Shown here: positions 1 to 64,000 of the stretch, one piece after another | How positions within the stretch are numbered: the stretch's first letter is position 1 | Layout of the letters: every line of letters starts with the position of its first letter | NCBI RefSeq assembly: GCF_022808695.1 | Contig: NZ_JAKZKW010000001.1 | Coordinates: 124,001-188,000, forward strand | Direction of reading: 5' to 3' | Origin: Fundidesulfovibrio soli | GTDB lineage: Bacteria > Desulfobacterota > Desulfovibrionia > Desulfovibrionales > Desulfovibrionaceae | DNA length: 64,000 nt | Program-made: the position numbers and the translations under genes | The notes under the pieces: generated by a model | Databases searched by the model: none | What the model was told of the DNA's origin: nothing | What the model saw: the letters and a program-made list of their open reading frames with translations, nothing else

Positions 1-1625
1 CCCTGCGACATGCGCTCGAAGATGGAGAGCCAGGAGTAGTCCACGATCCTTACGTCGTCGACCTTGGGCAGCCATGCGTAGGCGGTCTCCAGATCAGGCT
101 CCGGGTAGACGGACTTGAGGTAGGAGGCCATGTATTTCGGATAGTTGGACCACCAGTTCAGGCTCATGGGGTCCTTGCTGACCGGGGTGGCCCCCTTTAG
201 GTATTCGGCCAGGGTGGTCCAGGACGCCTTGGGGACGGCCAGATAACCCGGAAGGTTGTCGCAGATCAGGGCGATGTCCGTGGTGCCCTGCACGTTGGAC
301 TCGCCGCGCAGGGCGTTCACCCCGCCCCCGGCCACGCCGATGTTGCCCAGCAGCAGCTGGATCATGCCCAGGGCCCGGATGTTCTGCACGCCCACCGTGT
401 GCTGGCACTGGCCCATGGCGTAGAGGATGGTCCCGGCCTTGTCCGGCTTGCCCGTGGCCGCGAACGTGCTCCAGACCTGTTCGAGCTTCTCCTTGGGGAT
501 GCCCGTGACGGAGGAGACCGTGTCGATGTCGTAGCGGGCGTAGTGGCCCTTGAGCAGCTGCATCACGCAGCGCGGGTGGGCCAGGGCCGGGTCCTTCCTG
601 GGCACGCCGTTCTCGTCGGTCTCGTAGGCCCAGCTGGACTTGTCGTAGGCGGTCTTGGCCGGGTCCCAGCCGGAGAAGAGGCCGTCCTTGAAGGAGAACC
701 CCTCGCTCACGATGAAGGGGGCGTTGGTGTATTCAGCCACATAGGGCTGCTGGAAGAGGTTGTTTTCCAGGATGTACTTCATCATCCCGCCGAAGAAGGC
801 GATGTCCGTGCCGGAGCGGATGAAGGAGTGGATATCGGCCTTGGCGGAGGTGCGGGTGAAGCGCGGATCCACATGGATGAGCGTGGCTCCGTTCTCCATT
901 GCGCGGGTCACCCACTTGAAGGATATGGGGTGGTTCTCGGCGGCGTTGCTGCCCATGATCAGCAGGACGTCGGCGTTCTTGAGGTCGATCCAGTGGTTGG
1001 TCATGGCCCCGCGCCCGAAGCATTCGGCCAGGGCTCCCACGGTGGAGCTGTGGCAGATGCGGGCGTGGCTGTCGATGTAGACAAGGCCCAGGGCGCGCAG
1101 CATGGCCTGGAGCAGCCAGCCCTCCTCGTTGTCGATGGCGGCAGAACCCACTGAGGCCAGGGCTCGTGTGCGGTTCAGGGGCTGGCCCTTGGCGCTTACG
1201 GGCTCGAAGCTGGCGTCGCGGACGTCCTTGACCTTGCGGGCGATGCGGGCCAGCGCCCAGTCCCAGGGCTTCTCCTCCCACTTGTCGGAGTAGGGCGCGC
1301 GGTAGAGCACGCTGGTGACCCGGGGGCTCTGCTCGGTGGTCTCGAAAATGGAGGAGCCCTTTGGGCAGAGGGTGCCTTCGTTGATGGGGTGGTCGGGGTC
1401 GCCCTCGATGTTCACCGTCCTGCCGGTGGCCGGGTTGGTGTGCACCAGCAGGCCGCAGCCCACCGCGCAGTAGCAGCAGACGGACGTGCCCACCTTGGTG
1501 TCGGCGGTTTTCAGGGCATAGGCAAAGGCCCTGGCGGGGGTCAGGTCGAACCCGAGGCCGCCGAAGGCCGCCGCGGTCGCCGTGGCCGATGCCGCCTTGA
1601 GGAAGTCGCGTCGCTTCAAGCTCAT
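1..1625 (-). CDS. fdnG: Formate dehydrogenase alpha subunit (molybdo/tungstopterin), C-terminus beyond window edge
   Basis: About 541 residues are visible, starting at the ATG at 1625 behind an AAGGAG site; the frame stays open to base 1, so the gene is partial. The N-terminus has a twin-arginine signal (KRRDFLK, residues 4-10) followed by an Ala-rich hydrophobic stretch, so the enzyme should be exported folded. A 4Fe-4S motif follows (Cys50, Cys53, Cys57, Cys87), then the FdnG-type block ending in FGRGAMTNHW. In the position where E. coli FdnG has selenocysteine (U-H before that block) this protein has RICH encoded by TGC, so it is a cysteine form. Known role of the family: periplasmic oxidation of formate to CO2 with electrons passed to an iron-sulfur subunit and c-type cytochromes. 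A beta subunit would be expected beyond the left edge. It lies 11 bp downstream of a multihaem cytochrome gene, its likely redox partner. TupA elsewhere in the window fits a tungsten form, but the metal cannot be read from sequence. Confidence 0.93.
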   Translation of the reverse strand, partial: MSLKRRDFLKAASATATAAAFGGLGFDLTPARAFAYALKTADTKVGTSVCCYCAVGCGLLVHTNPATGRTVNIEGDPDHPINEGTLCPKGSSIFETTEQSPRVTSVLYRAPYSDKWEEKPWDWALARIARKVKDVRDASFEPVSAKGQPLNRTRALASVGSAAIDNEEGWLLQAMLRALGLVYIDSHARICHSSTVGALAECFGRGAMTNHWIDLKNADVLLIMGSNAAENHPISFKWVTRAMENGATLIHVDPRFTRTSAKADIHSFIRSGTDIAFFGGMMKYILENNLFQQPYVAEYTNAPFIVSEGFSFKDGLFSGWDPAKTAYDKSSWAYETDENGVPRKDPALAHPRCVMQLLKGHYARYDIDTVSSVTGIPKEKLEQVWSTFAATGKPDKAGTILYAMGQCQHTVGVQNIRALGMIQLLLGNIGVAGGGVNALRGESNVQGTTDIALICDNLPGYLAVPKASWTTLAEYLKGATPVSKDPMSLNWWSNYPKYMASYLKSVYPEPDLETAYAWLPKVDDVRIVDYSWLSIFERMSQ

Positions 1626-1636
1626 GCAAATGCTCC

Positions 1637-3403
1637 TTAGCGCTCGGTGTGGCAGCCGGCGCAGTCCACCGGGCCGTGGGGCTTGTCCTGCTTCTTCGCG
1701 GCCTGGTGGCAGCCCATGCAGCTCATCCCCGGGCCGTGGAAGGGGCTGCGATAGAAGAGCGGGTCATCGCTGGAGGCGTCGACCCTGTCATGGCAGCCGG
1801 AAGCGGTGCAGCGCATGTTCCCGTCGTCGGCGTAGCCGGTGTGGTGGCAGGTCTTGCAGGCCAGCTCGCCGTGGGCCTTATGGGGGATGAGCACCCTGGC
1901 CTTGGTGGGCTTCACCGTGTCCGGCAGGCTGATGCGCGTGCCGGTTTTGGGAGGTATGGGGTGATGCACCGAGGTGGCGGGGTTCATGGGCACGACATGG
2001 CACGCGGAGCAGTGCCCGAGAGAGCCCAGGGGGGCAGAGACTCCCTGGTACTGCATGGGGGCGATGTCGTCCCTGTCGCGGCCGTAGGGGTTGTCGGAAG
2101 GATAGAGGGCGTGCGCCGGGCCGTGGCATGCCGCGCAGGCCAGCCCGCCCATGGCGTCCTTGCGCGTAGAGTAGGCCGGGTCGTCCGGTGCCGTCCACTT
2201 GCCCACAGCGGAAGATGAGGAGGCCAGCGGGCGGGACTTGAAATCGTGGCAGCCCTTGCAGTCGGGCTGCTGCACGTGGGCGGCCCGGGGGGGCACACCC
2301 TGGGCCCGGCCGGGGATGGCCGACAGCAGCCTGGCGGCGGTCTTCTTGTTCGCCTCGGCCTCGAAGGCCAGCAGCGCGGCGGCGTGGTTTTCCATAGTGC
2401 CGTGGCAGCGGGTGCAGTTTACGCCCCTGGCCTGGTGCTGGTCCCTGGCGATCCTGCTCGCGGCCCCCTGCGGGTGACAGTTGGCGCAGGCAGCCGCGCC
2501 CATGCCGGTCAGCCTGGAGGCGTGGAAACCGTGCATGGAGGCGGAGAGGGACATGGTGCCGGTCCTGAGGGCGTCGTCATGGCAGGAGGCGCAGGCCCGG
2601 GGCCTGCCCGCCTTCGCCTCCGCCAGCAGCTTGGTGCCGCTGCGCTTGTCGTGGGCGGTGAGGATGGCCGTTGCGGTCTCCGGTGAGATTCCCGGCCGGG
2701 AGGAAGCCCCGCCGTGGCAGTTGGCGCAGCCGATCTCCGTGCTGACGGGCAGCTCGGCCTTGGTGACCGCCAGGACGTCGCCGCTGGCGGCGTCCCGGGC
2801 CTCCACGCGCACCAACGGGTAGGGCATGTAGGAGCCGTCCGCCGCGTAGGGGGTCACCGGCAATTGTTCGGCCACGAACCCACCGTTCAGGGCGCGCATT
2901 TCACCGCGAACCGAATTGCCGGTCGGCCCCGTGTCGCGGGGCAGTTCTGTTCCTCTCAATGACCGGGAGAATTCGTAGTAGCGGGTCACGGTCGACGGCT
3001 CGGCCATCCCCTCGATGGAGTAGGACAGAACTACCCCGTCCGTGACCTGCTGAGGGTTCTCGCCCCGTTTGACCAGCTCCGCGCGCAGGGTGGCGAAGGG
3101 CGCAAAGAGGCTGAACAGGGCGTCGCAGTCGCTCACCTGACGCAGGGAGGATTCGCTCCAGGCGCTCAGGACATAGGGCGAACCGGCGGGATCAAAGGGG
3201 GGAATGCCGGTGGGCAGGCCCAGCCCGGGATCGGGTGGTTTCACGATGAGTGCGGGTGCGGGTTGGTTCTTCTGGGTCGACGCTGACGGTTTCGACAGCG
3301 GTTCCGGCTTGTTCTGTGCGGCTGAGGCCGGAGGAGCCAGCACGTACACGGCTACAGCGAGCGCCGCGCCGAACATGCGCAGGGGGTATCTTCGGAGCGC
3401 CAT
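1637..3403 (-). CDS. Periplasmic multihaem cytochrome c (11 haem motifs)
   Basis: A 588-residue protein counted from the ATG at 3403, which has a GAGGTG site just upstream and opens directly into a signal peptide (positive start, then a hydrophobic run ending PPASAA); an in-frame upstream start at 3433 would add ten residues before it and is less likely. I count ten CxxCH motifs (for example CANCH, CASCH, CTRCH, CKGCH, CAACH, CSACH, CKTCH, CMGCH, CAGCH) and one CxxxxCH (CTASGCH), so up to 11 covalent haems. The first roughly 200 residues have no haem motif and form a separate domain. It is the first gene of an operon with formate dehydrogenase alpha, separated by 11 bp, so the likely job is to take electrons from periplasmic formate oxidation. 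I do not recognise a named cytochrome with this exact layout. Confidence 0.88.
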   Translation of the reverse strand: MALRRYPLRMFGAALAVAVYVLAPPASAAQNKPEPLSKPSASTQKNQPAPALIVKPPDPGLGLPTGIPPFDPAGSPYVLSAWSESSLRQVSDCDALFSLFAPFATLRAELVKRGENPQQVTDGVVLSYSIEGMAEPSTVTRYYEFSRSLRGTELPRDTGPTGNSVRGEMRALNGGFVAEQLPVTPYAADGSYMPYPLVRVEARDAASGDVLAVTKAELPVSTEIGCANCHGGASSRPGISPETATAILTAHDKRSGTKLLAEAKAGRPRACASCHDDALRTGTMSLSASMHGFHASRLTGMGAAACANCHPQGAASRIARDQHQARGVNCTRCHGTMENHAAALLAFEAEANKKTAARLLSAIPGRAQGVPPRAAHVQQPDCKGCHDFKSRPLASSSSAVGKWTAPDDPAYSTRKDAMGGLACAACHGPAHALYPSDNPYGRDRDDIAPMQYQGVSAPLGSLGHCSACHVVPMNPATSVHHPIPPKTGTRISLPDTVKPTKARVLIPHKAHGELACKTCHHTGYADDGNMRCTASGCHDRVDASSDDPLFYRSPFHGPGMSCMGCHQAAKKQDKPHGPVDCAGCHTER

Positions 3404-3797
3404 CGGCACCTCGATGCTGAGGGTTGACCGCAAGCAGCCCGCCCAGGGGACATCCCCACTGTTCTAACGGCGTAACACGTCCTGCGGGAACGTCAGGCCC
3501 GGGAAAACAGGGCCTATTTTGTTCACTTACTCCCGGCCGGGGAAAGAATGCAAGTGTGAACACGCGTCGGTACGCTTGTGTTTCATACCGGAGGAGGGAG
3601 GTTGGAAGGAACCTTGGAATCCAGAGCCAGGAGTATGTTTGTTCAATCTGGCATGGCAAATGATCGCGCCGGTAAGGGCCGCCGAAATCGGAACGTCAGG
3701 ATGGCAAACGAAACCGTGTGTTTTTTTCCATGTTGTCAGCCTTTAGCGAATGCGGTTAATGAACGGTGTGTTTACGATTCAATAGGAGGGTAACTAC
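3404..3797. other. Divergent intergenic region between the fdh and cox loci
   Basis: About 390 bp separate two divergently oriented operons and must contain both promoters. A clear ribosome binding site (AGGAGG at 3784-3789) serves the cytochrome at 3798. I see no convincing gene, hairpin or sigma-54 type element; small ORFs here overlap in several frames and have no coding look. Confidence 0.5.
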
Positions 3798-4085
3798 ATG
3801 AAACGTTTTCTGCTGGTTTCGAGCATTTGCCTCACACTGGCTTTCGGTTTTGCGGTCTCAGGCTTCACGGCGGACGGGCAGGAACTCTACCGCAAGTGCG
3901 CGGGCTGCCACGGCGCGGACGGCGGCAAGTTCAAGAGCAAGGCCGAGGCCGACATCCTTGCGGCCCTCAACGGCTACAGGGAGAAAACCTTCGGGGGAGA
4001 CAAGAAGGCAATCATGGAGAGCATCGCCAAGAACCTGTCCCCCGAGGACATCCAGACCCTGGCCAAGTACATCTCCACCTTGTAG
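3798..4085 (+). CDS. Class I monohaem cytochrome c (c553-like)
   Basis: A 95-residue protein with an N-terminal signal peptide (MKRFLLVSS then a hydrophobic core, cleavage near GFTA) and one CAGCH haem motif around residues 35-39. The small size, single N-terminal haem site and C-terminal helix are typical of cytochrome c553/c6 proteins. It is preceded by AGGAGG and begins the operon that continues with Sco and the oxidase subunits five bases downstream. In this setting it probably delivers electrons to the oxidase. The canonical distal Met ligand of c553 is probably one of the few C-terminal methionines (in KAIMESIAK); this is inference. The fold assignment is firm, the exact partner is inferred. 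Confidence 0.85.
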   Translation: MKRFLLVSSICLTLAFGFAVSGFTADGQELYRKCAGCHGADGGKFKSKAEADILAALNGYREKTFGGDKKAIMESIAKNLSPEDIQTLAKYISTL

Positions 4086-4090
4086 GACCG

Positions 4091-4954
4091 ATGTACTCCG
4101 GCTTGACGACTCCCGGCCCAAGAGGCCTCGCCGGACGGGCGGGCCTGCCTTTCCTGGCGGCCGTGCTCCTTCTGGCGGGGCTGATGCTTTCGGCCCGGCC
4201 CAGCCCGGCCCACCAGGATGAGGCGGCGGATCACCAACACGACGGGGGGGGCGCCGCGCTCCCCTCGGCCGTTGGCGTCCAGGAGAAGCTGGGGCAGACC
4301 ATCCCGGACGATATCGTCATGCGCGACGAAACCGGCCGCGAGGTGAACGTCAAGGAACTGCTGAAGACGCCCACCATCCTGGTCCCGGTCTATTATTCCT
4401 GCCCCAACGACTGCAACCTCCTGCTGGGCAGTCTGGCCCAGGTGCTTCCCCTGGTCTCGCTGGAGCCCGGCAAGGACTTTCAGGTTGTTTCGGTCAGCTT
4501 CGACGAGCACGACACGCCCCAGGTCGCGGCCAGGCGCAAGAATGATTTCATCACCGCCATGGGCGATCGCTTCCCGGCCCGGTACTGGACCTTCCTCACC
4601 GGCGACAAGGCCAACATCCGCAGGCTCACGGACGCCGTGGGCTTCGGTTTCCAGCGCGACGGCAAGGCCTTCAAGCATCCGGTGGTGCTGGTGGCGCTGT
4701 CGCCTTCGGGCAAGGTGGTGCGCTATCTCTACGGGGTGACCCCCCTGCCGTTCGACATCACCATGGCCGCCACGGAGGCCGCCCGCGAAACTGTTGGGCT
4801 TTCGGTGCGGCGGGCCATCGCCATGTGCTACACATATGACCCGCAAGGCCGCCAATACGTCTTCGACCTGATGAAGGTCTCAGGGGCGGGCATTTTGGCG
4901 GCAATGGCGCTTTTCGGGGTTTTCCTGTATTTCGGCGGCCGGAAGAAGAAGTAG
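4091..4954 (+). CDS. sco: SCO1/SenC-family copper chaperone
   Basis: The ATG at 4091 gives 287 residues, starting just after the stop of the cytochrome gene; the frame is open further upstream but that part overlaps the cytochrome and has no coding character. After an N-terminal membrane anchor (hydrophobic run around residues 18-38) comes a thioredoxin-like domain with the CPNDC motif (CxxxC, copper ligands) and the later conserved histidine in KHPVVLV, which are the Sco signature residues. The C-terminus ends with a second hydrophobic helix and a KKK tail, so the protein may be anchored at both ends, whereas many Sco proteins have only the N-terminal anchor. Sco proteins insert copper into the CuA centre of oxidase subunit II, and a CuA-type subunit II is encoded three genes downstream in the same operon. 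Confidence 0.92.
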   Translation: MYSGLTTPGPRGLAGRAGLPFLAAVLLLAGLMLSARPSPAHQDEAADHQHDGGGAALPSAVGVQEKLGQTIPDDIVMRDETGREVNVKELLKTPTILVPVYYSCPNDCNLLLGSLAQVLPLVSLEPGKDFQVVSVSFDEHDTPQVAARRKNDFITAMGDRFPARYWTFLTGDKANIRRLTDAVGFGFQRDGKAFKHPVVLVALSPSGKVVRYLYGVTPLPFDITMAATEAARETVGLSVRRAIAMCYTYDPQGRQYVFDLMKVSGAGILAAMALFGVFLYFGGRKKK

Positions 4955-5020
4955 CGCGAGTCTCCGCCCCCATGCGCGCGTCGTCGGGCGCGTGAGGGCG
5001 TCATTTGTTTTGGGGGGTTC

Positions 5021-6643
5021 ATGGATCACGGCAACGTCGACGGCCTCGGCTTCCTCGCCAGCGCCCCGGGCAGAGGAGGGCTCCTCTCCTGGATAGGGAG
5101 CACGGATCACAAGCGCATCGGCCTGCTCTACATGGGCTGCATTGTGTTCATGTTCTTCTGCGGGTCAATCCTGGGCATGATCCTGCGCCTCAAGCTCATG
5201 ACGCCGGGCAGCACCCTGGTGGGGCCGCAGACCTACAACGCCATGTTCACGCTCCACGGCGTGATCATGATCTTCCTGGTGGTCATCCCGAGCATCCCTG
5301 CCTCCTTGGGCAACATCCTGCTCCCTCTGCAGATCGGCGCGGAGGACGTGTCCTTTCCCAGGCTGAACCTGTTCTCCTGGTGGCTCTACGTGCTGGGCGC
5401 GGTGCTCGCGCTGGTCTCCATATTCACCGGCACGGGAGCGCCCGACACGGGCTGGACGTTCTACGTGCCTTTCAGCGAGCGGACCACCACCAACGTCTCC
5501 ATGGCCGTGACCGCCGTGACCATCCTGGGCTTCTCCTCCATCCTCACGGGGCTGAACTTCGTCACGACTATTCACCGCCTGCGCGCTCCGGGCATGACCT
5601 GGACGCGCCTGCCGCTGTTCGTCTGGTCCTTGTACGCCACGGCCTGGATCCAGGTGCTGGCCACGCCGATCCTGGGCATCACCCTCGCGCTGGTGTTCGC
5701 CGAGCGAGTGCTGCACCTGGGCCTGTTCGACCCCGGGCGAGGCGGCGACCCGCTGCTCTACCAGCACCTGTTCTGGATCTATTCGCACCCGGCGGTCTAC
5801 ATCATGGTGCTGCCGGCCATGGGCGTGATCTCCGACATCATCCCGGTGTTCGCCCGCAAGAACATCTTCGGCTACAAGATGATCGCCTTCTCAAGCCTTG
5901 CCATCGCCTTCGCCGGTTCGCTGGTCTGGGCGCATCACATGTTCACCAGCGGCATGAGCGACACGGCGGTGCTGGTGTTCTCCTTCCTGACGTTCATCGT
6001 GGCCATCCCCTCGGCCATCAAGGTGTTCAACTGGGTCTCCACGCTCTACAAGGGCTCCATCAGCGTGGATCCCCCGCTGCTGTTCTCGCTGGGGTTCATC
6101 TTCATGTTCTCGGTGGGCGGCCTCACCGGGCTGGTTCAGGGCTCCGCGGGCACGGACATCCACGTGCATGACACCTATTTCATCGTGGGCCACTTCCATT
6201 ACGTCATTTTCGGCGGGACGGGCCTGGGGCTTTTCGCGGCGCTGCACTTCTGGCTGCCCAAGATATTCGGCAGGATGTACGACAAGACGGTGGCCAAGCT
6301 CTCCTTCTGGATCATCCTGGCGGGCATGAACCTGCTGTACTTCCCCATGTTCATCCTCGGGCTGGAGGGCCTGCCCAGGCGGTATTACGACTACCTGCCC
6401 AAGTACGCCCACGGGCAGATGCTCTCGACGGTCGGCTCCTGGATACTGGCCGTGGGGCTGGTCATGATGTTCGCCAATCTGTACCGGGGCATCCGGCGCG
6501 GCCCCCTGGCCGGGGACAACCCCTGGGGCGCGGCCACGCTGGAGTGGACAACATCGTCCCCGCCGCCCGCTGACAATTTCGCTACGGAGCCCGTTGTGAC
6601 GCGCGGCCCCTACGACTTCCGCGGAGTTGCGCGCCGTGACTGA
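5021..6643 (+). CDS. ctaD: Haem-copper oxygen reductase subunit I, A2-type
   Basis: A 540-residue, 12-helix integral membrane protein with all metal ligands: His79 (TLHG) and His393 for the low-spin haem, His391 for the high-spin haem, and His256, His305 and His306 for CuB. The helix VI motif is YSHPAVY (residues 254-260): the cross-linked Tyr260 is present but the glutamate of the usual GHPEV motif is not, and the Tyr-Ser pair marks subfamily A2. It reduces oxygen to water while pumping protons. It starts 66 bp after sco. With only CtaB and no CtaA visible, the haems may be of o or b type. Oxidases of this make-up are known from Desulfovibrio vulgaris, where they are linked to oxygen defence. 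Confidence 0.97.
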   Translation: MDHGNVDGLGFLASAPGRGGLLSWIGSTDHKRIGLLYMGCIVFMFFCGSILGMILRLKLMTPGSTLVGPQTYNAMFTLHGVIMIFLVVIPSIPASLGNILLPLQIGAEDVSFPRLNLFSWWLYVLGAVLALVSIFTGTGAPDTGWTFYVPFSERTTTNVSMAVTAVTILGFSSILTGLNFVTTIHRLRAPGMTWTRLPLFVWSLYATAWIQVLATPILGITLALVFAERVLHLGLFDPGRGGDPLLYQHLFWIYSHPAVYIMVLPAMGVISDIIPVFARKNIFGYKMIAFSSLAIAFAGSLVWAHHMFTSGMSDTAVLVFSFLTFIVAIPSAIKVFNWVSTLYKGSISVDPPLLFSLGFIFMFSVGGLTGLVQGSAGTDIHVHDTYFIVGHFHYVIFGGTGLGLFAALHFWLPKIFGRMYDKTVAKLSFWIILAGMNLLYFPMFILGLEGLPRRYYDYLPKYAHGQMLSTVGSWILAVGLVMMFANLYRGIRRGPLAGDNPWGAATLEWTTSSPPPADNFATEPVVTRGPYDFRGVARRD

Positions 6644-7232
6644 GCACCGCGACTACGCCGGGGGCAAGCTCGGCATGTGGTTATTCCTGTTCACGGAGAT
6701 ACTGCTCTTCGGGGGGCTGTTCCTGCTCTACGCGGCCTACCTGCACCGCTATCCGGCGGACTTCAACGCCGGGGGCAAGCAGCTCGACGTGGTTCTCGGC
6801 GCGGCCAACACGGTGATACTCATCACCTCCAGCTTCACCGTCGCCGCCTCCATCACGGCCCTGCGGCTGGGGGAGACCACGCGCTGCCTGTGGCTGCTGG
6901 CCGCCACCGTGGCCCTGGCCCTGGGCTTCCTGGTGAACAAATTCTTCGAATGGAGCGCCAAGTTCGGCCACGGAATCTATCCCGGTTCAGAGCATCTGAT
7001 GCGGTTGCCCCCCGGCGAGAACCTCTTCTTCGGGCTCTATTACGCCATGACCGGCCTGCACGGGCTGCACGTGCTCATCGGGGCCACGCTGCTTACCGTC
7101 ACCGCGGCGCTGGTGCGCAGGGGCAGAGTGACACAGGGGAACTTCGGGCTGCTGGAAAACGCCGGGCTGTATTGGCATCTGGTGGACCTGGTCTGGATAT
7201 TCCTGTTCCCCCTTTTCTACCTCATTGCCTAG
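6636..7232 (+). CDS. ctaE: Haem-copper oxidase subunit III
   Basis: A protein of about 198 residues with five to six membrane helices and the subunit III signature (LGMWLFLFTEILLFGG near the start; FFGLYYAMTGLHGLHVLIG later; terminal WHLVDLVWIFLFPLFYL). I prefer the GTG at 6636, placed 9 bp after a GGAG; the in-frame TTG at 6627 has no spacing to that site. The gene overlaps the end of ctaD by 8 bp, indicating translational coupling. Subunit III stabilises the catalytic subunit and has no redox centre. Confidence 0.93.
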   Translation: MTEHRDYAGGKLGMWLFLFTEILLFGGLFLLYAAYLHRYPADFNAGGKQLDVVLGAANTVILITSSFTVAASITALRLGETTRCLWLLAATVALALGFLVNKFFEWSAKFGHGIYPGSEHLMRLPPGENLFFGLYYAMTGLHGLHVLIGATLLTVTAALVRRGRVTQGNFGLLENAGLYWHLVDLVWIFLFPLFYLIA

Positions 7233-7247
7233 GCAAAGGCGGCTCCC

Positions 7248-7547
7248 ATGTCCGACGCACAAAACGATGCCGGGTCGCACCCGCTGAGCTACCGCTTCCT
7301 GGCGGGCATCTGGGCCGCGCTGCTGGCGCTCACGGCCCTGACCATATCCGTGGCCCGGGTCGATCTGGGCTTTTTCAATGTCGTGGTGGCGCTGGGCATC
7401 GCCAGCCTCAAATCGGCCCTGGTCATATTCTTCTTCATGCACCTCAAGTACGAGAACAGGACGATCAAAACCATGGTGCTGGTGGCGTTCGTGGTGCTGG
7501 CGATCTGCATCGGGCTCACGTTCTCCGACGTGGGCTTCAGGCGGTGA
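7248..7547 (+). CDS. ctaF: Oxidase subunit IV (prokaryotic type)
   Basis: A 99-residue protein with three predicted membrane helices. The segment around ALVIFFFMHLKYENRTIK matches the conserved core of bacterial cytochrome oxidase subunit IV. It lies 15 bp after ctaE and 7 bp before ctaC. The family plays a structural, assembly-supporting role and has no cofactors. Assignment rests on size, topology, the FMHLKYE segment and its place in the operon. Confidence 0.88.
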   Translation: MSDAQNDAGSHPLSYRFLAGIWAALLALTALTISVARVDLGFFNVVVALGIASLKSALVIFFFMHLKYENRTIKTMVLVAFVVLAICIGLTFSDVGFRR

Positions 7548-7554
7548 GGGGGCT

Positions 7555-8808
7555 ATGAACCAGGCCTACGATGCGGTAGCCGGTGTGGACCGGACCTTCC
7601 TGATCATCTTCGTCACAGCGGCGGCGCTCCTGGTGATCGTCACGCTCACCATGATCTTCTTCGTGGTGCGCTACGACCGCAAGCGCAACCCCGTGCCCAG
7701 CGACATCGACGGCAACCTCTGGGCTGAAATCGCCTGGACGGTCATCCCCACGCTCATCGTGCTGGGGCTGTTCCACTACGGCTGGACCAGCTACCAGGGG
7801 CTGCGCACCGTGCCGCCGGACGCCATGGAGGTGTCCGTGACAGCCAGGATGTGGTCCTGGAACTTCGCCTACGAGGGGGGACGCCGCAGCGACGTGCTGG
7901 TTGTGCCCGTGGGCCGGGCCGTGAAGCTTAACGTAACCTCCAAGGACGTGATCCACGGCGTCTTTGTGCCCGCGTTCCGCATCAAGGTGGACGCCGTTCC
8001 CGGCATGACCACCCATGCCTGGTTCCGCGCGGACAAGCCCGGCGAGCACGACCTGTTCTGTTCGGTGTACTGCGGTCTCAAGCACGCGGATATGCACACC
8101 ACGGTGCGCGCCGTTTCCGAAGAGGAATTCAAGAAGTGGCTGGAGGAGGTCCCGGCCGAGGGCGCACACCCGGGCAAGGCGCTGCTTGAGCGCTACGGCT
8201 GCCTGGGCTGTCACACCCTGGACGGAAGCGAGTCCGTAGGACCCACTCTCAAGGACATCGCCGGGAGCAAGGTGGTGCTGATCACGCCCAAGGGCGTGGA
8301 ACGCACCGTCACGGTGGATGCCGCCTACCTGAAGGAGGCCATCGCCGGAAAGAAGGAGGCCACGATGAAGGGCTACGATCCGTTGATGCCCAGCTTCTCG
8401 GGCCAGATCCCGGACGCTGACATCGATCAGATGGTGGATTTCCTGCTCAAGGGCGAGAAGGCCGCGCTTCCGGACGGCAAGGCGGTCGCTGAAAGCCAGG
8501 GCTGCACGGGCTGCCACTCCACGGACGGCTCCGTCCTGGTCGGCCCGAGCTTCAAGGGGCTGATGGGCTCCGTGACCCGCGTGACCGTGGACGGTACCGA
8601 GAAGGACGAGGTCGTGAACAGGGCCTTCGTGCTGGAGGTGCTGTCCCATCCTGATAAGCACAGGGTCAAAGGCTTCGACCCGATCATGCCCGCCTACCCG
8701 CAACTGACCGAGCAGGAGAAGCAAGCGCTGCTTCTCTACCTGGAGTCGATGGGAACCGGCGGAGGGCAGGGGCATCAGGACCAGCACCCCCACGAGGGGC
8801 ACAAGTGA
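7555..8808 (+). CDS. ctaC: Oxidase subunit II with CuA site and two fused cytochrome c domains
   Basis: The ATG at 7555 (after GAGGGGG) gives 417 residues; the open frame reaches further upstream but that part lies inside ctaF. Two N-terminal helices (about 15-38 and 58-75) anchor a cupredoxin domain with the CuA ligands His134, Cys169, Cys173, His177 and Met180 (CSVYCGLKHADM). Two cytochrome c domains follow with CLGCH at 216-220 and CTGCH at 317-321, each with a later MPSF or MPAY axial-ligand segment. The C-terminus is His-rich. Electrons should enter from soluble cytochromes through the haems and CuA to subunit I. A tandem diheme extension is the arrangement known for the Desulfovibrio cc-type oxidase, whereas most caa3 enzymes have one haem domain. 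Confidence 0.95.
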   Translation: MNQAYDAVAGVDRTFLIIFVTAAALLVIVTLTMIFFVVRYDRKRNPVPSDIDGNLWAEIAWTVIPTLIVLGLFHYGWTSYQGLRTVPPDAMEVSVTARMWSWNFAYEGGRRSDVLVVPVGRAVKLNVTSKDVIHGVFVPAFRIKVDAVPGMTTHAWFRADKPGEHDLFCSVYCGLKHADMHTTVRAVSEEEFKKWLEEVPAEGAHPGKALLERYGCLGCHTLDGSESVGPTLKDIAGSKVVLITPKGVERTVTVDAAYLKEAIAGKKEATMKGYDPLMPSFSGQIPDADIDQMVDFLLKGEKAALPDGKAVAESQGCTGCHSTDGSVLVGPSFKGLMGSVTRVTVDGTEKDEVVNRAFVLEVLSHPDKHRVKGFDPIMPAYPQLTEQEKQALLLYLESMGTGGGQGHQDQHPHEGHK

Positions 8809-9641
8809 TTCGCGATCTTCCGGCCTTGGTCCGGCCGAGGCTGTGCTTCCTGGCCGTCGTGGCCGCTCTGGCGGGCTATGTCTGCTTCAAACCAGTTGCC
8901 GACTCAGGCCTGGCCTGCGCGCTTGCCGGCGCGCTGCTGCTGGCGGCGGGCAGCGGTGCGCTCAACCAACTCCAGGAGCGCGCCACGGACAGGCTCATGG
9001 CCCGCACGGCCTCCCGCCCGCTGGCCTCCGGCAGGCTCGGCGTGCCTCAAGCGCTGGTCTTCATTGTTACAAGTCTCTGCTTGTCCCTGGCCCTCCTTGC
9101 CCAAACCGATATCAGCGCCGTTGCGGTGTGGGCAGTGGTGCTGCTGGTCTACAACGGCCTGTACACGCCGCTCAAACGCCGGACACCCTTCGCCATCCTG
9201 GCCGGAGGCATCGCCGGAGCCATGCCGCCGCTGCTGGGCTGGTGCGCGGCCGGAGGCGAGCCTTCCGATTGCCGCGCGCTGGCGCTCTCAGGGATGCTTT
9301 ACCTTTGGCAGGTCCCTCATTTCTGGATGCTGGTGCGGCGCCACGAGGGCGAATACAGGGCCGCCGGGCTGCCCGTCTTCGCAGGACGCCTCTGGGGCCG
9401 CTCCGGCTTCGTCGTCTCCATCTGGCTGGCGTGCTACGGGCTGAGCGTCCTGCTGCTGCCCGCTCTTGGCCTTGTCTCCACGCGCTGGCTCGGGTTCGTG
9501 CTGGTGGGGGTCGGGGCCAGCGTCATGTCTGTGGGCCTGCTCGGCGGCTTCCGTGGCCCCAGTGGATTCCAGGCCTTGAATGCCTCCCTGCTGTTTCTGC
9601 TTTGTACGCTTATCGTTGATGCAGCAAGCCGCGCCGTCTAG
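8805..9641 (+). CDS. ctaB: Protohaem IX farnesyltransferase (haem O synthase)
   Basis: A 278-residue UbiA-superfamily prenyltransferase with about eight to nine membrane helices. The GTG start overlaps the ctaC stop by 4 bp. The prenyl-diphosphate binding segment is LNQLQERATDRLMART, the CtaB form of the NDxxDxxxD motif, followed by SRPLASG; the second polar loop contains QVPHFWMLVRRHEGEY, typical of CtaB. It converts haem b to haem o for subunit I. No ctaA (haem A synthase) is visible, consistent with an o-type enzyme. It is the last gene of the operon. An AT-rich imperfect inverted repeat follows near 9650 but lacks the look of a strong terminator. Confidence 0.94.
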   Translation: MIRDLPALVRPRLCFLAVVAALAGYVCFKPVADSGLACALAGALLLAAGSGALNQLQERATDRLMARTASRPLASGRLGVPQALVFIVTSLCLSLALLAQTDISAVAVWAVVLLVYNGLYTPLKRRTPFAILAGGIAGAMPPLLGWCAAGGEPSDCRALALSGMLYLWQVPHFWMLVRRHEGEYRAAGLPVFAGRLWGRSGFVVSIWLACYGLSVLLLPALGLVSTRWLGFVLVGVGASVMSVGLLGGFRGPSGFQALNASLLFLLCTLIVDAASRAV

Positions 9642-9804
9642 GCCATCCCCCGATAACAACTCCAATATTTTATTGTTGTTGCCTTTGCGCCGGGCGTAGA
9701 ATAACACCTCCTGTATCGTTTGCTTAAAGTTCGACCTGTTCGACTTTTGCTTTTTGACGCATTTAAGAATTAATATGACATTATCCGAGCAGGAGGGGGG
9801 TATT

Positions 9805-12771
9805 GTGCGGAAAGGCTATCTCGCGTCCTTAGTGGTTCTGCTGGCTCTTCTTGTTCCCGGCTTGGTGTTCGCCGCAAACGGCTCCATCACGGGTCGGGTC
9901 GTCGACCCAGGGGACAACGGGATAACGGGCATGTCCGTGTGGGCGTTCCAGACCTCGGGCGGCGTTTGCAGCTCTTCGCCCATTCAAACCACGAATCCCG
10001 GCTCCGACGGTTCCTTCACTTTCAACAACATTCCCGAAGGCTCGAACATTTACGTCCAGGTTGGCAACCCTTCAGCTTCCAGCAACTACACCCCCTCCTG
10101 GTATAAGGCGAACCACAGCACGGCCTATGACGCCTACGACTGCCTGAATGCGACACCGATCACGGTTACGGCAGGGCAAACCACGAACATCGGCAACATC
10201 ATCCTCCAGCCGGGCGGAACGGTAACCGGCAGCGTCATGGACGGCAGCACGCCGGTGGGTGGAAACTCCATTTTCGTCGGAAACATGTTCATGCCTTCCG
10301 GCACGGCCTGCAGCAGCCGTCAGGTCTATTCCAGCCAGGTCAAGTCAGACGGCACTTTCGCCATCCACGGGGTGCCTCTTGGCGCCAACTATTTCCGTTT
10401 TTCCAGTTATGATCCTTCCAAGCCGTACCCGACCTCCTATTGGGACGGTTCCAATGGATCTACTGCCTGCGCCAACGGCATCACCGTCAACGTCACCGCT
10501 GGCGACACCAACCAGTTGTTGAACTTCCACGTTGCCAGGGGCGTCACCATCTCAGGCAAGGTCACCAACTCAGGCGCCAACGTCCCGGGTATGTCGGTGT
10601 CCGCCTACTCCGGCACACCCTGCGGCAATTGGGTGTGGGTAGCCAGCGGATCGACAGACTCCAACGGCAACTACTCCATAGTCGCGCCCGCGGGCGGCAC
10701 CTTCTTTATCCGCGCGGACAGCACCTACAACAAGCTGAACTACGTTCCCCTGTGGTGGGACGGCGCTTCCGGCTCCGCCAACTGCCAGAACGCCCAATCC
10801 ATCGCCAACACCCAGCCCGGAGCGACCAACGCAAATGTCAACTTCGCCGTCTCGCCCGGAGCCATCATCAACGGCAAGCTCACCGACGGCAACTCCCAGG
10901 CCATCACTTCGGGCTACGTGAACGTCTACACCGGGAGCGCCTGCTCGGGGTACAGCTACCTGACCGCCACCAGTTCGCTTGATTCGCAGGGCAACTTCTC
11001 CCTGTACGGCGTGGCCCCCGGCAATGTGCTGTTGCGCTCAGGCGCTAACGGCAAGGTGTCCATGTGGTGGGACGGGACTCAGGGCAGCCCCATGTGCTCA
11101 AGCGCCCAACAGGTGGCCTTGAGCGGCGGGCAGACCTACAACGGGTTCAACTTCGTCATGCCCGCGGGAGGAAGCATCTCCGGCGTGGTGCGCGACACCA
11201 GCAACGCACCTGTTTCAGGGGTATGGGTGGTCGCCAGCTATGGCGTGAGCAACGGCAGCCTCGGAGCGGTCCAGACGAACGGCAGCGGGCAGTACACCAT
11301 AAACAACCTCCCCGCCGGGAGCATCAATGTCACCGCCCAGGGGGCATCGTCGGGCCTGAACTTCGACACCCGCTGGTGGGAGGGCGCTGGCAGCGACGGC
11401 ACCCTGTACTGGTTCCAGGCCAAGCCTGTGCCGGTGGTCATGTCCGGAAACACGGGCTCCATCGACTTCAAGCTCCATGCGACCGGCACCGTGAGCGGCA
11501 CGGTCACGGACCACACGGGCGCCCCCCTGGCGAACGTGAACGTCTTCGCGCTCCTGGACCCGAACGGCAACTCCGTCGCCGCGTCCTCCACGGCCGCCAA
11601 TGGCACATACACCCTCCGGGGCGTGCCGAACGGCTCCTACATCCACGCCAAGCCCGCAAGCTCAGGGTACAACAACGTCAACTCCTGGTGGACCGGCTCG
11701 GCCCTGACCAGCGATCCGGCCAAGGCCAGGCCCATCGCACTGGACGCCAACGCCAGCCAGACCATCAACTTCCAGTCGCCGCAGGGCGCGATCGTCACGG
11801 GCACGATCACCGACGCCTCCAATGCCCAGCCCGCCGCCGGAGTGCCCGTGCGCGTGGACGTCAAAGGCTCCAACGGCTTCTACACGGGATCAAGCACGAC
11901 CACCGGCAGCGACGGAACCTTCACCATCAAGGGAATCCCGGCCACAACCAGCGGCCGCCTTGGCACTTCGACCTCGGGTCCCGGGTACTGCTTCTCCTGG
12001 TGGGACGGCGTGGGGGCGAACACCAACCCCAAAGCCTACAAGGCGCTCAGTCTTACCGCGGGAACCACCACTTCGGGCTTCAACCTGAGCCTGACCAAGG
12101 GCGCATCCATCAGCGGTACTGTCACGGACGGCACCGTCCCCTTGCAGAATGTGCAAATCATGGCTTTGGTCAATGGCCCGTGCGCCTACCCCGACCAGTA
12201 CGTGAACGCGCGAACCGACTATTACGGCAAATACACCATCACCGGCATCCCGCCCAACACACCGGTGACGGTGCGTACTGACTCCTACCCCAGGCTGCAG
12301 TCCTTCGCGCCCAAGTGGCGCACCTCCAGTGGTGACACCACCGTGTGCTCCCAGGCCGCCAGTTTCTCGCTCGCCTCGGGAGCGCAGACGACCGGGGTCG
12401 ACTTCACGCTCGCACCGGGCGGTTCGATCAGCGGCAAGATCACCAGCGCCGGATCGGCCGTGCCCGGCATGATCGTGTCCGCCTCCTCCGACGCTGCCTG
12501 CTCTGGCTCCTTCCTGCAGAACGGGATGACCGATTGGGATGGCAACTACACCATCTACGGCCTGCCGCTCTCGTCCAACATCTATGTGGGCAGCAGGGCC
12601 AAGGGCATGCAATACGGCGACAAGTACTGGGACGGCGCCGCCGGCGGCAGCTGCGCCAGCGCGCAGCCCGTGGTCATCAACCCGGGCCAGCCCGCCGTCA
12701 CCGGAATCAATCTGGTTCTGCTCAAGATCAGCACCCTGATGGGCGCGCTCATGCAGCTCTTGACCAACTGA
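9805..12771 (+). CDS. Large secreted protein of tandem carboxypeptidase-regulatory-like repeats
   Basis: I place the start at the GTG at 9805, 4 bp after an AGGAGGGGGG; it opens into MRKGYLAS and a clean signal peptide ending VFAA, giving 988 residues. The mature protein is almost entirely about nine to ten repeats of 85-100 residues. Each has a beta-sandwich unit beginning like GSISGKVTD...PVxGxxVxAY and a spacer containing WWDG or YWDG, often followed by a Cys and a hydrophobic strand ending in NFxL. This fits CarboxypepD_reg (transthyretin-like) domains, usually found in surface or adhesive proteins. Paired cysteines recur in many repeats, suggesting disulfides. The C-terminus (LLKISTLMGALMQLL) is a short hydrophobic helix without an obvious sorting signal. 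No function can be named. A strong terminator follows. Confidence 0.85.
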   Translation: MRKGYLASLVVLLALLVPGLVFAANGSITGRVVDPGDNGITGMSVWAFQTSGGVCSSSPIQTTNPGSDGSFTFNNIPEGSNIYVQVGNPSASSNYTPSWYKANHSTAYDAYDCLNATPITVTAGQTTNIGNIILQPGGTVTGSVMDGSTPVGGNSIFVGNMFMPSGTACSSRQVYSSQVKSDGTFAIHGVPLGANYFRFSSYDPSKPYPTSYWDGSNGSTACANGITVNVTAGDTNQLLNFHVARGVTISGKVTNSGANVPGMSVSAYSGTPCGNWVWVASGSTDSNGNYSIVAPAGGTFFIRADSTYNKLNYVPLWWDGASGSANCQNAQSIANTQPGATNANVNFAVSPGAIINGKLTDGNSQAITSGYVNVYTGSACSGYSYLTATSSLDSQGNFSLYGVAPGNVLLRSGANGKVSMWWDGTQGSPMCSSAQQVALSGGQTYNGFNFVMPAGGSISGVVRDTSNAPVSGVWVVASYGVSNGSLGAVQTNGSGQYTINNLPAGSINVTAQGASSGLNFDTRWWEGAGSDGTLYWFQAKPVPVVMSGNTGSIDFKLHATGTVSGTVTDHTGAPLANVNVFALLDPNGNSVAASSTAANGTYTLRGVPNGSYIHAKPASSGYNNVNSWWTGSALTSDPAKARPIALDANASQTINFQSPQGAIVTGTITDASNAQPAAGVPVRVDVKGSNGFYTGSSTTTGSDGTFTIKGIPATTSGRLGTSTSGPGYCFSWWDGVGANTNPKAYKALSLTAGTTTSGFNLSLTKGASISGTVTDGTVPLQNVQIMALVNGPCAYPDQYVNARTDYYGKYTITGIPPNTPVTVRTDSYPRLQSFAPKWRTSSGDTTVCSQAASFSLASGAQTTGVDFTLAPGGSISGKITSAGSAVPGMIVSASSDAACSGSFLQNGMTDWDGNYTIYGLPLSSNIYVGSRAKGMQYGDKYWDGAAGGSCASAQPVVINPGQPAVTGINLVLLKISTLMGALMQLLTN

Positions 12772-12802
12772 TCCCGCGCCTCGGCTAACCGACGGGAGAA
12801 CC

Positions 12803-12835
12803 AGCCCCCCGGACGTAGTCCGGGGGGCTTTTTGT
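12803..12835 (+). terminator. Rho-independent terminator of the repeat-protein gene
   Basis: A perfect 11-bp stem (GCCCCCCGGAC with GTCCGGGGGGC) around a GTA loop is followed directly by TTTTT, 32 bp after the stop codon. Confidence 0.95.
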
Positions 12836-12884
12836 TGTAACTCACCCTGGGAAGGCTGAGCTGTGGTACGCGTGCCCACTCCTG

Positions 12885-12931
12885 TTGACTCGCAACTCAC
12901 AGTTGTTCTAGCATATGTCAAATCTGACATA
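12885..12931 (+). promoter_or_regulatory. tupA promoter with palindromic operator
   Basis: A TTGACT -35 box (12885-12890) and a TAGCAT -10 box (12909-12914, spacing 18) are followed by the inverted repeat TATGTCA-AATC-TGACATA (12914-12931, perfect 7-bp arms). The repeat overlaps the end of the -10 box and the expected start site and abuts the ribosome binding site, which is where a repressor would act. A tungstate- or molybdate-responsive regulator is the natural candidate given the gene, but the motif was not compared with any collection. Confidence 0.65.
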
Positions 12932-12942
12932 AGGAGTTGCCC

Positions 12943-13797
12943 ATGCGCTGTTTCCTCGCATTGCTCGCGATCTTCGTATCAGCCCCCGTTTTGACCTACG
13001 CCCAGGAGTCTCCCAAAGTCACAGAGACGTACGGTTCCGGCCCCAAGGTGTTCAGCCTGGCCACTGGCAGCCCCGGTGAACTGGGCCTGTTGAAGCAGTT
13101 GGGGGAGGCTTTCGCCCGAAAAGCGGGGGCGAGCATGGAGTGGTACAAGGCCGGGACGGGCCAATCCCTGGATATGCTCAAGGCCAGAAAGGTGGACATG
13201 GTCATGGTGCACGCCCCGGCCAAGGTGGATCAGGCCGTGAAGGAAGGGTGGGGCGTCAAGAAGACCCTCATCGGCTCCAACGAGTTTTTCATTGTCGGTC
13301 CGGCATCAGACCCCTCGGGCATCGCCATGGCCAAGACCGGGGTTCAGGCCTATCAGGACGCTGCCAAGGGCAAGGCCCCGTTCTTCTCGCGCGGGGACAA
13401 CTCCGGCACCCACCAGAAGGAGATGGCGATCTGGAAGGCGGCCGGAATCGAACCATCCGGCCCCTGGTACATCGTGACCAAGGATTTCATGACCGCCACG
13501 CTCAAGCGCGCCGAGAATGAGCAGGGCTATTTCATGACCGATTCCAGCACCTGGGTGGCGGAGAAAACGAACACGCCAAAGCTCAAGGTGCTTTTCTCGG
13601 GCGACAAAATGCTGGTGAACACCTACCACGCCCTGGGCCAGCCCAAGGGCGCCACCCCCGGAGCCGAAACCGCCGCGGCCTTCATCGACTTCGTGGCCTC
13701 GGATGAGGGGCAGAACATCATCCGCGCTTACGGCAAGGACAAGTACGGAGAATCACTCTACAACGACGCGGCCTACGCCAAGAAATACGACGACTGA
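12943..13797 (+). CDS. tupA: Tungstate ABC transporter substrate-binding protein TupA
   Basis: The ATG at 12943 follows AAGGAG and gives 284 residues with a signal peptide (MRCFLALLAIFVSAPVL, cleavage after TYA). The mature part is a periplasmic binding protein of the TupA/WtpA type. The oxyanion-binding start is LATGSPGELGLL, the middle has DMVMVHAPAKVDQ, and the hallmark FFSRGDNSGTHQKE is clear. The family captures tungstate with very high affinity for import. Unusually for a tup locus, no permease (TupB) or ATPase (TupC) gene follows; the next genes are unrelated. Tungstate supply would serve enzymes such as the formate dehydrogenase at the left edge. A palindromic operator sits over the promoter. 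Confidence 0.88.
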   Translation: MRCFLALLAIFVSAPVLTYAQESPKVTETYGSGPKVFSLATGSPGELGLLKQLGEAFARKAGASMEWYKAGTGQSLDMLKARKVDMVMVHAPAKVDQAVKEGWGVKKTLIGSNEFFIVGPASDPSGIAMAKTGVQAYQDAAKGKAPFFSRGDNSGTHQKEMAIWKAAGIEPSGPWYIVTKDFMTATLKRAENEQGYFMTDSSTWVAEKTNTPKLKVLFSGDKMLVNTYHALGQPKGATPGAETAAAFIDFVASDEGQNIIRAYGKDKYGESLYNDAAYAKKYDD

Positions 13798-14015
13798 CGC
13801 CTTGACCGCCGCCGATCAATTCCCGGGCGGGCCGTTGCAAGTTGGCGCAGCGGTCCGCCCGGCCGTATTTGAGACCATCAGCGCGCATGCACGCTCCAGA
13901 ATACTCCCAAGCTGGCCTGATTGCTGAGGGTGGGCGCCCCACTGCTTGACAATGAGGCTGGAACGGCACACGCAGGCCCATCAAAGCAACCAGAAGCGGA
14001 TTGTGGAGCAGCACT

Positions 14016-14219
14016 GTGAACGGAACGGAACGCAAGAACATCTTCCCAGGGTGCCGGGTGCTGATCATCCTCAAACAGGACCAGCGCACCGGCAAAACCA
14101 CGGAGGGGGTCGTGAAGGATCTACTGACCAAGGCTCCCCACCATTCCCGGGGCATCAAGGTCCGGCTGACCAGCGGCGCGGTCGGAAGGGTGGCCAAGGT
14201 GCTTGGCGGACCGGCATAG
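14016..14219 (+). CDS. YwbE family protein (DUF2196)
   Basis: A 67-residue protein counted from the GTG at 14016, 7 bp after GGAG. The sequence NGTERKNIFPGCRVLI, then KQDQRTGKTTEGVVKD and HSRGIKVRL...VGRV, matches the small conserved YwbE family, whose role is unknown and whose compact beta-rich form is suggestive of nucleic-acid binding. It is followed 18 bp later by a UPF0178 gene and may be cotranscribed with it. Confidence 0.85.
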   Translation: MNGTERKNIFPGCRVLIILKQDQRTGKTTEGVVKDLLTKAPHHSRGIKVRLTSGAVGRVAKVLGGPA

Positions 14220-14237
14220 AAACCGAAGGATTACCCG

Positions 14238-14699
14238 ATGCACATCTACGTCGACGCCGACGCACTGCCCAATCCGATCAAGGAGATACTGTTCCGCGCG
14301 GCCATCCGCCTGCGGACGGGCCTGACCCTGGTGGCCAACAAGACGCTCCAGGTGCCGGCCTCGGAGCACATCGCCGCCATCCGCGTGGGTCAGGGCTTCG
14401 ACGTGGTGGACGCGGCCATCGTGGAACGCGTCCAGCCCGGCGACCTGGTGATCACGGCGGACATCCCGCTGGCCGCGCTGGTTATCGAGCGGGACGCCCA
14501 CGCCCTGAGCCCCCGAGGGGAATTGTTCTCCAAGGAGAACATCCAGGGACGCCTGGCCATGCGCAACCTGCTCTGCGAATTGCGCGACGGCGGAGTGATG
14601 ACTGGCGGGCCTCCGCCCCTCAGCAACCGCGACCGTGAAGCCTTCGCCAACGCCCTGGACATCTTCATGACGAGGCAGTCTGCGGCCAAGCGGGGGTAG
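14238..14699 (+). CDS. UPF0178 (YaiI/YqxD) family protein
   Basis: A 153-residue protein opening with MHIYVDADALPNPIKEI, the typical acidic start of the YaiI/YqxD (DUF188) family, which belongs to the PIN-like nuclease fold. Later conserved blocks are present (GDLVITADIPLAALVI, ALSPRGELFS and GPPPLSNRDREAFANALD). The aspartates near the start and in ITADIPLA would be the metal-binding residues if it is a nuclease; activity is not established for the family. Length is normal. Confidence 0.9.
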   Translation: MHIYVDADALPNPIKEILFRAAIRLRTGLTLVANKTLQVPASEHIAAIRVGQGFDVVDAAIVERVQPGDLVITADIPLAALVIERDAHALSPRGELFSKENIQGRLAMRNLLCELRDGGVMTGGPPPLSNRDREAFANALDIFMTRQSAAKRG

Positions 14700-14758
14700 G
14701 CCGGCACGGCAGCCCCTTTCCAGCTCCAGGAAAATAGCCGCCAGCGGCTCCAGCAGGC

Positions 14759-14794
14759 CTAAAAAGCAGCGGACCGGCAGATTCCCGCCGGTCC
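14759..14794 (-). terminator. Terminator downstream of the DASS transporter gene
   Basis: Read on the minus strand, an 8-bp GC-rich stem (GGACCGGC with GCCGGTCC) is followed within a few bases by a T-run (GCTGCTTTTT). It lies 30-65 bp after the stop of the minus-strand transporter gene. Confidence 0.8.
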
Positions 14795-14823
14795 GATCGG
14801 AACCGAGGTGCGTCGTGAACCGG

Positions 14824-16233
14824 TCAGCCCGCGCTGACCATCCCGATCCACTTCCAGTAGGTCAGCACCATGACGCTCATGAATACAACCGCCAGCAGGC
14901 TGATCACGACGCCGGTCTTCTGAAGCTCCCCGGCGGTGATATGCCCGGTGCCCATGGCCACGGCGTTGGGCATGTTGCTCACCGGCAGGATGTACTGGTG
15001 GGGCATGTTCAGGCCCAGGATCAGGGCGAACGTCATGGGGTCCGCCCCGATGGCGGTGGCGTGGGCGATGATGATGGGGGTCAGCGCCGTTGTCTTGGGT
15101 CCGCCCCCGGTGAAGAAAAGCTGCAGGCCGGTGATGATCCAGAGCAGGATGATCAACTGCGTGGCCTGCGGCATTTGAGCGATGGGAGAGAGCATCACCC
15201 CGGCCAGCCACTTGGCCGCCCCGGAGCTGACGAGCGCCGCGCCAAGCGAGAGGCCCGCCCCGTACACGATGAACACGTTCCAGGGCACCCGCCTCTGGGC
15301 CTCGCTCCATGTCATGACGCCGAACCTGGGCCACAACACCAGGATGACGGCCACCATGCCCACGACCACCACGTTGATCTTATGGATCGAATCGGTGGCC
15401 CACAGCAACAGGATGAAGCAGAACACCACCAGCGTGTAGATTTCCTTGCCCTTGATCCTGCCCAGGGCCTCGAGCTCGCGGCGGATGTAGCTGTGGCCCT
15501 CGCCCAGGCTCTTCACTTCAGGCTTCCACATGGCGGCGATCACGACGACCGAGAGAACGGCCAGGCTGAAGGCCGGCGGCGCGGCGGCCCTGAACCAGTC
15601 CGACCAGGAGATGGCCTTCTTGGTGGCCGATTCAATGAGCCCCACCGTCACGGGGTTGCCCACGTGGGCGGTGAGCACGCCGATGCTCATGATGGTGCCG
15701 CTCATGGCCACGATGAAGATCAACGCCTTGACGATGTTGCTCTGGCCCTCCTTCGCGTTGAAGGCCATGCCGATGCCCATGACGATGGGCAGCATGAGCA
15801 GCGTCCGGGCCGTGATGGAGGGCACCAGGAAGGTGAGCACCAGCATGACCGAGGCCACGGCCCAGTATATCCTGATGGGCGAGCCGCCGGCCAGATTCAC
15901 GAGGAACAGTGCGATCCGCTTGGAGAGCCCCGATTTCTCCATCCCGGCGGCCATGACGAAGCCGATGACTATCAGCCAGAGGGCGGTGTTGGAGTAACCG
16001 GCGAAAGCGTTGGCCACGGTGGTCGCGTTCAGCGCGGCCAGCAGGAAGACGATCAGGAAGCCGCTGGTGGCGTCGTCGACTGCCTGGGTCATCCAGACCA
16101 CGATGGCGAACACGGCCACCGCCAGGGAGGCCTTGCCCGCTGGCGTGAGCCCGTCGATGGGGGGAACGAACCAGATGATTCCCACCAGGGAGGCGAAGGC
16201 GATGGCGAGGCCAGTCCATTTCTTTGCGGTCAC
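14824..16233 (-). CDS. DASS (SLC13) family sodium/anion symporter
   Basis: A 469-residue membrane protein with about 11-13 hydrophobic helices. The family signature near the C-terminus is complete (LNMPHQYILPVSNMPNAVAMG, approximately residues 405-425). Two re-entrant-loop type motifs are visible: LTAHVGNPVTVG (about 206-217) and the later VSNMPNAV. This family moves dicarboxylates, or in other members sulfate, with sodium. Which anion is carried cannot be decided from sequence; a succinate/fumarate-type or sulfate transporter are both plausible in a sulfate reducer. It stands alone with its own terminator. Confidence 0.9.
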   Translation of the reverse strand: MTAKKWTGLAIAFASLVGIIWFVPPIDGLTPAGKASLAVAVFAIVVWMTQAVDDATSGFLIVFLLAALNATTVANAFAGYSNTALWLIVIGFVMAAGMEKSGLSKRIALFLVNLAGGSPIRIYWAVASVMLVLTFLVPSITARTLLMLPIVMGIGMAFNAKEGQSNIVKALIFIVAMSGTIMSIGVLTAHVGNPVTVGLIESATKKAISWSDWFRAAAPPAFSLAVLSVVVIAAMWKPEVKSLGEGHSYIRRELEALGRIKGKEIYTLVVFCFILLLWATDSIHKINVVVVGMVAVILVLWPRFGVMTWSEAQRRVPWNVFIVYGAGLSLGAALVSSGAAKWLAGVMLSPIAQMPQATQLIILLWIITGLQLFFTGGGPKTTALTPIIIAHATAIGADPMTFALILGLNMPHQYILPVSNMPNAVAMGTGHITAGELQKTGVVISLLAVVFMSVMVLTYWKWIGMVSAG

Positions 16234-16815
16234 GGCGGGTTCCTTTCATAGGGGGTTCAAGCCGAAACCCGTCTCCGCGACAGTTCGTGATGCTGCCAAC
16301 CGAGCCCGAGCGGAAGAGGGCGGACCATCCCGAGGGCAGGGTGGGCGCTGACAAGGCCAACCATTCGAACCAGCTCGGAAGTCGGAGAAACAACGAAATC
16401 GTCAAAACATGGAAGCATACCTATCTGTTTTCAATGCAAAAAGGAATAGGGGTAACGTTGCCAGTGCCATGCCGTGTGGATTTGAAGTCCTGGGCTGAAG
16501 ACTGGGCTTGAGCCGCTTTTCGGATGACAAGGCCACAGTTGAAGGCAGGCTTATCTTTCGGGAGCGGCATCCGGACTGACCGCAAAGAAAGAGGGGTTTT
16601 GGGCCGTTACCCGAAGTTCTGGTTTCATGGCACGCCCGGCAGGGGTCAAACCCGTTGCGTACGGATTCAAAACTTGGTCCTCTAACGGGACAACATCATC
16701 AAGTGATTCGGATAACAGTTGCTGGCAAAAGTGGCGGGGCATGCTCCACAAGAGTTCCGGGTATGCTGGTTATGCAGGTGCGCCACCCCGAGGATGGCTC
16801 CCTCTTGGGGAAACG
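16234..16815. other. Intergenic region, no gene recognised
   Basis: This 580-bp stretch holds the promoter of the minus-strand DASS transporter at its left end and the 3' side of the hybrid kinase gene at its right end. The ORFs in it have no coding look and no recognisable product. I see no strong terminator or RNA gene. Confidence 0.5.
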
Positions 16816-18543
16816 TCATTGCCGGGAGAGACTACGGCCCGCGTATTTGCCCAGAATGCTGTCCAATTCATCGACGTCGATTGGTTTGGCGATATAGTCG
16901 TCCATCCCGGCGGCCAGGAACCTTTCCCTGTCCCCCTTCAGGGCGTAGGCCGTCAGGGCGATGATCGGAATTCGAGGATTGAGGCCCGGAATTTCCCCTG
17001 CCCGGATCCTCCTTGTTGCGTCTTCACCATCCATTTCAGGCATCCTGATATCCATGAGGATCAGGTCGAAGGGCTCCTTCGAGAGCGCCTCCAAGGCTTC
17101 CACGCCATTCTCCACAGCCACGACCGAATGCTCGCCTTGTCTCAGAAGAGTTTCCGCCAGAATCCGATTTATGGCGTTATCCTCGGCCAGGAGAATCCTG
17201 AGCCTTCGCCCTCCCTGGTGCGCGCGAGGCTCGGCGGGCTCGCTGGGCGGGGCCGTCTGCTCTTGGAGAAGCCCCAGCGTGATGGTGAAGCAGAAGCTGC
17301 TTCCTCTGCCCAGTTCGCTCTCGACCCAGATCCTGCCGCCCATCATCTCGACGAGGCTTTTTGAAATGGACAGGCCTAGCCCCGTGCCGCCGTATTTGAA
17401 ATGGCTGGAAAGGCCGCTCTGGTTGAAAGCCTCGAATATCTTTTCCAGCCGGTCCTTCGGGATGCCAATGCCGTCGTCTTGGACTTTGAAGCGCAGGCGG
17501 GTTGATCCGGGAGGAGACGAGAGGCTGTCCATCTCGACGGACACCCGTACCGACCCCATTTCAGTGAACTTGACGGCGTTGCCGATCAGGTTGGTCAACA
17601 CCTGTCTCAGCCGTCCGAGGTCTCCCATCAGATGGTTGGGAACCTCGGGGGAGATGGCGTGGTAGAAGCCCAGCCCTTTCTCCCGGGCGCTGGCCTGGAA
17701 CGCATTGAACATTGATTCCAATCCCTCGCGAAGAAGAAACGGATGGGGAACCAACTCGGCTTTTCCGGCTTCGATTTTGGACAGGTCCAGGATGTCGTTG
17801 ATGATGTCCAAGAGGGCCTTTCCCGACTGCATGACGAATTGGAGATACTCGCGGACGCGCGGAGGGATTTCGGCCATGAGTGCCAGTTCGGTCATGCCCA
17901 AGATCCCGTTCATGGGGGTTCTGATCTCGTGGCTCATGTTGGCCAGGAACTCGCTCTTGGCTCTGTTGGCGCTCTCCGAGTTAATCTTTGCTTCGAGAAG
18001 GTCATCCTCGAAGTGTTTGCGCTCGGTGATGTCGATTATGGTCATTCGGTGGGAGAGGGCTCCTCCCTCGTCAACTGAAGGGGCCGCGTCCATGCGCACC
18101 CAGATTGGAGCCGCGTCTTTTTTCGCCATCCGCAGTTCGCACGCCCTCGGAATTCCGGCCGCCAAAAGCTGTTGAAAAAACAGATAGAAGACATCCTGGT
18201 CTTCTTTGAGAATGAACCGGTTGAGCGGCTTATTGATGAGCTCCCCCCGGGGCAGACCCAGGAGTGCCGTGAAGGTGAGGTTGGCTTCGAGGATGAGCCT
18301 CTCCGCACTGAGGGTGATGTAGCCTACGGGAGCCAGGTCGTAGAGGTCGAAATACCGGGCGCGCAGGGCGTCCAACTCCAGTTGGGCCCGGCGCAGCTCT
18401 TCGTTCTGCATCTGGAGTTCGATCTGGTGGACCTGCAACTCATGAAGCGCCCGTCGCATCCCTTCGGGTGAAGGATCGTTCCCGAGCTCAGTCTTGCTCG
18501 CCATGGCTTGAGCCTCAGCCCTGGTACGCAAGTCGTTCATCAT
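16816..18543 (-). CDS. Hybrid histidine kinase: PAS - HisKA - HATPase - receiver
   Basis: A 575-residue cytoplasmic protein. After a coiled-coil start (HELQVHQIELQMQNEEL) comes a PAS domain (about 65-180), then HisKA with the phosphoacceptor histidine in MSHEIRTPMNG (about residue 209), HATPase with GNAVKF (N box), DDGIGIP (G1) and GGTGLGLSI (G2), and a C-terminal receiver with LMDIRMPEMDG (phospho-Asp) and AKPID. There are no membrane helices, so it senses a cytoplasmic signal through PAS. The AAGGAG-led start lies only 3 bp after the CheB-CheR gene, so the two are cotranscribed and probably work together. No DNA-binding output is attached. Confidence 0.93.
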   Translation of the reverse strand: MMNDLRTRAEAQAMASKTELGNDPSPEGMRRALHELQVHQIELQMQNEELRRAQLELDALRARYFDLYDLAPVGYITLSAERLILEANLTFTALLGLPRGELINKPLNRFILKEDQDVFYLFFQQLLAAGIPRACELRMAKKDAAPIWVRMDAAPSVDEGGALSHRMTIIDITERKHFEDDLLEAKINSESANRAKSEFLANMSHEIRTPMNGILGMTELALMAEIPPRVREYLQFVMQSGKALLDIINDILDLSKIEAGKAELVPHPFLLREGLESMFNAFQASAREKGLGFYHAISPEVPNHLMGDLGRLRQVLTNLIGNAVKFTEMGSVRVSVEMDSLSSPPGSTRLRFKVQDDGIGIPKDRLEKIFEAFNQSGLSSHFKYGGTGLGLSISKSLVEMMGGRIWVESELGRGSSFCFTITLGLLQEQTAPPSEPAEPRAHQGGRRLRILLAEDNAINRILAETLLRQGEHSVVAVENGVEALEALSKEPFDLILMDIRMPEMDGEDATRRIRAGEIPGLNPRIPIIALTAYALKGDRERFLAAGMDDYIAKPIDVDELDSILGKYAGRSLSRQ

Positions 18544-18546
18544 GAA

Positions 18547-21500
18547 TCACTCCTTCGTACTAGACACCCGCTCCGTGACGGCTATGGCATAGGCTTGACC
18601 GGCTTCGTTGACCAGGGCGGATGCAGTAACCCATGTCTCCACGAGGTTTCCGCCCTTGGCGATGCGCCTGGTGCGATAGGGTTCTTGACCTTCGCCCTTT
18701 GCCAGACGCTTAATTCTGTCCAGCTCTTCTCCACGCAGATCCTCGGGAACCCGGTCGCGGATGTTCATGGCCAGGGCCTCGGCTTCGCTGAAGCCGAACA
18801 ACTTCTGCGCCGACGGGTTCCAAGCCAGGATGCGCCCGTCCAGACCCAGCATCGAGACAGCATCGCTTGAATCACGTACTATCACGGCCAATCCGAGCTG
18901 GTCACTCGTTTTCTTCAATAGGTCGCGTGTTTCCTTTATCTCGGTGATGTCTGTATAGGTGATCACCACGCCCTCGATCACGTTTTCCAACGTGCGGTAA
19001 GGCCGAACGCGCATGGTGTACCATTTGCCATCTTTGGTTTGAACCTCCGCTTCTTTGGGGGTCAGGGTGTCCAATACGGTCTGCACATCCTCCACAAGGT
19101 TGTCGTAGCCCGAAAGATTGGAGACGATATGGCTCACAAGACGCCCAACGTCGGCCTGGATCAGGTTGATGATCTTGGTCGCGGCCGGGGTGAAGCGCAT
19201 GATGCGCATTTGATGGTCCACGAACACGGTGGCGATGCCCGTGCCTGCCAACAGATTGTTCATGTCGTTGTTGGCCTGCGAGAGGTCAGCCACCTTGGTT
19301 TGCAATTCCGAGTTGACAGTGGCCAGCTCCTCGTTGACGGATTGAAGCTCTTCTTTTGAGGTCTCCAGCTCCTCATTGGTGGATTGCAACTCTTCGTTGA
19401 CGGACTGCATCTCCTCATTCGAGGATTTGAGTTCTTCATTGGTGGTCTCCAACTCCTCGTTGGAGGCATGAAGGTACTCCTCTTTGGCCTGAAGCTCCTG
19501 CCTGAGCGCAGTGATGCGCTCGTCAACATCCGGATCGTCGCAGCCCATGCCGCTTAAGGCGGCCGTCTCAGTCTGAACAGAGGACGGCGCCGGCTCAAGG
19601 ATGACCAGGAACAGGGGCGTCTCGTGCCCGGTAGCCGGGTCTATCTCCACGGGGTGCACGGACAGGTTGACCGTTGTGAAGTCGCCGTTGGTCTTGACCT
19701 GCAGACCCGGGTGGCGCACGGCTTCATTGCTTGTCTTGGCTTTGTGCAAGGCCGTGGACAGGTCTTGCCGCAGGCCTTCCCGGGCCATCTTCAGGATGTT
19801 GTGGACGCCGACCTCGCCCGGAGTCGGCTCCAGGTAGAGGCCGGTCCGGCCGTGCAGGTAGAGGATGACCCCCTGGCCGGTGACCAGGGCGCCGACCTGG
19901 GCGATCCGTTGCAGGAGCGCCTGCTCGGTCAGTTCGCGCAGCGGCAGTTTCCCCAAGCCCGCTATCCGTCCGGCAGCCTTGGGCTGCACCGCCCCCGTTG
20001 TCGCGACGGCCGACAGGATCGAACCCAGGGCCTTGCGCTGTGAGCCGAGCAAATCTTCTTTGCGCTGGTACAGCTTCGCCTTGCGATCCAGGGTCGAAAA
20101 AAGGTCGCCGAATTCGCCCACGGTTTCCGAGGTGCCCAGGAAGAGGAAGCCCCCAGGATTCAGAGCGTAGTGGAAGAGGGGAATGACCTTCTTCTGTAAT
20201 TCCCCACCCCAATAGATCATGAGGTTGCGGCAACTGATGAGGTCGAGTTTGGAAAAAGGCGGATCTTTGATGACGTTCTGCTCGGAGAAGATCAGCATGT
20301 CGCGGATGACTTTGTTGACGCGGTATGCGCCGCCGCCCGGCTCGAGCGAAAAAAAACGCGACAGGCGCTCGGGCGAGACGTCAGCGGTGATGCTGGCGGG
20401 GTAGATCCCGGACCGGGCGGTGGCTATCGCGTGGCTGTCGATGTCAGTGGCGAAGATCTGCACCTGGAAGTTCTGCTTCAGCGCCTCCATGTGCTCCTGA
20501 ATGGCGATGGCGATGGAATACGCTTCCTCTCCGGTGGAGCATCCCGGCGACCAGACGCGCAGAATGAAGCCGGGCTGTTTGCCTGCGAAAAGCCTGGGGA
20601 TGACCTGTTCCTCGAGAGCCTTGAACGCTTCGGGATCGCGGAAGAAATTGGTCACTCCTATCAGGAGTTCGCGAAAGAGGATGTCCGCCTCGGCGGAGTC
20701 GTGCTGCAGATACTTGGCGTATTCTTCCAGTGTTCCGGTCTGGTGGACGGCCATGCGCCGTTCGATGCGGCGAATGATGCTGCTCGGCTTGTATTGGGAA
20801 AAATCGTTGCCGGTCTGGGCGCGAAGGAGGATGAGGATCTTTTTCAGTGCGTTCTCTGCCTTGGGCGACCTGACAGCCGGTGATTGGGAGGCATTGACGA
20901 TCGCATGGGCCGCATAGGCGATGATCTGGGCGACCATCTCGGCAGGCGGCAGCTCGTAATCCACCAGGCCGGTGGCTATGGCGCTGCGCGGCATGCCGTC
21001 ATACTCGGTGGACGAGGGGGTCTGGGCCATGACCATGCCGCCTTCGCCCTTGATGGCCCGGATGCCCACTGTGCCGTCGCTGCCCGTGCCCGAGAGGATG
21101 ACGCCTATAGCCTGATCGCCACGATCCTGGGCCAGGGAGCGGAAGAAAAAGTCGATGGGCAGTCGCTGGCCCCGGGGGGCGGTGGGCTCCATCAAGTGGA
21201 GCACGCCGTTCAGCAGGGCCATGTCGCGGTTGGGCGGTATGATGTAGGCGCAGTCCGGTTTGACCGCCATGCCGTCCTCGACTTCGTAGACCTGCATACG
21301 GGTATAGCGCTGAATGAGGTCCGTGAGGATACTCTTATGGTCCGGAGCCAGATGCTGCACCAATATGAAGGCCATGCCGGTGTCGGCATCGGGCATGCCG
21401 GAGAAGAAGGCTTCGAAGGCCGCCAATCCTCCCGCCGATGCGCCGACACCCACGACGGGGAAAGTAGGCTTGCCAGCATGCTCGGTGCTGGCCGCGGGGT

Positions 21501-21564
21501 TTTTCGCAGATGCGGGGGCTTTCTTTGGGGAACCAGATGCTGTCGCGGCCTTTTTCTTGACCAT
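18547..21564 (-). CDS. CheB-CheR-coiled coil-PAS fusion signalling protein
   Basis: From the ATG at 21564 (GGAGA upstream) the protein has 1005 residues; the longer open frame upstream is not coding-like. Order of parts: a Lys/Ala-rich leader; a CheB methylesterase domain with the catalytic Ser in VGASAGG (about 43), His in LVQHLAPDH and Asp in SGTGSDG (about 165); a CheR methyltransferase domain with the SAM site in VWSPGCSTGEEAYS and RNLMIYW; a PAS-like part; a long coiled coil of repeating SNEELxxTNEEL units (about 690-780); and one or two PAS domains at the C-terminus. The protein lacks the CheB receiver domain. Such fusions combine methylation and demethylation outputs with PAS sensing; the targets are unknown. 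It is followed 3 bp later by a hybrid kinase. Confidence 0.92.
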   Translation of the reverse strand: MVKKKAATASGSPKKAPASAKNPAASTEHAGKPTFPVVGVGASAGGLAAFEAFFSGMPDADTGMAFILVQHLAPDHKSILTDLIQRYTRMQVYEVEDGMAVKPDCAYIIPPNRDMALLNGVLHLMEPTAPRGQRLPIDFFFRSLAQDRGDQAIGVILSGTGSDGTVGIRAIKGEGGMVMAQTPSSTEYDGMPRSAIATGLVDYELPPAEMVAQIIAYAAHAIVNASQSPAVRSPKAENALKKILILLRAQTGNDFSQYKPSSIIRRIERRMAVHQTGTLEEYAKYLQHDSAEADILFRELLIGVTNFFRDPEAFKALEEQVIPRLFAGKQPGFILRVWSPGCSTGEEAYSIAIAIQEHMEALKQNFQVQIFATDIDSHAIATARSGIYPASITADVSPERLSRFFSLEPGGGAYRVNKVIRDMLIFSEQNVIKDPPFSKLDLISCRNLMIYWGGELQKKVIPLFHYALNPGGFLFLGTSETVGEFGDLFSTLDRKAKLYQRKEDLLGSQRKALGSILSAVATTGAVQPKAAGRIAGLGKLPLRELTEQALLQRIAQVGALVTGQGVILYLHGRTGLYLEPTPGEVGVHNILKMAREGLRQDLSTALHKAKTSNEAVRHPGLQVKTNGDFTTVNLSVHPVEIDPATGHETPLFLVILEPAPSSVQTETAALSGMGCDDPDVDERITALRQELQAKEEYLHASNEELETTNEELKSSNEEMQSVNEELQSTNEELETSKEELQSVNEELATVNSELQTKVADLSQANNDMNNLLAGTGIATVFVDHQMRIMRFTPAATKIINLIQADVGRLVSHIVSNLSGYDNLVEDVQTVLDTLTPKEAEVQTKDGKWYTMRVRPYRTLENVIEGVVITYTDITEIKETRDLLKKTSDQLGLAVIVRDSSDAVSMLGLDGRILAWNPSAQKLFGFSEAEALAMNIRDRVPEDLRGEELDRIKRLAKGEGQEPYRTRRIAKGGNLVETWVTASALVNEAGQAYAIAVTERVSSTKE

Positions 21565-22025
21565 CGTGCCTATCTCCATTCGAGGCCTGGGCGTTGGGCA
21601 AACACTGCGTGCGTACCAGCTGTTCTTAGGATTATTTTCGGTAGGTGTCAGCCGGCTTCTCGGCATCCAACGGGTACGCGGCCTTACCCGCATGGCATGT
21701 TGCAGATAGGTTATGGCCTGCCCATTTCGTGGTGTCCGCATCCGACGCTCTTATGTATTCATCCTGAGCCATTCCGCAAAGCGAGTCGGGAGGGCGCAAA
21801 AGGCATGGTCCTGGCGCCATTCCTTGCGGGCAATCCAATTCCCTGCAAGCTCATTGGGGTATTGTCCCGACGCTTTGCAACGCGGAATGCCGCCAACCCC
21901 CGGGTGTTTGGCACATCTACATCAGCAATAAGGAAGACAAGGTCGACGTGGGCCTTTTCAGGTTCGGAAGAATCCCGAAAGAATACTGTGCGGGCAGGCA
22001 GGTGTCCGTTACTTCCGGCGCCCCT
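21565..22025. other. Intergenic region, no gene recognised
   Basis: About 460 bp lie between the minus-strand CheB-CheR gene, whose promoter must be in the left part, and the end of the next minus-strand kinase gene. No convincing coding sequence, terminator or RNA is visible. Confidence 0.5.
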
Positions 22026-23243
22026 TCATGCGCTGCCGGGCAAATGGAGGGTGATGCTGGTTTCGCCAGTCTCATCCAAGGTCCGCATCTCAATGCTGCC
22101 GCCCTGCGCCTCGATCATCTTCTTCGCCGAGTAGGCCCCAAGGCCTGTGCCGGACCTTTTGCCGGATGTGGCGTACTTCTCGAAAAACCTGTCCCGGATG
22201 TCCGGCGGTATCAGGCCTTTGTTGCGTATCTCGATCCGGCAGTCGGAACCGGACGTCAGGTTGACGGACACGGCGGCATCCGGGGGCGAGGCTTCCAGGG
22301 CGTTCTGGATCAGGTTGTGCAATGCCGCCCGCAGCAGATCCGTCTGCCCGCGGCAAGGGTGGCTTGATTCCGGGCCTGGGGGCAAGCCGTTCGATCTGAT
22401 CTCCAGGCGCAAGAACTGGTGTTTGGGGAAGCGGAGCAGGGCATCCGCCACCGAAACGACAAGCGGCAGGCAGTCGATGTTCTGGGCCTCGCCGTGGTAT
22501 TGCCCCACTTCGATCTTGTACAAGTCGAGGGAGCGGTTCAAGGTGTCCAGCATCTGCCTCCCCGCCGCCATCATCAGATCCAAGAGATGATGCTCCTCTT
22601 CGGACAGGTTCGCGGACAATTGAAGCAGCTGGGCCAGATTCATGGCGTTGCTGGCCGGGGAGCGCAGGTCGTGCCGGATGATGCCCTCGATCTGTTCACG
22701 CAGTTCGTCGTGGAGTTTGCGTTCGGTGATATCGTTGATCATGACGCGCTGCACGACGGCGCCATCGGCATCCTGGACCACGGTGGCTTCGATGCGCACC
22801 CATATGGGGGTGGAATCGCTTTTCACCATCCGCAGTTCGCATGCCTGGGGCTCGCCTGTCGCGACCAAGCGCCTGCGGTGGCGGTAGTAGATGTCCTGGT
22901 CATCCTTGAGGATGAACCGGCTGATGGGCTGCCTGGCGAGGGCGCCCCGGGGCAGGCCGAGCAACGCGGCCAGGGTGAAGTTGGCCTCAAGAACCATGCC
23001 TTGTTCGCTGAGGGTCATATAGCCCACAGGGGCCATGTCGTAGAGGTCGAAATACCGCTCCCGCGCGAGTTCCAGTTCCGCAAGCGCCCGCCGCAGCTCC
23101 TCGTTCTGCATCTCCAGTTCGATCTGGTGGACCCGCAGCTCGTGGAGCGTCCGGCTCGTCTCCTCAGGGGTCAGGACGCGTCCGGCGGTGGCCTCGTCCG
23201 TTGCAGCCAGCTTCTCCGCCCGGCGGCGCAAGGTGTCCTTCAT
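22026..23243 (-). CDS. PAS-domain histidine kinase (paralogue of the 16.8-18.5 kb kinase)
   Basis: I choose the ATG at 23243 because the sequence from there (MKDTLRRRAEK) aligns with the start of the paralogous kinase (MNDLRTRAEA); ATG 23270 is an alternative. The 405 residues comprise a coiled coil (HELRVHQIELEMQNEEL), a PAS domain nearly identical in layout to the paralogue (RYFDLYDMAPVGYMTL, LPRGALARQPISRFIL), a HisKA-like region with His in IRHDLRSP, and an HATPase domain with NLIQNALEA and GTGLGAYSAKKM. Unlike the paralogue it has no receiver domain, and its dimerisation helix belongs to a different subgroup (HDLRSP instead of HEIRTP). It follows a decayed CheB-CheR gene. Confidence 0.88.
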   Translation of the reverse strand: MKDTLRRRAEKLAATDEATAGRVLTPEETSRTLHELRVHQIELEMQNEELRRALAELELARERYFDLYDMAPVGYMTLSEQGMVLEANFTLAALLGLPRGALARQPISRFILKDDQDIYYRHRRRLVATGEPQACELRMVKSDSTPIWVRIEATVVQDADGAVVQRVMINDITERKLHDELREQIEGIIRHDLRSPASNAMNLAQLLQLSANLSEEEHHLLDLMMAAGRQMLDTLNRSLDLYKIEVGQYHGEAQNIDCLPLVVSVADALLRFPKHQFLRLEIRSNGLPPGPESSHPCRGQTDLLRAALHNLIQNALEASPPDAAVSVNLTSGSDCRIEIRNKGLIPPDIRDRFFEKYATSGKRSGTGLGAYSAKKMIEAQGGSIEMRTLDETGETSITLHLPGSA

Positions 23244-23313
23244 GGTGCTCACTGGTTCCTGCTGCTGCATGTTCCAAACTTCCGCAGCACACTCCGGTGC
23301 CGCTCTCAGCTCT

Positions 23314-23736
23314 TCATCCGTGAAACCTCGCATGGGTGCCTTGGGGAATCCGATACGCGCCTCCTTCGGACTCCCACGTGAAGAAGCGCGCCAGGCGTTC
23401 AGGGAAATCGTCCGCCGCGATGCTGGCCGGATACAGGCCCGCCCGCACGGTGGAGATGGCCTGCATGCGGGTGTAGCGGCGGATGAGCTCGGCGAGGATG
23501 CTCTTGTGATTGGGGGCCAGGTGCTGGACCAGAACAAAGGCCATGCCCGGACACTTGTCCGCCGGCATGCCGGAGAAGAAGGCCTCGAAAGCCGCGAGGC
23601 CGCCTGCGGAGGCGCCGATGCCGACAGCGGGGACGGACGGCGATGCGGCCTGCCTTGTGACGGATCCGGAATTTTTCACCAAGCCGATAGGTTTATTCGG
23701 GGTTTCGTGTTTTGCCGGGTTTGTTTGGTGGGCCAT
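23314..23736 (-). pseudogene. Decayed CheB-CheR gene (internal deletion, truncated)
   Basis: The frame starts at ATG 23736 with a GGAG site and encodes 140 residues. Residues 30-86 or so match the start of the CheB domain of the intact gene at 18.5-21.6 kb, including VGIGASAGGLAAFEAFFSG and LVQHLAPNHKSIL. Directly after RYTRMQ the sequence jumps to a CheR segment (STVRAGLYPASIAADDFPERL), which in the intact protein lies some 330 residues further on. It then ends after GGAYR in a few unrelated residues and a stop. The CheB Asp, the CheR SAM site and everything after it are gone, so neither enzyme can work. Its promoter may now drive the kinase 70 bp downstream. Confidence 0.85.
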
Positions 23737-24008
23737 GACTGCTGCTCCATCATATTGCGAACAAATACCAGCTCGGCAGCGCAATCTGAAAGATGTCTCA
23801 ATGTCTGGTTGAGGGCGTTGGAAGGCTATCATCAGCCTGATAAACAAGCCAGCGTTCAGTTCCCCGGTTGTGTCGGGTCGCGATCCTGGCTGGGCCGGCT
23901 TGCGTCGCCCCTCGATCAACCCGCAGCGGGCCGCTGTGGAGTGGTGGGGGGATGTTTCAGCCGTCGACCGGGCACGATCGACGGGGGCATCCCCTGGGCA
24001 ATGAAGGA

Positions 24009-24040
24009 CCCAGGCGGTGCCGACGAGGGCACCGCCTGGG
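24009..24040 (-). terminator. Hairpin downstream of the VWA-OmpA gene
   Basis: A perfect 13-bp inverted repeat (CCCAGGCGGTGCC with GGGCACCGCCTGGG) around a 5-base loop lies 26 bp after the stop of the minus-strand gene. The following T-run is poor on either strand, so it is a likely but not textbook terminator. Confidence 0.65.
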
Positions 24041-24065
24041 TATTTCGGCGTTGGAACTAGGGGGC

Positions 24066-25124
24066 TTACTGCATGGGCTTGAACTTGATCTCAACGCGCC
24101 GGTTCAATTTGCGGCCATCCGCCGTGGCATTGTCCGCACGCGGCTGAGACTCGCCGTAGCCAACAGTAGTGACGCGGTTGGCATCAATGCCCTTCTTCAC
24201 AAAGTATGACTTAACAGAGTTGGCGCGGCGCATGGACAGGGCCTGGTTGTACTGTTCGGTTCCGACGGAGTCCGTATGCCCTTCGAGGACCACGCCCGTG
24301 TTCGGCTTGGATTTGGTCATGGCGACGCCTTCGTCGAGCACTGGGTAGAATTCCGGCTTGATGTTGGACTTGTCGAAGTCGAAGTAGATGGACCTGAATA
24401 CGACTGTTTCACCTGCCATGTCCTTCATCTCTTCATACAGCCCGCATCTCAAGAAGGCGTAACGCGCGGCCTGGTCGCGCAGGAAGTCTTCGCCCCGCAC
24501 GAAGCAGGAGCAGCGCGACAGGGCGGCTATCTGCTTCAGGACAGACTCGCCGTGGGCGTTGTCGGCAAAGCTGACCACCATGAAGCAGAGCTTGTCGCCG
24601 TACTTGGCCTGGAGCGCTTTGGCTTCTTCGACAGCGTCAACGCCCAGGTTGGAATCGCCGTCGGAGAAGATGACCACGGCGGTCCGGCCGGACTGCCTGG
24701 AGAGGATCATATCCAGGCTATCCAGCCCAGGCCCCATGGGGGTGACGCGGCCGTAGGTCTCGTAGGTAATGCTGATCGGTTCGATGGCTTTTTCGACAGC
24801 GTCTCTGTTGTATGGGGCCATGGGGCCATACGGTTTGAACGGTGCGAAGGTGTAGACGCCGCTCTTGTAGCCCAGGTCGGGGACGAGCTTGTTGAATTCC
24901 ACTGCGGCGGATTTTGCCAACACGATCTTGGACTGCCCGCCAAGATCAACGATCCTCTCTCCCTTGTAGAAAAACTTCATTGAGCTGGAATGGTCCAGGA
25001 ACAGGATGAAGTTGTCCACGGTGGGAATGAGTTTTGCGGCGTCCGCCGGCAATGCTGTGGCCAGCAGGGTCATCGCCAGCAAAGCAAGGATCAGACGCGA
25101 ATTTCTGATGTTGATACTACGCAT
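24066..25124 (-). CDS. VWA domain - OmpA C-terminal domain envelope protein
   Basis: The ATG at 25124, preceded by GAGGAG, opens into a signal peptide (RLILALLAMTLLATALPADA) and gives 352 residues. A von Willebrand A domain follows with the metal-site motif DHSSSM (DxSxS) near residue 43 and VVIFSDGDSN later. The C-terminal 115 residues form an OmpA peptidoglycan-binding domain (YFDFDKSNIKP, EGHTDSVGTEQYN, LSMRRANSVKSYF, GYGESQP, NRRVEI). The protein is probably exported, held to peptidoglycan, and binds a partner through the VWA domain. It is the last of a run of small envelope genes on this strand. Confidence 0.9.
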   Translation of the reverse strand: MRSINIRNSRLILALLAMTLLATALPADAAKLIPTVDNFILFLDHSSSMKFFYKGERIVDLGGQSKIVLAKSAAVEFNKLVPDLGYKSGVYTFAPFKPYGPMAPYNRDAVEKAIEPISITYETYGRVTPMGPGLDSLDMILSRQSGRTAVVIFSDGDSNLGVDAVEEAKALQAKYGDKLCFMVVSFADNAHGESVLKQIAALSRCSCFVRGEDFLRDQAARYAFLRCGLYEEMKDMAGETVVFRSIYFDFDKSNIKPEFYPVLDEGVAMTKSKPNTGVVLEGHTDSVGTEQYNQALSMRRANSVKSYFVKKGIDANRVTTVGYGESQPRADNATADGRKLNRRVEIKFKPMQ

Positions 25125-25196
25125 AAACTCTCCTCTTTTGAGGTCTAAAACAACATGTTGTGCCCTGTACGATTTCAATCAAGCATCTGGCAGGTG

Positions 25197-25478
25197 TTAA
25201 AATACGTTGTCGTTGCACACCCAGCCCTTTTCACCGGTCCCGACGACCTCGACGTAAGACCAGCCCCCGCCTGTGTCGTTGAACAGCACCCGGAGCTGCT
25301 GGCCCATGGGGAGCCTCTTGACCACACCGCAATAGGTGCCCTGGCACTTGCGCAGGGGGAGGTCAGTGAAGCCAGCCGTGACGGTGCTGCTGGAAGACGC
25401 CGCGATTGCCGGGACAATGAAAATGGCAAGCGAAGCGGCAACGGCCAACGCGCGTGTGATTTCTCTAAGGACCCTCAT
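25197..25478 (-). CDS. Small secreted SH3b-like protein
   Basis: A 93-residue protein with AAGGAG before its ATG and a signal peptide (ALAVAASLAIFIVPAIA). The mature part (LPLRKCQGTYCGVVKRLPMG, then GWSYVEVVGTGEKGWVCNDNVF) follows the bacterial SH3 pattern in which a short beta-barrel ends with a GWV strand. Three cysteines are present, two of them close together. SH3b domains usually bind cell wall or protein ligands; the specific role is unknown. It sits 72 bp upstream of the VWA-OmpA gene, on the same strand. Confidence 0.75.
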   Translation of the reverse strand: MRVLREITRALAVAASLAIFIVPAIAASSSSTVTAGFTDLPLRKCQGTYCGVVKRLPMGQQLRVLFNDTGGGWSYVEVVGTGEKGWVCNDNVF

Positions 25479-25686
25479 GATGTGCTCCTTCAGTCTGTTG
25501 GAGTGATGTTTAAAGTTTCAATTTGCACTCTATTTGGCCGTTTACACGCAGCATGTTGAGAGAACTCCACGGCGATACGCTGTTATGCGTCGCTGTTCAT
25601 TTCCTGGGGGAGGCTATGGCAATCAACATGCGCGAATATGAATCGTTGCATAAACAGCGCGCTGCCGCGTCTGTACTTGATGTGAA

Positions 25687-26277
25687 TCAGTAAGGCTTGA
25701 GGCACTGTTCCCTCTGATAGTCACAATTATCGAAGCAGTTGCGCTTATTGTTCAGGCCCGGGGAGTTGTCGCACTCAGACGTGCACCTTCTCCAGGCGTC
25801 GTTGCAATAATCAAGGCTCCGCACATGCTCGATCCGGGGGTATGACCCGCCGCGCAGTATGGGCAACGGGTCGATTACCTTGCCGGCGCCGCTGTCTTCC
25901 ACGTAGATGGCGCGTCCTGATGACGTGTCACGATAGTACAATCTGCCGCTTTCGTCGGTTTTGTAGGTCACGTTGTCGTCGTCGATGATGTAGTATAATC
26001 CGGCAGTCCCGCGCTCGACACGCGCACTCCGTTCGACTTCATGGATAGCTCCTCCCTGGTCAACATAGTAGAGCTTTCCATTTTCGTCGCGGTAGTAGCG
26101 TTGGGAACCCTGGTTGCTGTTGCGCACGATCACGGCTCGTTCATGGGTGTGCGTAGTTACCGCCGCAGTCGGTTCCGGCGGAGTCCGATCCCTTCTTGTG
26201 CAGCCAGATGCGGCAATAAAGGCCATGAGTATGAGGGCGCAGAGGATGGGTGTTGGTGGTGGGGTGATATGTCTCAT
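25687..26277 (-). CDS. Cys-rich lipoprotein of unknown function
   Basis: The ATG at 26277 has GGAGG upstream and gives 196 residues. A lipobox is clear (LILMAFIAASGC), so the mature protein should be lipidated at that cysteine and membrane-bound. The body holds two or three copies of a YYRDxxGKLYYVD-type beta-hairpin repeat. The last 45 residues carry six cysteines in a pattern (CNDAWRRCTSECDN...CFDNCDYQREQC) typical of a small disulfide-stabilised helical tail. I do not recognise the family. Confidence 0.75.
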   Translation of the reverse strand: MRHITPPPTPILCALILMAFIAASGCTRRDRTPPEPTAAVTTHTHERAVIVRNSNQGSQRYYRDENGKLYYVDQGGAIHEVERSARVERGTAGLYYIIDDDNVTYKTDESGRLYYRDTSSGRAIYVEDSGAGKVIDPLPILRGGSYPRIEHVRSLDYCNDAWRRCTSECDNSPGLNNKRNCFDNCDYQREQCLKPY

Positions 26278-26452
26278 GTCGCCTCCATGCATTTATGGTT
26301 ACTTATTGTGCGCACTGCTGAAAAATCCCGAAGTTCAAGGCAACCATGCAGCGCGCATGGCCTTCATCTCGGTTTGTTGTCCCTGTACATGCTCCATGGT
26401 TCCCGGAAGGCCGCCTGCGTTTGTGCCTGGAGCACCATGGTCATGCGGGAAA

Positions 26453-26698
26453 TCAATAGCTTCTGTAGCGTTGTTGTTCTTGCTGGTTGCCATAGAGGCC
26501 ACCAGCAACACCACCAAGAGCCCCACCGACCAGGGCCCCTGTGCCGAGCGAGCCGCCTGTAATGGCGCTTATGCCGAGGCCCGCGCCAGCGCCTATGGCC
26601 GCGCCGGACATGGCGCCCTGTTCCGTGCGGGACATGTTGGTGCAGGCCGCGAAGCACAAGCTTGTGGCGATGAGTACGAAAAGTGATATTCTACGCAT
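26453..26698 (-). CDS. Glycine-zipper lipoprotein
   Basis: The ATG at 26698 follows AAGGA and gives 81 residues: a signal with a lipobox-like FAAC, then a glycine-zipper segment (GAAIGAGAGLGISAITGG and GALVGGALGGVAGGLYG) typical of the 17-kDa surface antigen/YMGG group of outer-membrane lipoproteins, and a short polar tail. It starts 10 bp after the upstream secreted protein gene, so the two form an operon. Proteins of this type insert in or associate with the outer membrane; the role is unknown. Confidence 0.8.
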   Translation of the reverse strand: MRRISLFVLIATSLCFAACTNMSRTEQGAMSGAAIGAGAGLGISAITGGSLGTGALVGGALGGVAGGLYGNQQEQQRYRSY

Positions 26699-26708
26699 GG
26701 CTGGGTCC

Positions 26709-27092
26709 TTATTGTTTCTGGTTGGGCAGGATGATTTCATGCCAGACCACTTCAAAGACATGCCTGTTCATCTTGTCGGGGTTGCTTTTATAATAGCGGG
26801 TTAGCTTGTTGGACAACTCGCTCCAACTCATGTCCTTGAGTCCGTCGACCCAGCCTTTGACAAACCGCGAGGGTTCTTCGGAGTGCTTGTCCCTGAGGTG
26901 GTATTCGAGAACCAGGGCGCTCCCTGCGCCGAGCAGAAAAGCCTTCTTTTCCGGCTCTGTTGAGGACATCCATGTCTGCCCATCAACATCCGGAGCAGGG
27001 TGGCTCGTTTTTTCCTGCGCAAAACAGGGGCTATGGTATGTTGTGATCGCAATTGCGAGCATAACGGCCAGGGCGGATATATTCTTTTTCAT
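26709..27092 (-). CDS. Secreted protein of unknown function
   Basis: A 127-residue protein with GGAGG before the ATG and a signal peptide ending in CFAQ. The mature part is helical and polar (FLLGAGSALVLEYHLRDK, FVKGWVDGLKDMSWSEL, VFEVVWHEIILPNQ). The pattern of a FLLGxxxA helix followed by a short helix bundle resembles small Rap1a-like periplasmic proteins, but I would not name it. It is cotranscribed with the glycine-zipper lipoprotein gene. Confidence 0.75.
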   Translation of the reverse strand: MKKNISALAVMLAIAITTYHSPCFAQEKTSHPAPDVDGQTWMSSTEPEKKAFLLGAGSALVLEYHLRDKHSEEPSRFVKGWVDGLKDMSWSELSNKLTRYYKSNPDKMNRHVFEVVWHEIILPNQKQ

Positions 27093-27309
27093 ATGTGCCT
27101 CCGTGCCAGATGGCTTGCAAACGAATGCGTTCTCGTTTTCAGCATGTTCAACAGTTGAGGTTGGTTGCGGCGGCCGATTCTTCTGACATCTTTATTGTTG
27201 CATGATGACAGGTTCTCCGCCTGCTTGATTGCCCTTCGTTAAAGTGCGAGCGGTTGGATTTCCGCAACAACGGCAAGAGACAATCCACCGGCCGCTGCAT
27301 TGGGCCTGT

Positions 27310-27489
27310 CTACTCGTCCAGTACTTTTTTGGCGTGGCCGATCTTCTTCTGGATGTTCCCGCTGATCTTCTCTGTGACGCCTTCCGCCTGCATGCGATCA
27401 TCTCCGGTTAGAACACCTGCCGCTTCCTTGATCCGGCCTTTAACCTGGTGCAGCGTGCCTTCCACAATGTCCTTTGTCCCGGATTTCAT
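27310..27489 (-). CDS. CsbD-like stress protein
   Basis: From ATG 27489 (GAGGTT upstream) the protein has 59 residues: MKSGTKDIVEGTLHQVKG, then RIKEAAGVLTGDDRMQAEG, then a helix ending IQKKIGHAKKVL. This is the CsbD family pattern of small, charged helical proteins that are induced in general stress in many bacteria. Biochemical function is unknown. It sits in a cluster of envelope and stress genes with a DUF3309 gene next to it. Confidence 0.9.
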   Translation of the reverse strand: MKSGTKDIVEGTLHQVKGRIKEAAGVLTGDDRMQAEGVTEKISGNIQKKIGHAKKVLDE

Positions 27490-27593
27490 GATGTAACCTC
27501 TTTGGTTTTTGTTCTGCTTCGGAAACTGCCAAGCACTCATGAAGTGCATGGTTGGGGGTCAGTGTCCCGCGGGTCTCTTGGGCACTTTACGGG

Positions 27594-27752
27594 CTATATC
27601 TTGCCAAGCAGAAGCAAGATCAGGATGATGATGACAATAAGGCTCAGCCCGCCGCTTGGACCGTATCCCCAGGATCTGCTATGGGGCCAGATTGGAATAA
27701 TTCCCAAGAGAGCAAGAACAAGGATGATGATCAGGATTGTTCCGATTGACAT
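27594..27752 (-). CDS. DUF3309 small membrane protein
   Basis: From ATG 27752 (GGAG upstream) the protein has 52 residues: MSIGTILIIILVLALLGIIP, a short WPHSRSWGYGPSGG linker, and a second hydrophobic helix ending LLLLGKI. Two short helices joined by a Trp/Gly-rich turn is the DUF3309 pattern. The family is common next to CsbD-like genes in stress-related clusters; the function is unknown. Confidence 0.85.
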   Translation of the reverse strand: MSIGTILIIILVLALLGIIPIWPHSRSWGYGPSGGLSLIVIIILILLLLGKI

Positions 27753-28044
27753 TCGATTCTCTCCGTACTGCCTCATAATGTATGAGGTGATGAGGTAAAA
27801 CAGTTCGCTTGCCGTACATCTGTGGCTCGTATCAGTTATGGCGGACCGAAATTGGCGTCGATGCGTTGGGTATCCACATTCATACTTCCGGTTCACAAAG
27901 TCCCTAATCAACAAGCGTGCCAGCTGACCGTTATTTGTAACACGCCGGAATCATGTGCATTGCGGACGGGGGAGGGGCGAGATTCATCCGTGATTCTCAC
28001 GGAATGAGAATCGTGGAGGGAGAATTCTTATGAAATGAGAAACG

Positions 28045-29481
28045 CTAGATTGCCAGGGGGCGGTGGTCTTGACTGGCGGCGGAGCGGGGTCTCAGGCTCA
28101 ATCCATGCTTCTTGATCAGCCGGTACAGTTGGGCCTGGCTCAATCCGGAAACGGCCAGGATCGAGGCGATGTCGCCCTCATGGGACTGAACCAGCGAACG
28201 AAAATAGGACTTCTCAATCGTCTCGAGCGATTCCTTGCGGTAGTGCTTCCACTCCCTCCCGTCGAAAGCCTGGGCAGGAGGGTGGGACGCACCTGTTCCC
28301 TCGCGCGTTCCCTTCAGGGAGTTCCGTATGAGCACGGCACGTAATTCCACGGGCAGATGCCAGGGCATGATAACTTCTTCGGTGGAGGATGCCGAAACCA
28401 ACGCCCTGACCACGTGGGAAAGTTCGCGTACGTTGCCTGGCCAGGCATACGAGCAGAACATGCGCATCAGATCCGGGGACAGCAGTTTGAGAGGGAGATC
28501 ATTCTCCTGGCAGGCCGCAGCGAGAAAATGGTCGATGAGCTGGGAAAGGTCGGTTTTGCGCTCCCTGAGGGGAGGGATGCGGATCGTCACCTCGCGTATC
28601 CGGAAAAACAGGTCCTGCCGGAATGTTCCCTGCGCGACCATTGCCTCCAGGTCCCGATTGCTTGCGCATATGAAACGGAAATCGCAGAAGACCTCATTGT
28701 ATTCGCCAAGGGGCCTGAATCGATGGCTTTCAAGCACACGGAGGAATATTTTCTGGGTTTCCAGGTCCAGCTCGCTGATTTCGTCCAGGAACAGGGTGCC
28801 CCCATGGGCCTGCTGTATGAGCCCCTGGTTCGTGGTGATCGCGCTGGTGAATGATCCTTTTTTGTGTCCAAAAAGTTCCCTGCTCGCGATTGATGGATGA
28901 AGAGAGGCGCAGTCGACTATGATGAACGGACCTTTAGACACGGCACTGTTCTCGTGCAGGGCGTGGGCGAAGAGATCCTTGCCGACGCCCGTCTCGCCGT
29001 AAACAAGGACGCTCACGTTGCTGCGGGCGGCCTGGGACATCTCCTGGATGCACTTCTCAAGCTGCGGGCTCGATCCGATGATCCGGCCCCGCTTGACAGG
29101 CAACGCGTCCAGCTTTTTCGCGCGATACGCCAGCGCCTGCCGAATGGAGAGCAGGATGTCCTGCCGCGTGTAGGATTTCTCGATGTAGTCCCAGGCGCCG
29201 TTCCTGATGGCCTTCTCCGCGCCGTTGGGGTCCCCTGAGCTCGTGATGATGATGACTTCAGGATTGGAGGGCATGTCTAGGAAGGTCGGGACGGCCTCCA
29301 GGCCGTTCCCGTCGGGGAGGGCCACATCCAGGTACAGGACGTCGCAGGGGGTGGACCGCGCGCGCTTGAGACCAGCCGTCAAGGTCGGCTCGGTCAAGGC
29401 CGTGTGCCCTTCCCCGTTCAATATTGTCGATAGCATCGCGCGGGTGATTTCGTCATCGTCAACAATGAGAATCCTGGCCAT
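28045..29481 (-). CDS. Sigma-54-type response regulator (receiver - AAA+ - Fis HTH) with altered GAFTGA loop
   Basis: A 478-residue NtrC-type protein behind AAGGAAG. The receiver has phospho-Asp52 (LYLDVALPDG) and the conserved DDD near the start. The AAA+ domain has Walker A GETGVGKD (162-169), Walker B GGTLFLDE (227-234) and the arginine-finger region FRQDLFFRIREV. The C-terminus has a Fis-type helix-turn-helix. The loop that should read GAFTGA, which contacts sigma-54, reads GSFTSA (209-214); the Thr is kept but one Gly and the first Ala are replaced by Ser. It is encoded on the same strand as the envelope-stress genes but I found no clean sigma-54 promoter in front of those genes. A partner kinase is not adjacent; the PAS kinases at 16.8-23.2 kb are candidates. 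Confidence 0.9.
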   Translation of the reverse strand: MARILIVDDDEITRAMLSTILNGEGHTALTEPTLTAGLKRARSTPCDVLYLDVALPDGNGLEAVPTFLDMPSNPEVIIITSSGDPNGAEKAIRNGAWDYIEKSYTRQDILLSIRQALAYRAKKLDALPVKRGRIIGSSPQLEKCIQEMSQAARSNVSVLVYGETGVGKDLFAHALHENSAVSKGPFIIVDCASLHPSIASRELFGHKKGSFTSAITTNQGLIQQAHGGTLFLDEISELDLETQKIFLRVLESHRFRPLGEYNEVFCDFRFICASNRDLEAMVAQGTFRQDLFFRIREVTIRIPPLRERKTDLSQLIDHFLAAACQENDLPLKLLSPDLMRMFCSYAWPGNVRELSHVVRALVSASSTEEVIMPWHLPVELRAVLIRNSLKGTREGTGASHPPAQAFDGREWKHYRKESLETIEKSYFRSLVQSHEGDIASILAVSGLSQAQLYRLIKKHGLSLRPRSAASQDHRPLAI

Positions 29482-29865
29482 GGAACTTCCTTACTTCACC
29501 CGAGAGGCCCCCGGACGCTCACCAGGTTTCAGATCGGTACTGGGTAGGCCGCATAAATTGCGGGTCCGTCCTGTTCTCGGCCTTACATCTTCAGAAGCAG
29601 GCCGCTTGCTGGTCCTGAGGTGCGCCTGCCTCCCAATCTCCTCCAACTGAGGTGCGGAACGAGCGGGCCTATGAGCAGGCTTGCCGGGGGCAGTTCAAGG
29701 GGGCACTTGGATGGAGATCAGTGAATAACTATCACATTAAATAGAAAGGTCCAGCCTTAAGGGGATGGTTACAGGGAGACCTCGACTAGAGAGAGGAACG
29801 CTTTTGGGTAGGGCAATCACTAATGAGTGGGGAGAGCGTGTGAAGAAGGGCAAGGCTAAATGAAA
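29482..29865. other. Intergenic region at the chromosome side of the island edge
   Basis: About 380 bp between the regulator gene and the tRNA terminator. It contains the promoter side of the minus-strand regulator gene. I see no coding sequence or RNA; the composition is still that of the chromosome on the left. Confidence 0.45.
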
Positions 29866-29903
29866 AAGGGGCTTAGGACCGTTGTCCTAAACCCCTGTTT
29901 TCT
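29866..29903 (-). terminator. Terminator of the disrupted tRNA-Arg gene
   Basis: On the minus strand a 13-bp stem (AGGGGTTTAGGAC with GTCCTAAGCCCCT, one mismatch) is followed by a run of T. It lies directly after the tRNA 3' end, which shows that the bases to its left are the original chromosomal side. Confidence 0.8.
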
Positions 29904-29952
29904 TGGTGCGCCCGACAGGATTTGAACCTGTGGCCTACGGATTCGTAGTCCG
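29904..29952 (-). other. tRNA-Arg(ACG) 3' half: attachment site at the island edge
   Basis: On the minus strand the sequence reads through the anticodon stem-loop (CGGA-CTACGAA-TCCG, anticodon ACG), variable region, T arm (GACAGGTTCAAATCCTGTC) and acceptor 3' strand ending in an encoded CCA. The D arm and 5' acceptor strand that should follow on the right are absent; unrelated bases begin after 29952. This is the pattern left when a tyrosine recombinase integrates at the anticodon region. The intact tRNA should lie at the far end of the element, beyond the window. Confidence 0.88.
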
Positions 29953-30056
29953 ACAACATGTATTTCCCAGCTGTTCCTGCATGTGCCTTAACGTTGTCAT
30001 TCAAGCAACTTAGCAACCAGCCTCGCTCCCGTCAAATCCCTTGTTTTCCCGAAAAA

Positions 30057-30143
30057 GGTTGGATAAGGGATGGACAGAAGGTCGGCGGACCTGCGGCCAG
30101 ATTCCGGGTCAAGCCCGTGCAGCTATCCAACCCTATCCAACCC
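30057..30143. repeat. Repeated TATCCAACC elements before the integrase gene
   Basis: Two tandem copies of CTATCCAACC (30123-30142) lie just upstream of the integrase start, and an inverted copy GGTTGGATAAGGG lies at 30057-30069. Short repeats between an att site and its integrase gene are typical of arm-type integrase or excisionase sites, or of an operator that autoregulates the integrase. Confidence 0.55.
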
Positions 30144-30153
30144 CGAGGGCGTC

Positions 30154-31353
30154 ATGACGATCCAGCGGACCAAGAGCAGCCACCCTGGCGTGCGCTACCG
30201 TGAGCACAAGACCCGACTCCACAACGGCAAGCCCGATCGGTACTTCACCATATACTACAAGCTCAAGGGCAAGTTCTATGAAGAGGCGCTTGGGTGGGCA
30301 TCCCAAGGCTGGACAGAAGCCAAGGCCGCCATTGAGCGAAACAAGCTGAAGCAGGCTCACGCGACTGGCGAAGGCCCACAGACTTTGAACGAGAAGCGTG
30401 ACCTGGCAGCTGAACGAAAAGCTGAAAAAGAAGCCCAAAAAGTGCGTGAAGCCAAAGAAGCGCTCACTTTCACCAAGTTCTTCACGGAGACTTATGCGCC
30501 TCATTCGCTCACGTCGAAATCAAAAAAATCTACCGACAGGGAAGATCAACTATTCAGACTTTGGATATCACCAGTTATCGGCGATTTACCTTTCAAGAAA
30601 ATTTCAGCGCTTCAATTGAACCAAATTCGATCAAACATGCTCGAAAAAGGAATTGCCCCTAGGTCCGTAACGTATGCTTTCGCTGTGATTCGACAAGTAT
30701 TCAACTACGCCAAGTTTTGCCACATGTCGGAATTAGATTCGCCGACTCAAAGAATTCAAATGCCAAAATTTGACAATCAAAGGAAACGGTTCTTGTCTCC
30801 AGATGAGGCGGCCATCCTGCTAAAAGCATTAAAAGAAAAAAGTGAACAAGTCTACGAAATATCTATTATGAGTTTTGAATGCGGGCTTCGAGCCAATGAA
30901 ATATTCTCTCTCAAATGGAAAGATATTGATCTTGAAAATGAAATAATTACCATATTTGATTCAAAAAATTCAAAGTCTCGACCAGCATTCATGACGGAAA
31001 ATGTCAAAAATATGCTGCTGTCGAAAAAACAAGGTGACAAGAACGACTTGATTTTTGTGGGCAGAGAAGGTGTAAAAATCAGTCAAATTTCGAGAACCTT
31101 CCGAATTGTAGTCGATGAGCTTGGATTAAACAATGGAGTTTCAGATCCTCGGCAGAAACTCGTATTTCACACACTTAGGCATACATACGCCTCTTGGCTT
31201 GCTATGGATGGAACTGATATTTATATGGTCAAAGAACTCATGGGCCATTCTAGTCTAGCAATGACTCAAAGGTATGCCCACCTTGGCAATGGAGCATTGA
31301 GAAAAGCAGCAAAAAAGCTTGACGGAAAAATTGACTTGGATATGATTAATTAA
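30154..31353 (+). CDS. int: Tyrosine recombinase (integrase) of the island
   Basis: The ATG at 30154 gives 399 residues. The N-terminal part is a DUF4102-free arm-binding region with long charged helices (about 60-130), then a SAM-like core-binding domain (about 130-230), then the catalytic domain. The catalytic residues are visible: Arg in CGLRANEIFSLKW, HTLRHTYASW (HxxR), and MGHSSLAMTQRYAH (His and nucleophile Tyr). It lies 200 bp from the truncated tRNA-Arg, reads away from it, and is the natural enzyme for integration there. Codon use becomes visibly more AT-rich within this gene than in the chromosome to the left. Confidence 0.95.
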   Translation: MTIQRTKSSHPGVRYREHKTRLHNGKPDRYFTIYYKLKGKFYEEALGWASQGWTEAKAAIERNKLKQAHATGEGPQTLNEKRDLAAERKAEKEAQKVREAKEALTFTKFFTETYAPHSLTSKSKKSTDREDQLFRLWISPVIGDLPFKKISALQLNQIRSNMLEKGIAPRSVTYAFAVIRQVFNYAKFCHMSELDSPTQRIQMPKFDNQRKRFLSPDEAAILLKALKEKSEQVYEISIMSFECGLRANEIFSLKWKDIDLENEIITIFDSKNSKSRPAFMTENVKNMLLSKKQGDKNDLIFVGREGVKISQISRTFRIVVDELGLNNGVSDPRQKLVFHTLRHTYASWLAMDGTDIYMVKELMGHSSLAMTQRYAHLGNGALRKAAKKLDGKIDLDMIN

Positions 31354-31381
31354 AGTTCAGATCAAATTAAGGAGATCATTC

Positions 31382-31717
31382 ATGCCAGCCAAAAAAGGTG
31401 AACGCGTTGAGTCCAAATACGACGGTGAAAAATTATACGCACTGATCAAAGAAGGCAAGACTATGCCTGAGATCATGGCTACGCTGGGTGTCAAGTCCAA
31501 GTCCACGCTTATGAACCACCTCATGAAACTCATGATAGAGAAAAAGGAGTTTCTGGAAATCGAGGGTTCCTCGACCAGGACCAGGTCGACATCCCCTGTC
31601 TACCGTGGTGGCAAGATCGTCCTTGGCGCCAACATGCTCAAGGGATTTGAGATTGAGGAAGGGCAGAAGTTCGTGCTGAAGAAGACCGAGGACGGATTGA
31701 AACTGAAGATGGTTTAA
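31382..31717 (+). CDS. Small putative DNA-binding regulator (HTH plus AbrB-like end)
   Basis: A 111-residue protein 28 bp after the integrase, with AAGGAG before the ATG. The first half contains a helix-turn-helix-like stretch (LIKEGKTMPEIMATLGVKSKSTLMNHL). The last 35 residues (GGKIVLGANMLKGFEIEEGQKFVLKKTEDG) look like the swapped beta-hairpin of SpoVT/AbrB domains. Position next to the integrase suggests control of excision or of island genes. The family name is not certain. Confidence 0.65.
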   Translation: MPAKKGERVESKYDGEKLYALIKEGKTMPEIMATLGVKSKSTLMNHLMKLMIEKKEFLEIEGSSTRTRSTSPVYRGGKIVLGANMLKGFEIEEGQKFVLKKTEDGLKLKMV

Positions 31718-31743
31718 GGTTCTTCGGGACTGTTGTGAGCAGA

Positions 31744-31775
31744 GAAAAGCGAGGGTTGTCAGGCTCTCGCTTTTT
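31744..31775 (+). terminator. Rho-independent terminator after the regulator gene
   Basis: A stem of AAAGCGAG with CTCGCTTT around a short loop followed by TTTTT, 27 bp after the stop codon. It isolates the integrase-regulator unit from the retron. Confidence 0.9.
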
Positions 31776-32254
31776 AGTTCGTTTTCTTGAGTTTTCCCAC
31801 CAGATGGTTGTTTCTAGGAAGTGAGTGCGGAAAATTCTAGGGTTTGACTTTTGGGATTCCCACTCAACTGCGCAGAGCTGATGAGATTCACAGGCTTGTT
31901 ACCACACATAGCAATTGATTGAGCTCTCGCAATCCTAGCTCCTACTCATTGGTTCAGACCATGCGCGACTTCTCGCGAACCTGGTCGAAATACCAAGCTC
32001 ATGCAGTCGATCCGTTCATTCTCCCAGGATATAATCCAGACGAGCGAATGCCAAGCCAACTATTTGTTACACTGAATATCAGTCAACGTGATCTATGCGT
32101 AGAATTGGCGAATCGAATGCAGTACACTCGCTAGCTATAGCGAGGATTGGAAATAAGGAAGTGGACAGATTCTCGCCGTTGAGAAATTTTTTCCGAAGAG
32201 TTCCTGCCCCCTAGACAGATTTGTTCCTTCGGGATAAATATTTCGGAAGAAACT
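31776..32254. other. Non-coding stretch upstream of the retron
   Basis: About 480 bp without a credible gene. A frame of 71 codons here (31919-32134) has no recognisable product and no ribosome binding site. A small palindrome CTCGCT-N6-AGCGAG lies at 32127-32144, and a TTTTTTCCGAAG / TTTCGGAAGAAA imperfect inverted pair brackets 32190-32252. The retron RNA promoter should be in this stretch. Confidence 0.4.
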
Positions 32255-32403
32255 GGAGTGGCCCTAGTCATGCGTGGCGTTTCGCTGCGGTAGAACATGC
32301 TCCCTCCATTACAGCTCAATATGAGCAGCCGTATAATGTGACTACGTCACATCACACGGATGCTCACATGAGATGCAGCTAGAAAGTTCGGTAGGGCCAC
32401 TCC
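32255..32403 (+). ncRNA. Retron msr-msd RNA gene
   Basis: The two ends are a perfect 12-bp inverted repeat, GGAGTGGCCCTA (a1, 32255-32266) and TAGGGCCACTCC (a2, 32392-32403), followed by a T-run. The base after a1 is a G, the expected position of the branching guanosine. Inside, an msr-like hairpin GTGGCG-TTT-CGCTGC lies just downstream. The msd part folds as one long hairpin: CTCA/TGAG, GAGCA/TGCTC, CCGT/ACGG and ATGTGAC/GTCACAT in register from 32315 to 32372 around a TAC loop. Order, a1/a2 placement and the position 17 bp before the reverse transcriptase start all match retrons such as Ec86. The RNA should prime and template a small branched RNA-DNA. Confidence 0.9.
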
Positions 32404-32420
32404 TTTTTTTTGGGGGTTAA

Positions 32421-33905
32421 ATGAGCGATCTTGAACAGTTGCTAGTTGGGCTTGATGCTGAGTCTGCTAGTGGCAGGATGCACGCCATTCAACGCTCTAC
32501 TGCTTACGACAAACCCACGCGATCGGCATTCCTACTTAAAGCATTAGAGCATTGGGACCGTAAGGTTAGAGAAAAGTCAGCAAAAATCCTTCTCAAAATA
32601 GGTGGCGATCTCGAGTTGGCAGCTGTATGCAGCGCAGTTGACTCCAGGAAAGTCCCTCTTTTGAGACTGATTCCTTGGCTAGCTAGACGCAATCATGCTT
32701 TGACAACAAGGACCATCTATAATCTTACTCAACACTCACACAAGGTTATTTCTGAAGCTGCATCGAAGTATCTGATCAAAATGGATACGACAGAGGCGCT
32801 ATTTTATAGATGGTCTAAACAGTCTAGAATTCCAAAAAAGTTGGCAGCGCAAATTGAGGCGTGCGCCTGCGAGAGAGTAGCTTCAGTACTCAGCGACATA
32901 CCTGTTTCAGTTATTCATACGTTAAGGGGTAAGTTTCTTCGCTACCCTCTGCTTAAGAAATATTACCATGATAAATACAGCGACAGCCGTCCTCAAAGCT
33001 CCAAAGAAACAGTATCTCCAAAGGCACCAAAAGTTCAGAGCGAGTACGTACAGTCCTGGAATAAGCTAGGGATTGATTGGCGAATTGCAGGCTGGATTGT
33101 CAGAAACTGGTCTGATTTGGATGATGTTGGTTATTTTGAGTTTAAAATCCCCAAGAAGAACGGCACTGAACGCATCATTTCAGCGCCTGTTACGCCTTTA
33201 AAAATTGCTCAAAGGGTTGTTTTGGACAAAATACTGTCAACGGTCCCACAGCACGACGCCTGCCATGGGTTTCGGAAAAATTTTTCAATCATAACCAATG
33301 CCACTAAACACACGGGGAAAGACGTTGTTATACGAATAGACCTTAAAGATTTTTTTCCTTCGATCAAACCTGCTAGAATAGCTGGAATTTTCCGTTCACT
33401 CGGGTTCAGTGACTTTGAAATCCGTTTTCTAACCCGTGTTACCACCAGAGGTGGAGGCCTGCCGCAAGGCGCACCAAGTAGTCCGTGCTTGGCAAACATT
33501 GTAGCCCGGAGGCTTGATAGTAGGCTTAACGGTTTGGCTGCTTCAGTTGGTGGCACATATACTCGCTATGCAGACGATCTAATTATTAGCGGGCACAAGA
33601 ATGTTGTTAGTATTTTGCCTGCTGTAAAAAGTATTATTCAAGAAGAAGATTTCGGCATTGCCAGCGAAAAGCTTCGTATAGCGCGAAAGGGTGCGCAGCA
33701 GAAGGTTACTGGCCTTATTGTTAATCAATGCGTTAACGCACCAAGAGAATTGAGGCGAAAGTTGCGAGCAGTTTTTCATAAACAATCCAAAGGAGAAGTT
33801 CCTTACTGGGGTAATAAGCCAATGTCTGAGTCTCAAATGCGCGGGTATCAGGCTTTTTTGTCGAGCATTGAAAAATCAAAAACAGACCAGCATGAAAAAC
33901 TTTAG
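32421..33905 (+). CDS. Retron reverse transcriptase with N-terminal helical extension
   Basis: A 494-residue protein. The catalytic core (about 205-450) has RT motifs in order: IPKKNGTERIISAP, IDLKDFFPSI (first Asp 307), GLPQGAPSSPCLAN (346-359), YADD (383-386) and VTGLIVN. The retron-specific marks are present: NATKH (293-297, NAxxH of region X) and VTG (429-431, region Y). Before the core lie about 190 residues of short amphipathic helices in pairs (FLLKALEHWDRKVREKSAKILL, LARRNHALTTRTIY, HKVISEAASKYLI) that look like HEAT/ARM-type repeats; most small retron RTs lack this. An msr-msd RNA gene lies directly upstream and a methyltransferase-like gene starts 6 bp downstream. Retrons act in phage defence, with the msDNA-RT complex controlling a toxic or effector partner. 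Confidence 0.93.
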   Translation: MSDLEQLLVGLDAESASGRMHAIQRSTAYDKPTRSAFLLKALEHWDRKVREKSAKILLKIGGDLELAAVCSAVDSRKVPLLRLIPWLARRNHALTTRTIYNLTQHSHKVISEAASKYLIKMDTTEALFYRWSKQSRIPKKLAAQIEACACERVASVLSDIPVSVIHTLRGKFLRYPLLKKYYHDKYSDSRPQSSKETVSPKAPKVQSEYVQSWNKLGIDWRIAGWIVRNWSDLDDVGYFEFKIPKKNGTERIISAPVTPLKIAQRVVLDKILSTVPQHDACHGFRKNFSIITNATKHTGKDVVIRIDLKDFFPSIKPARIAGIFRSLGFSDFEIRFLTRVTTRGGGLPQGAPSSPCLANIVARRLDSRLNGLAASVGGTYTRYADDLIISGHKNVVSILPAVKSIIQEEDFGIASEKLRIARKGAQQKVTGLIVNQCVNAPRELRRKLRAVFHKQSKGEVPYWGNKPMSESQMRGYQAFLSSIEKSKTDQHEKL

Positions 33906-33911
33906 CTGCTT

Positions 33912-34742
33912 GTGAAAAAGCAAATCCCGTTCAAAAAAAACGTCATCCATGGCCACAGCTGCGAAAGCATGGCCGAATTGCCTGACGGAGCTATAGACTT
34001 AATATTTGCAGGGCCTCCCTACGGGTCTTTAATCAACTATTCAAGCTATGCAGCTGGTGAGCAGCACTACAAAGCTCACTCAACAGATCTTCCTCAATAT
34101 ATTACTTCATTTCAGACATGGTTTTCTGAATGTTTTCGTGTATTAAGAGCTGGTCGCTATTGCATCGTCAATCTGGGTACGATCAGAGAGAATCACAAAA
34201 CCATTGCTTTGCCATTTTATGCTGTGTCTTGGTTAGAAGAACTGGGATTTTCGTTTCAATTTGAGATTGTATGGGACAAAATCGTAGGTGGTAGGCATGA
34301 AGCTCGAAACTTTCTTGCCCATCCTTTTCCTGGAAGGTTCACTCCGAACAATCGGGTTGAATATCTCTTGTTTTTCAAAAAAAATCCAAGGAAGGCATTT
34401 GCCCCCAGAAGTAAGTTTTATGATGCAAACATAATCCCTTTGACTGATTTATTTAAGCGCGAAATTGCAAACAATGTTTGGCATGTACATCCTGCAACAA
34501 AAAGATCTTCGCCAGACGTTTCGCACCCATGCCCATTTCCACCGGAAATTCCAGAGCGCATTATTACATACTTTTCATTTCCACAAGAGACAGTTCTAGA
34601 TCCATTTATGGGGTCAGGGTCGACTGCTATTGCAGCCAAAAAGCTTGGGAGGTATTACGTTGGATATGAGACAGAGGATAGATTCAGGATTGACGCAGAG
34701 AGATTGATCGCGAAATACAAACGTAAATATATGGCGATTTGA
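33912..34742 (+). CDS. DNA methyltransferase-like protein with altered motif IV (GPPY)
   Basis: A 276-residue protein from a GTG that lies 6 bp after the RT stop, so the two are translated together. It has the beta-group N6-adenine/N4-cytosine methyltransferase layout: motif IV region first (LIFAGPPYGS, residues 31-39), then NRVEYLLFFKKNP, and the SAM-binding motif LDPFMGSGST (229-238) near the C-terminus. In active enzymes motif IV is DPPY or SPPY; here the first residue is Gly (GGG codon). The rest of the fold, including the FxGxG SAM loop, is intact. It may bind DNA and SAM without efficient methyl transfer, or the family may tolerate Gly. No restriction nuclease is adjacent, so a retron accessory or effector role is the contextual guess. 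Confidence 0.8.
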   Translation: MKKQIPFKKNVIHGHSCESMAELPDGAIDLIFAGPPYGSLINYSSYAAGEQHYKAHSTDLPQYITSFQTWFSECFRVLRAGRYCIVNLGTIRENHKTIALPFYAVSWLEELGFSFQFEIVWDKIVGGRHEARNFLAHPFPGRFTPNNRVEYLLFFKKNPRKAFAPRSKFYDANIIPLTDLFKREIANNVWHVHPATKRSSPDVSHPCPFPPEIPERIITYFSFPQETVLDPFMGSGSTAIAAKKLGRYYVGYETEDRFRIDAERLIAKYKRKYMAI

Positions 34743-34837
34743 TGGTCAAAGTTTTAATCAACATATTTGCAGGTCTTCCGTTGCATATGAAATATGACCT
34801 GTTCTGGAAATGGTATTCGTAACAGGGACGAAATACA

Positions 34838-35293
34838 GTGAAACTGCCATTGAGTCACAGTAGAATTGTAAGTGCTTTCGCGCATGAGTTAGCATCTAGA
34901 ATTTCGCAGGGAGTTATAAGACATTTGTGCCGCCTTGATCACGCGCTATATGCCGAAGACAGCCCGCTTAAGTCTATATGGGATGAGATTTGTTTTCAGG
35001 AGCAGAGTGAAAGATCCATAGACTGGGAAGTACTTGATGACATTGTCTGCGGGATTCTGGCGGGTTATGTTGATGAATTATCAAGGCATGAACGAGAAGC
35101 GCTTTGGGTGCAAACAGATGCAAGTGATGACTGGGATGAAGACCAATTTGACGCGGACAGTTATGATTTGGTTTCGGACGATGATATTATCAACTACATA
35201 GCCAGAGAGTATGTTTACGCTAAGGCCAGCAATTGGACAAACAGTCGCATTCGGGAATTCATCGATAGGTACCATTCCATAGATTGGGAATGA
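34838..35293 (+). CDS. Acidic protein of unknown function, retron-proximal
   Basis: A 151-residue protein from a GTG, 95 bp after the methyltransferase-like gene. The N-terminal 60 residues are helical, the region 90-130 is very acidic (DDWDEDQFDADSYDLVSDDD), and the end is again helical with aromatic residues. No family is recognised. A strongly acidic small protein beside a DNA-acting system could be a DNA mimic or an inhibitor, but that is speculation from composition and position only. Confidence 0.55.
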   Translation: MKLPLSHSRIVSAFAHELASRISQGVIRHLCRLDHALYAEDSPLKSIWDEICFQEQSERSIDWEVLDDIVCGILAGYVDELSRHEREALWVQTDASDDWDEDQFDADSYDLVSDDDIINYIAREYVYAKASNWTNSRIREFIDRYHSIDWE

Positions 35294-35330
35294 ATGGGGG
35301 GCAGTCCTCCCATCGTGTATTCTAGCCACG

Positions 35331-35594
35331 TTATCGTTGGTTGCGCAGTTCACGCAAATAAGCTTCGACGCTACCGTCCTTAAGTTCTACTCGGTGGATG
35401 CCCGCACTCTCATATATGCCAAGAGCGATGGACTCCAGATCGTCAGCATTTTCAAAGCCGTCGATCGGATCACCCCAATTTACGGACTCGAGAAATTCCT
35501 CGGGCGTCATTTCTTTCCAAGTTTCTTCCACAGCGTTACTCCTGGATACATTCTGATTAGTTGTAAAAGAGTCATTGTCAAGCAAAGACAGCAC
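35331..35594 (-). CDS. Small acidic hypothetical protein
   Basis: An 87-residue frame from a GTG; an internal ATG (MTPEEFLESV, about residue 29) could be the true start. The sequence is acidic and looks coding (EETWKEMTPEEFLESVNWGDPIDGFENADDLESIALGIYESAG). No family recognised. It is oriented against the retron genes. Confidence 0.4.
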   Translation of the reverse strand: MLSLLDNDSFTTNQNVSRSNAVEETWKEMTPEEFLESVNWGDPIDGFENADDLESIALGIYESAGIHRVELKDGSVEAYLRELRNQR

Positions 35595-35658
35595 TAAAGA
35601 CCATCCAGGTCAAGATTTGACATCAACGGAAAAAGCAAGCACCAGTTCCTTAGTGCAA

Positions 35659-36834
35659 TCAAATTGCGTTTAGTCTTTTTAACGAGGAAAGGTCGTTGTT
35701 CTGCCATACGCTAACACTCCCGATTGTTTTTCGTTCATCTAGCATTGCTGGAATATTTTGCAGGTATTCCGGCAAGAAAACGAGTGGGAATATTGAAAGT
35801 GACTTATCCCCATGCTCAGAAGAGACGTAAACTACAAATATACCTTCAGATTCAAAAATATCAATATCTTCAGTGACATTGTCTTTGTAGTATGTTGTTG
35901 ACACTTTGCATATTGTTTCCTTTCTTGTGAGAGATCTGTAGATGGATTCTGCTACGACTGGTGAGTTGATAAGCTTGGCAGATGGGGATTCTAAAAAAGC
36001 ATTGTAGTCAAAGAACGAAAGAATGTCAGATGGCAGAGGGGTCCCTTTAAGCGACTTTGACAGGACGGTGAGAACAAGTCTTTCCTTGTTTTTGAACCCG
36101 TCAACGAAGTTTAATAGAAAGGACTTGGCGAGCGACAGCTTTAGCCCACTTGCAATTGCGAACTTAGAAAAATCGATCAATGATTTTGGCGTTTGAAACC
36201 TGTCGACAGATATAAAGAACCCATCTTCAGACAGAAGTTTTGAAATTCCATCGAAATAGTCACTAGTGGGTGCCACAGATTCACATGGATTGGGCTGGAT
36301 TACCTCGTGATAGACCAGGGACGCAAATATCATGTCATACGATCCAGGCTTATTGTTTTTTGAAAAGCTATCAAAAGTATCGTTTAGAAATGCAATGTTT
36401 GTCACTTTCAAGTCTGAAGCTCGCCTGCGAGCTAGATCAATGCCCTCTTTACATCTGTCAATCCCGATTCCACTTGATCCCTTAAGTTCACGGGCTAAAA
36501 AACATGAAATTAATCCGTTGTCGCAGCCAATCTCAAGGAATTTGCGGCAGTTGGTAAAGTTTTCATTTATGATCCACTGGAAAAAAGGCTCTAGGCGTGG
36601 ACAGTCAAATGCAGCAGCAATGTCGTTGGCAAATTCAAGTGTAGTATTTTTTATTGGATATGGATCGCAACAAGTGTTGTTGTCGACACGTGCATCTACG
36701 CACTTTAAAAAATCAACAGCCAAAGCTCCATGCTTTTTGATCAATAACTTTTCAAATTTATTCTTGTTTTTGTGTATATCAATCTTGCAATCCGAAAAGA
36801 AACTTTTGATTTTTACCGAAGTAGTTTTATGCAT
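35659..36834 (-). CDS. Class I SAM-dependent methyltransferase
   Basis: A 391-residue AT-rich gene. The middle domain (about 95-215) has the SAM-binding motif I FLEIGCDNGLISCFLA, the acidic motif II end GIGIDRCKEGIDLARRRA and the later SYDMIFASLVYHEV. An N-terminal helical part (1-90) and a C-terminal part of about 170 residues flank it; the C-terminal part has no recognised domain. The substrate is unknown; the motif set resembles small-molecule or protein methyltransferases more than DNA methyltransferases (no DPPY). It stands alone between the retron and the methylase-helicase operon. Confidence 0.75.
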   Translation of the reverse strand: MHKTTSVKIKSFFSDCKIDIHKNKNKFEKLLIKKHGALAVDFLKCVDARVDNNTCCDPYPIKNTTLEFANDIAAAFDCPRLEPFFQWIINENFTNCRKFLEIGCDNGLISCFLARELKGSSGIGIDRCKEGIDLARRRASDLKVTNIAFLNDTFDSFSKNNKPGSYDMIFASLVYHEVIQPNPCESVAPTSDYFDGISKLLSEDGFFISVDRFQTPKSLIDFSKFAIASGLKLSLAKSFLLNFVDGFKNKERLVLTVLSKSLKGTPLPSDILSFFDYNAFLESPSAKLINSPVVAESIYRSLTRKETICKVSTTYYKDNVTEDIDIFESEGIFVVYVSSEHGDKSLSIFPLVFLPEYLQNIPAMLDERKTIGSVSVWQNNDLSSLKRLNAI

Positions 36835-36952
36835 ATTCTTTGTCCGTATGGAGTGTGCTGAGGTTTTTACATCATAAATGTAATCTAGATGTGGAGGGGC
36901 AAACTACTAAATTAGAGCTTCTCATGGACATTTCCTTGAGTTTAGTAGAACG

Positions 36953-39739
36953 CTACCATCCCGTGGACAGCAACTCCCTCATGCTAACGGCATTGAGAAC
37001 CGAGGCGCAGGTTTCCCAGTCCGCATCCTCCACCTTGCTATACTTCACGTCAAAGGGATTGCGAGTGGCCGTTGTTCGATCAATTAGCTGACGGGCGGAT
37101 TGCTCATTGTGTAGAGCCACTTCAACCCACACATCTTCAAGGGTGTCTGGTATTTGGCCAAAGAGGTCGTGAATGGCCTCTAGGCGTTCAGCCAATACCC
37201 GGTGGACCCGGTCTTCTACGGATTCCCTGTAGCGAAGATTAGCAATCCAGACTTCATCCCGAGCTTGCCCAATGCGCTGAATACGGCCCTTGCGTTGCTC
37301 CAGGCGTGTCGGATTCCAGGGCAAGTCGATGTTGATAAGCGTACCAAGGCGTTGCAGGTTGAGACCTTCTGACGCTGCATCCGTACCAAGTAGCAATTTG
37401 ATGTCGGCGGTCCGGACGCGCTCCTTGAGAAGGTTTCGGTCGCAACGCTCAAAGCGCCCGCCCCTCCAGAACCCTGAACGATTGCTTCCAGCATAGAGGC
37501 CAATATCCATACCCTGAAAGGCCTCCATCCTGGCCAGTTCGCTGCCTATCCACCATACCGTGTCATAATACTGGGAAAACAGGATGCACCCCAGGTCAAT
37601 CCAGGGCCTGTTCAAACCGTGTCTCCGACCCAGCAAATAGTCAGTTACGGCTTCGAGCTTGGGGTCGGCAGTACCACCCTGACGCAAGAGGTCCAAGCAG
37701 CGTTGCAAAGATGCACGTTCGGCATCAGTGAACTGCTTGAACTCGCTGACCGTGTCTTGAGAGGCTGTCAATCCCGATTCTTCTTCTACCTCATCGTCAT
37801 CTTCATCCAAAACTAAATCAGGGTCTTGACCGAGAAGCTTCATGACCGTCCGCCGACCTGCCTCCATCGAACTCCCAAGGCGGCGCAGAAGCAACGTCTT
37901 GAAGAAACCAGCCCCTCGTACGCGTTGTTGGAGCAAAGAACAAAACGCCTCGGCCTCTTGATAAGCTTCAAGTAAATATCCCCCCAGGAGTAGCCCGCCA
38001 TCGTCTTCCTCGCCAAAAAGGCGCACGCTGACTTTGGGGAGGTAATAACTTCCTGTGGCTGGATTGATGGTAGATTCCAGATAGGCCCGAGTACGGCGTA
38101 CAATGCAGCGTAGTAACGGATTGAAGCGCTGGCCGTAATCAGGCAGCAGTTCATTGCCAAGCTGAACATTACGCAAGGCCGGAGGAAGCTGGTCAAATGT
38201 TTCGGGCGGGAATTGCCAACGAGCGTCGTCTGCCTCGATATAGTTTCGGATGCGTCTGAAGGCTGAATCTTCCTCTTTCGCTGGCATGGGATCGCGCACA
38301 AATTCCCATCCTTGACGCAAGTCTTCCGTGGGCACGGCGATTTGGCCGGTGGCGACATCAAGGCATAGGCTAGGCCTAAACCAGGGGCTACTCTGGGTTC
38401 GCCCCCCCAGTACACCGTCGTTGCCTTGAGCCAGAATGTGCAGCAAATCCCAGGCTTCAACAGGGTGCAACTGCACTGGTGTGGCTGTAGCCAGAAGCAT
38501 GCTCTTGGTCTTGAGCCCTACCTGGCGCAAGAAATCCATCAGCTTGTTGGGTTCGGCTCGCTCGTTCACATCTTCAGGACCGGCGTCCACCTTGGGAACC
38601 TTCCGCCTTCTGGCACGATGAGCCTCGTCCACGATTACGCAGGTATACTTCCGGCTCAAGAGTTGATTGACGGCCTCGGCCATGCCGCGCACAACGAGAC
38701 CCTGTGAGACCAAGCCAATACGGCGCGGGCATTTGCCCAGGCTCTTGGTGCCTTCGGATGGATACTCCAATTCGTTTTCATCCACCCAAGCCCGGCCGTT
38801 CCAACGCGCAGAGGGGAGCTGCAAGAAATCCATCAATTCGCCCTGCCATTGCTGAAGAAGTGGCTTGGGTGCGAGTATCAGGATTGGCCCTCCGCCTGGA
38901 TCGTCCACAGCCATGAGCAGGGCAGCCATGGCCAGTTGGATCGTCTTGCCCAAGCCGACCTGATCCGCCAGAACCAAGCGTGCTCCGCCTAGACGATGTC
39001 GTTCAAGAGCAAGGCGTGCAAAATACTTCTGATGCGGCCACAATCCTTGCTCCTGTCGGTAAATCGGCGTTTCCACAGCCACCGCAGCCGCCGCTTCGGT
39101 GGCGTCCACGGCCTGTAATTCCTGTGGTTCAACGACTGTGCGAGATACGATGCGTTTAACGTCCTGGGCAATGAAGGGGCAGCAGGCCAAATCAACTGCA
39201 CGGGGATCATTCCATAGCGCCAGAAACTCTTCCTGAACCCAGGCCATCGTTTCCGGGGTGTCGTCCTCCCAGAGAAGCTCGTAATTAAGTTTCCAGGCGG
39301 AGAGGCTTTCATTGACGCTGCCCAAAAAAGCCGTGCCCGAACCATCCGCATAGCGGATCAACCCTGCCTTGCCGTGAATCAAGCCAAAGGCTGAATCAGG
39401 CAAAACGCGAATTTCGATTTTCTGATTGGTCAGAGCGGCATAAAGTTCACGATACCGTGGCAGAGCCAAGGGTGGCGCATCTTCAGGACGTCCCGAGCAC
39501 CAACTACGGCGCAAAGCTGCCTGAGCCGCTGAGGCCGTGATCATGTCATGGGGATCAAGGTCGGAATTGCAGACTATACGGACTTTGCCGCTCACGTTGG
39601 CCAAGGCTTCCCCGGCCACCTCAAAGAGGCTTGAGCGGAAATACCCAGCTATGCGGTCGTAAGACACCGCTCCGGTGAGGCGTTGAGCCAGGACCGTCTG
39701 ATGTAGACGACCACGGCGGCTGGAATGATGGCGCAGCAT
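36953..39739 (-). CDS. PLD - SNF2/DEAH helicase of a DNA-modification defence operon
   Basis: I place the start at 39739, where TGATG makes a 1-base overlap with the stop of the upstream methylase, giving 928 residues. The N-terminal domain is a phospholipase D-type nuclease fold (HGK at 122-124 and GSVNES at 140-145). The helicase follows with Walker A ADQVGLGKT (258-266), Walker B VIVDEAH (DEAH 371-374), motif III ATATPVQ, and the C-terminal lobe with GTDAASEGLNLQ and RKGRIQRIGQ. This PLD plus Swi2/Snf2 arrangement is found in several anti-phage operons. It is the last gene of a four-gene unit. Confidence 0.9.
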   Translation of the reverse strand: MLRHHSSRRGRLHQTVLAQRLTGAVSYDRIAGYFRSSLFEVAGEALANVSGKVRIVCNSDLDPHDMITASAAQAALRRSWCSGRPEDAPPLALPRYRELYAALTNQKIEIRVLPDSAFGLIHGKAGLIRYADGSGTAFLGSVNESLSAWKLNYELLWEDDTPETMAWVQEEFLALWNDPRAVDLACCPFIAQDVKRIVSRTVVEPQELQAVDATEAAAAVAVETPIYRQEQGLWPHQKYFARLALERHRLGGARLVLADQVGLGKTIQLAMAALLMAVDDPGGGPILILAPKPLLQQWQGELMDFLQLPSARWNGRAWVDENELEYPSEGTKSLGKCPRRIGLVSQGLVVRGMAEAVNQLLSRKYTCVIVDEAHRARRRKVPKVDAGPEDVNERAEPNKLMDFLRQVGLKTKSMLLATATPVQLHPVEAWDLLHILAQGNDGVLGGRTQSSPWFRPSLCLDVATGQIAVPTEDLRQGWEFVRDPMPAKEEDSAFRRIRNYIEADDARWQFPPETFDQLPPALRNVQLGNELLPDYGQRFNPLLRCIVRRTRAYLESTINPATGSYYLPKVSVRLFGEEDDGGLLLGGYLLEAYQEAEAFCSLLQQRVRGAGFFKTLLLRRLGSSMEAGRRTVMKLLGQDPDLVLDEDDDEVEEESGLTASQDTVSEFKQFTDAERASLQRCLDLLRQGGTADPKLEAVTDYLLGRRHGLNRPWIDLGCILFSQYYDTVWWIGSELARMEAFQGMDIGLYAGSNRSGFWRGGRFERCDRNLLKERVRTADIKLLLGTDAASEGLNLQRLGTLINIDLPWNPTRLEQRKGRIQRIGQARDEVWIANLRYRESVEDRVHRVLAERLEAIHDLFGQIPDTLEDVWVEVALHNEQSARQLIDRTTATRNPFDVKYSKVEDADWETCASVLNAVSMRELLSTGW

Positions 39740-42700
39740 CAGGCTTCGTCGTTGCGCAGACGCCCAGCTAGGATGCGGGCAGACTCTGAGTCGGGCGTCC
39801 ATTCATCCATTCCTTGGGAATTTGCCAGTGTCGACAACCATTCCAAAAGTCCCAGGAACAGCTCTCGCTTGCTCCAGTAGCTCTGGCCATACGTGTCTCG
39901 TAGGTATTGCCTGCCTGATTCGGGGTTAAGGTCTGCCCGAGTGGTTTCGCGCATGGCAAAAAGCAGGTGACGCAAGGGTGAAAAGGCGAATGGGTGGGGC
40001 GCGCCAGTCGCTGCTCGGCCACGCCGAGAGGGAAGTGTTTGGGCATTGCCTTCGTTGGCCACGGCCAATAGAGACGCCCCCAGGCCGCTTGCCGTATGCA
40101 TGCGTGTGCCGTTGGCTTTGTCCGTCTTGAGCAGAGGGCGAATGTCAGCCACACCAAAGCCTCGAGCCAATTCTTCGTACATACCTTTGCGACGTTCTCC
40201 CCGACTTTCGATGTCCAAAGCGCGCATATAGTAGCGTTCGACCAAGGAGAGGTCTCGCCATACTCCGTGTAGGCCGCGTGGCACCAGGATTGAACAGGCG
40301 ATTTCCAAGGCACGTTCGATGACCTTCTGAAAATCGCTCTTTTCGTTCCGGTCACGCTGCGCAAAGACTTCGTGTTCCACGTCCCGACCGTCCAACGTCG
40401 AGTAACGTGTTAGTACCTTGAGGGCGGCGGCATAGGCGGCCAACTGATAGTCAGCGTCGTTAAAATTGGGCTCCCCGGCCTCATCCAAGGACTGCATGAA
40501 GGCAATCTGATTTTGAACCTCGTCTTCCACCAGGGGGGAAACCTCGTCCATGAAACCGGGTTCTGATTCCAAGCGTTTGCGCAGAACCAAGCAAACAGTC
40601 CCTTGTACGTAATCGCCTTTTTTTAAGCCCACAGCGTCCGTCTCGGTGCTAATGGTCCATGCGGCTGTGGCCGTAAGCCCGGCTGCCCAAAGAATCATGC
40701 CCAGATTAGCCCAGACTCCGGGGTTTTTGTGAGTGAACATGACCAACTGCAGGCCATTATCCGGCATACACCGGGCCAAGTTGCGATAGATATCGACCAT
40801 TGACCGCCGAAAATCTTCTCCGTCCCCGCGCACGGCCAGTTCAGCTCGGGCATCAGGTACCCAATTCGGAAACACTCGGGCCATCTGTGTGTCATACCAA
40901 GCTAAGAAGAAGTCGCCCAACTCGTGATAGTTTATCGCGTCGGCGTAGGGGGGGTCCGTTACCCAAAGTTCGCATGGACTATTTATGTCGCGAGCATCTG
41001 TCACTGATACCTTGCCCACATTTCCAAAAGAAATTGGATGGGCACCGTCAAGAAGCTGAAACGTCGGCGCTAACTTCGAGAGGGCCCGCCCTGCGTAACT
41101 CACTAATGTATTCAATGCTTGATTAGTAAAAGTTTGATTGCCTTTTTCGTTACTTCCATGCCACATCCAGGCGCAGCTACGAGAATCCCAGTCGGCAATC
41201 CTGCCCAAGCCCAACAAGCAAGCAACATGCATTTCCTGCGAAGATGCAATGCGACTTGAAATCTCTGCGACTAGACCATGCGTCAGCAACTGTCTTGGTG
41301 TATAAAAGTGGTGCCAATAACTCCACCCGCGCTCCCGAATAGGCTGCTCAGTGTTGTAGCCACTCGAAATAGCCTTAGAGGGGATGAAGCCTTTTCTTTG
41401 CCACTGTGCAAAACGTTCCCTCAGAAGGATCAGCACCTTAGCTTCACGCTCCAGATCTGTGTGGTCAGGAGCAGCATAACGGCGGACCTCCTTGGTCCTT
41501 CCGGTGATTTCATCCTCTGTCTCTTGAACCCAGCGGATGCAGTATAACCGCTCTTGAAAAACGTCGTCTGGACGTGGCGCAAGATCTTCATTCGTCCAGC
41601 GGCGCAGACCCTCTGGGCCGCGCAGAGCTTCTAGGGACCAGGAACGATTAGAGTCAAAGGGGTCCACCACCCGGCTACTGACTATGGTTGCTCCTTTCCC
41701 GTCCTTGTACGCCTTCAATTCAGCACTGGATACGTATTGAATCTCAGGCTGGAGCCTGTCCGAACCGGGAACGCGCCGCCATGTGACCACTACCTTGGAC
41801 TTTTCGCCAATCAGCCAACTAGGAGCGAGAGGTATGTAATAGTCACAACCTTCTGGTTTAACCTCCACGCAATAAAGATAGGCGTCTGCCCGTTCGCCCT
41901 GGTCGTTGTGCTCGATACCCCAGTCGGTGATCTGTTTATCTGCTTCGCGTAGAACCTTGGCCTGTACGCGCATTACCTTTTCTTGCATTTCGCGGCCACC
42001 GCCCAGCAGATTCAGGTCGGCCCAAGTCAAGAGGGCGGCCACCGGGTTCAGGTCGTACCCAAAAGCTTCACATCCGATACGCGCTGCCTCAAAGGGGATA
42101 GACCCGCCTCCGCAAAAACAATCCCCTACCCGTGGGGGGTGTCCGAATTGCCGCACTCCCAGTTCCCGCACTAGGCCAGGAAGGCTCGAGGCCGTAGTGC
42201 CAAGATGTGCGTTGATTTCGGACCAGGTCTCTACCTTGGGGCCGACGATATTTTCTGGACGCTCACAATGCCTAATCCGTTCTGCATAAGGGAGGGCGTC
42301 AAATTCTTCCCGGCTAGGGATTGGACGCCGCCTTTGGTTGTCCAGCTCATTTCTATCCACATCACCAAGGGAGTCCCAAATCAGTGCGCAAATCTCTTCT
42401 TTTTCTTCGTCGCTCAGGCCCCGTTTAAAACCTCGCGCGCCAAAATACTCTTCCTGAACGTCGGAGTTCGCCGCTTCCCGCCAGGCAACGGCAGGAATCT
42501 CACCTTTGCAACGCAGCCAGACCCCATCGTCGTCCATGGTCAATATCTTCAGGAAAATTTCGCGGTCTTTCTTGGGGTTGTCCGAGGCGGGCATGAGCAT
42601 CCCCAGGATGGCCGCACGAACCAGGATCAACGGCTTGCGTCCCCACCATTTGCCTAGACGAGTAAGGGTCTGGCCATTGTTAGCTTTGCGTTCCTTGTAG

Positions 42701-42753
42701 GCTTCGGCGGATAGGCGAGCAATCGGGAACTGGTTCTCAATGAATACGGACAT
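39739..42753 (-). CDS. DUF1156 DNA methyltransferase
   Basis: A 1004-residue protein. The start has the DUF1156 signature (KWWGRKPLILVRAAILG, about 36-52). SAM motif I is GDCFCGGGS (210-218) and motif IV is TDPPYADAINYHE (DPPY 600-603), so this is an adenine-type methylase with a large insertion between the motifs, typical of this family. Unlike the retron-linked gene, motif IV is canonical. It lies 9 bp after the DUF3780 gene and overlaps the helicase gene by one base. Proteins of this type are the methylase component of modification-based defence operons with a DUF499 ATPase. Confidence 0.9.
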   Translation of the reverse strand: MSVFIENQFPIARLSAEAYKERKANNGQTLTRLGKWWGRKPLILVRAAILGMLMPASDNPKKDREIFLKILTMDDDGVWLRCKGEIPAVAWREAANSDVQEEYFGARGFKRGLSDEEKEEICALIWDSLGDVDRNELDNQRRRPIPSREEFDALPYAERIRHCERPENIVGPKVETWSEINAHLGTTASSLPGLVRELGVRQFGHPPRVGDCFCGGGSIPFEAARIGCEAFGYDLNPVAALLTWADLNLLGGGREMQEKVMRVQAKVLREADKQITDWGIEHNDQGERADAYLYCVEVKPEGCDYYIPLAPSWLIGEKSKVVVTWRRVPGSDRLQPEIQYVSSAELKAYKDGKGATIVSSRVVDPFDSNRSWSLEALRGPEGLRRWTNEDLAPRPDDVFQERLYCIRWVQETEDEITGRTKEVRRYAAPDHTDLEREAKVLILLRERFAQWQRKGFIPSKAISSGYNTEQPIRERGWSYWHHFYTPRQLLTHGLVAEISSRIASSQEMHVACLLGLGRIADWDSRSCAWMWHGSNEKGNQTFTNQALNTLVSYAGRALSKLAPTFQLLDGAHPISFGNVGKVSVTDARDINSPCELWVTDPPYADAINYHELGDFFLAWYDTQMARVFPNWVPDARAELAVRGDGEDFRRSMVDIYRNLARCMPDNGLQLVMFTHKNPGVWANLGMILWAAGLTATAAWTISTETDAVGLKKGDYVQGTVCLVLRKRLESEPGFMDEVSPLVEDEVQNQIAFMQSLDEAGEPNFNDADYQLAAYAAALKVLTRYSTLDGRDVEHEVFAQRDRNEKSDFQKVIERALEIACSILVPRGLHGVWRDLSLVERYYMRALDIESRGERRKGMYEELARGFGVADIRPLLKTDKANGTRMHTASGLGASLLAVANEGNAQTLPSRRGRAATGAPHPFAFSPLRHLLFAMRETTRADLNPESGRQYLRDTYGQSYWSKRELFLGLLEWLSTLANSQGMDEWTPDSESARILAGRLRNDEA

Positions 42754-42762
42754 GATGCATCC

Positions 42763-43392
42763 TTACAGAGGCAACAAAAGTTGAGATTGAGGATGGGCCA
42801 GAAGTTCGCGCCGGGCCTTTGGGGACATACCCTCGCCCTTGACGAAGGGATTGTCGGCCAGAGCCGCACGCAGGGCTTTGCGCCAGCCAATTCCTTTTTG
42901 CAACGCCTGCCCAGTGGTGGACACTGTCATGGTATACAACCACCAACGTTCCTCTGGTGCCAGGGCCTCCCAGTTACGCAGAGCGTTGGGGATGTCATCG
43001 GGTGAAGCCTCTTCAACGGCCCAGCACAGGATACATAGCTCTTTGCCAAGTGAAGCATGAACCGGGGTGGGTTTGCCTGGATTTTTAACAAATCTAACCG
43101 TGGGCATACCATTGGCTCGCAATCGCCGATTGGCTTCTTCCCAAAAGGCTGGGGCAAGGGCAAGCCAGCGGGTACGGTCGATGACAACTCGCATGCTTGG
43201 CGCATTAGGGGCCAAGCTTTCCAAAGGGCGCAAACCAAGATCAACCAAGTCCTGACCACGATGCTCGGTGATAAAAATGAGGTCATCACCGGATGTACCT
43301 TTGGGTACATCAATCAGAAATCCGTGTCGCGCTTCTTCAGGCAAGAAGCCCAGTCCTAGGATTTTTCGGCTCGCTGAGCGAGAACCTGCCAT
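42763..43392 (-). CDS. DUF3780 protein
   Basis: A 209-residue protein between the ATPase and the methylase (gaps 2 and 9 bp). Features include GFLPEEARHGFLIDVPKG near the start, ALAPEERWWLYTMT in the middle, and a basic C-terminal part with a GxGWRKALRAALADNPF motif. It matches the DUF3780 type that regularly sits in DUF499-DUF1156 operons. Function unknown. Assignment is by resemblance and position. Confidence 0.75.
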   Translation of the reverse strand: MAGSRSASRKILGLGFLPEEARHGFLIDVPKGTSGDDLIFITEHRGQDLVDLGLRPLESLAPNAPSMRVVIDRTRWLALAPAFWEEANRRLRANGMPTVRFVKNPGKPTPVHASLGKELCILCWAVEEASPDDIPNALRNWEALAPEERWWLYTMTVSTTGQALQKGIGWRKALRAALADNPFVKGEGMSPKARRELLAHPQSQLLLPL

Positions 43393-43394
43393 GG

Positions 43395-46300
43395 CTATTG
43401 TCGTACCTTGCTCAAATCAAAAGATTGTTTAGACACCTGGAGCCAGTCAAGCAGACCTTGGCCCGTTGCAAAGCGCATCCCCCCTACAGTCATCCGTAGG
43501 GAACCACCTTGGACGATGTCCGCCAGTTTCTCGGTGACAGCACGCAGAGTGGGGCCGTCGTAACCGCTGTCCAAGGCCCCAGAATAATCAATGCTCTGTA
43601 GTCCGTCACTACTTTCAGCAGTCAAGCCGATGTCATGGGCTGTCACTGCGGATGTGCTCTCTAGTCGCGTAATGAAATCCCAGACTTGGCCTGGGTCGTC
43701 CAGTTTGGTTTTGAGAAGCCACTGGGCAGGTTTGGCCAGGTCAAGAGTGCGCTCTTCCTGCCCTTGTTGAGGGATGGTGATTCGGACGACTTCAGATTGA
43801 AGTTGGTAGGCTGAAGCTACGGCCATGGCGCAAACCACTCTGCAACCGCCAGGCACCCGAACCGGACCGGAATAGGTTGCGGAGAGCATGGGTGTGGGGG
43901 AGGACCCGTCCGTGGTGTAGCGGATGGTTACTCCCCCCGCCTTGGGTAGAGCGGAAAGTTCTACCTCGTAGTGGTCACCCCGGTTGTGGAGTTGGTACTT
44001 GAGCCGCAATTTGGCAGTCCATTCCTTGACCGCGCTGACCCGTTCTGGTTGAGCGGGATCATGAGCCAAGAAACGATACCGCAAGGCAGTGGCTTCGAAT
44101 CGAGCAGGGGTAGGCACTGGGGTAGATGCGGGTGTGGGGTCGGCGTCCCCGGTTTCGTAAACCACAGCTTCAGCGTGCAGGGGCTCAATTTTCAAATACG
44201 TGCGACCATCCCCGTCTTCATCAGTTGACAGCTCTCGGATTGCTACTTCTGGGCTGGGCGGTGGGAACGGTCCACGCCGGACATGGTTGCCTTCCTCTCT
44301 CCAAAGGGCCCGGCGTAAGCAATCGGCCTTGAGGTCGTCCAGGGCTGATACCTTGTGCAAAGGCCAGGACGTATTCACGGCTGCATTGCGTTTGAAATCA
44401 CTCCAGAGAACGACTTTGGTCTCCGCACTGCCGAAAAGACGAGCTTCGGCCCGAGCCCGGAAGCTATCATCATCGATCTTCGTGGTAAATTTCTGGGCGT
44501 TTTCAAGGGTCTTACGAATGGTAGCCTCGCCGCTTTGATTGCCTGCAAAGGCCAGCTCGATGCCAGACGTTCTCAAGGCATTATTGATAGACGGGTAAAC
44601 GAGTTGATCAAAGGCTTCTTTCAGAGCGGCACTGAATTGTAAATTGACCCGATCTTCTAGGGAATCAAGGGCGCGCCATTGAGGGTCGTCGGACGGCGTG
44701 TTTTCCGCACGCAACTCGTCTCCAATGCTTTGCAATGCCCTGGCCTGACGAGCGCAGTCCAGCACTTTCTGGAAGGTATCACGCGATCCTGATAGAAATA
44801 ATACTCGATTTTTATACTGCTGCTGGCCCCACCAGTCCTGCCAATCTGAAGAAATGGGCAGTCGGTTGGCCTGGCCTCCAGGGCGAACAATTACCAGGGT
44901 GGTTTTGTCCTGTTCAATTTGAACTTCGTCCAGGGGAGGCAGGATTCGCGCCACTTGGTAGCAATCCCGCAGGCTGGGGGAGAAATCTTTCTCTAAATGC
45001 TCTTTGAGCATGCGGTCTACCACTTCTGAATGCAGAGACTGAGCAGTGGAACGCAATTTTGCGGCCAAGTTTTGTTGGTTCTTAAAATAATAACGCCCGT
45101 CAGGGGAGTTGTGCAGATACCAAGCCCTGGTTGCGAGTTTATCCAGAACGTTGGCCTTGAAAGTAGACAGGTCGCGGCCAGGACGCTGTAAACCGTCGAC
45201 TAACTGAAATTCACGCAGCCCATGAATGGCCCCAGGTGTAGTGGAGAGAGAGGCCACGAGCATGAGCCGGGCGGCGTCCGAGGCGTCAGTTGTGTCATTA
45301 GCGAGGTCGATCTGTTCCACTTCGGCATCGCCGCCGTGGGCAATGTCGTGGGCAATAGCTTCGCTCAATGAAGGATTGATGGTTCTGATTTCCGACGCCA
45401 GTTCGTCGTCATTCAAGTCAATATCGTAGGGGTGGATTAAGTCCAGCTCTGTGGCCTTCTGCCCTTTCCACAGATTGGTAATGATCATCTGCATTAGGCG
45501 GATTACTCCGCGTGTTTGCTGAAATCCTTCATTCTCTTTGAACTTACCCACGAGTTCGCGCAAGTCTGGATGGAAGGGATAGGAATCCAAAATCCGAGTG
45601 TACAAGCTTTCCGGCGCGGTGGTGGTCAGATTCATGCGAGTTGCTTCTCGCAGGGCATCCCGGTAGCGGCTCGCCACGTTCTGGATATCCGCCTCAGGAG
45701 CAATCCGTTCAAAAAGTCGTTTACGCAAAATGTGGTATAGTTCGTCTCCGTTGGGATTGACCGGAGTGATAGGTACTGCGATGCGTTTTGCTTCAGAGGT
45801 TATGCCCTGTACGGCCCTCGTAAAGGCGGCTTCCAGGCTTGATTGCCCGACGCGATAATTGGTTCCGGCCAAGTCTGACAACACTAGGCAGGCGCTATCC
45901 ATTTCAGCCACAGCAACGAATAAATTGGCCAAGGCCGTGGTGGTCACCAAGGCCAGGTCGCCATGCCCCACAGGGACTGCTGCCGCATATTCCAGATATG
46001 GCGGCAATTCATCTAGGAAAATGACCAGGGGATCGCCGCCAAGCAATTGCTTCCAGGCCTCGGGGCCAGGTGCGCTTAAAAGTGGAGCTACGTACCGGGC
46101 GAATTGCTCCGCCTTGCCTAGCTGCTCGGCGATAGAACCCCAGATGCCGCCCGGAGCGTCTGTATTTCGACCATTAAAGCCTACAACACGACATCGGGTC
46201 AGGCGAGGGGCCGGATTCTTCTCTGCCAAAACTCGACTGCGCAGGTCAGGGTCTCGAGCCAGGAGGCCAAGAGCTATCATACTATGCGTTTTACCGCCGC

Positions 46301-46526
46301 CCATGGCTTGGGAAAGCTGGAACACAGACGATCCAGCCCCCCCGCCGCCCAAATGGCGGAAGACTCGGTCGACCAGGGTCAGCATTCCGGTGGTGAAATA
46401 GTTCTCTTCGAAAAACTCAGGACCATTAACCTGCCCCTTGAGGAAGGTTTCCAGGCTGAGCATTGTTGCTCGACGGTCTACCGCGAAAACAGACGGGCGT
46501 GGGGCACACAGGGCGTGAATACTCAT
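43395..46526 (-). CDS. DUF499 ATPase
   Basis: A 1043-residue protein with a P-loop at LSQAMGGGKTHSM (about 71-83) and Walker B at PLVIFLDELPPYLE (about 166-179), the DUF499 ATPase arrangement. The central region is large and helical. Near residue 870-890 there is a chitobiase-type beta motif (VTIRYTTDGSSPT), which is seen as an accessory domain in such proteins. It is the first gene of the operon ATPase, DUF3780, methylase, helicase, all on the minus strand with gaps of 9 bp or less. Its likely role is to power DNA translocation or recognition for the system. Confidence 0.88.
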   Translation of the reverse strand: MSIHALCAPRPSVFAVDRRATMLSLETFLKGQVNGPEFFEENYFTTGMLTLVDRVFRHLGGGGAGSSVFQLSQAMGGGKTHSMIALGLLARDPDLRSRVLAEKNPAPRLTRCRVVGFNGRNTDAPGGIWGSIAEQLGKAEQFARYVAPLLSAPGPEAWKQLLGGDPLVIFLDELPPYLEYAAAVPVGHGDLALVTTTALANLFVAVAEMDSACLVLSDLAGTNYRVGQSSLEAAFTRAVQGITSEAKRIAVPITPVNPNGDELYHILRKRLFERIAPEADIQNVASRYRDALREATRMNLTTTAPESLYTRILDSYPFHPDLRELVGKFKENEGFQQTRGVIRLMQMIITNLWKGQKATELDLIHPYDIDLNDDELASEIRTINPSLSEAIAHDIAHGGDAEVEQIDLANDTTDASDAARLMLVASLSTTPGAIHGLREFQLVDGLQRPGRDLSTFKANVLDKLATRAWYLHNSPDGRYYFKNQQNLAAKLRSTAQSLHSEVVDRMLKEHLEKDFSPSLRDCYQVARILPPLDEVQIEQDKTTLVIVRPGGQANRLPISSDWQDWWGQQQYKNRVLFLSGSRDTFQKVLDCARQARALQSIGDELRAENTPSDDPQWRALDSLEDRVNLQFSAALKEAFDQLVYPSINNALRTSGIELAFAGNQSGEATIRKTLENAQKFTTKIDDDSFRARAEARLFGSAETKVVLWSDFKRNAAVNTSWPLHKVSALDDLKADCLRRALWREEGNHVRRGPFPPPSPEVAIRELSTDEDGDGRTYLKIEPLHAEAVVYETGDADPTPASTPVPTPARFEATALRYRFLAHDPAQPERVSAVKEWTAKLRLKYQLHNRGDHYEVELSALPKAGGVTIRYTTDGSSPTPMLSATYSGPVRVPGGCRVVCAMAVASAYQLQSEVVRITIPQQGQEERTLDLAKPAQWLLKTKLDDPGQVWDFITRLESTSAVTAHDIGLTAESSDGLQSIDYSGALDSGYDGPTLRAVTEKLADIVQGGSLRMTVGGMRFATGQGLLDWLQVSKQSFDLSKVRQ

Positions 46527-46862
46527 TTGTCAATCCCTTTTCAGTGATTGTGTGAAGAAGGCTGCCATGGGAACCATGGCTGAACCCGTAAGTCCGCAAG
46601 TAGGTCCTTGCCGATGCATTCCATTTGCGAATATGCTAACATATTTATACACACAGAATTGCCTCTTCAGGTGACTAACACTCCTTAATGATCCGCCCGC
46701 CAATGCACTTCTGCTCGACGATCTGGGGTGTAGGAGTGATGGCGTATTTCGCACAATGCTTGGAGATCGCAAGGACTGTCGCCCTTGTAATCAAGGCCTG
46801 AAACTGCTCGAAAGCCTACTTCGTAAGTTTTTGTTTTGTTTCTTGTGCTCGTAATCATGCTC
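46527..46862. other. Intergenic region before the DUF499 operon
   Basis: About 335 bp with no credible gene. It must contain the promoter of the minus-strand DUF499 operon; an AT-rich patch around 46632-46660 (including TATAAATATGTT on the minus strand) is the best candidate. The base composition dips here relative to both neighbours. Confidence 0.4.
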
Positions 46863-48614
46863 TTATTCGATAGTTTCGTCCGCGCTCTTAGGGCCTGCTG
46901 CGACTTCAAGATTCCAGTGCGACTTCAGGATGCCAAGGAGACGTTCTTGGCGCTTAGACAAAACATCAGGCGTCCAAGCAATCTCTGACCTGACTTCCTG
47001 CGTCAGGATAAAGGGAGACGCGGTGCCCTTGCCATTGAAGTAAACGTTCTTTTTGGTAGCGAAATCATAGTTGCTGGCTGCCGGGTTTTTTCGGAAGTGC
47101 AACGGAACCAGGTTTGCCAATCGGTGCGTCCACGAAGCGCGCTCGTCATCATTTGGGAACCACTTGATCCATTCAGAGTCTGCTGGTGGGGTCTGCGGTA
47201 GAACGTGCTCAAGCGAGAGATGATTGAACACCTGCTTCTTGCTACCGTCGCTAACCAGCGCTTCAAGGCGCAGTACCAGGGCCATTCGGGCCTTGGGCAG
47301 CTTGCTGTATATCTCCCCGTCAAGAGCTGCGAGGAATTCATGCTTTTGCTTGTCGGTGAGATCAAGTGTTTTCAGCGCCGCCAGGTCGCCATCGAAGGCA
47401 TCCGGCTCGATCTCTTTGGTGAGATCGGCATAGGTCTCGATGCGAACGTTGATGCCCGCCTTGGTGATGAGCAAGAAGTAAGTCAGGCGTTCAAGTGCTT
47501 TGAAGAAGTTAACGAGTAGATTAGGCTGCTGGCGGAAGCGTTTAAAATAGACCAACGCCGGAGGCACCCAATCCTTGAAATCGACACGGTTCAGCCACGA
47601 CAGGTAGTCATTGATCGCCTCGGCCTGCTCGGTCGCCTCGAAGTCGGCATCCCGAACGAAGTTCCATACTTCAGAATAGGGCTTGATTACGTCGTCGATT
47701 AGCTCGACTGGCTTTTTGTACTCAGTGACGTGCTCCCGGAACTCCTTGACCAACGTTGCCCGCTGTTTTTGTTTTGCGTAGATAGTTCTGATATGCCCGA
47801 ACAGATCTCCGAAAGCGTCGCGACCGAGTGTGCTTTCGATGCGACTCCACTCCTTGGCATAGGAACGGCTTTTCTCTTCGCCCGCAAGGTTGCGAATCGA
47901 ACCTAGCACTGCCGCTTTGAGAATATCGATGGGTGCGAGGTCGAGTCCCCGGTTATTCAGCACCGAAAAGATGCGATATGCGGCCTCAAGATCTGGCGTT
48001 GAAATGATAACCAATGAGCAATTGTTGGCTAAAAACTTCCAGAACGCGTTGCGCTCATCAGGTGTCAGAGCGGTGGTCTTTGCCAACAGTAAGGTGGCGT
48101 TTTCGCGGTAACGCAACTGGCTGTCTTCGAGCTTTTCTGTGCTGGTGACGAGACTGTCGATCCCACCTGGTTCTTGTATATATTTCCGAAAAAAAGCAGC
48201 GTCCTCCTCGCGGGCGGTAAACCGATAGCCTGTCGCCTTACCCAGCATTTCATCTCCTTCCTCGTATAGGAAGGGAGTCACGCTTTTGACGCCCTGAGGA
48301 TGGCTAGCTGCCTCCCAAGCAGCGCGCAGGGCTGCAAATAGCATTGTGAGTGTAGTGAGCCGCTGTTGCCCATCCACGACCATCGCTTTCGCGTCGCGGT
48401 CATTCTTGATTAGGACGATGCTGCCCATAAAGTACTGGCTTGTGGCTCCATTGCTACGGGCGTCCTGCATTGCCGAGACCAGATCGTTAAACAACTCTTC
48501 GGCTTGTTCAGTCGTCCATGCGTACGGGCGCTGGTAGTCCGGGATTTCGAACTGGTAGCTGCCTTCGAAGATCTCTCGGATCAGCCGGTCGTGTGCTTCA
48601 AGTGTCTTTGCCAT
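46863..48614 (-). CDS. DUF262-DUF1524 (GmrSD-like) nuclease
   Basis: A 583-residue protein. The N-terminal DUF262 (ParB/Srx-like NTPase) domain has IPDYQRPYAW (about 24-33) and the hallmark VVDGQQRLTTLTML (about 78-91). The C-terminal DUF1524 domain is an HNH-type nuclease with HLSLEHVLPQTP and HRLANLVPLHFRKNPAASN. Both halves of the GmrS/GmrD pair are in one chain, as in single-polypeptide type IV restriction enzymes that cut modified (glucosylated or otherwise hypermodified) phage DNA. It begins 34 bp after a peptidase-like gene on the same strand. Confidence 0.88.
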   Translation of the reverse strand: MAKTLEAHDRLIREIFEGSYQFEIPDYQRPYAWTTEQAEELFNDLVSAMQDARSNGATSQYFMGSIVLIKNDRDAKAMVVDGQQRLTTLTMLFAALRAAWEAASHPQGVKSVTPFLYEEGDEMLGKATGYRFTAREEDAAFFRKYIQEPGGIDSLVTSTEKLEDSQLRYRENATLLLAKTTALTPDERNAFWKFLANNCSLVIISTPDLEAAYRIFSVLNNRGLDLAPIDILKAAVLGSIRNLAGEEKSRSYAKEWSRIESTLGRDAFGDLFGHIRTIYAKQKQRATLVKEFREHVTEYKKPVELIDDVIKPYSEVWNFVRDADFEATEQAEAINDYLSWLNRVDFKDWVPPALVYFKRFRQQPNLLVNFFKALERLTYFLLITKAGINVRIETYADLTKEIEPDAFDGDLAALKTLDLTDKQKHEFLAALDGEIYSKLPKARMALVLRLEALVSDGSKKQVFNHLSLEHVLPQTPPADSEWIKWFPNDDERASWTHRLANLVPLHFRKNPAASNYDFATKKNVYFNGKGTASPFILTQEVRSEIAWTPDVLSKRQERLLGILKSHWNLEVAAGPKSADETIE

Positions 48615-48648
48615 TGTGCTTGCTATTCCCTGTCATCGCTTGTCTGAA

Positions 48649-49197
48649 CTATTTGGGGGCGTTAGCCAGAATTTTAAGCCCAAAAACTTCGGCTGGGTCT
48701 ATTTCGTGAGGTTTGTTTGTGGTTGTGCCTGCTGTGCATCTAGATTTATTAACTATTTTCAGCCCATCAGAGTCGAACAGTCGCATCTGCTTGTCGGTGA
48801 TAGATTGGACACAGGTCCAGTGATCGTAGGTCTTTCCTAACCCAATAATAGCAGCCTTCTTAGGCACGTTGGATCGAAAGTGATTGACCAAATCCAACCA
48901 CACTCCTGTGATACTCCCCCGCTGGACTGCAATCATTTCATAGTCCAAGCTCCACTGCTTATTAAACTCATTGGAAATATAATTTTTGGCAACCTCAAGC
49001 ATGCCTCTAATGTGTCGTTTGTAAACTCCAGTGCGTAAGGCTTTATTTAAATATTTTTTCTCGTGAAGGTAGTCGATCAGTAAGCCGAATAGGGCTTCAT
49101 CCCGTTCGTTGCCCAGTTTTTTCATGACATTCACGGCGTTAATAATTGAATAGACTCCGCACAGTCCGTCATGCTTCCCTTGGATAGCTGGTGCCAA
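48649..49197 (-). CDS. Predicted papain-fold cysteine peptidase-like protein
   Basis: A 182-residue protein starting at a TTG that has GGAGG 8 bp upstream. The N-terminus GKHDGLCGVYSIINAVN has the Cys-plus-helix form of clan CA enzymes (Cys13 in GLCGVYS). A conserved-looking histidine follows in TYDHWTCVQSI (His126), then a strand ending in LFDSDG (Asp142 or Asp144), which fits a Cys-His-Asp triad in the expected order. Length suits a minimal single-domain enzyme. I do not recognise a named family. It lies between the Sak4-like operon and the DUF262 nuclease, on the same strand. Confidence 0.6.
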   Translation of the reverse strand: MAPAIQGKHDGLCGVYSIINAVNVMKKLGNERDEALFGLLIDYLHEKKYLNKALRTGVYKRHIRGMLEVAKNYISNEFNKQWSLDYEMIAVQRGSITGVWLDLVNHFRSNVPKKAAIIGLGKTYDHWTCVQSITDKQMRLFDSDGLKIVNKSRCTAGTTTNKPHEIDPAEVFGLKILANAPK

Positions 49198-49280
49198 ATT
49201 AGTAGCCTCCGTGAATATATTCAGTGTACGGTCTGCGCCAAGAAAATGGGCCGATTGCTCGACCCGGTAAGGTGTAATGA

Positions 49281-50204
49281 TTAAGCCGCTAGCTTCCTCT
49301 GCCGCAGGATGTCCACAAACTGTCCGAGCTTCTCGTCACGCACCAAACACTGCTTGAGCATAGTGATCTGCTCACTGGTTTGGCTGTTGTTCATCTCGTC
49401 CATCCCTGAAATCTCGTACCGCTCACAAACGTAGGTGGTGTATTCGCCACGGAGATCGTCGATGCCGAGTTGGCCGAAGGTCTCTATCAAGGTTTGCAAT
49501 CCAGGATTTTCGCCCTTGTCGGTCGGAATCGCTGAAGATTCCAACCACCCAAGAAGCCTTCTGCCCGTATGAGAATCGGGCGTCAATCGCAAACCGTCAA
49601 GCAGGCCTGTCCGGTCCTTCGATGCTGTCGCCACATGGCCTTCAATCGAGAGGTCCATGACCACGGTGAATTCATAGTCCAGTCCCTCACGCTGGATGCT
49701 TTGTAATCCGACTTTTGAGACTTTGGTCTTCCCGTTCTCGGTAATGACCTCATATCCGGTCTTGGTTCTGAGTGTCACGATGACATGGCAGGTGCTGGCT
49801 AGGATCGCGTCCACAAGTTGATTGTGGAGAGGCGTTACCTCACGCCATGCATCGAATGAGTTTCGCGTAGCTTTTGCGACACGATCATGGATCGTGAGGA
49901 TGGCTCCTTCGCCTGCCCAGGCGTGGCTTAATGAATCGATGATGAGTACGTCGTACCCTGCCTCCTCAGCTGCCTTGATGCCATCCAGGAACTTCTTGGG
50001 CTCAAAGGGCGGATCAATGCGGAGCACGTCATAGTCGCAGATGTTTGCGTAGAGTGCTCCAGAGCCTCGTTCGGTGTCGATCATTGCGATCTTGCCGCCG
50101 AGGCCTTTTGCGATCTGGAGCGACGAGTAGGTCTTGCCGCTTCCGGCAGGGCCGGTCAAGGCCAAACGGAGCTTCGCTGATTCACGAACTGCCTTCTTGA
50201 ACAT
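49281..50204 (-). CDS. RecA-like ATPase (AAA_24/Sak4-like phage recombination protein)
   Basis: The ATG at 50204 (AAGGAA upstream) gives 307 residues. Walker A is LTGPAGSGKTYS near residue 20, an acidic Walker B is VLIIDSLSHAW (about 87-97), and a later strand reads HVIVTLRTK. This is the AAA_24 pattern of phage nucleotide-binding proteins, including Sak4 single-strand annealing-associated ATPases. The C-terminal 80 residues are a helical tail of variable type. It is 11 bp downstream of the Cas4-like nuclease; the pair suggests DNA recombination or repair during replication of the element. Confidence 0.8.
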   Translation of the reverse strand: MFKKAVRESAKLRLALTGPAGSGKTYSSLQIAKGLGGKIAMIDTERGSGALYANICDYDVLRIDPPFEPKKFLDGIKAAEEAGYDVLIIDSLSHAWAGEGAILTIHDRVAKATRNSFDAWREVTPLHNQLVDAILASTCHVIVTLRTKTGYEVITENGKTKVSKVGLQSIQREGLDYEFTVVMDLSIEGHVATASKDRTGLLDGLRLTPDSHTGRRLLGWLESSAIPTDKGENPGLQTLIETFGQLGIDDLRGEYTTYVCERYEISGMDEMNNSQTSEQITMLKQCLVRDEKLGQFVDILRQRKLAA

Positions 50205-50215
50205 GGCTATTCCTT

Positions 50216-51097
50216 CTATGCCGCCTGATCTTGCGGGTTCATGGAATTGTGAAGGTGTTGGTAGGCCATCACGTCTTTGGTGGCCTGGTAGAACTCGATG
50301 ACATGGTGGCCGAAGGTCTGAATGGCGAGCAAGTTGTTGCCGTGGCACAGGCCTCGAAAGGAACACCAGCCACAGTGCATGCCTGGATTCTTCCAGAAAT
50401 GCCCAAGGCGAATAGCCTCCGCGACCTGACGACATGTCGTGACAAGAGCTTCAAAAGCTTCGATGTCCACGACTGCCTTATCCCAGGTGATCTTGGGTTC
50501 CTTGGTCCTGATGAGATTCAGGAACGCGACCTCGATGGGTTTGGCGTCCCAGTAGTCGGGATATGTCAGCAGGTAGCCATACAACGCCAGTTCCAGCGAG
50601 ATATGCGCTATAGGCATGGATGGGGTGCGCCCCACGGTCTTGATGTCGATAACGGCGGGGCCTGATTCCCCTTGGAAAAGGACGTCAAGAAAACCCCGTA
50701 TAGTAATGTCGTCGAAGACCTCCCCGGTAAACGGATCGGTCAGGATTGCCAGATACTCTTTCTCAACTGCCATGACTTGCATGGGGCCGATGAGTTCCAG
50801 GAATTTCTGTGATTGCGCTAGGCACAAGGCCTGCGCATGCTTATACTCCTTGATGCTGTCATAGCCGCAAGATTCGAAAGGCGTGGATTCCCAGAATCGC
50901 ATGGAAGCGACGGGAAGAACGTCTTCGATGGCGTAGGCGTACATGAGGCCAGACTCAACCAGGTGGTGGATGGCCCGACCTTCAAGTAGCGCCGGATCGT
51001 CTTTGAGCGGTTTCAGCCGCAGGCCGTATCGAAGCCTGAATTTTTCAGGGCATGAGATGTACGCCATGAGCTTCGTCTTCGAGAGAGTGATAGGCAT
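50216..51097 (-). CDS. Cas4/RecB-type PD-(D/E)XK nuclease with iron-sulfur cysteines
   Basis: The ATG at 51097 (AGGAGG upstream) gives 293 residues. Cysteines fit the Cas4/AddB-type cluster: one in YISCPEKFRLRYG near the start and three in MHCGWCSFRGLC near the end. The nuclease core has GRAIHHLVESG, DDITIRGFLDVLF and AVIDIKT (Asp...Asp-x-Lys), and the Gln/Tyr-type motif LELALYGYL. It should act as an exonuclease on DNA ends. It is inside a tight six-gene operon headed by a Ycf46-like ATPase. Confidence 0.85.
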   Translation of the reverse strand: MPITLSKTKLMAYISCPEKFRLRYGLRLKPLKDDPALLEGRAIHHLVESGLMYAYAIEDVLPVASMRFWESTPFESCGYDSIKEYKHAQALCLAQSQKFLELIGPMQVMAVEKEYLAILTDPFTGEVFDDITIRGFLDVLFQGESGPAVIDIKTVGRTPSMPIAHISLELALYGYLLTYPDYWDAKPIEVAFLNLIRTKEPKITWDKAVVDIEAFEALVTTCRQVAEAIRLGHFWKNPGMHCGWCSFRGLCHGNNLLAIQTFGHHVIEFYQATKDVMAYQHLHNSMNPQDQAA

Positions 51098-51209
51098 GGG
51101 TCCTCCTGTGTCTTTCTTTCGTTCCAGAAATAGGAAAGGGGAGGCAGCCGTTGTGGCCACCTCCCCATGTGATTGATTGTTTCTGATCTTCTGACGCAAT
51201 CGCTAGTTG

Positions 51210-52121
51210 CTAGGCTGCGTCTGGGAGAAGTAACCCCCTTTCGCCATCATCCAGATGGATGCGGCGTCTGGGCATCTCTTCGATGGCAGCGTCGATGGAT
51301 GCTTTGAGCGTGTTGAAGTCCTTTGTGAATTTCTGCCGAAGCACATCGTTGTACTGCACACCGTAGGAATTGCCGTTGATGGTCTTTACGAGACCTCGGG
51401 CCTCTTCGACCAACGCTGACAACTTGTCGTCCTGGAACAGATTCCTGTCAGAGAACCCGTCCAAGAACTCATTTATCCTGTTGGTCATATTGGAGCGGAT
51501 AACCTTGGGCTTGTCGCCGCCGGTAATCTTGTCGGAGAGATGGTTGATGATCTCGCCGAATTCTTCACGGAGCGCGGCCATGGCCAATTCGCGTGTTTCA
51601 GCCATCAACTCCAGGAACTTGGTCTTCTCCTTCTGATAGATGTCAGGGGAGAGGAACGAAGCCTTTGACGGAACATCCAGGACCACGAAACTCCATGTGA
51701 AGCGGAACTTCTGCTTGATGTCCTGGGGATAGTCGGTCTCGGAGAACAGGTCGCCGAGAGCGGCCTTGGCTTCTTCGCGTGCGTCCTCGTAGAACGCTGC
51801 AAAGGTCTCAACTTTGGACAGGAACTCGGATTTGAGCATTTCCAGCCTGTTGTCGATGTCGTCGATGATGTCCTTGGGGACGAGGTGAAGTCCTGCCATG
51901 GGAAACGGCAGGGCGTATCGGGCCAGGAGCTTCCGAGCTTGCTGAATTGAGGTCTTGATGGGACCGAGCAGTTCGGGATTGACCAGGAGCTTCTTGCCTT
52001 TCAACCAGTCCGGGCTGCTGCCAAGGTTGCCCATGAGGCTCTGGTTGATGTTCTTGGTGCCGATCCAACACGACGTAGCGAGTTGGACCAAACATGCCTT
52101 CTTAAACATGTCGTTGCTCAT
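51210..52121 (-). CDS. DUF3150 protein
   Basis: A 303-residue helical protein with AAGGAG before its ATG. Features: an N-terminal DMFKKACLVQLATSCWIGTK segment, central long helices (EDAREEAKAALGDLFS), FRFTWSFVVLDVP, and a C-terminal patch RRRIHLDD. This fits DUF3150, which occurs in phages and integrative elements near AAA ATPase genes. Function unknown. It lies 25 bp after the DUF2997 gene. Confidence 0.7.
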   Translation of the reverse strand: MSNDMFKKACLVQLATSCWIGTKNINQSLMGNLGSSPDWLKGKKLLVNPELLGPIKTSIQQARKLLARYALPFPMAGLHLVPKDIIDDIDNRLEMLKSEFLSKVETFAAFYEDAREEAKAALGDLFSETDYPQDIKQKFRFTWSFVVLDVPSKASFLSPDIYQKEKTKFLELMAETRELAMAALREEFGEIINHLSDKITGGDKPKVIRSNMTNRINEFLDGFSDRNLFQDDKLSALVEEARGLVKTINGNSYGVQYNDVLRQKFTKDFNTLKASIDAAIEEMPRRRIHLDDGERGLLLPDAA

Positions 52122-52146
52122 GATGCTTTTCTCCTTTGGCGTCTAT

Positions 52147-52347
52147 TCAGCCACACAGGTTGATGTGCTTGCGGATTTCGACCTTGTCTTTCTGGTAGAA
52201 CATCGGCGTGAGATACTGCGAGAGTTCCTTGCCGAGTAAACTCTTAAGGAACGCAGACTCCTCTAGGCACACAGCGCCTTTGAAGCCTTTGGTCTCGATC
52301 CGGGTTTCCCCGGAATCGTCGATGTCCACGACAATTTGTTTCTGCAT
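52147..52347 (-). CDS. DUF2997 small protein
   Basis: Counted from ATG 52347 (GAAGGTG upstream) the protein has 66 residues. The sequence QIVVDIDDSGETRIETKGFKG followed by CLEESAFLKSLLG is the DUF2997 pattern, a small beta-plus-helix protein. The family regularly neighbours DUF1257 and Ycf46-type AAA genes, which are exactly the two genes upstream here. Function unknown. Confidence 0.82.
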   Translation of the reverse strand: MQKQIVVDIDDSGETRIETKGFKGAVCLEESAFLKSLLGKELSQYLTPMFYQKDKVEIRKHINLCG

Positions 52348-52437
52348 AGGCAAAACACCTTCTTTTCCACACGTGCAAACACTGGTGGACGGGTAAAAGG
52401 GCATGGGGCCGAGATTTGGATGAAAACTTGGGACGGA

Positions 52438-52860
52438 TTAGGACGAGAGGATCAAGCGGATTCCAGTGGCTGTCTTCTGTTCGACTACGCGGTAATTGCG
52501 TCTTCGAGCCTCCTGGATGGTGCGTTCAGCACCGTATGCTTGCTTGAGTTTCCCGCCACCGTCTCCGATGGCGTTCTTGAGACGCGTATCCCAGAAGTCT
52601 GCGAGGAGCAGGAACTTGTGTCCTTGCTGAACAATGCCGATCTCATAGGATGCGTTGGGGATGTGTATGGCATGATGACATTTACCAAGATCTTTCTCGG
52701 TGATGCCGTCTGGCAGCGGATACCGGTCGGGTTGGACCAGGCGTCCGTACCAAACGTATGAGCGCTGATTCTCACGGAATTCAAGACCGAGGCGCAGGCA
52801 TGCCTGTTTGAGGCAGTGCAAGTCTGTGATCTCAATCTCAATGGTTGAGACGTGTGACAC
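52438..52860 (-). CDS. DUF1257 (Ycf35-like) protein
   Basis: A 140-residue protein from a GTG with GGAGG 6 bp upstream. The start SHVSTIEIEITDLHCLKQACLRLGL is the typical DUF1257 opening. The rest alternates beta strands and a long C-terminal helix-strand unit (AERTIQEARRRNYRVVEQ). It lies 14 bp after the AAA gene. DUF1257, DUF2997 and Ycf46 form a recurring trio, best known from cyanobacteria and plastids and also carried by phages and plasmids; the joint function is not established. Confidence 0.82.
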   Translation of the reverse strand: MSHVSTIEIEITDLHCLKQACLRLGLEFRENQRSYVWYGRLVQPDRYPLPDGITEKDLGKCHHAIHIPNASYEIGIVQQGHKFLLLADFWDTRLKNAIGDGGGKLKQAYGAERTIQEARRRNYRVVEQKTATGIRLILSS

Positions 52861-52874
52861 ATCAGACCTCCTTG

Positions 52875-54311
52875 TTATTGGACGGTTGGTGTTGATGAGC
52901 CTGGAGCGCTTGTGCGAATTTTCCGGGTCTCGGGTTCGTCGTCAGGCGTGTTTGCCGCTCTGGCGCGGGTACGAGCCCAGTTGCGCAAGGCGTCGATCTC
53001 TTCGCGCATAGTGCGTGAGAGGGGTATCACTGCATTAAGCGCAGTGCCGAAATCGGTGAAAAGGCTTTCGCGGAAAACCTGTTCAATCTCTGCCCCGCTG
53101 AATCCATTGAGTTGGTCAGCGAATTCCAACGAGATGTTGGTGCCGTATCTGGCGTTCATGATCTTCATGATCTCTCTACGTTCACGATTGGAAGGCAGAT
53201 CGACCATGAAGATGGCGTCGAATCTTCCCGCCCGAAGTATTTCAGGTGGAAGCTTGGTGATGTCGTTGGCCGTGGCCATGACGAACACGGGTGAAGTGTT
53301 CTCTTGAAGCCACGTGAGCAGATGGGAGAACATGCCGGAAGTTGTTCCAGCGTCTGTTTCTCCAGAGCTTTTGACTCCAGACAGCGCCTTTTCGATTTCA
53401 TCAAGCCACACGACGCATTCGCCAAATGACGAGATGATCTGTGTGGCCTGACGAATTTTCTTTTCGCTTTCTCCGACGAGGGAGCCTTTGAGTGCTCCGA
53501 TGTCGAGACGGATCAGCGGCCACCCCAAGATGGAGGCGGCAGCTTTGCAGGAAAGACTCTTGCCCGTGCCTGGAATTCCACAGAGCAACAGACCTTTCGG
53601 TCTTGGGAGATGTTCGTTTTCAGGCGTAAACGCCTTTGCACGGGATTTGATGTACTGTTTCAGGGCTGACAGCCCTCCAATGTTGGAAAAATGTTCTGGG
53701 CTCCAGACTTCAAGGAGTCCTGTCGCGCGTAATGTTTTAGATTTTAAATCTGAAACAATGCGGGATGAGAAGTAGCGGCGTTTAACGAGTGAAAGTGCAT
53801 ACGCGCATTCGGCTTCTTGCTCTGACAAACCACGGGCCAGTCTGGCGGCTTTGCGATTTGGTTTAATCGACAACGGGCCGCCAAGCTCTTGTTGGATTTG
53901 ATAGAGGTCGTCGGTGTCGGGGAGCGGGAGGTCTACGACGGTGAACACGGTTTTGAGTTCGGGCCGCATCTGGATGATCGGTGAGACCATGACCAGGCAG
54001 TTGCCCTTGCTCTTCCAAAGTTCCGCGCCGTTCTGAATTCCCTGGATGATCTCCGGGGAGTCCAGAAACAGGTGTAGGTTGTGCATCAGCAGGACTGTGT
54101 CCATGCTCGCGTTGAGCCAGTTGATGGCGTCTACGGGATCACGAATCTCTTCGAGAATCTTGGCGCTTCCAGCCTGACGAATTCCTCTCATGCAGTCCCA
54201 TGCAAAGAACCTCCAATGTCCTTCGAATGGAATGACTTTTTCAGCTCTTGCGGGTTCATGCGTGAGGATCGAGATGGCTGGAAAACCTGCCTTGAGATAG
54301 TCAATGAGCAT
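52875..54311 (-). CDS. Ycf46-like AAA+ ATPase
   Basis: A 478-residue protein with GGAGG before the ATG. The first 190 residues are a RecA-like, non-canonical domain typical of Ycf46 (MLIDYLKAGFPAISILTHEP, then VDAINWLNAS). The AAA+ domain has Walker A GIPGTGKS (about 246-253), Walker B CVVWLDEIEKAL, sensor 1 ATANDI and arginine residues in ILRAGRFDAIF, followed by a C-terminal helical lid with FSGAEIEQVF. The tail is basic and Pro/Thr-rich. It heads the operon that continues with DUF1257, DUF2997, DUF3150, the Cas4-like nuclease and the Sak4-like ATPase. Confidence 0.88.
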   Translation of the reverse strand: MLIDYLKAGFPAISILTHEPARAEKVIPFEGHWRFFAWDCMRGIRQAGSAKILEEIRDPVDAINWLNASMDTVLLMHNLHLFLDSPEIIQGIQNGAELWKSKGNCLVMVSPIIQMRPELKTVFTVVDLPLPDTDDLYQIQQELGGPLSIKPNRKAARLARGLSEQEAECAYALSLVKRRYFSSRIVSDLKSKTLRATGLLEVWSPEHFSNIGGLSALKQYIKSRAKAFTPENEHLPRPKGLLLCGIPGTGKSLSCKAAASILGWPLIRLDIGALKGSLVGESEKKIRQATQIISSFGECVVWLDEIEKALSGVKSSGETDAGTTSGMFSHLLTWLQENTSPVFVMATANDITKLPPEILRAGRFDAIFMVDLPSNRERREIMKIMNARYGTNISLEFADQLNGFSGAEIEQVFRESLFTDFGTALNAVIPLSRTMREEIDALRNWARTRARAANTPDDEPETRKIRTSAPGSSTPTVQ

Positions 54312-54502
54312 GGGAAACCTCCTGATGATGTTTCCCTTAATATTTCTCTATGAACGCCGTGATTATTCAAACCCCTCCTGTTGTTCTTGATGGCAACAAG
54401 AATCGTATACAATAAATGACGATGACATATTTATTCCATTCGAAAAGCAAAAGAGCAAATTAGCCGATGTCGTCAAATTCAAATCTCAAAGGAGATTATC
54501 TT

Positions 54503-54658
54503 ATGAACACGCCAAATGGATTGAAGATCACGAACCAGTGTGATGGCTGTGAGGTCTACCCATGTCCGAGCAAGGACAGACAACAGGGATGTCCCGCCAT
54601 CGAGATCGTGAATGGCAAAATCGTGTTCCTGGAGAAGATGACGACCAGACAACGATGA
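54503..54658 (+). CDS. Small four-cysteine protein
   Basis: From ATG 54503 (AAAGGAG upstream) the protein has 51 residues with four cysteines (CDGCEVYPC and CPAI), a spacing that suits a metal site. It has an independent promoter region and is on the opposite strand to the neighbouring operon. It resembles small metal-binding regulators or anti-type proteins of mobile elements but no family is recognised. The strong start signal argues it is real. Confidence 0.55.
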   Translation: MNTPNGLKITNQCDGCEVYPCPSKDRQQGCPAIEIVNGKIVFLEKMTTRQR

Positions 54659-54802
54659 TAATCGAGGATCGGCAAAGGCTCCGGGGACGAATCGAACTAA
54701 GGCCGGAAAGGGGCAGTCTCGTGATCAGCCAAATGGGCAGGATGCCGAATGGGTAGACTGATTGGGTGGTAGGGTTACGAGAAATTTCTGGCTTTGAGAT
54801 AG

Positions 54803-54830
54803 GAACCCCGCTTGTCGCGGGGTTCTTTTT
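54803..54830 (+). terminator. Rho-independent terminator
   Basis: A perfect 9-bp stem (GAACCCCGC with GCGGGGTTC, allowing for the shared C) around a TTGTC loop is followed by TTTTT. It lies about 145 bp after the four-cysteine gene and before the coiled-coil gene. Confidence 0.92.
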
Positions 54831-55074
54831 AGCTTAATAAAGACAAAATGTAGGTAAATTAATTGAATTTGGTGAAGTGTTTGCTTGACGTTGGCCGAAG
54901 ACTTCCGGCAAGCTCCTACTTATTATTCTTGCAAATTTCTTTTGATATTACAAGGATCAAGAATAATCAGACCACGCTTGGTCGTTTTGCACAAATACAG
55001 GTTAATGCCAGACTTGGCCTCGGCCTGTTTAAATACAATATTCTTTCGGCTATAACAAAGCACACAGCATAGGA

Positions 55075-56424
55075 ATGGCAGGCAACATGAGCATTTATTC
55101 TGACGAACTTGACGACAAAGACAGTGAATATTGGGAAGACTATCTCGGAGGACCAGACAGAGACAATGAGGATGAATTTTGCACAGACAGTTTTGAGCAC
55201 GAAGACTGGCCCGTTGCTAACATTAATACGTGGATTCTTGATGCCGAAGGCTACTACACGTATGTTTTGATAAATTGCAAAGACCTTGATCTTAAAAAAT
55301 ATATTTTAGAAATTAAGAAAACTGGCATAACTGTTCTGCATAGCGGTGAAAGCGCAAGGCCTGGGCACGACGGAAACAAATATAAATTTTTTATAAGAAT
55401 TGATTCAAGCAGAAGCAGCAAGGCTCTCCATGGCATCAGAGAGAAGCTTAAAAGCGTACTTCCCGTGATCGACCTCCCGTCGCATTCACGACTGCCACAG
55501 GCAAATGTTTCACTTCATACCGGGAATCAAAGCTCTGCAGCGAATAGCATTTTCAACGAGTTTGAAGCGGATCACGATGATGCTTCAAAAGTCCGCATAC
55601 TTCGAAAAGAAGTTCAAAGACTGCTAAACATAATACATAGTCACGATGAAATTAACAAGCGGAATGAGACAGAAAAAGAAAAGCTTGTTGAGTCGCTCGA
55701 TAAGAACAACATTACGATTCAAATAATTCAGGAAGAATTAGCCAAGTCAAGAGAAAAGGTACTTGATCTATACGCAAGACTCAGAGAGTATTCACGGAGT
55801 TTCATCGCCTTAAAAGAAGCCGTAGCTGACTTCGGGCGCAGTGGGAATGAAAACATAAATGAATATGAAAAATTACTTGATGAGGCCGGAGAAAATATAA
55901 ACAGACATCTGTGTACTGTTGCAAAAATTGGAGAAGAAAAAGACGAACTTCAGTTCCTTTTAGACCAAAAAGACAATGAAATATTAGCCCTTCGCAATCA
56001 ATTACTCCACCTTGATGCTCAATTAATGCGGACATGCGGCCTTGAGAACAGTTCTGACGTCAAGTTGTCGCAAGGCTGCAATCCAATCAAAAAAAATAGC
56101 TACGAGAATATTTTCAGCGAAGTAATAACTTCCGCCTTTCCAAGCATACGTCTTACGCGAGGTTCTGTCTCATATATTGCCAATGAAGTCTTGGACAAGA
56201 AAAGAGTTGTAGAACTTTTGTCGCAACTAAACAACTCGCCTGAAATTACCAAAAGCAAACGAATGGAAGGCGTCGAAGGCTGGCTCAGGCTAAAATTCCA
56301 GACGGGTGACAGTCGTGGTGGTCGGCTATACTATCGCAAGTCGCAAGATGGATCAATTGAGGTGATGGTTTCTCATAAAAAGTACCAGCACTTGGATGTA
56401 AGGCGCATGCAAAAACATATGTAA
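55075..56424 (+). CDS. Coiled-coil protein with a toxin-like C-terminal region
   Basis: A 449-residue AT-rich gene; ATG 55087 (MSIYSDE) is also possible. The N-terminal 100 residues are acidic. A long coiled coil runs from about 165 to 320 (EVQRLLNIIHSHDEINKRNETEKEK, then KLLDEAGENINRHL). The last 100 residues form a compact part (LTRGSVSYIANEVL, GVEGWLRLKFQTG, RGGRLYYRKSQDGSIEVMVSHKKYQHLDVRRM) whose beta-rich end resembles RelE/ParE toxins, where a strand with Arg and Tyr residues precedes VSHK. No family name is certain. Confidence 0.6.
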   Translation: MAGNMSIYSDELDDKDSEYWEDYLGGPDRDNEDEFCTDSFEHEDWPVANINTWILDAEGYYTYVLINCKDLDLKKYILEIKKTGITVLHSGESARPGHDGNKYKFFIRIDSSRSSKALHGIREKLKSVLPVIDLPSHSRLPQANVSLHTGNQSSAANSIFNEFEADHDDASKVRILRKEVQRLLNIIHSHDEINKRNETEKEKLVESLDKNNITIQIIQEELAKSREKVLDLYARLREYSRSFIALKEAVADFGRSGNENINEYEKLLDEAGENINRHLCTVAKIGEEKDELQFLLDQKDNEILALRNQLLHLDAQLMRTCGLENSSDVKLSQGCNPIKKNSYENIFSEVITSAFPSIRLTRGSVSYIANEVLDKKRVVELLSQLNNSPEITKSKRMEGVEGWLRLKFQTGDSRGGRLYYRKSQDGSIEVMVSHKKYQHLDVRRMQKHM

Positions 56425-56428
56425 TTCA

Positions 56429-56986
56429 TTAAATGTTGTTGTTTTTGCTAAAAATAAACGCAACTAGTGTTCTGCAAGGATTTGCCATTGCGTAGTTTTC
56501 AATAATTGAAGACTGGTAAGGCACTATGACGAAACTCTCTGCCAAATCTCCAGACAAGCTAACATTTACTTTTGCTGACGCAGTGTCGCCGCATTCCACA
56601 ATGATTTTGTTTACTGGACAAAAAATATCAGCACGACCATAGCTTCGCATGGTGTACTCAAATATTGGCGTCTCTCCGTATTCTGCCAATAACCACCCGT
56701 ATGACCACCACTTGAGCCAAGAATGAAGATTTCCGCCACCAAGGCATGCTTGTTTGAAAACTATTTGCTCTTCGGTCATCGACTTGCCTTTGTGGGGTTT
56801 AGCAGGCCTAGGGCAACAAGCGATCACTAATTTTTCAACTTGGAGTATGTTGTCGCTTAAGCACTCCCACAAATACTCCAAGTCAGAAATTTTCCCACGA
56901 ATATTCACGCTATTGGAAGAGTTAAAAAGATAGTAAAGCTTTCTGAAAGACCATGGCGCATTGAAGGAGCATTTGTAGTCAAACAC
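56429..56986 (-). CDS. Hypothetical protein, possible PD-(D/E)XK-type fold
   Basis: A 185-residue protein converging on the coiled-coil gene with 4 bp between stops. The segment RADIFCPVNKIIVECGD has an Asp followed by two beta strands and Glu-x-Gly, in the spacing seen in restriction-type PD-(D/E)XK nucleases, though the final Lys is replaced by Gly. A basic patch precedes it. Whether it has any catalytic role is open. The gene is AT-rich. Confidence 0.5.
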   Translation of the reverse strand: MFDYKCSFNAPWSFRKLYYLFNSSNSVNIRGKISDLEYLWECLSDNILQVEKLVIACCPRPAKPHKGKSMTEEQIVFKQACLGGGNLHSWLKWWSYGWLLAEYGETPIFEYTMRSYGRADIFCPVNKIIVECGDTASAKVNVSLSGDLAESFVIVPYQSSIIENYAMANPCRTLVAFIFSKNNNI

Positions 56987-57015
56987 TTTTGCCTCACCCA
57001 GGACATGGAGTTAAC

Positions 57016-57453
57016 ATGGAATTGCCAACAGATATAAAAGTGGAAAAGCAAAAAATTACACATCCGGACTGGCTTATTCCAAATCTTGGAAATATATTTC
57101 ACATAAGAATCAATGGCGTCTACGAAGACAAAGAATACTTTTGTGCAAGCGCAGTTATAACATATGATTCAGGGCCAGTAAGTATGCCATTCTACTCGCG
57201 GGAACTGTTAAGAACACTTCGAAATGCCGATGTGGTGCGAATGGATCATGAGTATTTTGAAGCTGCACCCGTTTATTACATGCAGAACATCGACCTGCCA
57301 TCATCTCTTGCCTTGAATCTTATTTTAGATCCATCACTCAGGCCAATACTTGAACTAAAAATCAATGGCACGCCGTTTAACGGCGTCGCTTACTTGGACA
57401 AGGATCACTATATATATTTTGAAAACTTGCACAAACTAAATGCATCAAGCTAA
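57016..57453 (+). CDS. Hypothetical protein
   Basis: I prefer the ATG at 57016 (MELPTDI), since GGAG lies before it, giving 145 residues; upstream codons run through the promoter region of the divergent gene. The protein is mixed alpha-beta with several aromatic residues (DKEYFCASAVITYD, MPFYSRELLRTL, YFEAAPVYYMQN). No family recognised. It is divergent from the preceding gene. Confidence 0.5.
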   Translation: MELPTDIKVEKQKITHPDWLIPNLGNIFHIRINGVYEDKEYFCASAVITYDSGPVSMPFYSRELLRTLRNADVVRMDHEYFEAAPVYYMQNIDLPSSLALNLILDPSLRPILELKINGTPFNGVAYLDKDHYIYFENLHKLNASS

Positions 57454-57487
57454 CTTGTCACGAATGCTTTTTCTGCATTTCTCGACG

Positions 57488-57868
57488 CTAGCGCGCACTT
57501 ACTTTCATAGTCCCATGGGTATGACCCTCGCAGGCGCGGCAGAGCAGGTCTAACTGGGATGATTCGATTTCAAGATACTCACCGTGGAGTGATCTGGCCA
57601 ACTCGGCACCACGCGGGCCGTGATCAGGGTCGCGCCAATCATTGTAGCGTTGGGAGTCATGAAAGACTGCGAAAAGCTCGACGACGACAGGATCAGCACC
57701 TGTCTTCTGTGATAGTGCCAAGCCAAACTCTCGGACTCGAGCCCAATGTCTTAGACCGTGAACACCTTTCAGATTCAGACGATGTTTTGAACATATCTTT
57801 GAAAGCAATCTATCTGATATCATGCTCGCAGAGTTCATATGATTTATTTCAAATGAATTAGCTAACAA
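57488..57868 (-). pseudogene. Truncated HD-domain phosphohydrolase
   Basis: A 126-residue frame with the HD pattern of a metal-dependent phosphohydrolase: VHGLRHWARVREFGL (His), then FAVFHDSQRYNDW (HD pair) and HGPRGAELA. It reaches CRACEGHTHG and then stops after TMKVSAR. In the family this segment is followed by about 50 more residues with the last catalytic Asp (a CWDADRLDL-type motif). The gene is therefore cut short at the 3' end, with the missing Asp making activity unlikely. The start is uncertain (TTG 57868 or ATG 57835). Confidence 0.65.
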
Positions 57869-58542
57869 GCTTCACTTGAATGGTTCCAATATTTGATTGG
57901 TCAAATAGTCAACAGAAGCATGCAGTTACATGTCTTGGACAATGTTGTGGGGCAAGAGTGTTGAATGCTTTCAAACGTTCCTCTCGACAAGTTTGATTTC
58001 TTCCAAGGCTTCGCAGATTCATATTGCTTACGACTGATACCAAGGATGGCCCAAGGTTTGTCTGCTTTCAGTCGTTCAGATATCTTGCGCATGATTTTTC
58101 ACGTTTGCAAAGTGTCACAGTTGTCACTGATCTTTTCTATCGTAAGGTAAACACGAAAGTCTAGATCTGACCTGATGACAGTGACGGTTGGCAAAACGAG
58201 TGATGGAATGGGAAACCCATCTGTCACCCGTAAACAATTGCTATTGTTAGAGAATACAAAAAGTGACGGATTGACAGAAGAATTCCTGTTTCATGACTAC
58301 TTTCTATTGTTATACTACCTATAGTACTCTATTATACTTATTAAAGCAGTAATAGTACAAAGTAAAATGAATTTCCTTGTTTCAACTGTCAAACCGTCAC
58401 TTTTTGAAATTGCTCAACCATTACAACGTGTTATCGGCGACAGATTGACAGGATAAAAGTGACGGGGTGACCCCAAGTGTCACCCCGCCGTATTAGACTC
58501 GAACCTATCTTCATCTTTCGTATTCACTCAACACTTTTGTAA
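57869..58542. other. AT-rich region with repeats, origin-like
   Basis: A 670-bp region of low GC. It holds a possible 63-codon minus-strand frame (57901-58092, MRKISERLKADKPWAILG...) that resembles a fragment of a helix-turn-helix protein but has no clear ribosome binding site. Repeats described separately occupy 58177-58487. Confidence 0.5.
58177..58487. repeat. GTGACGG/TTGACAG repeat cluster, candidate replication origin
   Basis: The 20-mer AAAAAGTGACGGATTGACAG lies at 58258-58277 and an inverted copy with one change lies at 58386-58405, bracketing a very AT-rich 108 bp that itself contains a GTACT..TATTA/TAATA.GTAC palindrome. Partial copies (CAGTGACGGTTGGC, GATTGACAGGATAAAAGTGACGG) lie at 58177 and about 58443-58467. 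A 9-bp stem CGGGGTGAC/GTCACCCCG at 58463-58487 could end the minus-strand gene. Iterated sites around an AT-rich core beside an ATPase gene are what a replication origin looks like. Confidence 0.55.
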
Positions 58543-60162
58543 TCATACAAACAAGTTTTCTTTAGACAGCTCACAGTCTCTGTGAGTAGTCAAACTATCT
58601 TGAGACAGTGACGCATAATGTTTGTCAGATTCTGTGATAACAACGGAACTCTGAGCACATTTTGTTATTCTACAACGAGAACCTTCGTTTGAACGTTTCA
58701 GCTTTTCAATTGTTATTCCAGCGACAGACATGTGACTGGCAATACGTTTAAGATTCTTTCCTAGTGTGACAGCTGATATCTTCTGACTCGGATTGACAAT
58801 GTATCTGTTCAAAGCATTTGCCAGTGAATCTGTCGTTCCTTCAAAGTCTCCGTTCTCGTCTACCATCGATACGATAGCCATTGAGATCGGATCGTTAATG
58901 ATCAGTTCACGCTGTTTTTCATCCTCTACGTTTCTGAGCAATTCACGGACAAAGTCGTTTTCTGAATAACCAAGAACGCTGGCTACGCAAGCTCCAAACC
59001 TTGCGAAATCAGCGAGTCGTGGCTTCATGTACATGTTCAAGTAAGGTTCCCACAGTTTTGCCCTTGCGATTGTGTTCAGCATACCGGCGAAGATGTTCGG
59101 CTTGTCTTCCTCGAACTCCTCCCACATGTCCTGATCCGAGCGTCTGTCAGTTTGCGGTATCTTATCAAGTTCGATGTGGACGCAGCGATCGAGGAAGTCC
59201 GGCATGAGGCTTGGGAGTTCAAGCGCTGTCATGAGGACACCTCGTCTGTAGGAGAGGTGATGGAGGTCGCCATTCGTATACAGGCTTCTGTTCTCGAATC
59301 CCGCGCCAGTTACGGCAGTGCAGAGCATGTCGGACATCTCGCGACTGATCTTCGGTTGGTTGTCGAAGAACGGGATGGCGTTCTGGCTGAAGACCAGGGC
59401 TAGGTCCTTGGCATTTTTCATAGTGCTGTTCATCGATGGTTCACGTGGGTCCAGCAACGAACGTATTATCTTGGCGTTAGTCGTTTTTGCGCTGCCTGGA
59501 GGACCAACGAAACAAAGGATGGGGCGGATGATGTCTGTCCTGACGAGCGAACAGATTGTTGCCAGTGTCAGCATCTCTTGAGTCTTGTTCTTGAAGCGTA
59601 AGTACTTGAGAATCAGTTTGAAATCGCCATCGTCACTGTCAGCAGGACGACAAAGCTCTTTCTGTTGACCGGTGCGCTTAAACTTTACGCCTGGATTCGT
59701 TGTGATTGCCCAGCCATTGTTCCATATAAAGACTGATTCGTTTCTGCTATTGTTCAAGTCAATGTAGTTTTCGGTGTTCTTTTCGCCGAATCTAAGACAA
59801 AGTGTTTCGGTGCTTTCAGATGTTTTTACGCTATAGTGGAATAAGTCCGCTACGTTTTTGATCTCAGTTATTTGCGGAAATTTGCCGTGTTTCAGGACAA
59901 AGTCGTTCTTTAGGTTGTTAAGGAAGTCTTCACTTTGAACCTCAATTATCGTCGACTTGCCGTGTGGATCAATTACCTCAGCATATGGTTTTCCGTTTTC
60001 GTCTTTAATATATTTGTATGCGGCGCATATTCTGTTTAGTAGCTCGTGATTTCCTTTTTGTGTCTTATCTTTTGTTGTTTTTGCTGTTGTGCTTTGAGTT
60101 TTTTCTTTGCCATCACATTTATCTTCGGGAGCATTCTTTAATAGCTCATCAAGATTTAGCAT
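58543..60162 (-). CDS. P-loop replication helicase/ATPase-like protein
   Basis: I choose ATG 60162 (MLNLDELL), giving 539 residues; an upstream non-ATG start would overlap the preceding gene more. The N-terminal 110 residues are charged and Lys-rich. Walker A is CFVGPPGSAKTTN (about 215-227), a Walker B-like strand is NAIPFFDNQP, and sensor-type segments follow (RGVLMTALELPSLMPDFLDRC). The C-terminal third is helical. The pattern resembles DNA replication ATPases or phage primase-helicase partners rather than a transposase. It follows a small zinc-finger gene with an overlap of 14 bp and lies next to the repeat cluster. Confidence 0.65.
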   Translation of the reverse strand: MLNLDELLKNAPEDKCDGKEKTQSTTAKTTKDKTQKGNHELLNRICAAYKYIKDENGKPYAEVIDPHGKSTIIEVQSEDFLNNLKNDFVLKHGKFPQITEIKNVADLFHYSVKTSESTETLCLRFGEKNTENYIDLNNSRNESVFIWNNGWAITTNPGVKFKRTGQQKELCRPADSDDGDFKLILKYLRFKNKTQEMLTLATICSLVRTDIIRPILCFVGPPGSAKTTNAKIIRSLLDPREPSMNSTMKNAKDLALVFSQNAIPFFDNQPKISREMSDMLCTAVTGAGFENRSLYTNGDLHHLSYRRGVLMTALELPSLMPDFLDRCVHIELDKIPQTDRRSDQDMWEEFEEDKPNIFAGMLNTIARAKLWEPYLNMYMKPRLADFARFGACVASVLGYSENDFVRELLRNVEDEKQRELIINDPISMAIVSMVDENGDFEGTTDSLANALNRYIVNPSQKISAVTLGKNLKRIASHMSVAGITIEKLKRSNEGSRCRITKCAQSSVVITESDKHYASLSQDSLTTHRDCELSKENLFV

Positions 60163-60526
60163 TACTTTCTTTCTCTTCTTTTTTGTGTTTTGCAAAACAA
60201 TGTTTGTGCATAGTCACCCAATGAATCTTTGTATTTGGGTCTTCCATGTCAAGCGGCTCTCCACATCTTTCGCAAAGTGGTTCGCCGAGATCATTTCTTG
60301 GTCTTTTGTCCACGATTGGTCTTTGTTCGCGTTTCGGAAGCTCCTGTTTTATCCAACATGCTTGGTGCATTGTTTTCCAAGACTCTTCTTCTGACAGTTC
60401 TAGTGGGAGTCCACAGACGACACAAATCTTTACAATCTGTTTATTGTTGTCAATTTTGTTTACGTAATTGTCGCCCATGTTTACGAACAAATCCAGTGCG
60501 CAGGTTGCATTGTTGTCTTTTCCCAT
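60149..60526 (-). CDS. Small double zinc-finger protein
   Basis: A 125-residue protein with two very similar metal-site modules: CVVCGLPLEL...TMHQACW and CERCGEPLDM...TMHKHCF (CxxC ... HxxC each), so it should bind two zinc ions. The C-terminus is Lys-rich. It overlaps the downstream ATPase gene by 14 bp, so the two are coexpressed. Likely a DNA- or protein-binding helper of the replication ATPase. No named family. Confidence 0.75.
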   Translation of the reverse strand: MGKDNNATCALDLFVNMGDNYVNKIDNNKQIVKICVVCGLPLELSEEESWKTMHQACWIKQELPKREQRPIVDKRPRNDLGEPLCERCGEPLDMEDPNTKIHWVTMHKHCFAKHKKEEKESNAKS

Positions 60527-60698
60527 CTTAAATCCTTGCTTGTTATAATGTTTGAATTGTTATGCCTTGACCGTTTTACAGGGGCCTCCTTTTTTCATTT
60601 TCAATAGGACTATTTTTTTATGAAAATGGAAACACAATTTTGGGGAGATTGAAATCACTGCCTGATGCGAGAGAGTGTTGGATAACGTGGAGATAATC

Positions 60699-60726
60699 GC
60701 AGGGGCGACTAGGTGATCGCCCCTGC
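60699..60726 (-). terminator. Hairpin after the transglycosylase-like gene
   Basis: A 10-bp perfect stem GCAGGGGCGA/TCGCCCCTGC around an 8-base loop lies just after the minus-strand stop at 60735. The following T content is weak, so it may act as a terminator or an mRNA end-protecting hairpin. Confidence 0.6.
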
Positions 60727-60734
60727 GAGCTAAG

Positions 60735-62045
60735 CTACTCCAGGTTGAACGGGAACCTGAGGTTTAGAATCGACCTTCTGACCAGTTGGTCCAACTTTGC
60801 AGGGCAAACACCGTTTTGCTTCCAAAGGTGCATCTCGAAGGTCATATCCAGATTTTTACTCAAAGCCTCGACCATGCTGTCCTTGAAGACTTCGGGGTGA
60901 GCCCCCTTCCAGGTTTTGAGCAACTGCGACGTCCACATGGTGAAACTGACGCGACTGTCTTCGTTGATGAGCATGTCGACCAGTCCAGCGTTGTCGATCA
61001 CCTCCTCGAAAAAGGCGTCGAGGCATTTGTGGCTGAAGATGCTCAATGGGGTGAAGATGTTCGTATTCTGGACCGGCTCTCCTTTGGCCCTGTCCCGCAG
61101 GGCCTCATCGAGCGCCTCCTGAAGTTCCTGGGTATGGTAGATGGCCTCCAGAGTCGCCCTGGGGACATCGGCGGCCTTGGAGTAGACCTGAAGGCCTCCA
61201 GGCTCCTTGGAGAAGAATTGAAGGTCTTTCTTGACGCGTGCGGCCTGTACAGGGTGGACTGAGTCGTAGCTCATGGCCACGGATTCGCCTTCGACCAGGT
61301 AGCGTCTAAACAGCTTTTCCAGCAGCGCGATTTGGAATCTGTCGCACGGGGAGTGGATGCCCAGGAAATGGAGGCGGAACTCTCCACCCAGACCTCCGGC
61401 CTTCCACTCGTGCAAGCACTTGAAGGCCATCTGGATGAAAGGGCTGTACGTGATCCCCGTCGCCCCGCGAAGCCCGACCATGCCGCCAAGTGCGTGGTTT
61501 CGGGTCATCTGCCCCAATCCCAATTCCGTGAACAAGCGGCACCAGATTTCATACTGAGCCAGGATTTTGAACTGCCAAACGAAATAGTACTTTTCCCGGA
61601 TAGCTGGGTAAGCCTCCATGCTCACTTTCGCATCCATCAGGCTTTGCCGGTTCAACTCATAGATGAGAGCCTTGTTGTTCAACTCATCGTGTTTCAGGCT
61701 CAAGGGGATATCCAGCGAGAAGATGTACTCGTAGACGTCACGTTCGTCAGCCAGGTACTCGCCATAGCACTCGATGAACCTGGGGATGTCGGTCGGATGC
61801 ACGTCGCCCTTGATGATCGAGTAGCCACCTGAATCGGTAAATAGGCTTCCTCTAACGGGGAGCACGCACTTGGTCTTGTAGTCCCGGATGTTTTCCAGGA
61901 CCCTGTCAAGCGTATGGAGCCCGAAATATTCCTGCCGGAGACCCTCGATGAGGGAATACAGGCAGCTTCCCGTTTGCCGCATGATGGCTTGGTCGTAAGC
62001 TAGACTTGTTTTGTAGCTCTTGGTGGCTACGTGGAGATATTTCAC
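60735..62045 (-). CDS. tRNA-guanine transglycosylase-fold protein, DpdA-like
   Basis: A 436-residue protein. TGT active-site motifs are visible in order: TDSGGYS (Asp71 region, the base-binding/general acid Asp of DSGGF/Y), LGGMVGLRG (GG at 187-188, a base-recognition loop), FLGIHSP, and MSYDSVHPVQAAR, where Asp261 fits the nucleophile of the FDxVxP motif. The C-terminal zinc site of tRNA TGTs (CxCxxC) is absent. TGT-fold proteins of mobile elements and phages include DpdA, which inserts 7-deazaguanines into DNA. No deazaguanine synthesis gene is in this window, so the base would come from the host, and the substrate (tRNA or DNA) is not certain. Confidence 0.75.
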   Translation of the reverse strand: MKYLHVATKSYKTSLAYDQAIMRQTGSCLYSLIEGLRQEYFGLHTLDRVLENIRDYKTKCVLPVRGSLFTDSGGYSIIKGDVHPTDIPRFIECYGEYLADERDVYEYIFSLDIPLSLKHDELNNKALIYELNRQSLMDAKVSMEAYPAIREKYYFVWQFKILAQYEIWCRLFTELGLGQMTRNHALGGMVGLRGATGITYSPFIQMAFKCLHEWKAGGLGGEFRLHFLGIHSPCDRFQIALLEKLFRRYLVEGESVAMSYDSVHPVQAARVKKDLQFFSKEPGGLQVYSKAADVPRATLEAIYHTQELQEALDEALRDRAKGEPVQNTNIFTPLSIFSHKCLDAFFEEVIDNAGLVDMLINEDSRVSFTMWTSQLLKTWKGAHPEVFKDSMVEALSKNLDMTFEMHLWKQNGVCPAKLDQLVRRSILNLRFPFNLE

Positions 62046-62098
62046 GGAGAACTCCTATAATCGAAAGGGCGGGCCTCTTGGACCCGCCCCTGTGAGCG

Positions 62099-62839
62099 TT
62101 AAAGGACGACGGCCTTCTCCCGAACGAGCAGGTGCATTTTGTGGCCGAGCCTACCCTTGAGTTCCACGAACCACTCCTCGCCGAGCTTGCCCGCGTGCAA
62201 CGTGAAGGAGGTTGGGTTGCTCTTGAGCGCCACGAGGCACTGCCTGACCATGAGAAGGAGGTCAGCATTGCCTTGCCTGGCCACTCCTCCCACCGCTGGC
62301 CTCAGGCGCAGGGGAGTTCCCACTCCGGAGCAGATGTGGTCGATTTGCCCTTCACAGAGCCCAAGGACGATGTCCGAGGCGTTTCCGATGTGCTTGGTGA
62401 TCAAGGAGGGTTTAAGGCCCGTGATGGGCTCGCCTTTGACATCCAGATACTGGGTGTGGGGATGGCTTATGACCGCATGACACTTCTGGCCAACCGGGAG
62501 TTCCAGGTGGCCGTTGTCAGCATAATATGATTCGTCGCTTTCTCTATAATGGATGCGGACCTTCGTGCCTCCGACGAGGCGGTCCAGTTCTTTGAATGCC
62601 TTCTCATTTCGATATATGGTCATCGGGACCGTGCTAAAATTGAGCCCGGTCATATCGGCTATGGCTATGCCGCCTCTAAACGAGGTCGATACTATTTTAT
62701 CCTCGATCTTGATCACGGGGCCGGAAATGGCGGCCATGCATTTGAGCGTCCGAACCAGGCCCTGGAAAACATGGGCAGGCACGGTCGTCTCGTTGATGGG
62801 GGGCACGCTCTCGGTGCGTGCTTGCAGGTCCTCGGACAT
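62099..62839 (-). CDS. Hypothetical replication-region protein
   Basis: A 246-residue mixed alpha-beta protein with alternating short strands and two longer helices (LVRTLKCMAAISGP, LLLMVRQCLVALKSN), and a C-terminal strand pair (EEWFVELKGRLGHKMHLLVRE). The layout is somewhat like a sliding-clamp subunit, which is half-supported by its place between a primase-helicase and a DNA-modifying protein gene, but no diagnostic motif is present. No family is named. Confidence 0.5.
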   Translation of the reverse strand: MSEDLQARTESVPPINETTVPAHVFQGLVRTLKCMAAISGPVIKIEDKIVSTSFRGGIAIADMTGLNFSTVPMTIYRNEKAFKELDRLVGGTKVRIHYRESDESYYADNGHLELPVGQKCHAVISHPHTQYLDVKGEPITGLKPSLITKHIGNASDIVLGLCEGQIDHICSGVGTPLRLRPAVGGVARQGNADLLLMVRQCLVALKSNPTSFTLHAGKLGEEWFVELKGRLGHKMHLLVREKAVVL

Positions 62840-62886
62840 CCTGTTCTCCTATTGGTCCGGCCAGATGCCGGTGTGATGGGTTGTCA

Positions 62887-64000
62887 CTATTGCACCGGGC
62901 CTGTTGACGGATCCTGTTGCGACGAAGTCGACGGAGAAACGGACGTTGGCTGGGAGGTTAGTTCAAGGCATGTTATTCCTTGCCAGAAACGGATGCCGTC
63001 TGATTTTTGCTCCTTGAAGCCCTGCTGGCGGATCAGGATACCGAACTTTTTCATCGAGACAGGTTCGATGCAGGCCCTGCTGGCCCACTTCTGGTATTCG
63101 GAGAAGAGCAGGCCTTTGGGGACGCGTTTGGACTTGTCCCGCTCGCATTCGTCCTCGATAAAGCTGCCTATGGTGTCCATGACGGAACGGAAGTCGCGGG
63201 AAGCGTCACGGACGCATGCAGGTTCAGTAAGCTTCCCATTGGCGTGCCAGTGTTTGAAACCTCGGACAGCCCAGGCGAGAATTCCGGCTTTCTCCTGTTT
63301 CAACTCTTCGGCCAAGCCTTTGTTGACCTCGTCCTCGCTCACGGAAAGGTCGAAGGGAATGATCCTGATGCGCCGGTAGATGCCGTCGTCCGCACCACTG
63401 ACCTCCGGGAGGGTATTGACCGCCAGGAAGAACTTCGCCTGGGGGACGAACTCGAAGTATTCACGACCAATAAAGCGGGCAGTCATTTTGTCGCCGCCGG
63501 TCAAGCGTTTTACCAGGGCCTCATCCAGGTGCTTCCCGGTATTGATCTCCACCGCCGAAACGAACCTAGCTCCACGCAAACGTGCAATGTCGTTGCGGAT
63601 GGCCCTTGATTCGGATTTCATAAGGGTATGAGCCGGAGTGGTCTTGCCGTAGTCGCCCATGACCTCCAGGATGACGTCCACGAGCGTGGACTTGCCGTTC
63701 TTCCCCTTGCCGGTGAACACGATCATCTGCTGTTCTTGGACGGAGCCGGATAGGGCGTAGCCAAGATTTTCCTGGATGTAGTTGGCGAGGTCTTTCTGGC
63801 CGCACGTCACTTGGTCGATGAACTTTTCCCAGCCCGGACACGTGGCCTCGGGATCATACTTCACGCGGACATACTGGGTGATCAGGTCTTCAGGGGTGCT
63901 TGGACGGCGGATGCCGGTCACCAAGTCGAGGGTGCCGTTTTGTACGCCCAGCAGGTACGGATTGTTGTCGAGCTCATCTTGGGAGACACTGATCTTCGGG
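62887..64000 (-). CDS. P4/D5-family primase-helicase, N-terminus beyond window edge
   Basis: The frame stays open through the right edge (...NPYLLGVQNGTLDLVTGIRR reads in frame before the first visible ATG-type codon), so the protein is partial at its N-terminus; about 371 residues are visible. The D5_N-type region leads into a superfamily 3 helicase with Walker A GKGKNGKST, Walker B-like AVEINTG, motif C FFLAVNTLPE and an arginine finger at YRRIRIIPF, then the D5 C-terminal winged-helix-like part. This family replicates phage P4-like satellites and plasmids. It supports the view that the island has its own replication functions. Confidence 0.88.
   Translation of the reverse strand, partial: PKISVSQDELDNNPYLLGVQNGTLDLVTGIRRPSTPEDLITQYVRVKYDPEATCPGWEKFIDQVTCGQKDLANYIQENLGYALSGSVQEQQMIVFTGKGKNGKSTLVDVILEVMGDYGKTTPAHTLMKSESRAIRNDIARLRGARFVSAVEINTGKHLDEALVKRLTGGDKMTARFIGREYFEFVPQAKFFLAVNTLPEVSGADDGIYRRIRIIPFDLSVSEDEVNKGLAEELKQEKAGILAWAVRGFKHWHANGKLTEPACVRDASRDFRSVMDTIGSFIEDECERDKSKRVPKGLLFSEYQKWASRACIEPVSMKKFGILIRQQGFKEQKSDGIRFWQGITCLELTSQPTSVSPSTSSQQDPSTGPVQ

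Follow-up and report, generated by a model that had tools for sequence, protein, structure and literature searches.

The locus analyzed here raises two questions: whether it is a retron and, if so, which of its proteins could act as the effector. Retrons are bacterial elements that reverse-transcribe a portion of their own RNA into a small DNA, in most cases as a protection from viruses. A 2026 preprint describes retrons as a reverse transcriptase (RT), an RNA, and an effector, with effectors that are varied (PMC13405049). In the window, the whole 64-kb stretch of Fundidesulfovibrio soli DNA that was analyzed, a preliminary description had marked positions 32255-33905 as a complete retron, consisting of an msr-msd RNA gene and a retron-type RT. 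The parts placed inside this extent were found where they had been described, but the extent stops before a DNA methyltransferase (MTase) gene that seemingly belongs to the same unit. The inventory missed the two more unusual parts, a conserved gene for an MTase and a stretch that extends the RT at its N terminus. The features of the locus are as follows.

32255-32403, plus strand: whole msr-msd RNA gene, with a counterpart in the closest relative
32255-32266, plus strand: a1 arm, GGAGTGGCCCTA, the perfect complement of 32392-32403
32273-32289, plus strand: msr hairpin from the RNA fold, with 7 pairs, the loop TTT, and the core GGCGTTTCGC
32315-32372, plus strand: msd hairpin from the RNA fold and the antisense-strand DNA fold, template of the predicted msDNA
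32392-32403, plus strand: a2 arm, TAGGGCCACTCC, pairing perfectly with a1 over 12 bp
32404-32411, plus strand: run of eight T (T8) abutting a2, read from the sequence
32421-33905, plus strand: retron RT, 494 aa, an intact open reading frame (ORF) with RT_XIII and RVT_1 matches
33912-34742, plus strand: beta-class amino DNA MTase, 276 aa, starting with GTG 6 nt behind the RT stop codon (N6_N4_Mtase, 4.3e-37)
34838-35293, plus strand: 151-aa ORF, 95 nt 3' of the MTase gene, a candidate further gene of the unit

The RNA gene and the reverse transcriptase

The preliminary description had named a perfect 12-bp a1/a2 repeat, a G directly after a1 (32267), a T run after a2, and an RT beginning 17 bp further on, and all four are present in the window. 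When the 330 nt 5' of the RT gene were dinucleotide-shuffled 400 times, no perfect inverted pair of at least 12 bp occurred; the maximum was 11 bp (mean 7.2), and 10 of the 400 shuffles reached 10 bp. Perfect 12-bp pairs spanning 100-300 nt were found at five places in the 64-kb window, the retron a1/a2 included, so that length alone is not unique to these arms, and it is the distance of 17 nt between the end of a2 and the ATG of the retron RT (32421) that sets them apart.

The msr hairpin with its GGCGTTTCGC core and the long msd hairpin, both described earlier, were recovered by folding. The RNA gene, whose folding had been suggested as a check, folded at -62.0 kcal/mol compared to a shuffle mean of -43.0 kcal/mol (z -4.72), and none of 200 shuffles was as low. 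For 32301-32391 folded as antisense DNA, the form expected of msDNA, z was -4.90, again with none of 200 shuffles reaching it. For the msr hairpin, 21 of 21 cells in an alignment of three sequences were paired and one pair was changed on both sides; however, 162 of 500 column shuffles did equally well, and this covariation therefore adds little. In a comparison with known RNA families, also proposed earlier, the Rfam search gave no match at the gathering score and only microRNA matches below it. The T8 run is possibly the end of a short RNA ahead of the RT gene. A sigma-70 scan directly 5' of a1 found no promoter-like site.

The RT domain (~237-490) is preceded by an N-terminal extension (~1-235, about 230 residues) that is tentatively helical and HEAT-like. 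Its PADLOC match was RT_XIII (5.7e-89, 297 bits), covering the RT core only, and its Pfam match was RVT_1 (1.4e-22). The best solved match by sequence was the RT of retron Ec86 (1.6e-53), which also came first in a fold search that returned RT matches only. Residues N293-A-x-x-H297, Y383-A-D-D386, and V429-T-G431 are present, the first and last of which had been pointed out before; NAxxH, YADD, and VTG are motifs of retron RTs.

With these motifs, the closest solved structure, and an RNA gene followed by the RT gene, the locus resembles Ec86 (Eco1, type II-A), to whose order it had been likened from the start. The effector of Ec86 is nucleoside deoxyribosyltransferase-like, and no match to such a gene, a mark of type II-A, was found among the neighbors of the RT. 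The effector of Ec86 is reported to deplete NAD (PMC12409349), whereas the window has an amino-MTase gene and an RT with an N-terminal extension.

Residues 5-82 of this extension matched HEAT_2 at 21.0 bits, under the cut-off of 27.7, and the extension had no match to PADLOC models at E values up to 5. Family searches, PADLOC among them, found no enzymatic signature in it. Two structure predictions showed consecutive helices in the N-terminal part, both at low confidence (mean pLDDT of 59.6 and 56.8). On these models and the faint profile match, no stronger name than HEAT-like seems justified for the extension.

The closest relative and type XIII retrons

The closest relative of the locus was found through a search of the phylum with the RT_XIII model, which matched 7 of 395 genomes at 1e-60. 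It lies on contig JAGOOG010000002.1 (locus L052; genome G415, contig 53) of a metagenome-assembled genome from another class of the phylum. Its RT has 451 aa and is 41% identical overall to that of the window, while the N-terminal parts of the two are clearly alike over ~48 residues only, HWDRK included (BLASTP 1e-5), and the relative's part had no HEAT match. At the same place 5' of the RT, the relative has the arms AGAAGGGCAGTCGGT and ACCGACTGTCCTTCT, which pair over 15 bp with one G-U and score 36.5 compared to a shuffle maximum of 29.5. The RNA counterpart (L052 4282-4453) is 172 nt long and folds with a z of -7.13; its msr hairpin has the same GGCGTTTCGC core, its msd hairpin is longer than that of the window, and the string AGAACAT is common to the two RNA genes.

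The arm sequences differ between the window and the relative yet pair in each, as selection on pairing predicts, and these differing but complementary arms, together with the shuffles, are the evidence for a predicted RNA gene. The G directly after a1 did not carry over, the relative having an A there, so its branch point may sit slightly inside. No T run like the T8 of the window follows the relative's a2.

Could the locus instead be a decayed or non-retron RT beside a chance inverted repeat? The missing Rfam match would fit this. However, the RT is an open frame of 494 aa with all motifs, the a1/a2 pair was absent from 400 shuffles, and the relative's different arms, at the same place, beat their own shuffles, which makes such a coincidence extremely improbable. 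Consistent with the retron reading of the preliminary description, the retron-type RT core, an RNA architecture beyond the shuffles, and the relative's own a1/a2 indicate that the locus is very probably a retron.

We scanned the 330 nt 5' of the RT at 39 RT loci, the window included, and found an upstream inverted pair that beat all 20 mononucleotide shuffles in the window and in 13 of the 38 others. Two of the 13 are unsure, since L059 has little upstream sequence and the pair of L058 lies far from the start. The expectation that related RTs have an a1/a2-flanked RNA was therefore borne out for these 13 and not for the remaining 25; some RTs have another gene in front, and the RNA may lie beyond 330 nt, which would account for such scan failures. 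At two other Desulfobacterota loci (L034 3846-5767 and L035 5101-7309), the RT is followed by a gene that looks by eye like a nucleoside phosphorylase/nucleosidase, with a signal peptide. It is possibly another conserved retron partner.

Type XIII retrons (RT_XIII with SWIM_XIII, WGR_XIII, and HEAT-ARM_XIII) are the nearest known type by RT model, and it can be asked whether the locus is a member that has lost its helper genes and gained an MTase gene by chance. Of the PADLOC models, RT_XIII scored highest with both RTs (297 bits for the window and 324 bits for the relative). The msr core GGCGTTTCGC is also that of the type XIII control, a retron of Methylobacterium bullatum (L024) with a 12-bp a1/a2 that includes one G-U, and type XIII has a helical-repeat protein where the window RT has a HEAT-like stretch. 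However, the control scored 584 bits over profile positions 10-433, with WGR_XIII and SWIM_XIII genes adjoining its RT, while the HEAT-like part of the window is fused to the RT, has no HEAT-ARM match, and matches no PADLOC model. Among the PADLOC matches listed for nine proteins at 30.0-42.8 kb, there was none to SWIM_XIII, WGR_XIII, or HEAT-ARM_XIII, and the window has an MTase gene. In a tree of the 39 RT domains, the window and the relative formed a pair (support 100/99) separate from that of L024 and L059 (99/94), with the sister order of the two pairs left unresolved. We consider a reduced type XIII retron very unlikely. Membership of type XIII was rejected, the RT being near by score but in a separate clade and without the partner genes among the matches listed. 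The RT of the control (L024 3473-5281) has a C-terminal extension that appears by eye to be membrane-spanning.

The methyltransferase gene and its setting

The MTase gene follows the RT gene by 6 nt in the relative as in the window, in two classes of the phylum, and the relative's MTase (297 aa) is 49% identical to that of the window. A set of predicted RNA gene, retron RT with an extension, and MTase gene 6 nt behind is thus kept in one distant relative. Given that the RTs are 41% and the MTases 49% identical, the pairing appears to be old. The relative has a third gene that overlaps the MTase end and encodes a DUF1848 protein (L033 3943-4740), matching PADLOC RTasDUF1848 (kind DRT) at 2.7e-27. 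It resembles that system in this gene, whereas none was seen among the window genes examined; a literature search on DUF1848 with reverse transcriptase found no paper.

A profile built from the two MTases, which matches both of its sources by construction, hit 3 of 395 genomes of the phylum at 1e-45 (both sources with E below 1e-170, and a third genome at 2.4e-46); in two further classes, it hit 1 of 55 genomes at 5.5e-45 and none of 257 at 1e-50. An MTase homologue (1e-3) lay beside one of 38 distinct RT loci (47 locus files, many with only ~1.5 kb of flank), and that one was the relative itself. Conversely, no RT was found in the flanks of ten loci with more distant MTases. Pattern scans of contigs reach close relatives only: two scans of genome contigs gave 0 and 7 RT loci (L052 and six other retrons), and six scans of viral contigs gave no RT relative, one of them yielding eight distant MTases. 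Among plasmids, 394 records matched the RT, none with a site that spans 80% of its length, and 2074 matched the MTase, each at less than 60% identity, as did 552 phages. The RT search hit 21 of 348 genomes in the window's class, with a best score after the window's own of 151 bits. In the relative's class, the RT profile hit 2 of 42 genomes, namely the relative and one contig-edge RT that groups with type XIII.

The surroundings bear out the mobile-element setting proposed earlier. An integrase gene lies at 30070-31353, and the G+C content steps from 0.575 to 0.46 at the integrase (~30 kb), staying at 0.42-0.57 over 29700-64000, down from about 0.6. Within the window, no clear long direct repeat was found for the other end of the low-G+C stretch. 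A phage-type DNA primase/helicase gene at 62887-63924 (phrog_6088, 8e-105) suggests phage or plasmid parts further right.

The 151-aa ORF behind the MTase gene had no match in PADLOC, Pfam, NCBIfam, or PHROGs; outside its own genome, a weak match (4e-11) turned up in just one of the 347 genomes searched in the class, and the ORF is not conserved in the relative. Facing the retron from the minus strand is a gene for a 391-aa SAM-dependent methyltransferase (35659-36834; Methyltransf_31, weak PADLOC mad2 match), of which no counterpart was seen beside the relative's RT. At 36953-42753, a PLD-domain helicase and a DUF1156 protein form a named anti-phage pair, both above NCBIfam cut-offs. This adjacent pair places the retron in a defence island, and a defence role for the locus is reasonable by neighborhood.

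Alternatively, the MTase could be a solitary methylase of the defence island hitchhiking behind the retron, with the effector being the RT's own N-terminal domain or an unrecognized gene. Solitary MTases often occur in islands, further defence genes adjoin here, and fused effectors are known (the RT-Toprim, RT-TIR, and RT-protease models of PADLOC). However, the order and spacing of the MTase gene are kept across two classes, the MTase is otherwise rare among the genomes sampled in the phylum, and the N-terminal domain of the RT has no enzymatic signature, which leaves hitchhiking unlikely. From the conserved arrangement at the two loci, the MTase is probably a functional partner of the retron.

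The MTase shares its fold family, motif order, and SAM motif with solitary and type II beta-class amino-MTases. Its closest solved chain was 2zie, a putative modification methylase of T. thermophilus (1.3e-32), its motifs run in the beta-class order IV to I, and the SAM motif is kept as DPFMGSG. It differs from them in its position behind a retron RT, in having no recognized restriction gene beside it in the window or in the relative genome, and in motif IV, which reads GPPY in both retron-linked MTases and not DPPY or SPPY. We compared motif IV at 22 PF01555 loci from 21 related genomes, one of them the window's own; among the other 21, D or S precedes PP in 19, and two had no motif readable by the pattern used. 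D or S was also found in the four viral loci where the motif could be read and in three solved chains among the matches listed. Motif IV is given as DPPY or SPPY for MTases of the beta group (PMC2890505), and in another MTase, an N4C-MTase (4mC), changing SPPY to APPA is reported to have abolished activity (PMC8885841). With GPPY outside the usual forms and the APPA mutant inactive, it is plausible that methyl transfer by the two retron-linked MTases is reduced or lost, and the enzyme may have little or no activity.

A possible mechanism and its meaning

In the retrons described so far, the effector protein is reported to be held in check within a complex with RT and msDNA, and to be released by phage enzymes that alter msDNA, methylases among them (PMC12409349, PMC12548924). 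Following this general logic of an effector held by RT and msDNA, we read the third gene, the MTase, as the effector. The RT would prime at the G just after a1 and copy the msd into branched msDNA. The MTase-like protein would then be silenced by RT and msDNA, possibly docked on the helical extension, until phage interference with the msDNA released it. The freed protein might act on DNA and halt growth or phage replication. A phage N6-MTase alone is reported to be toxic to E. coli when expressed (PMC12548924), and by analogy an MTase set free might be toxic, although GPPY argues for altered chemistry. Because the catalytic motif reads GPPY, ordinary methylation may matter less to the action of the protein than base flipping or DNA binding that depends on SAM. 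We give a tripartite retron with the MTase-like protein as the predicted effector, based on two loci, a little less than an even chance.

A bolder proposal is that the msDNA-RT complex controls an MTase-fold protein that lacks the catalytic residue usually found in motif IV and would be either a SAM-dependent DNA-binding effector or a reader of msDNA methylation; this would define a new retron type. This is tentative, and we hold it to be rather less likely.

The MTase could also be a modifier or guard of msDNA: by methylating or masking a site of the msd duplex, it would keep the complex resting or armed, while the effector would be the RT N-terminal domain or an unlinked protein. A phage methylase is reported to activate Ec86 through msDNA methylation (PMC12409349), a GATC methylase to trigger Retron-Asa1 and Retron-Squ1 (PMC12548924), and the SAM motif of the MTase is retained. 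However, both copies have a changed motif IV, and there is no other conserved effector gene at both loci. A comparison by eye found no convincing methylation site common to the two msd stems. A modifying role is distinctly unlikely, and the MTase-like protein as the effector is the reading we carry forward.

The 2026 preprint reports sixteen retron subtypes, with effectors that include ATPase, cold-shock, HNH, HEPN, and membrane proteins (PMC13405049). A literature search for a retron with a DNA methyltransferase partner, with the main classification papers outside its scope, gave no such pairing among the matches listed, and a DNA methyltransferase would be an unusual retron partner. Methylation of msDNA is a reported trigger of several retrons (PMC12409349, PMC12548924). 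A functional pairing would represent a new partner class, and the link to methylation would then be part of the retron. The locus is compact, with ~2.5 kb for the RNA gene, RT, and MTase, and the change in motif IV offers a sharp test of whether an enzyme with GPPY still methylates or whether the fold has been turned into a binding device.
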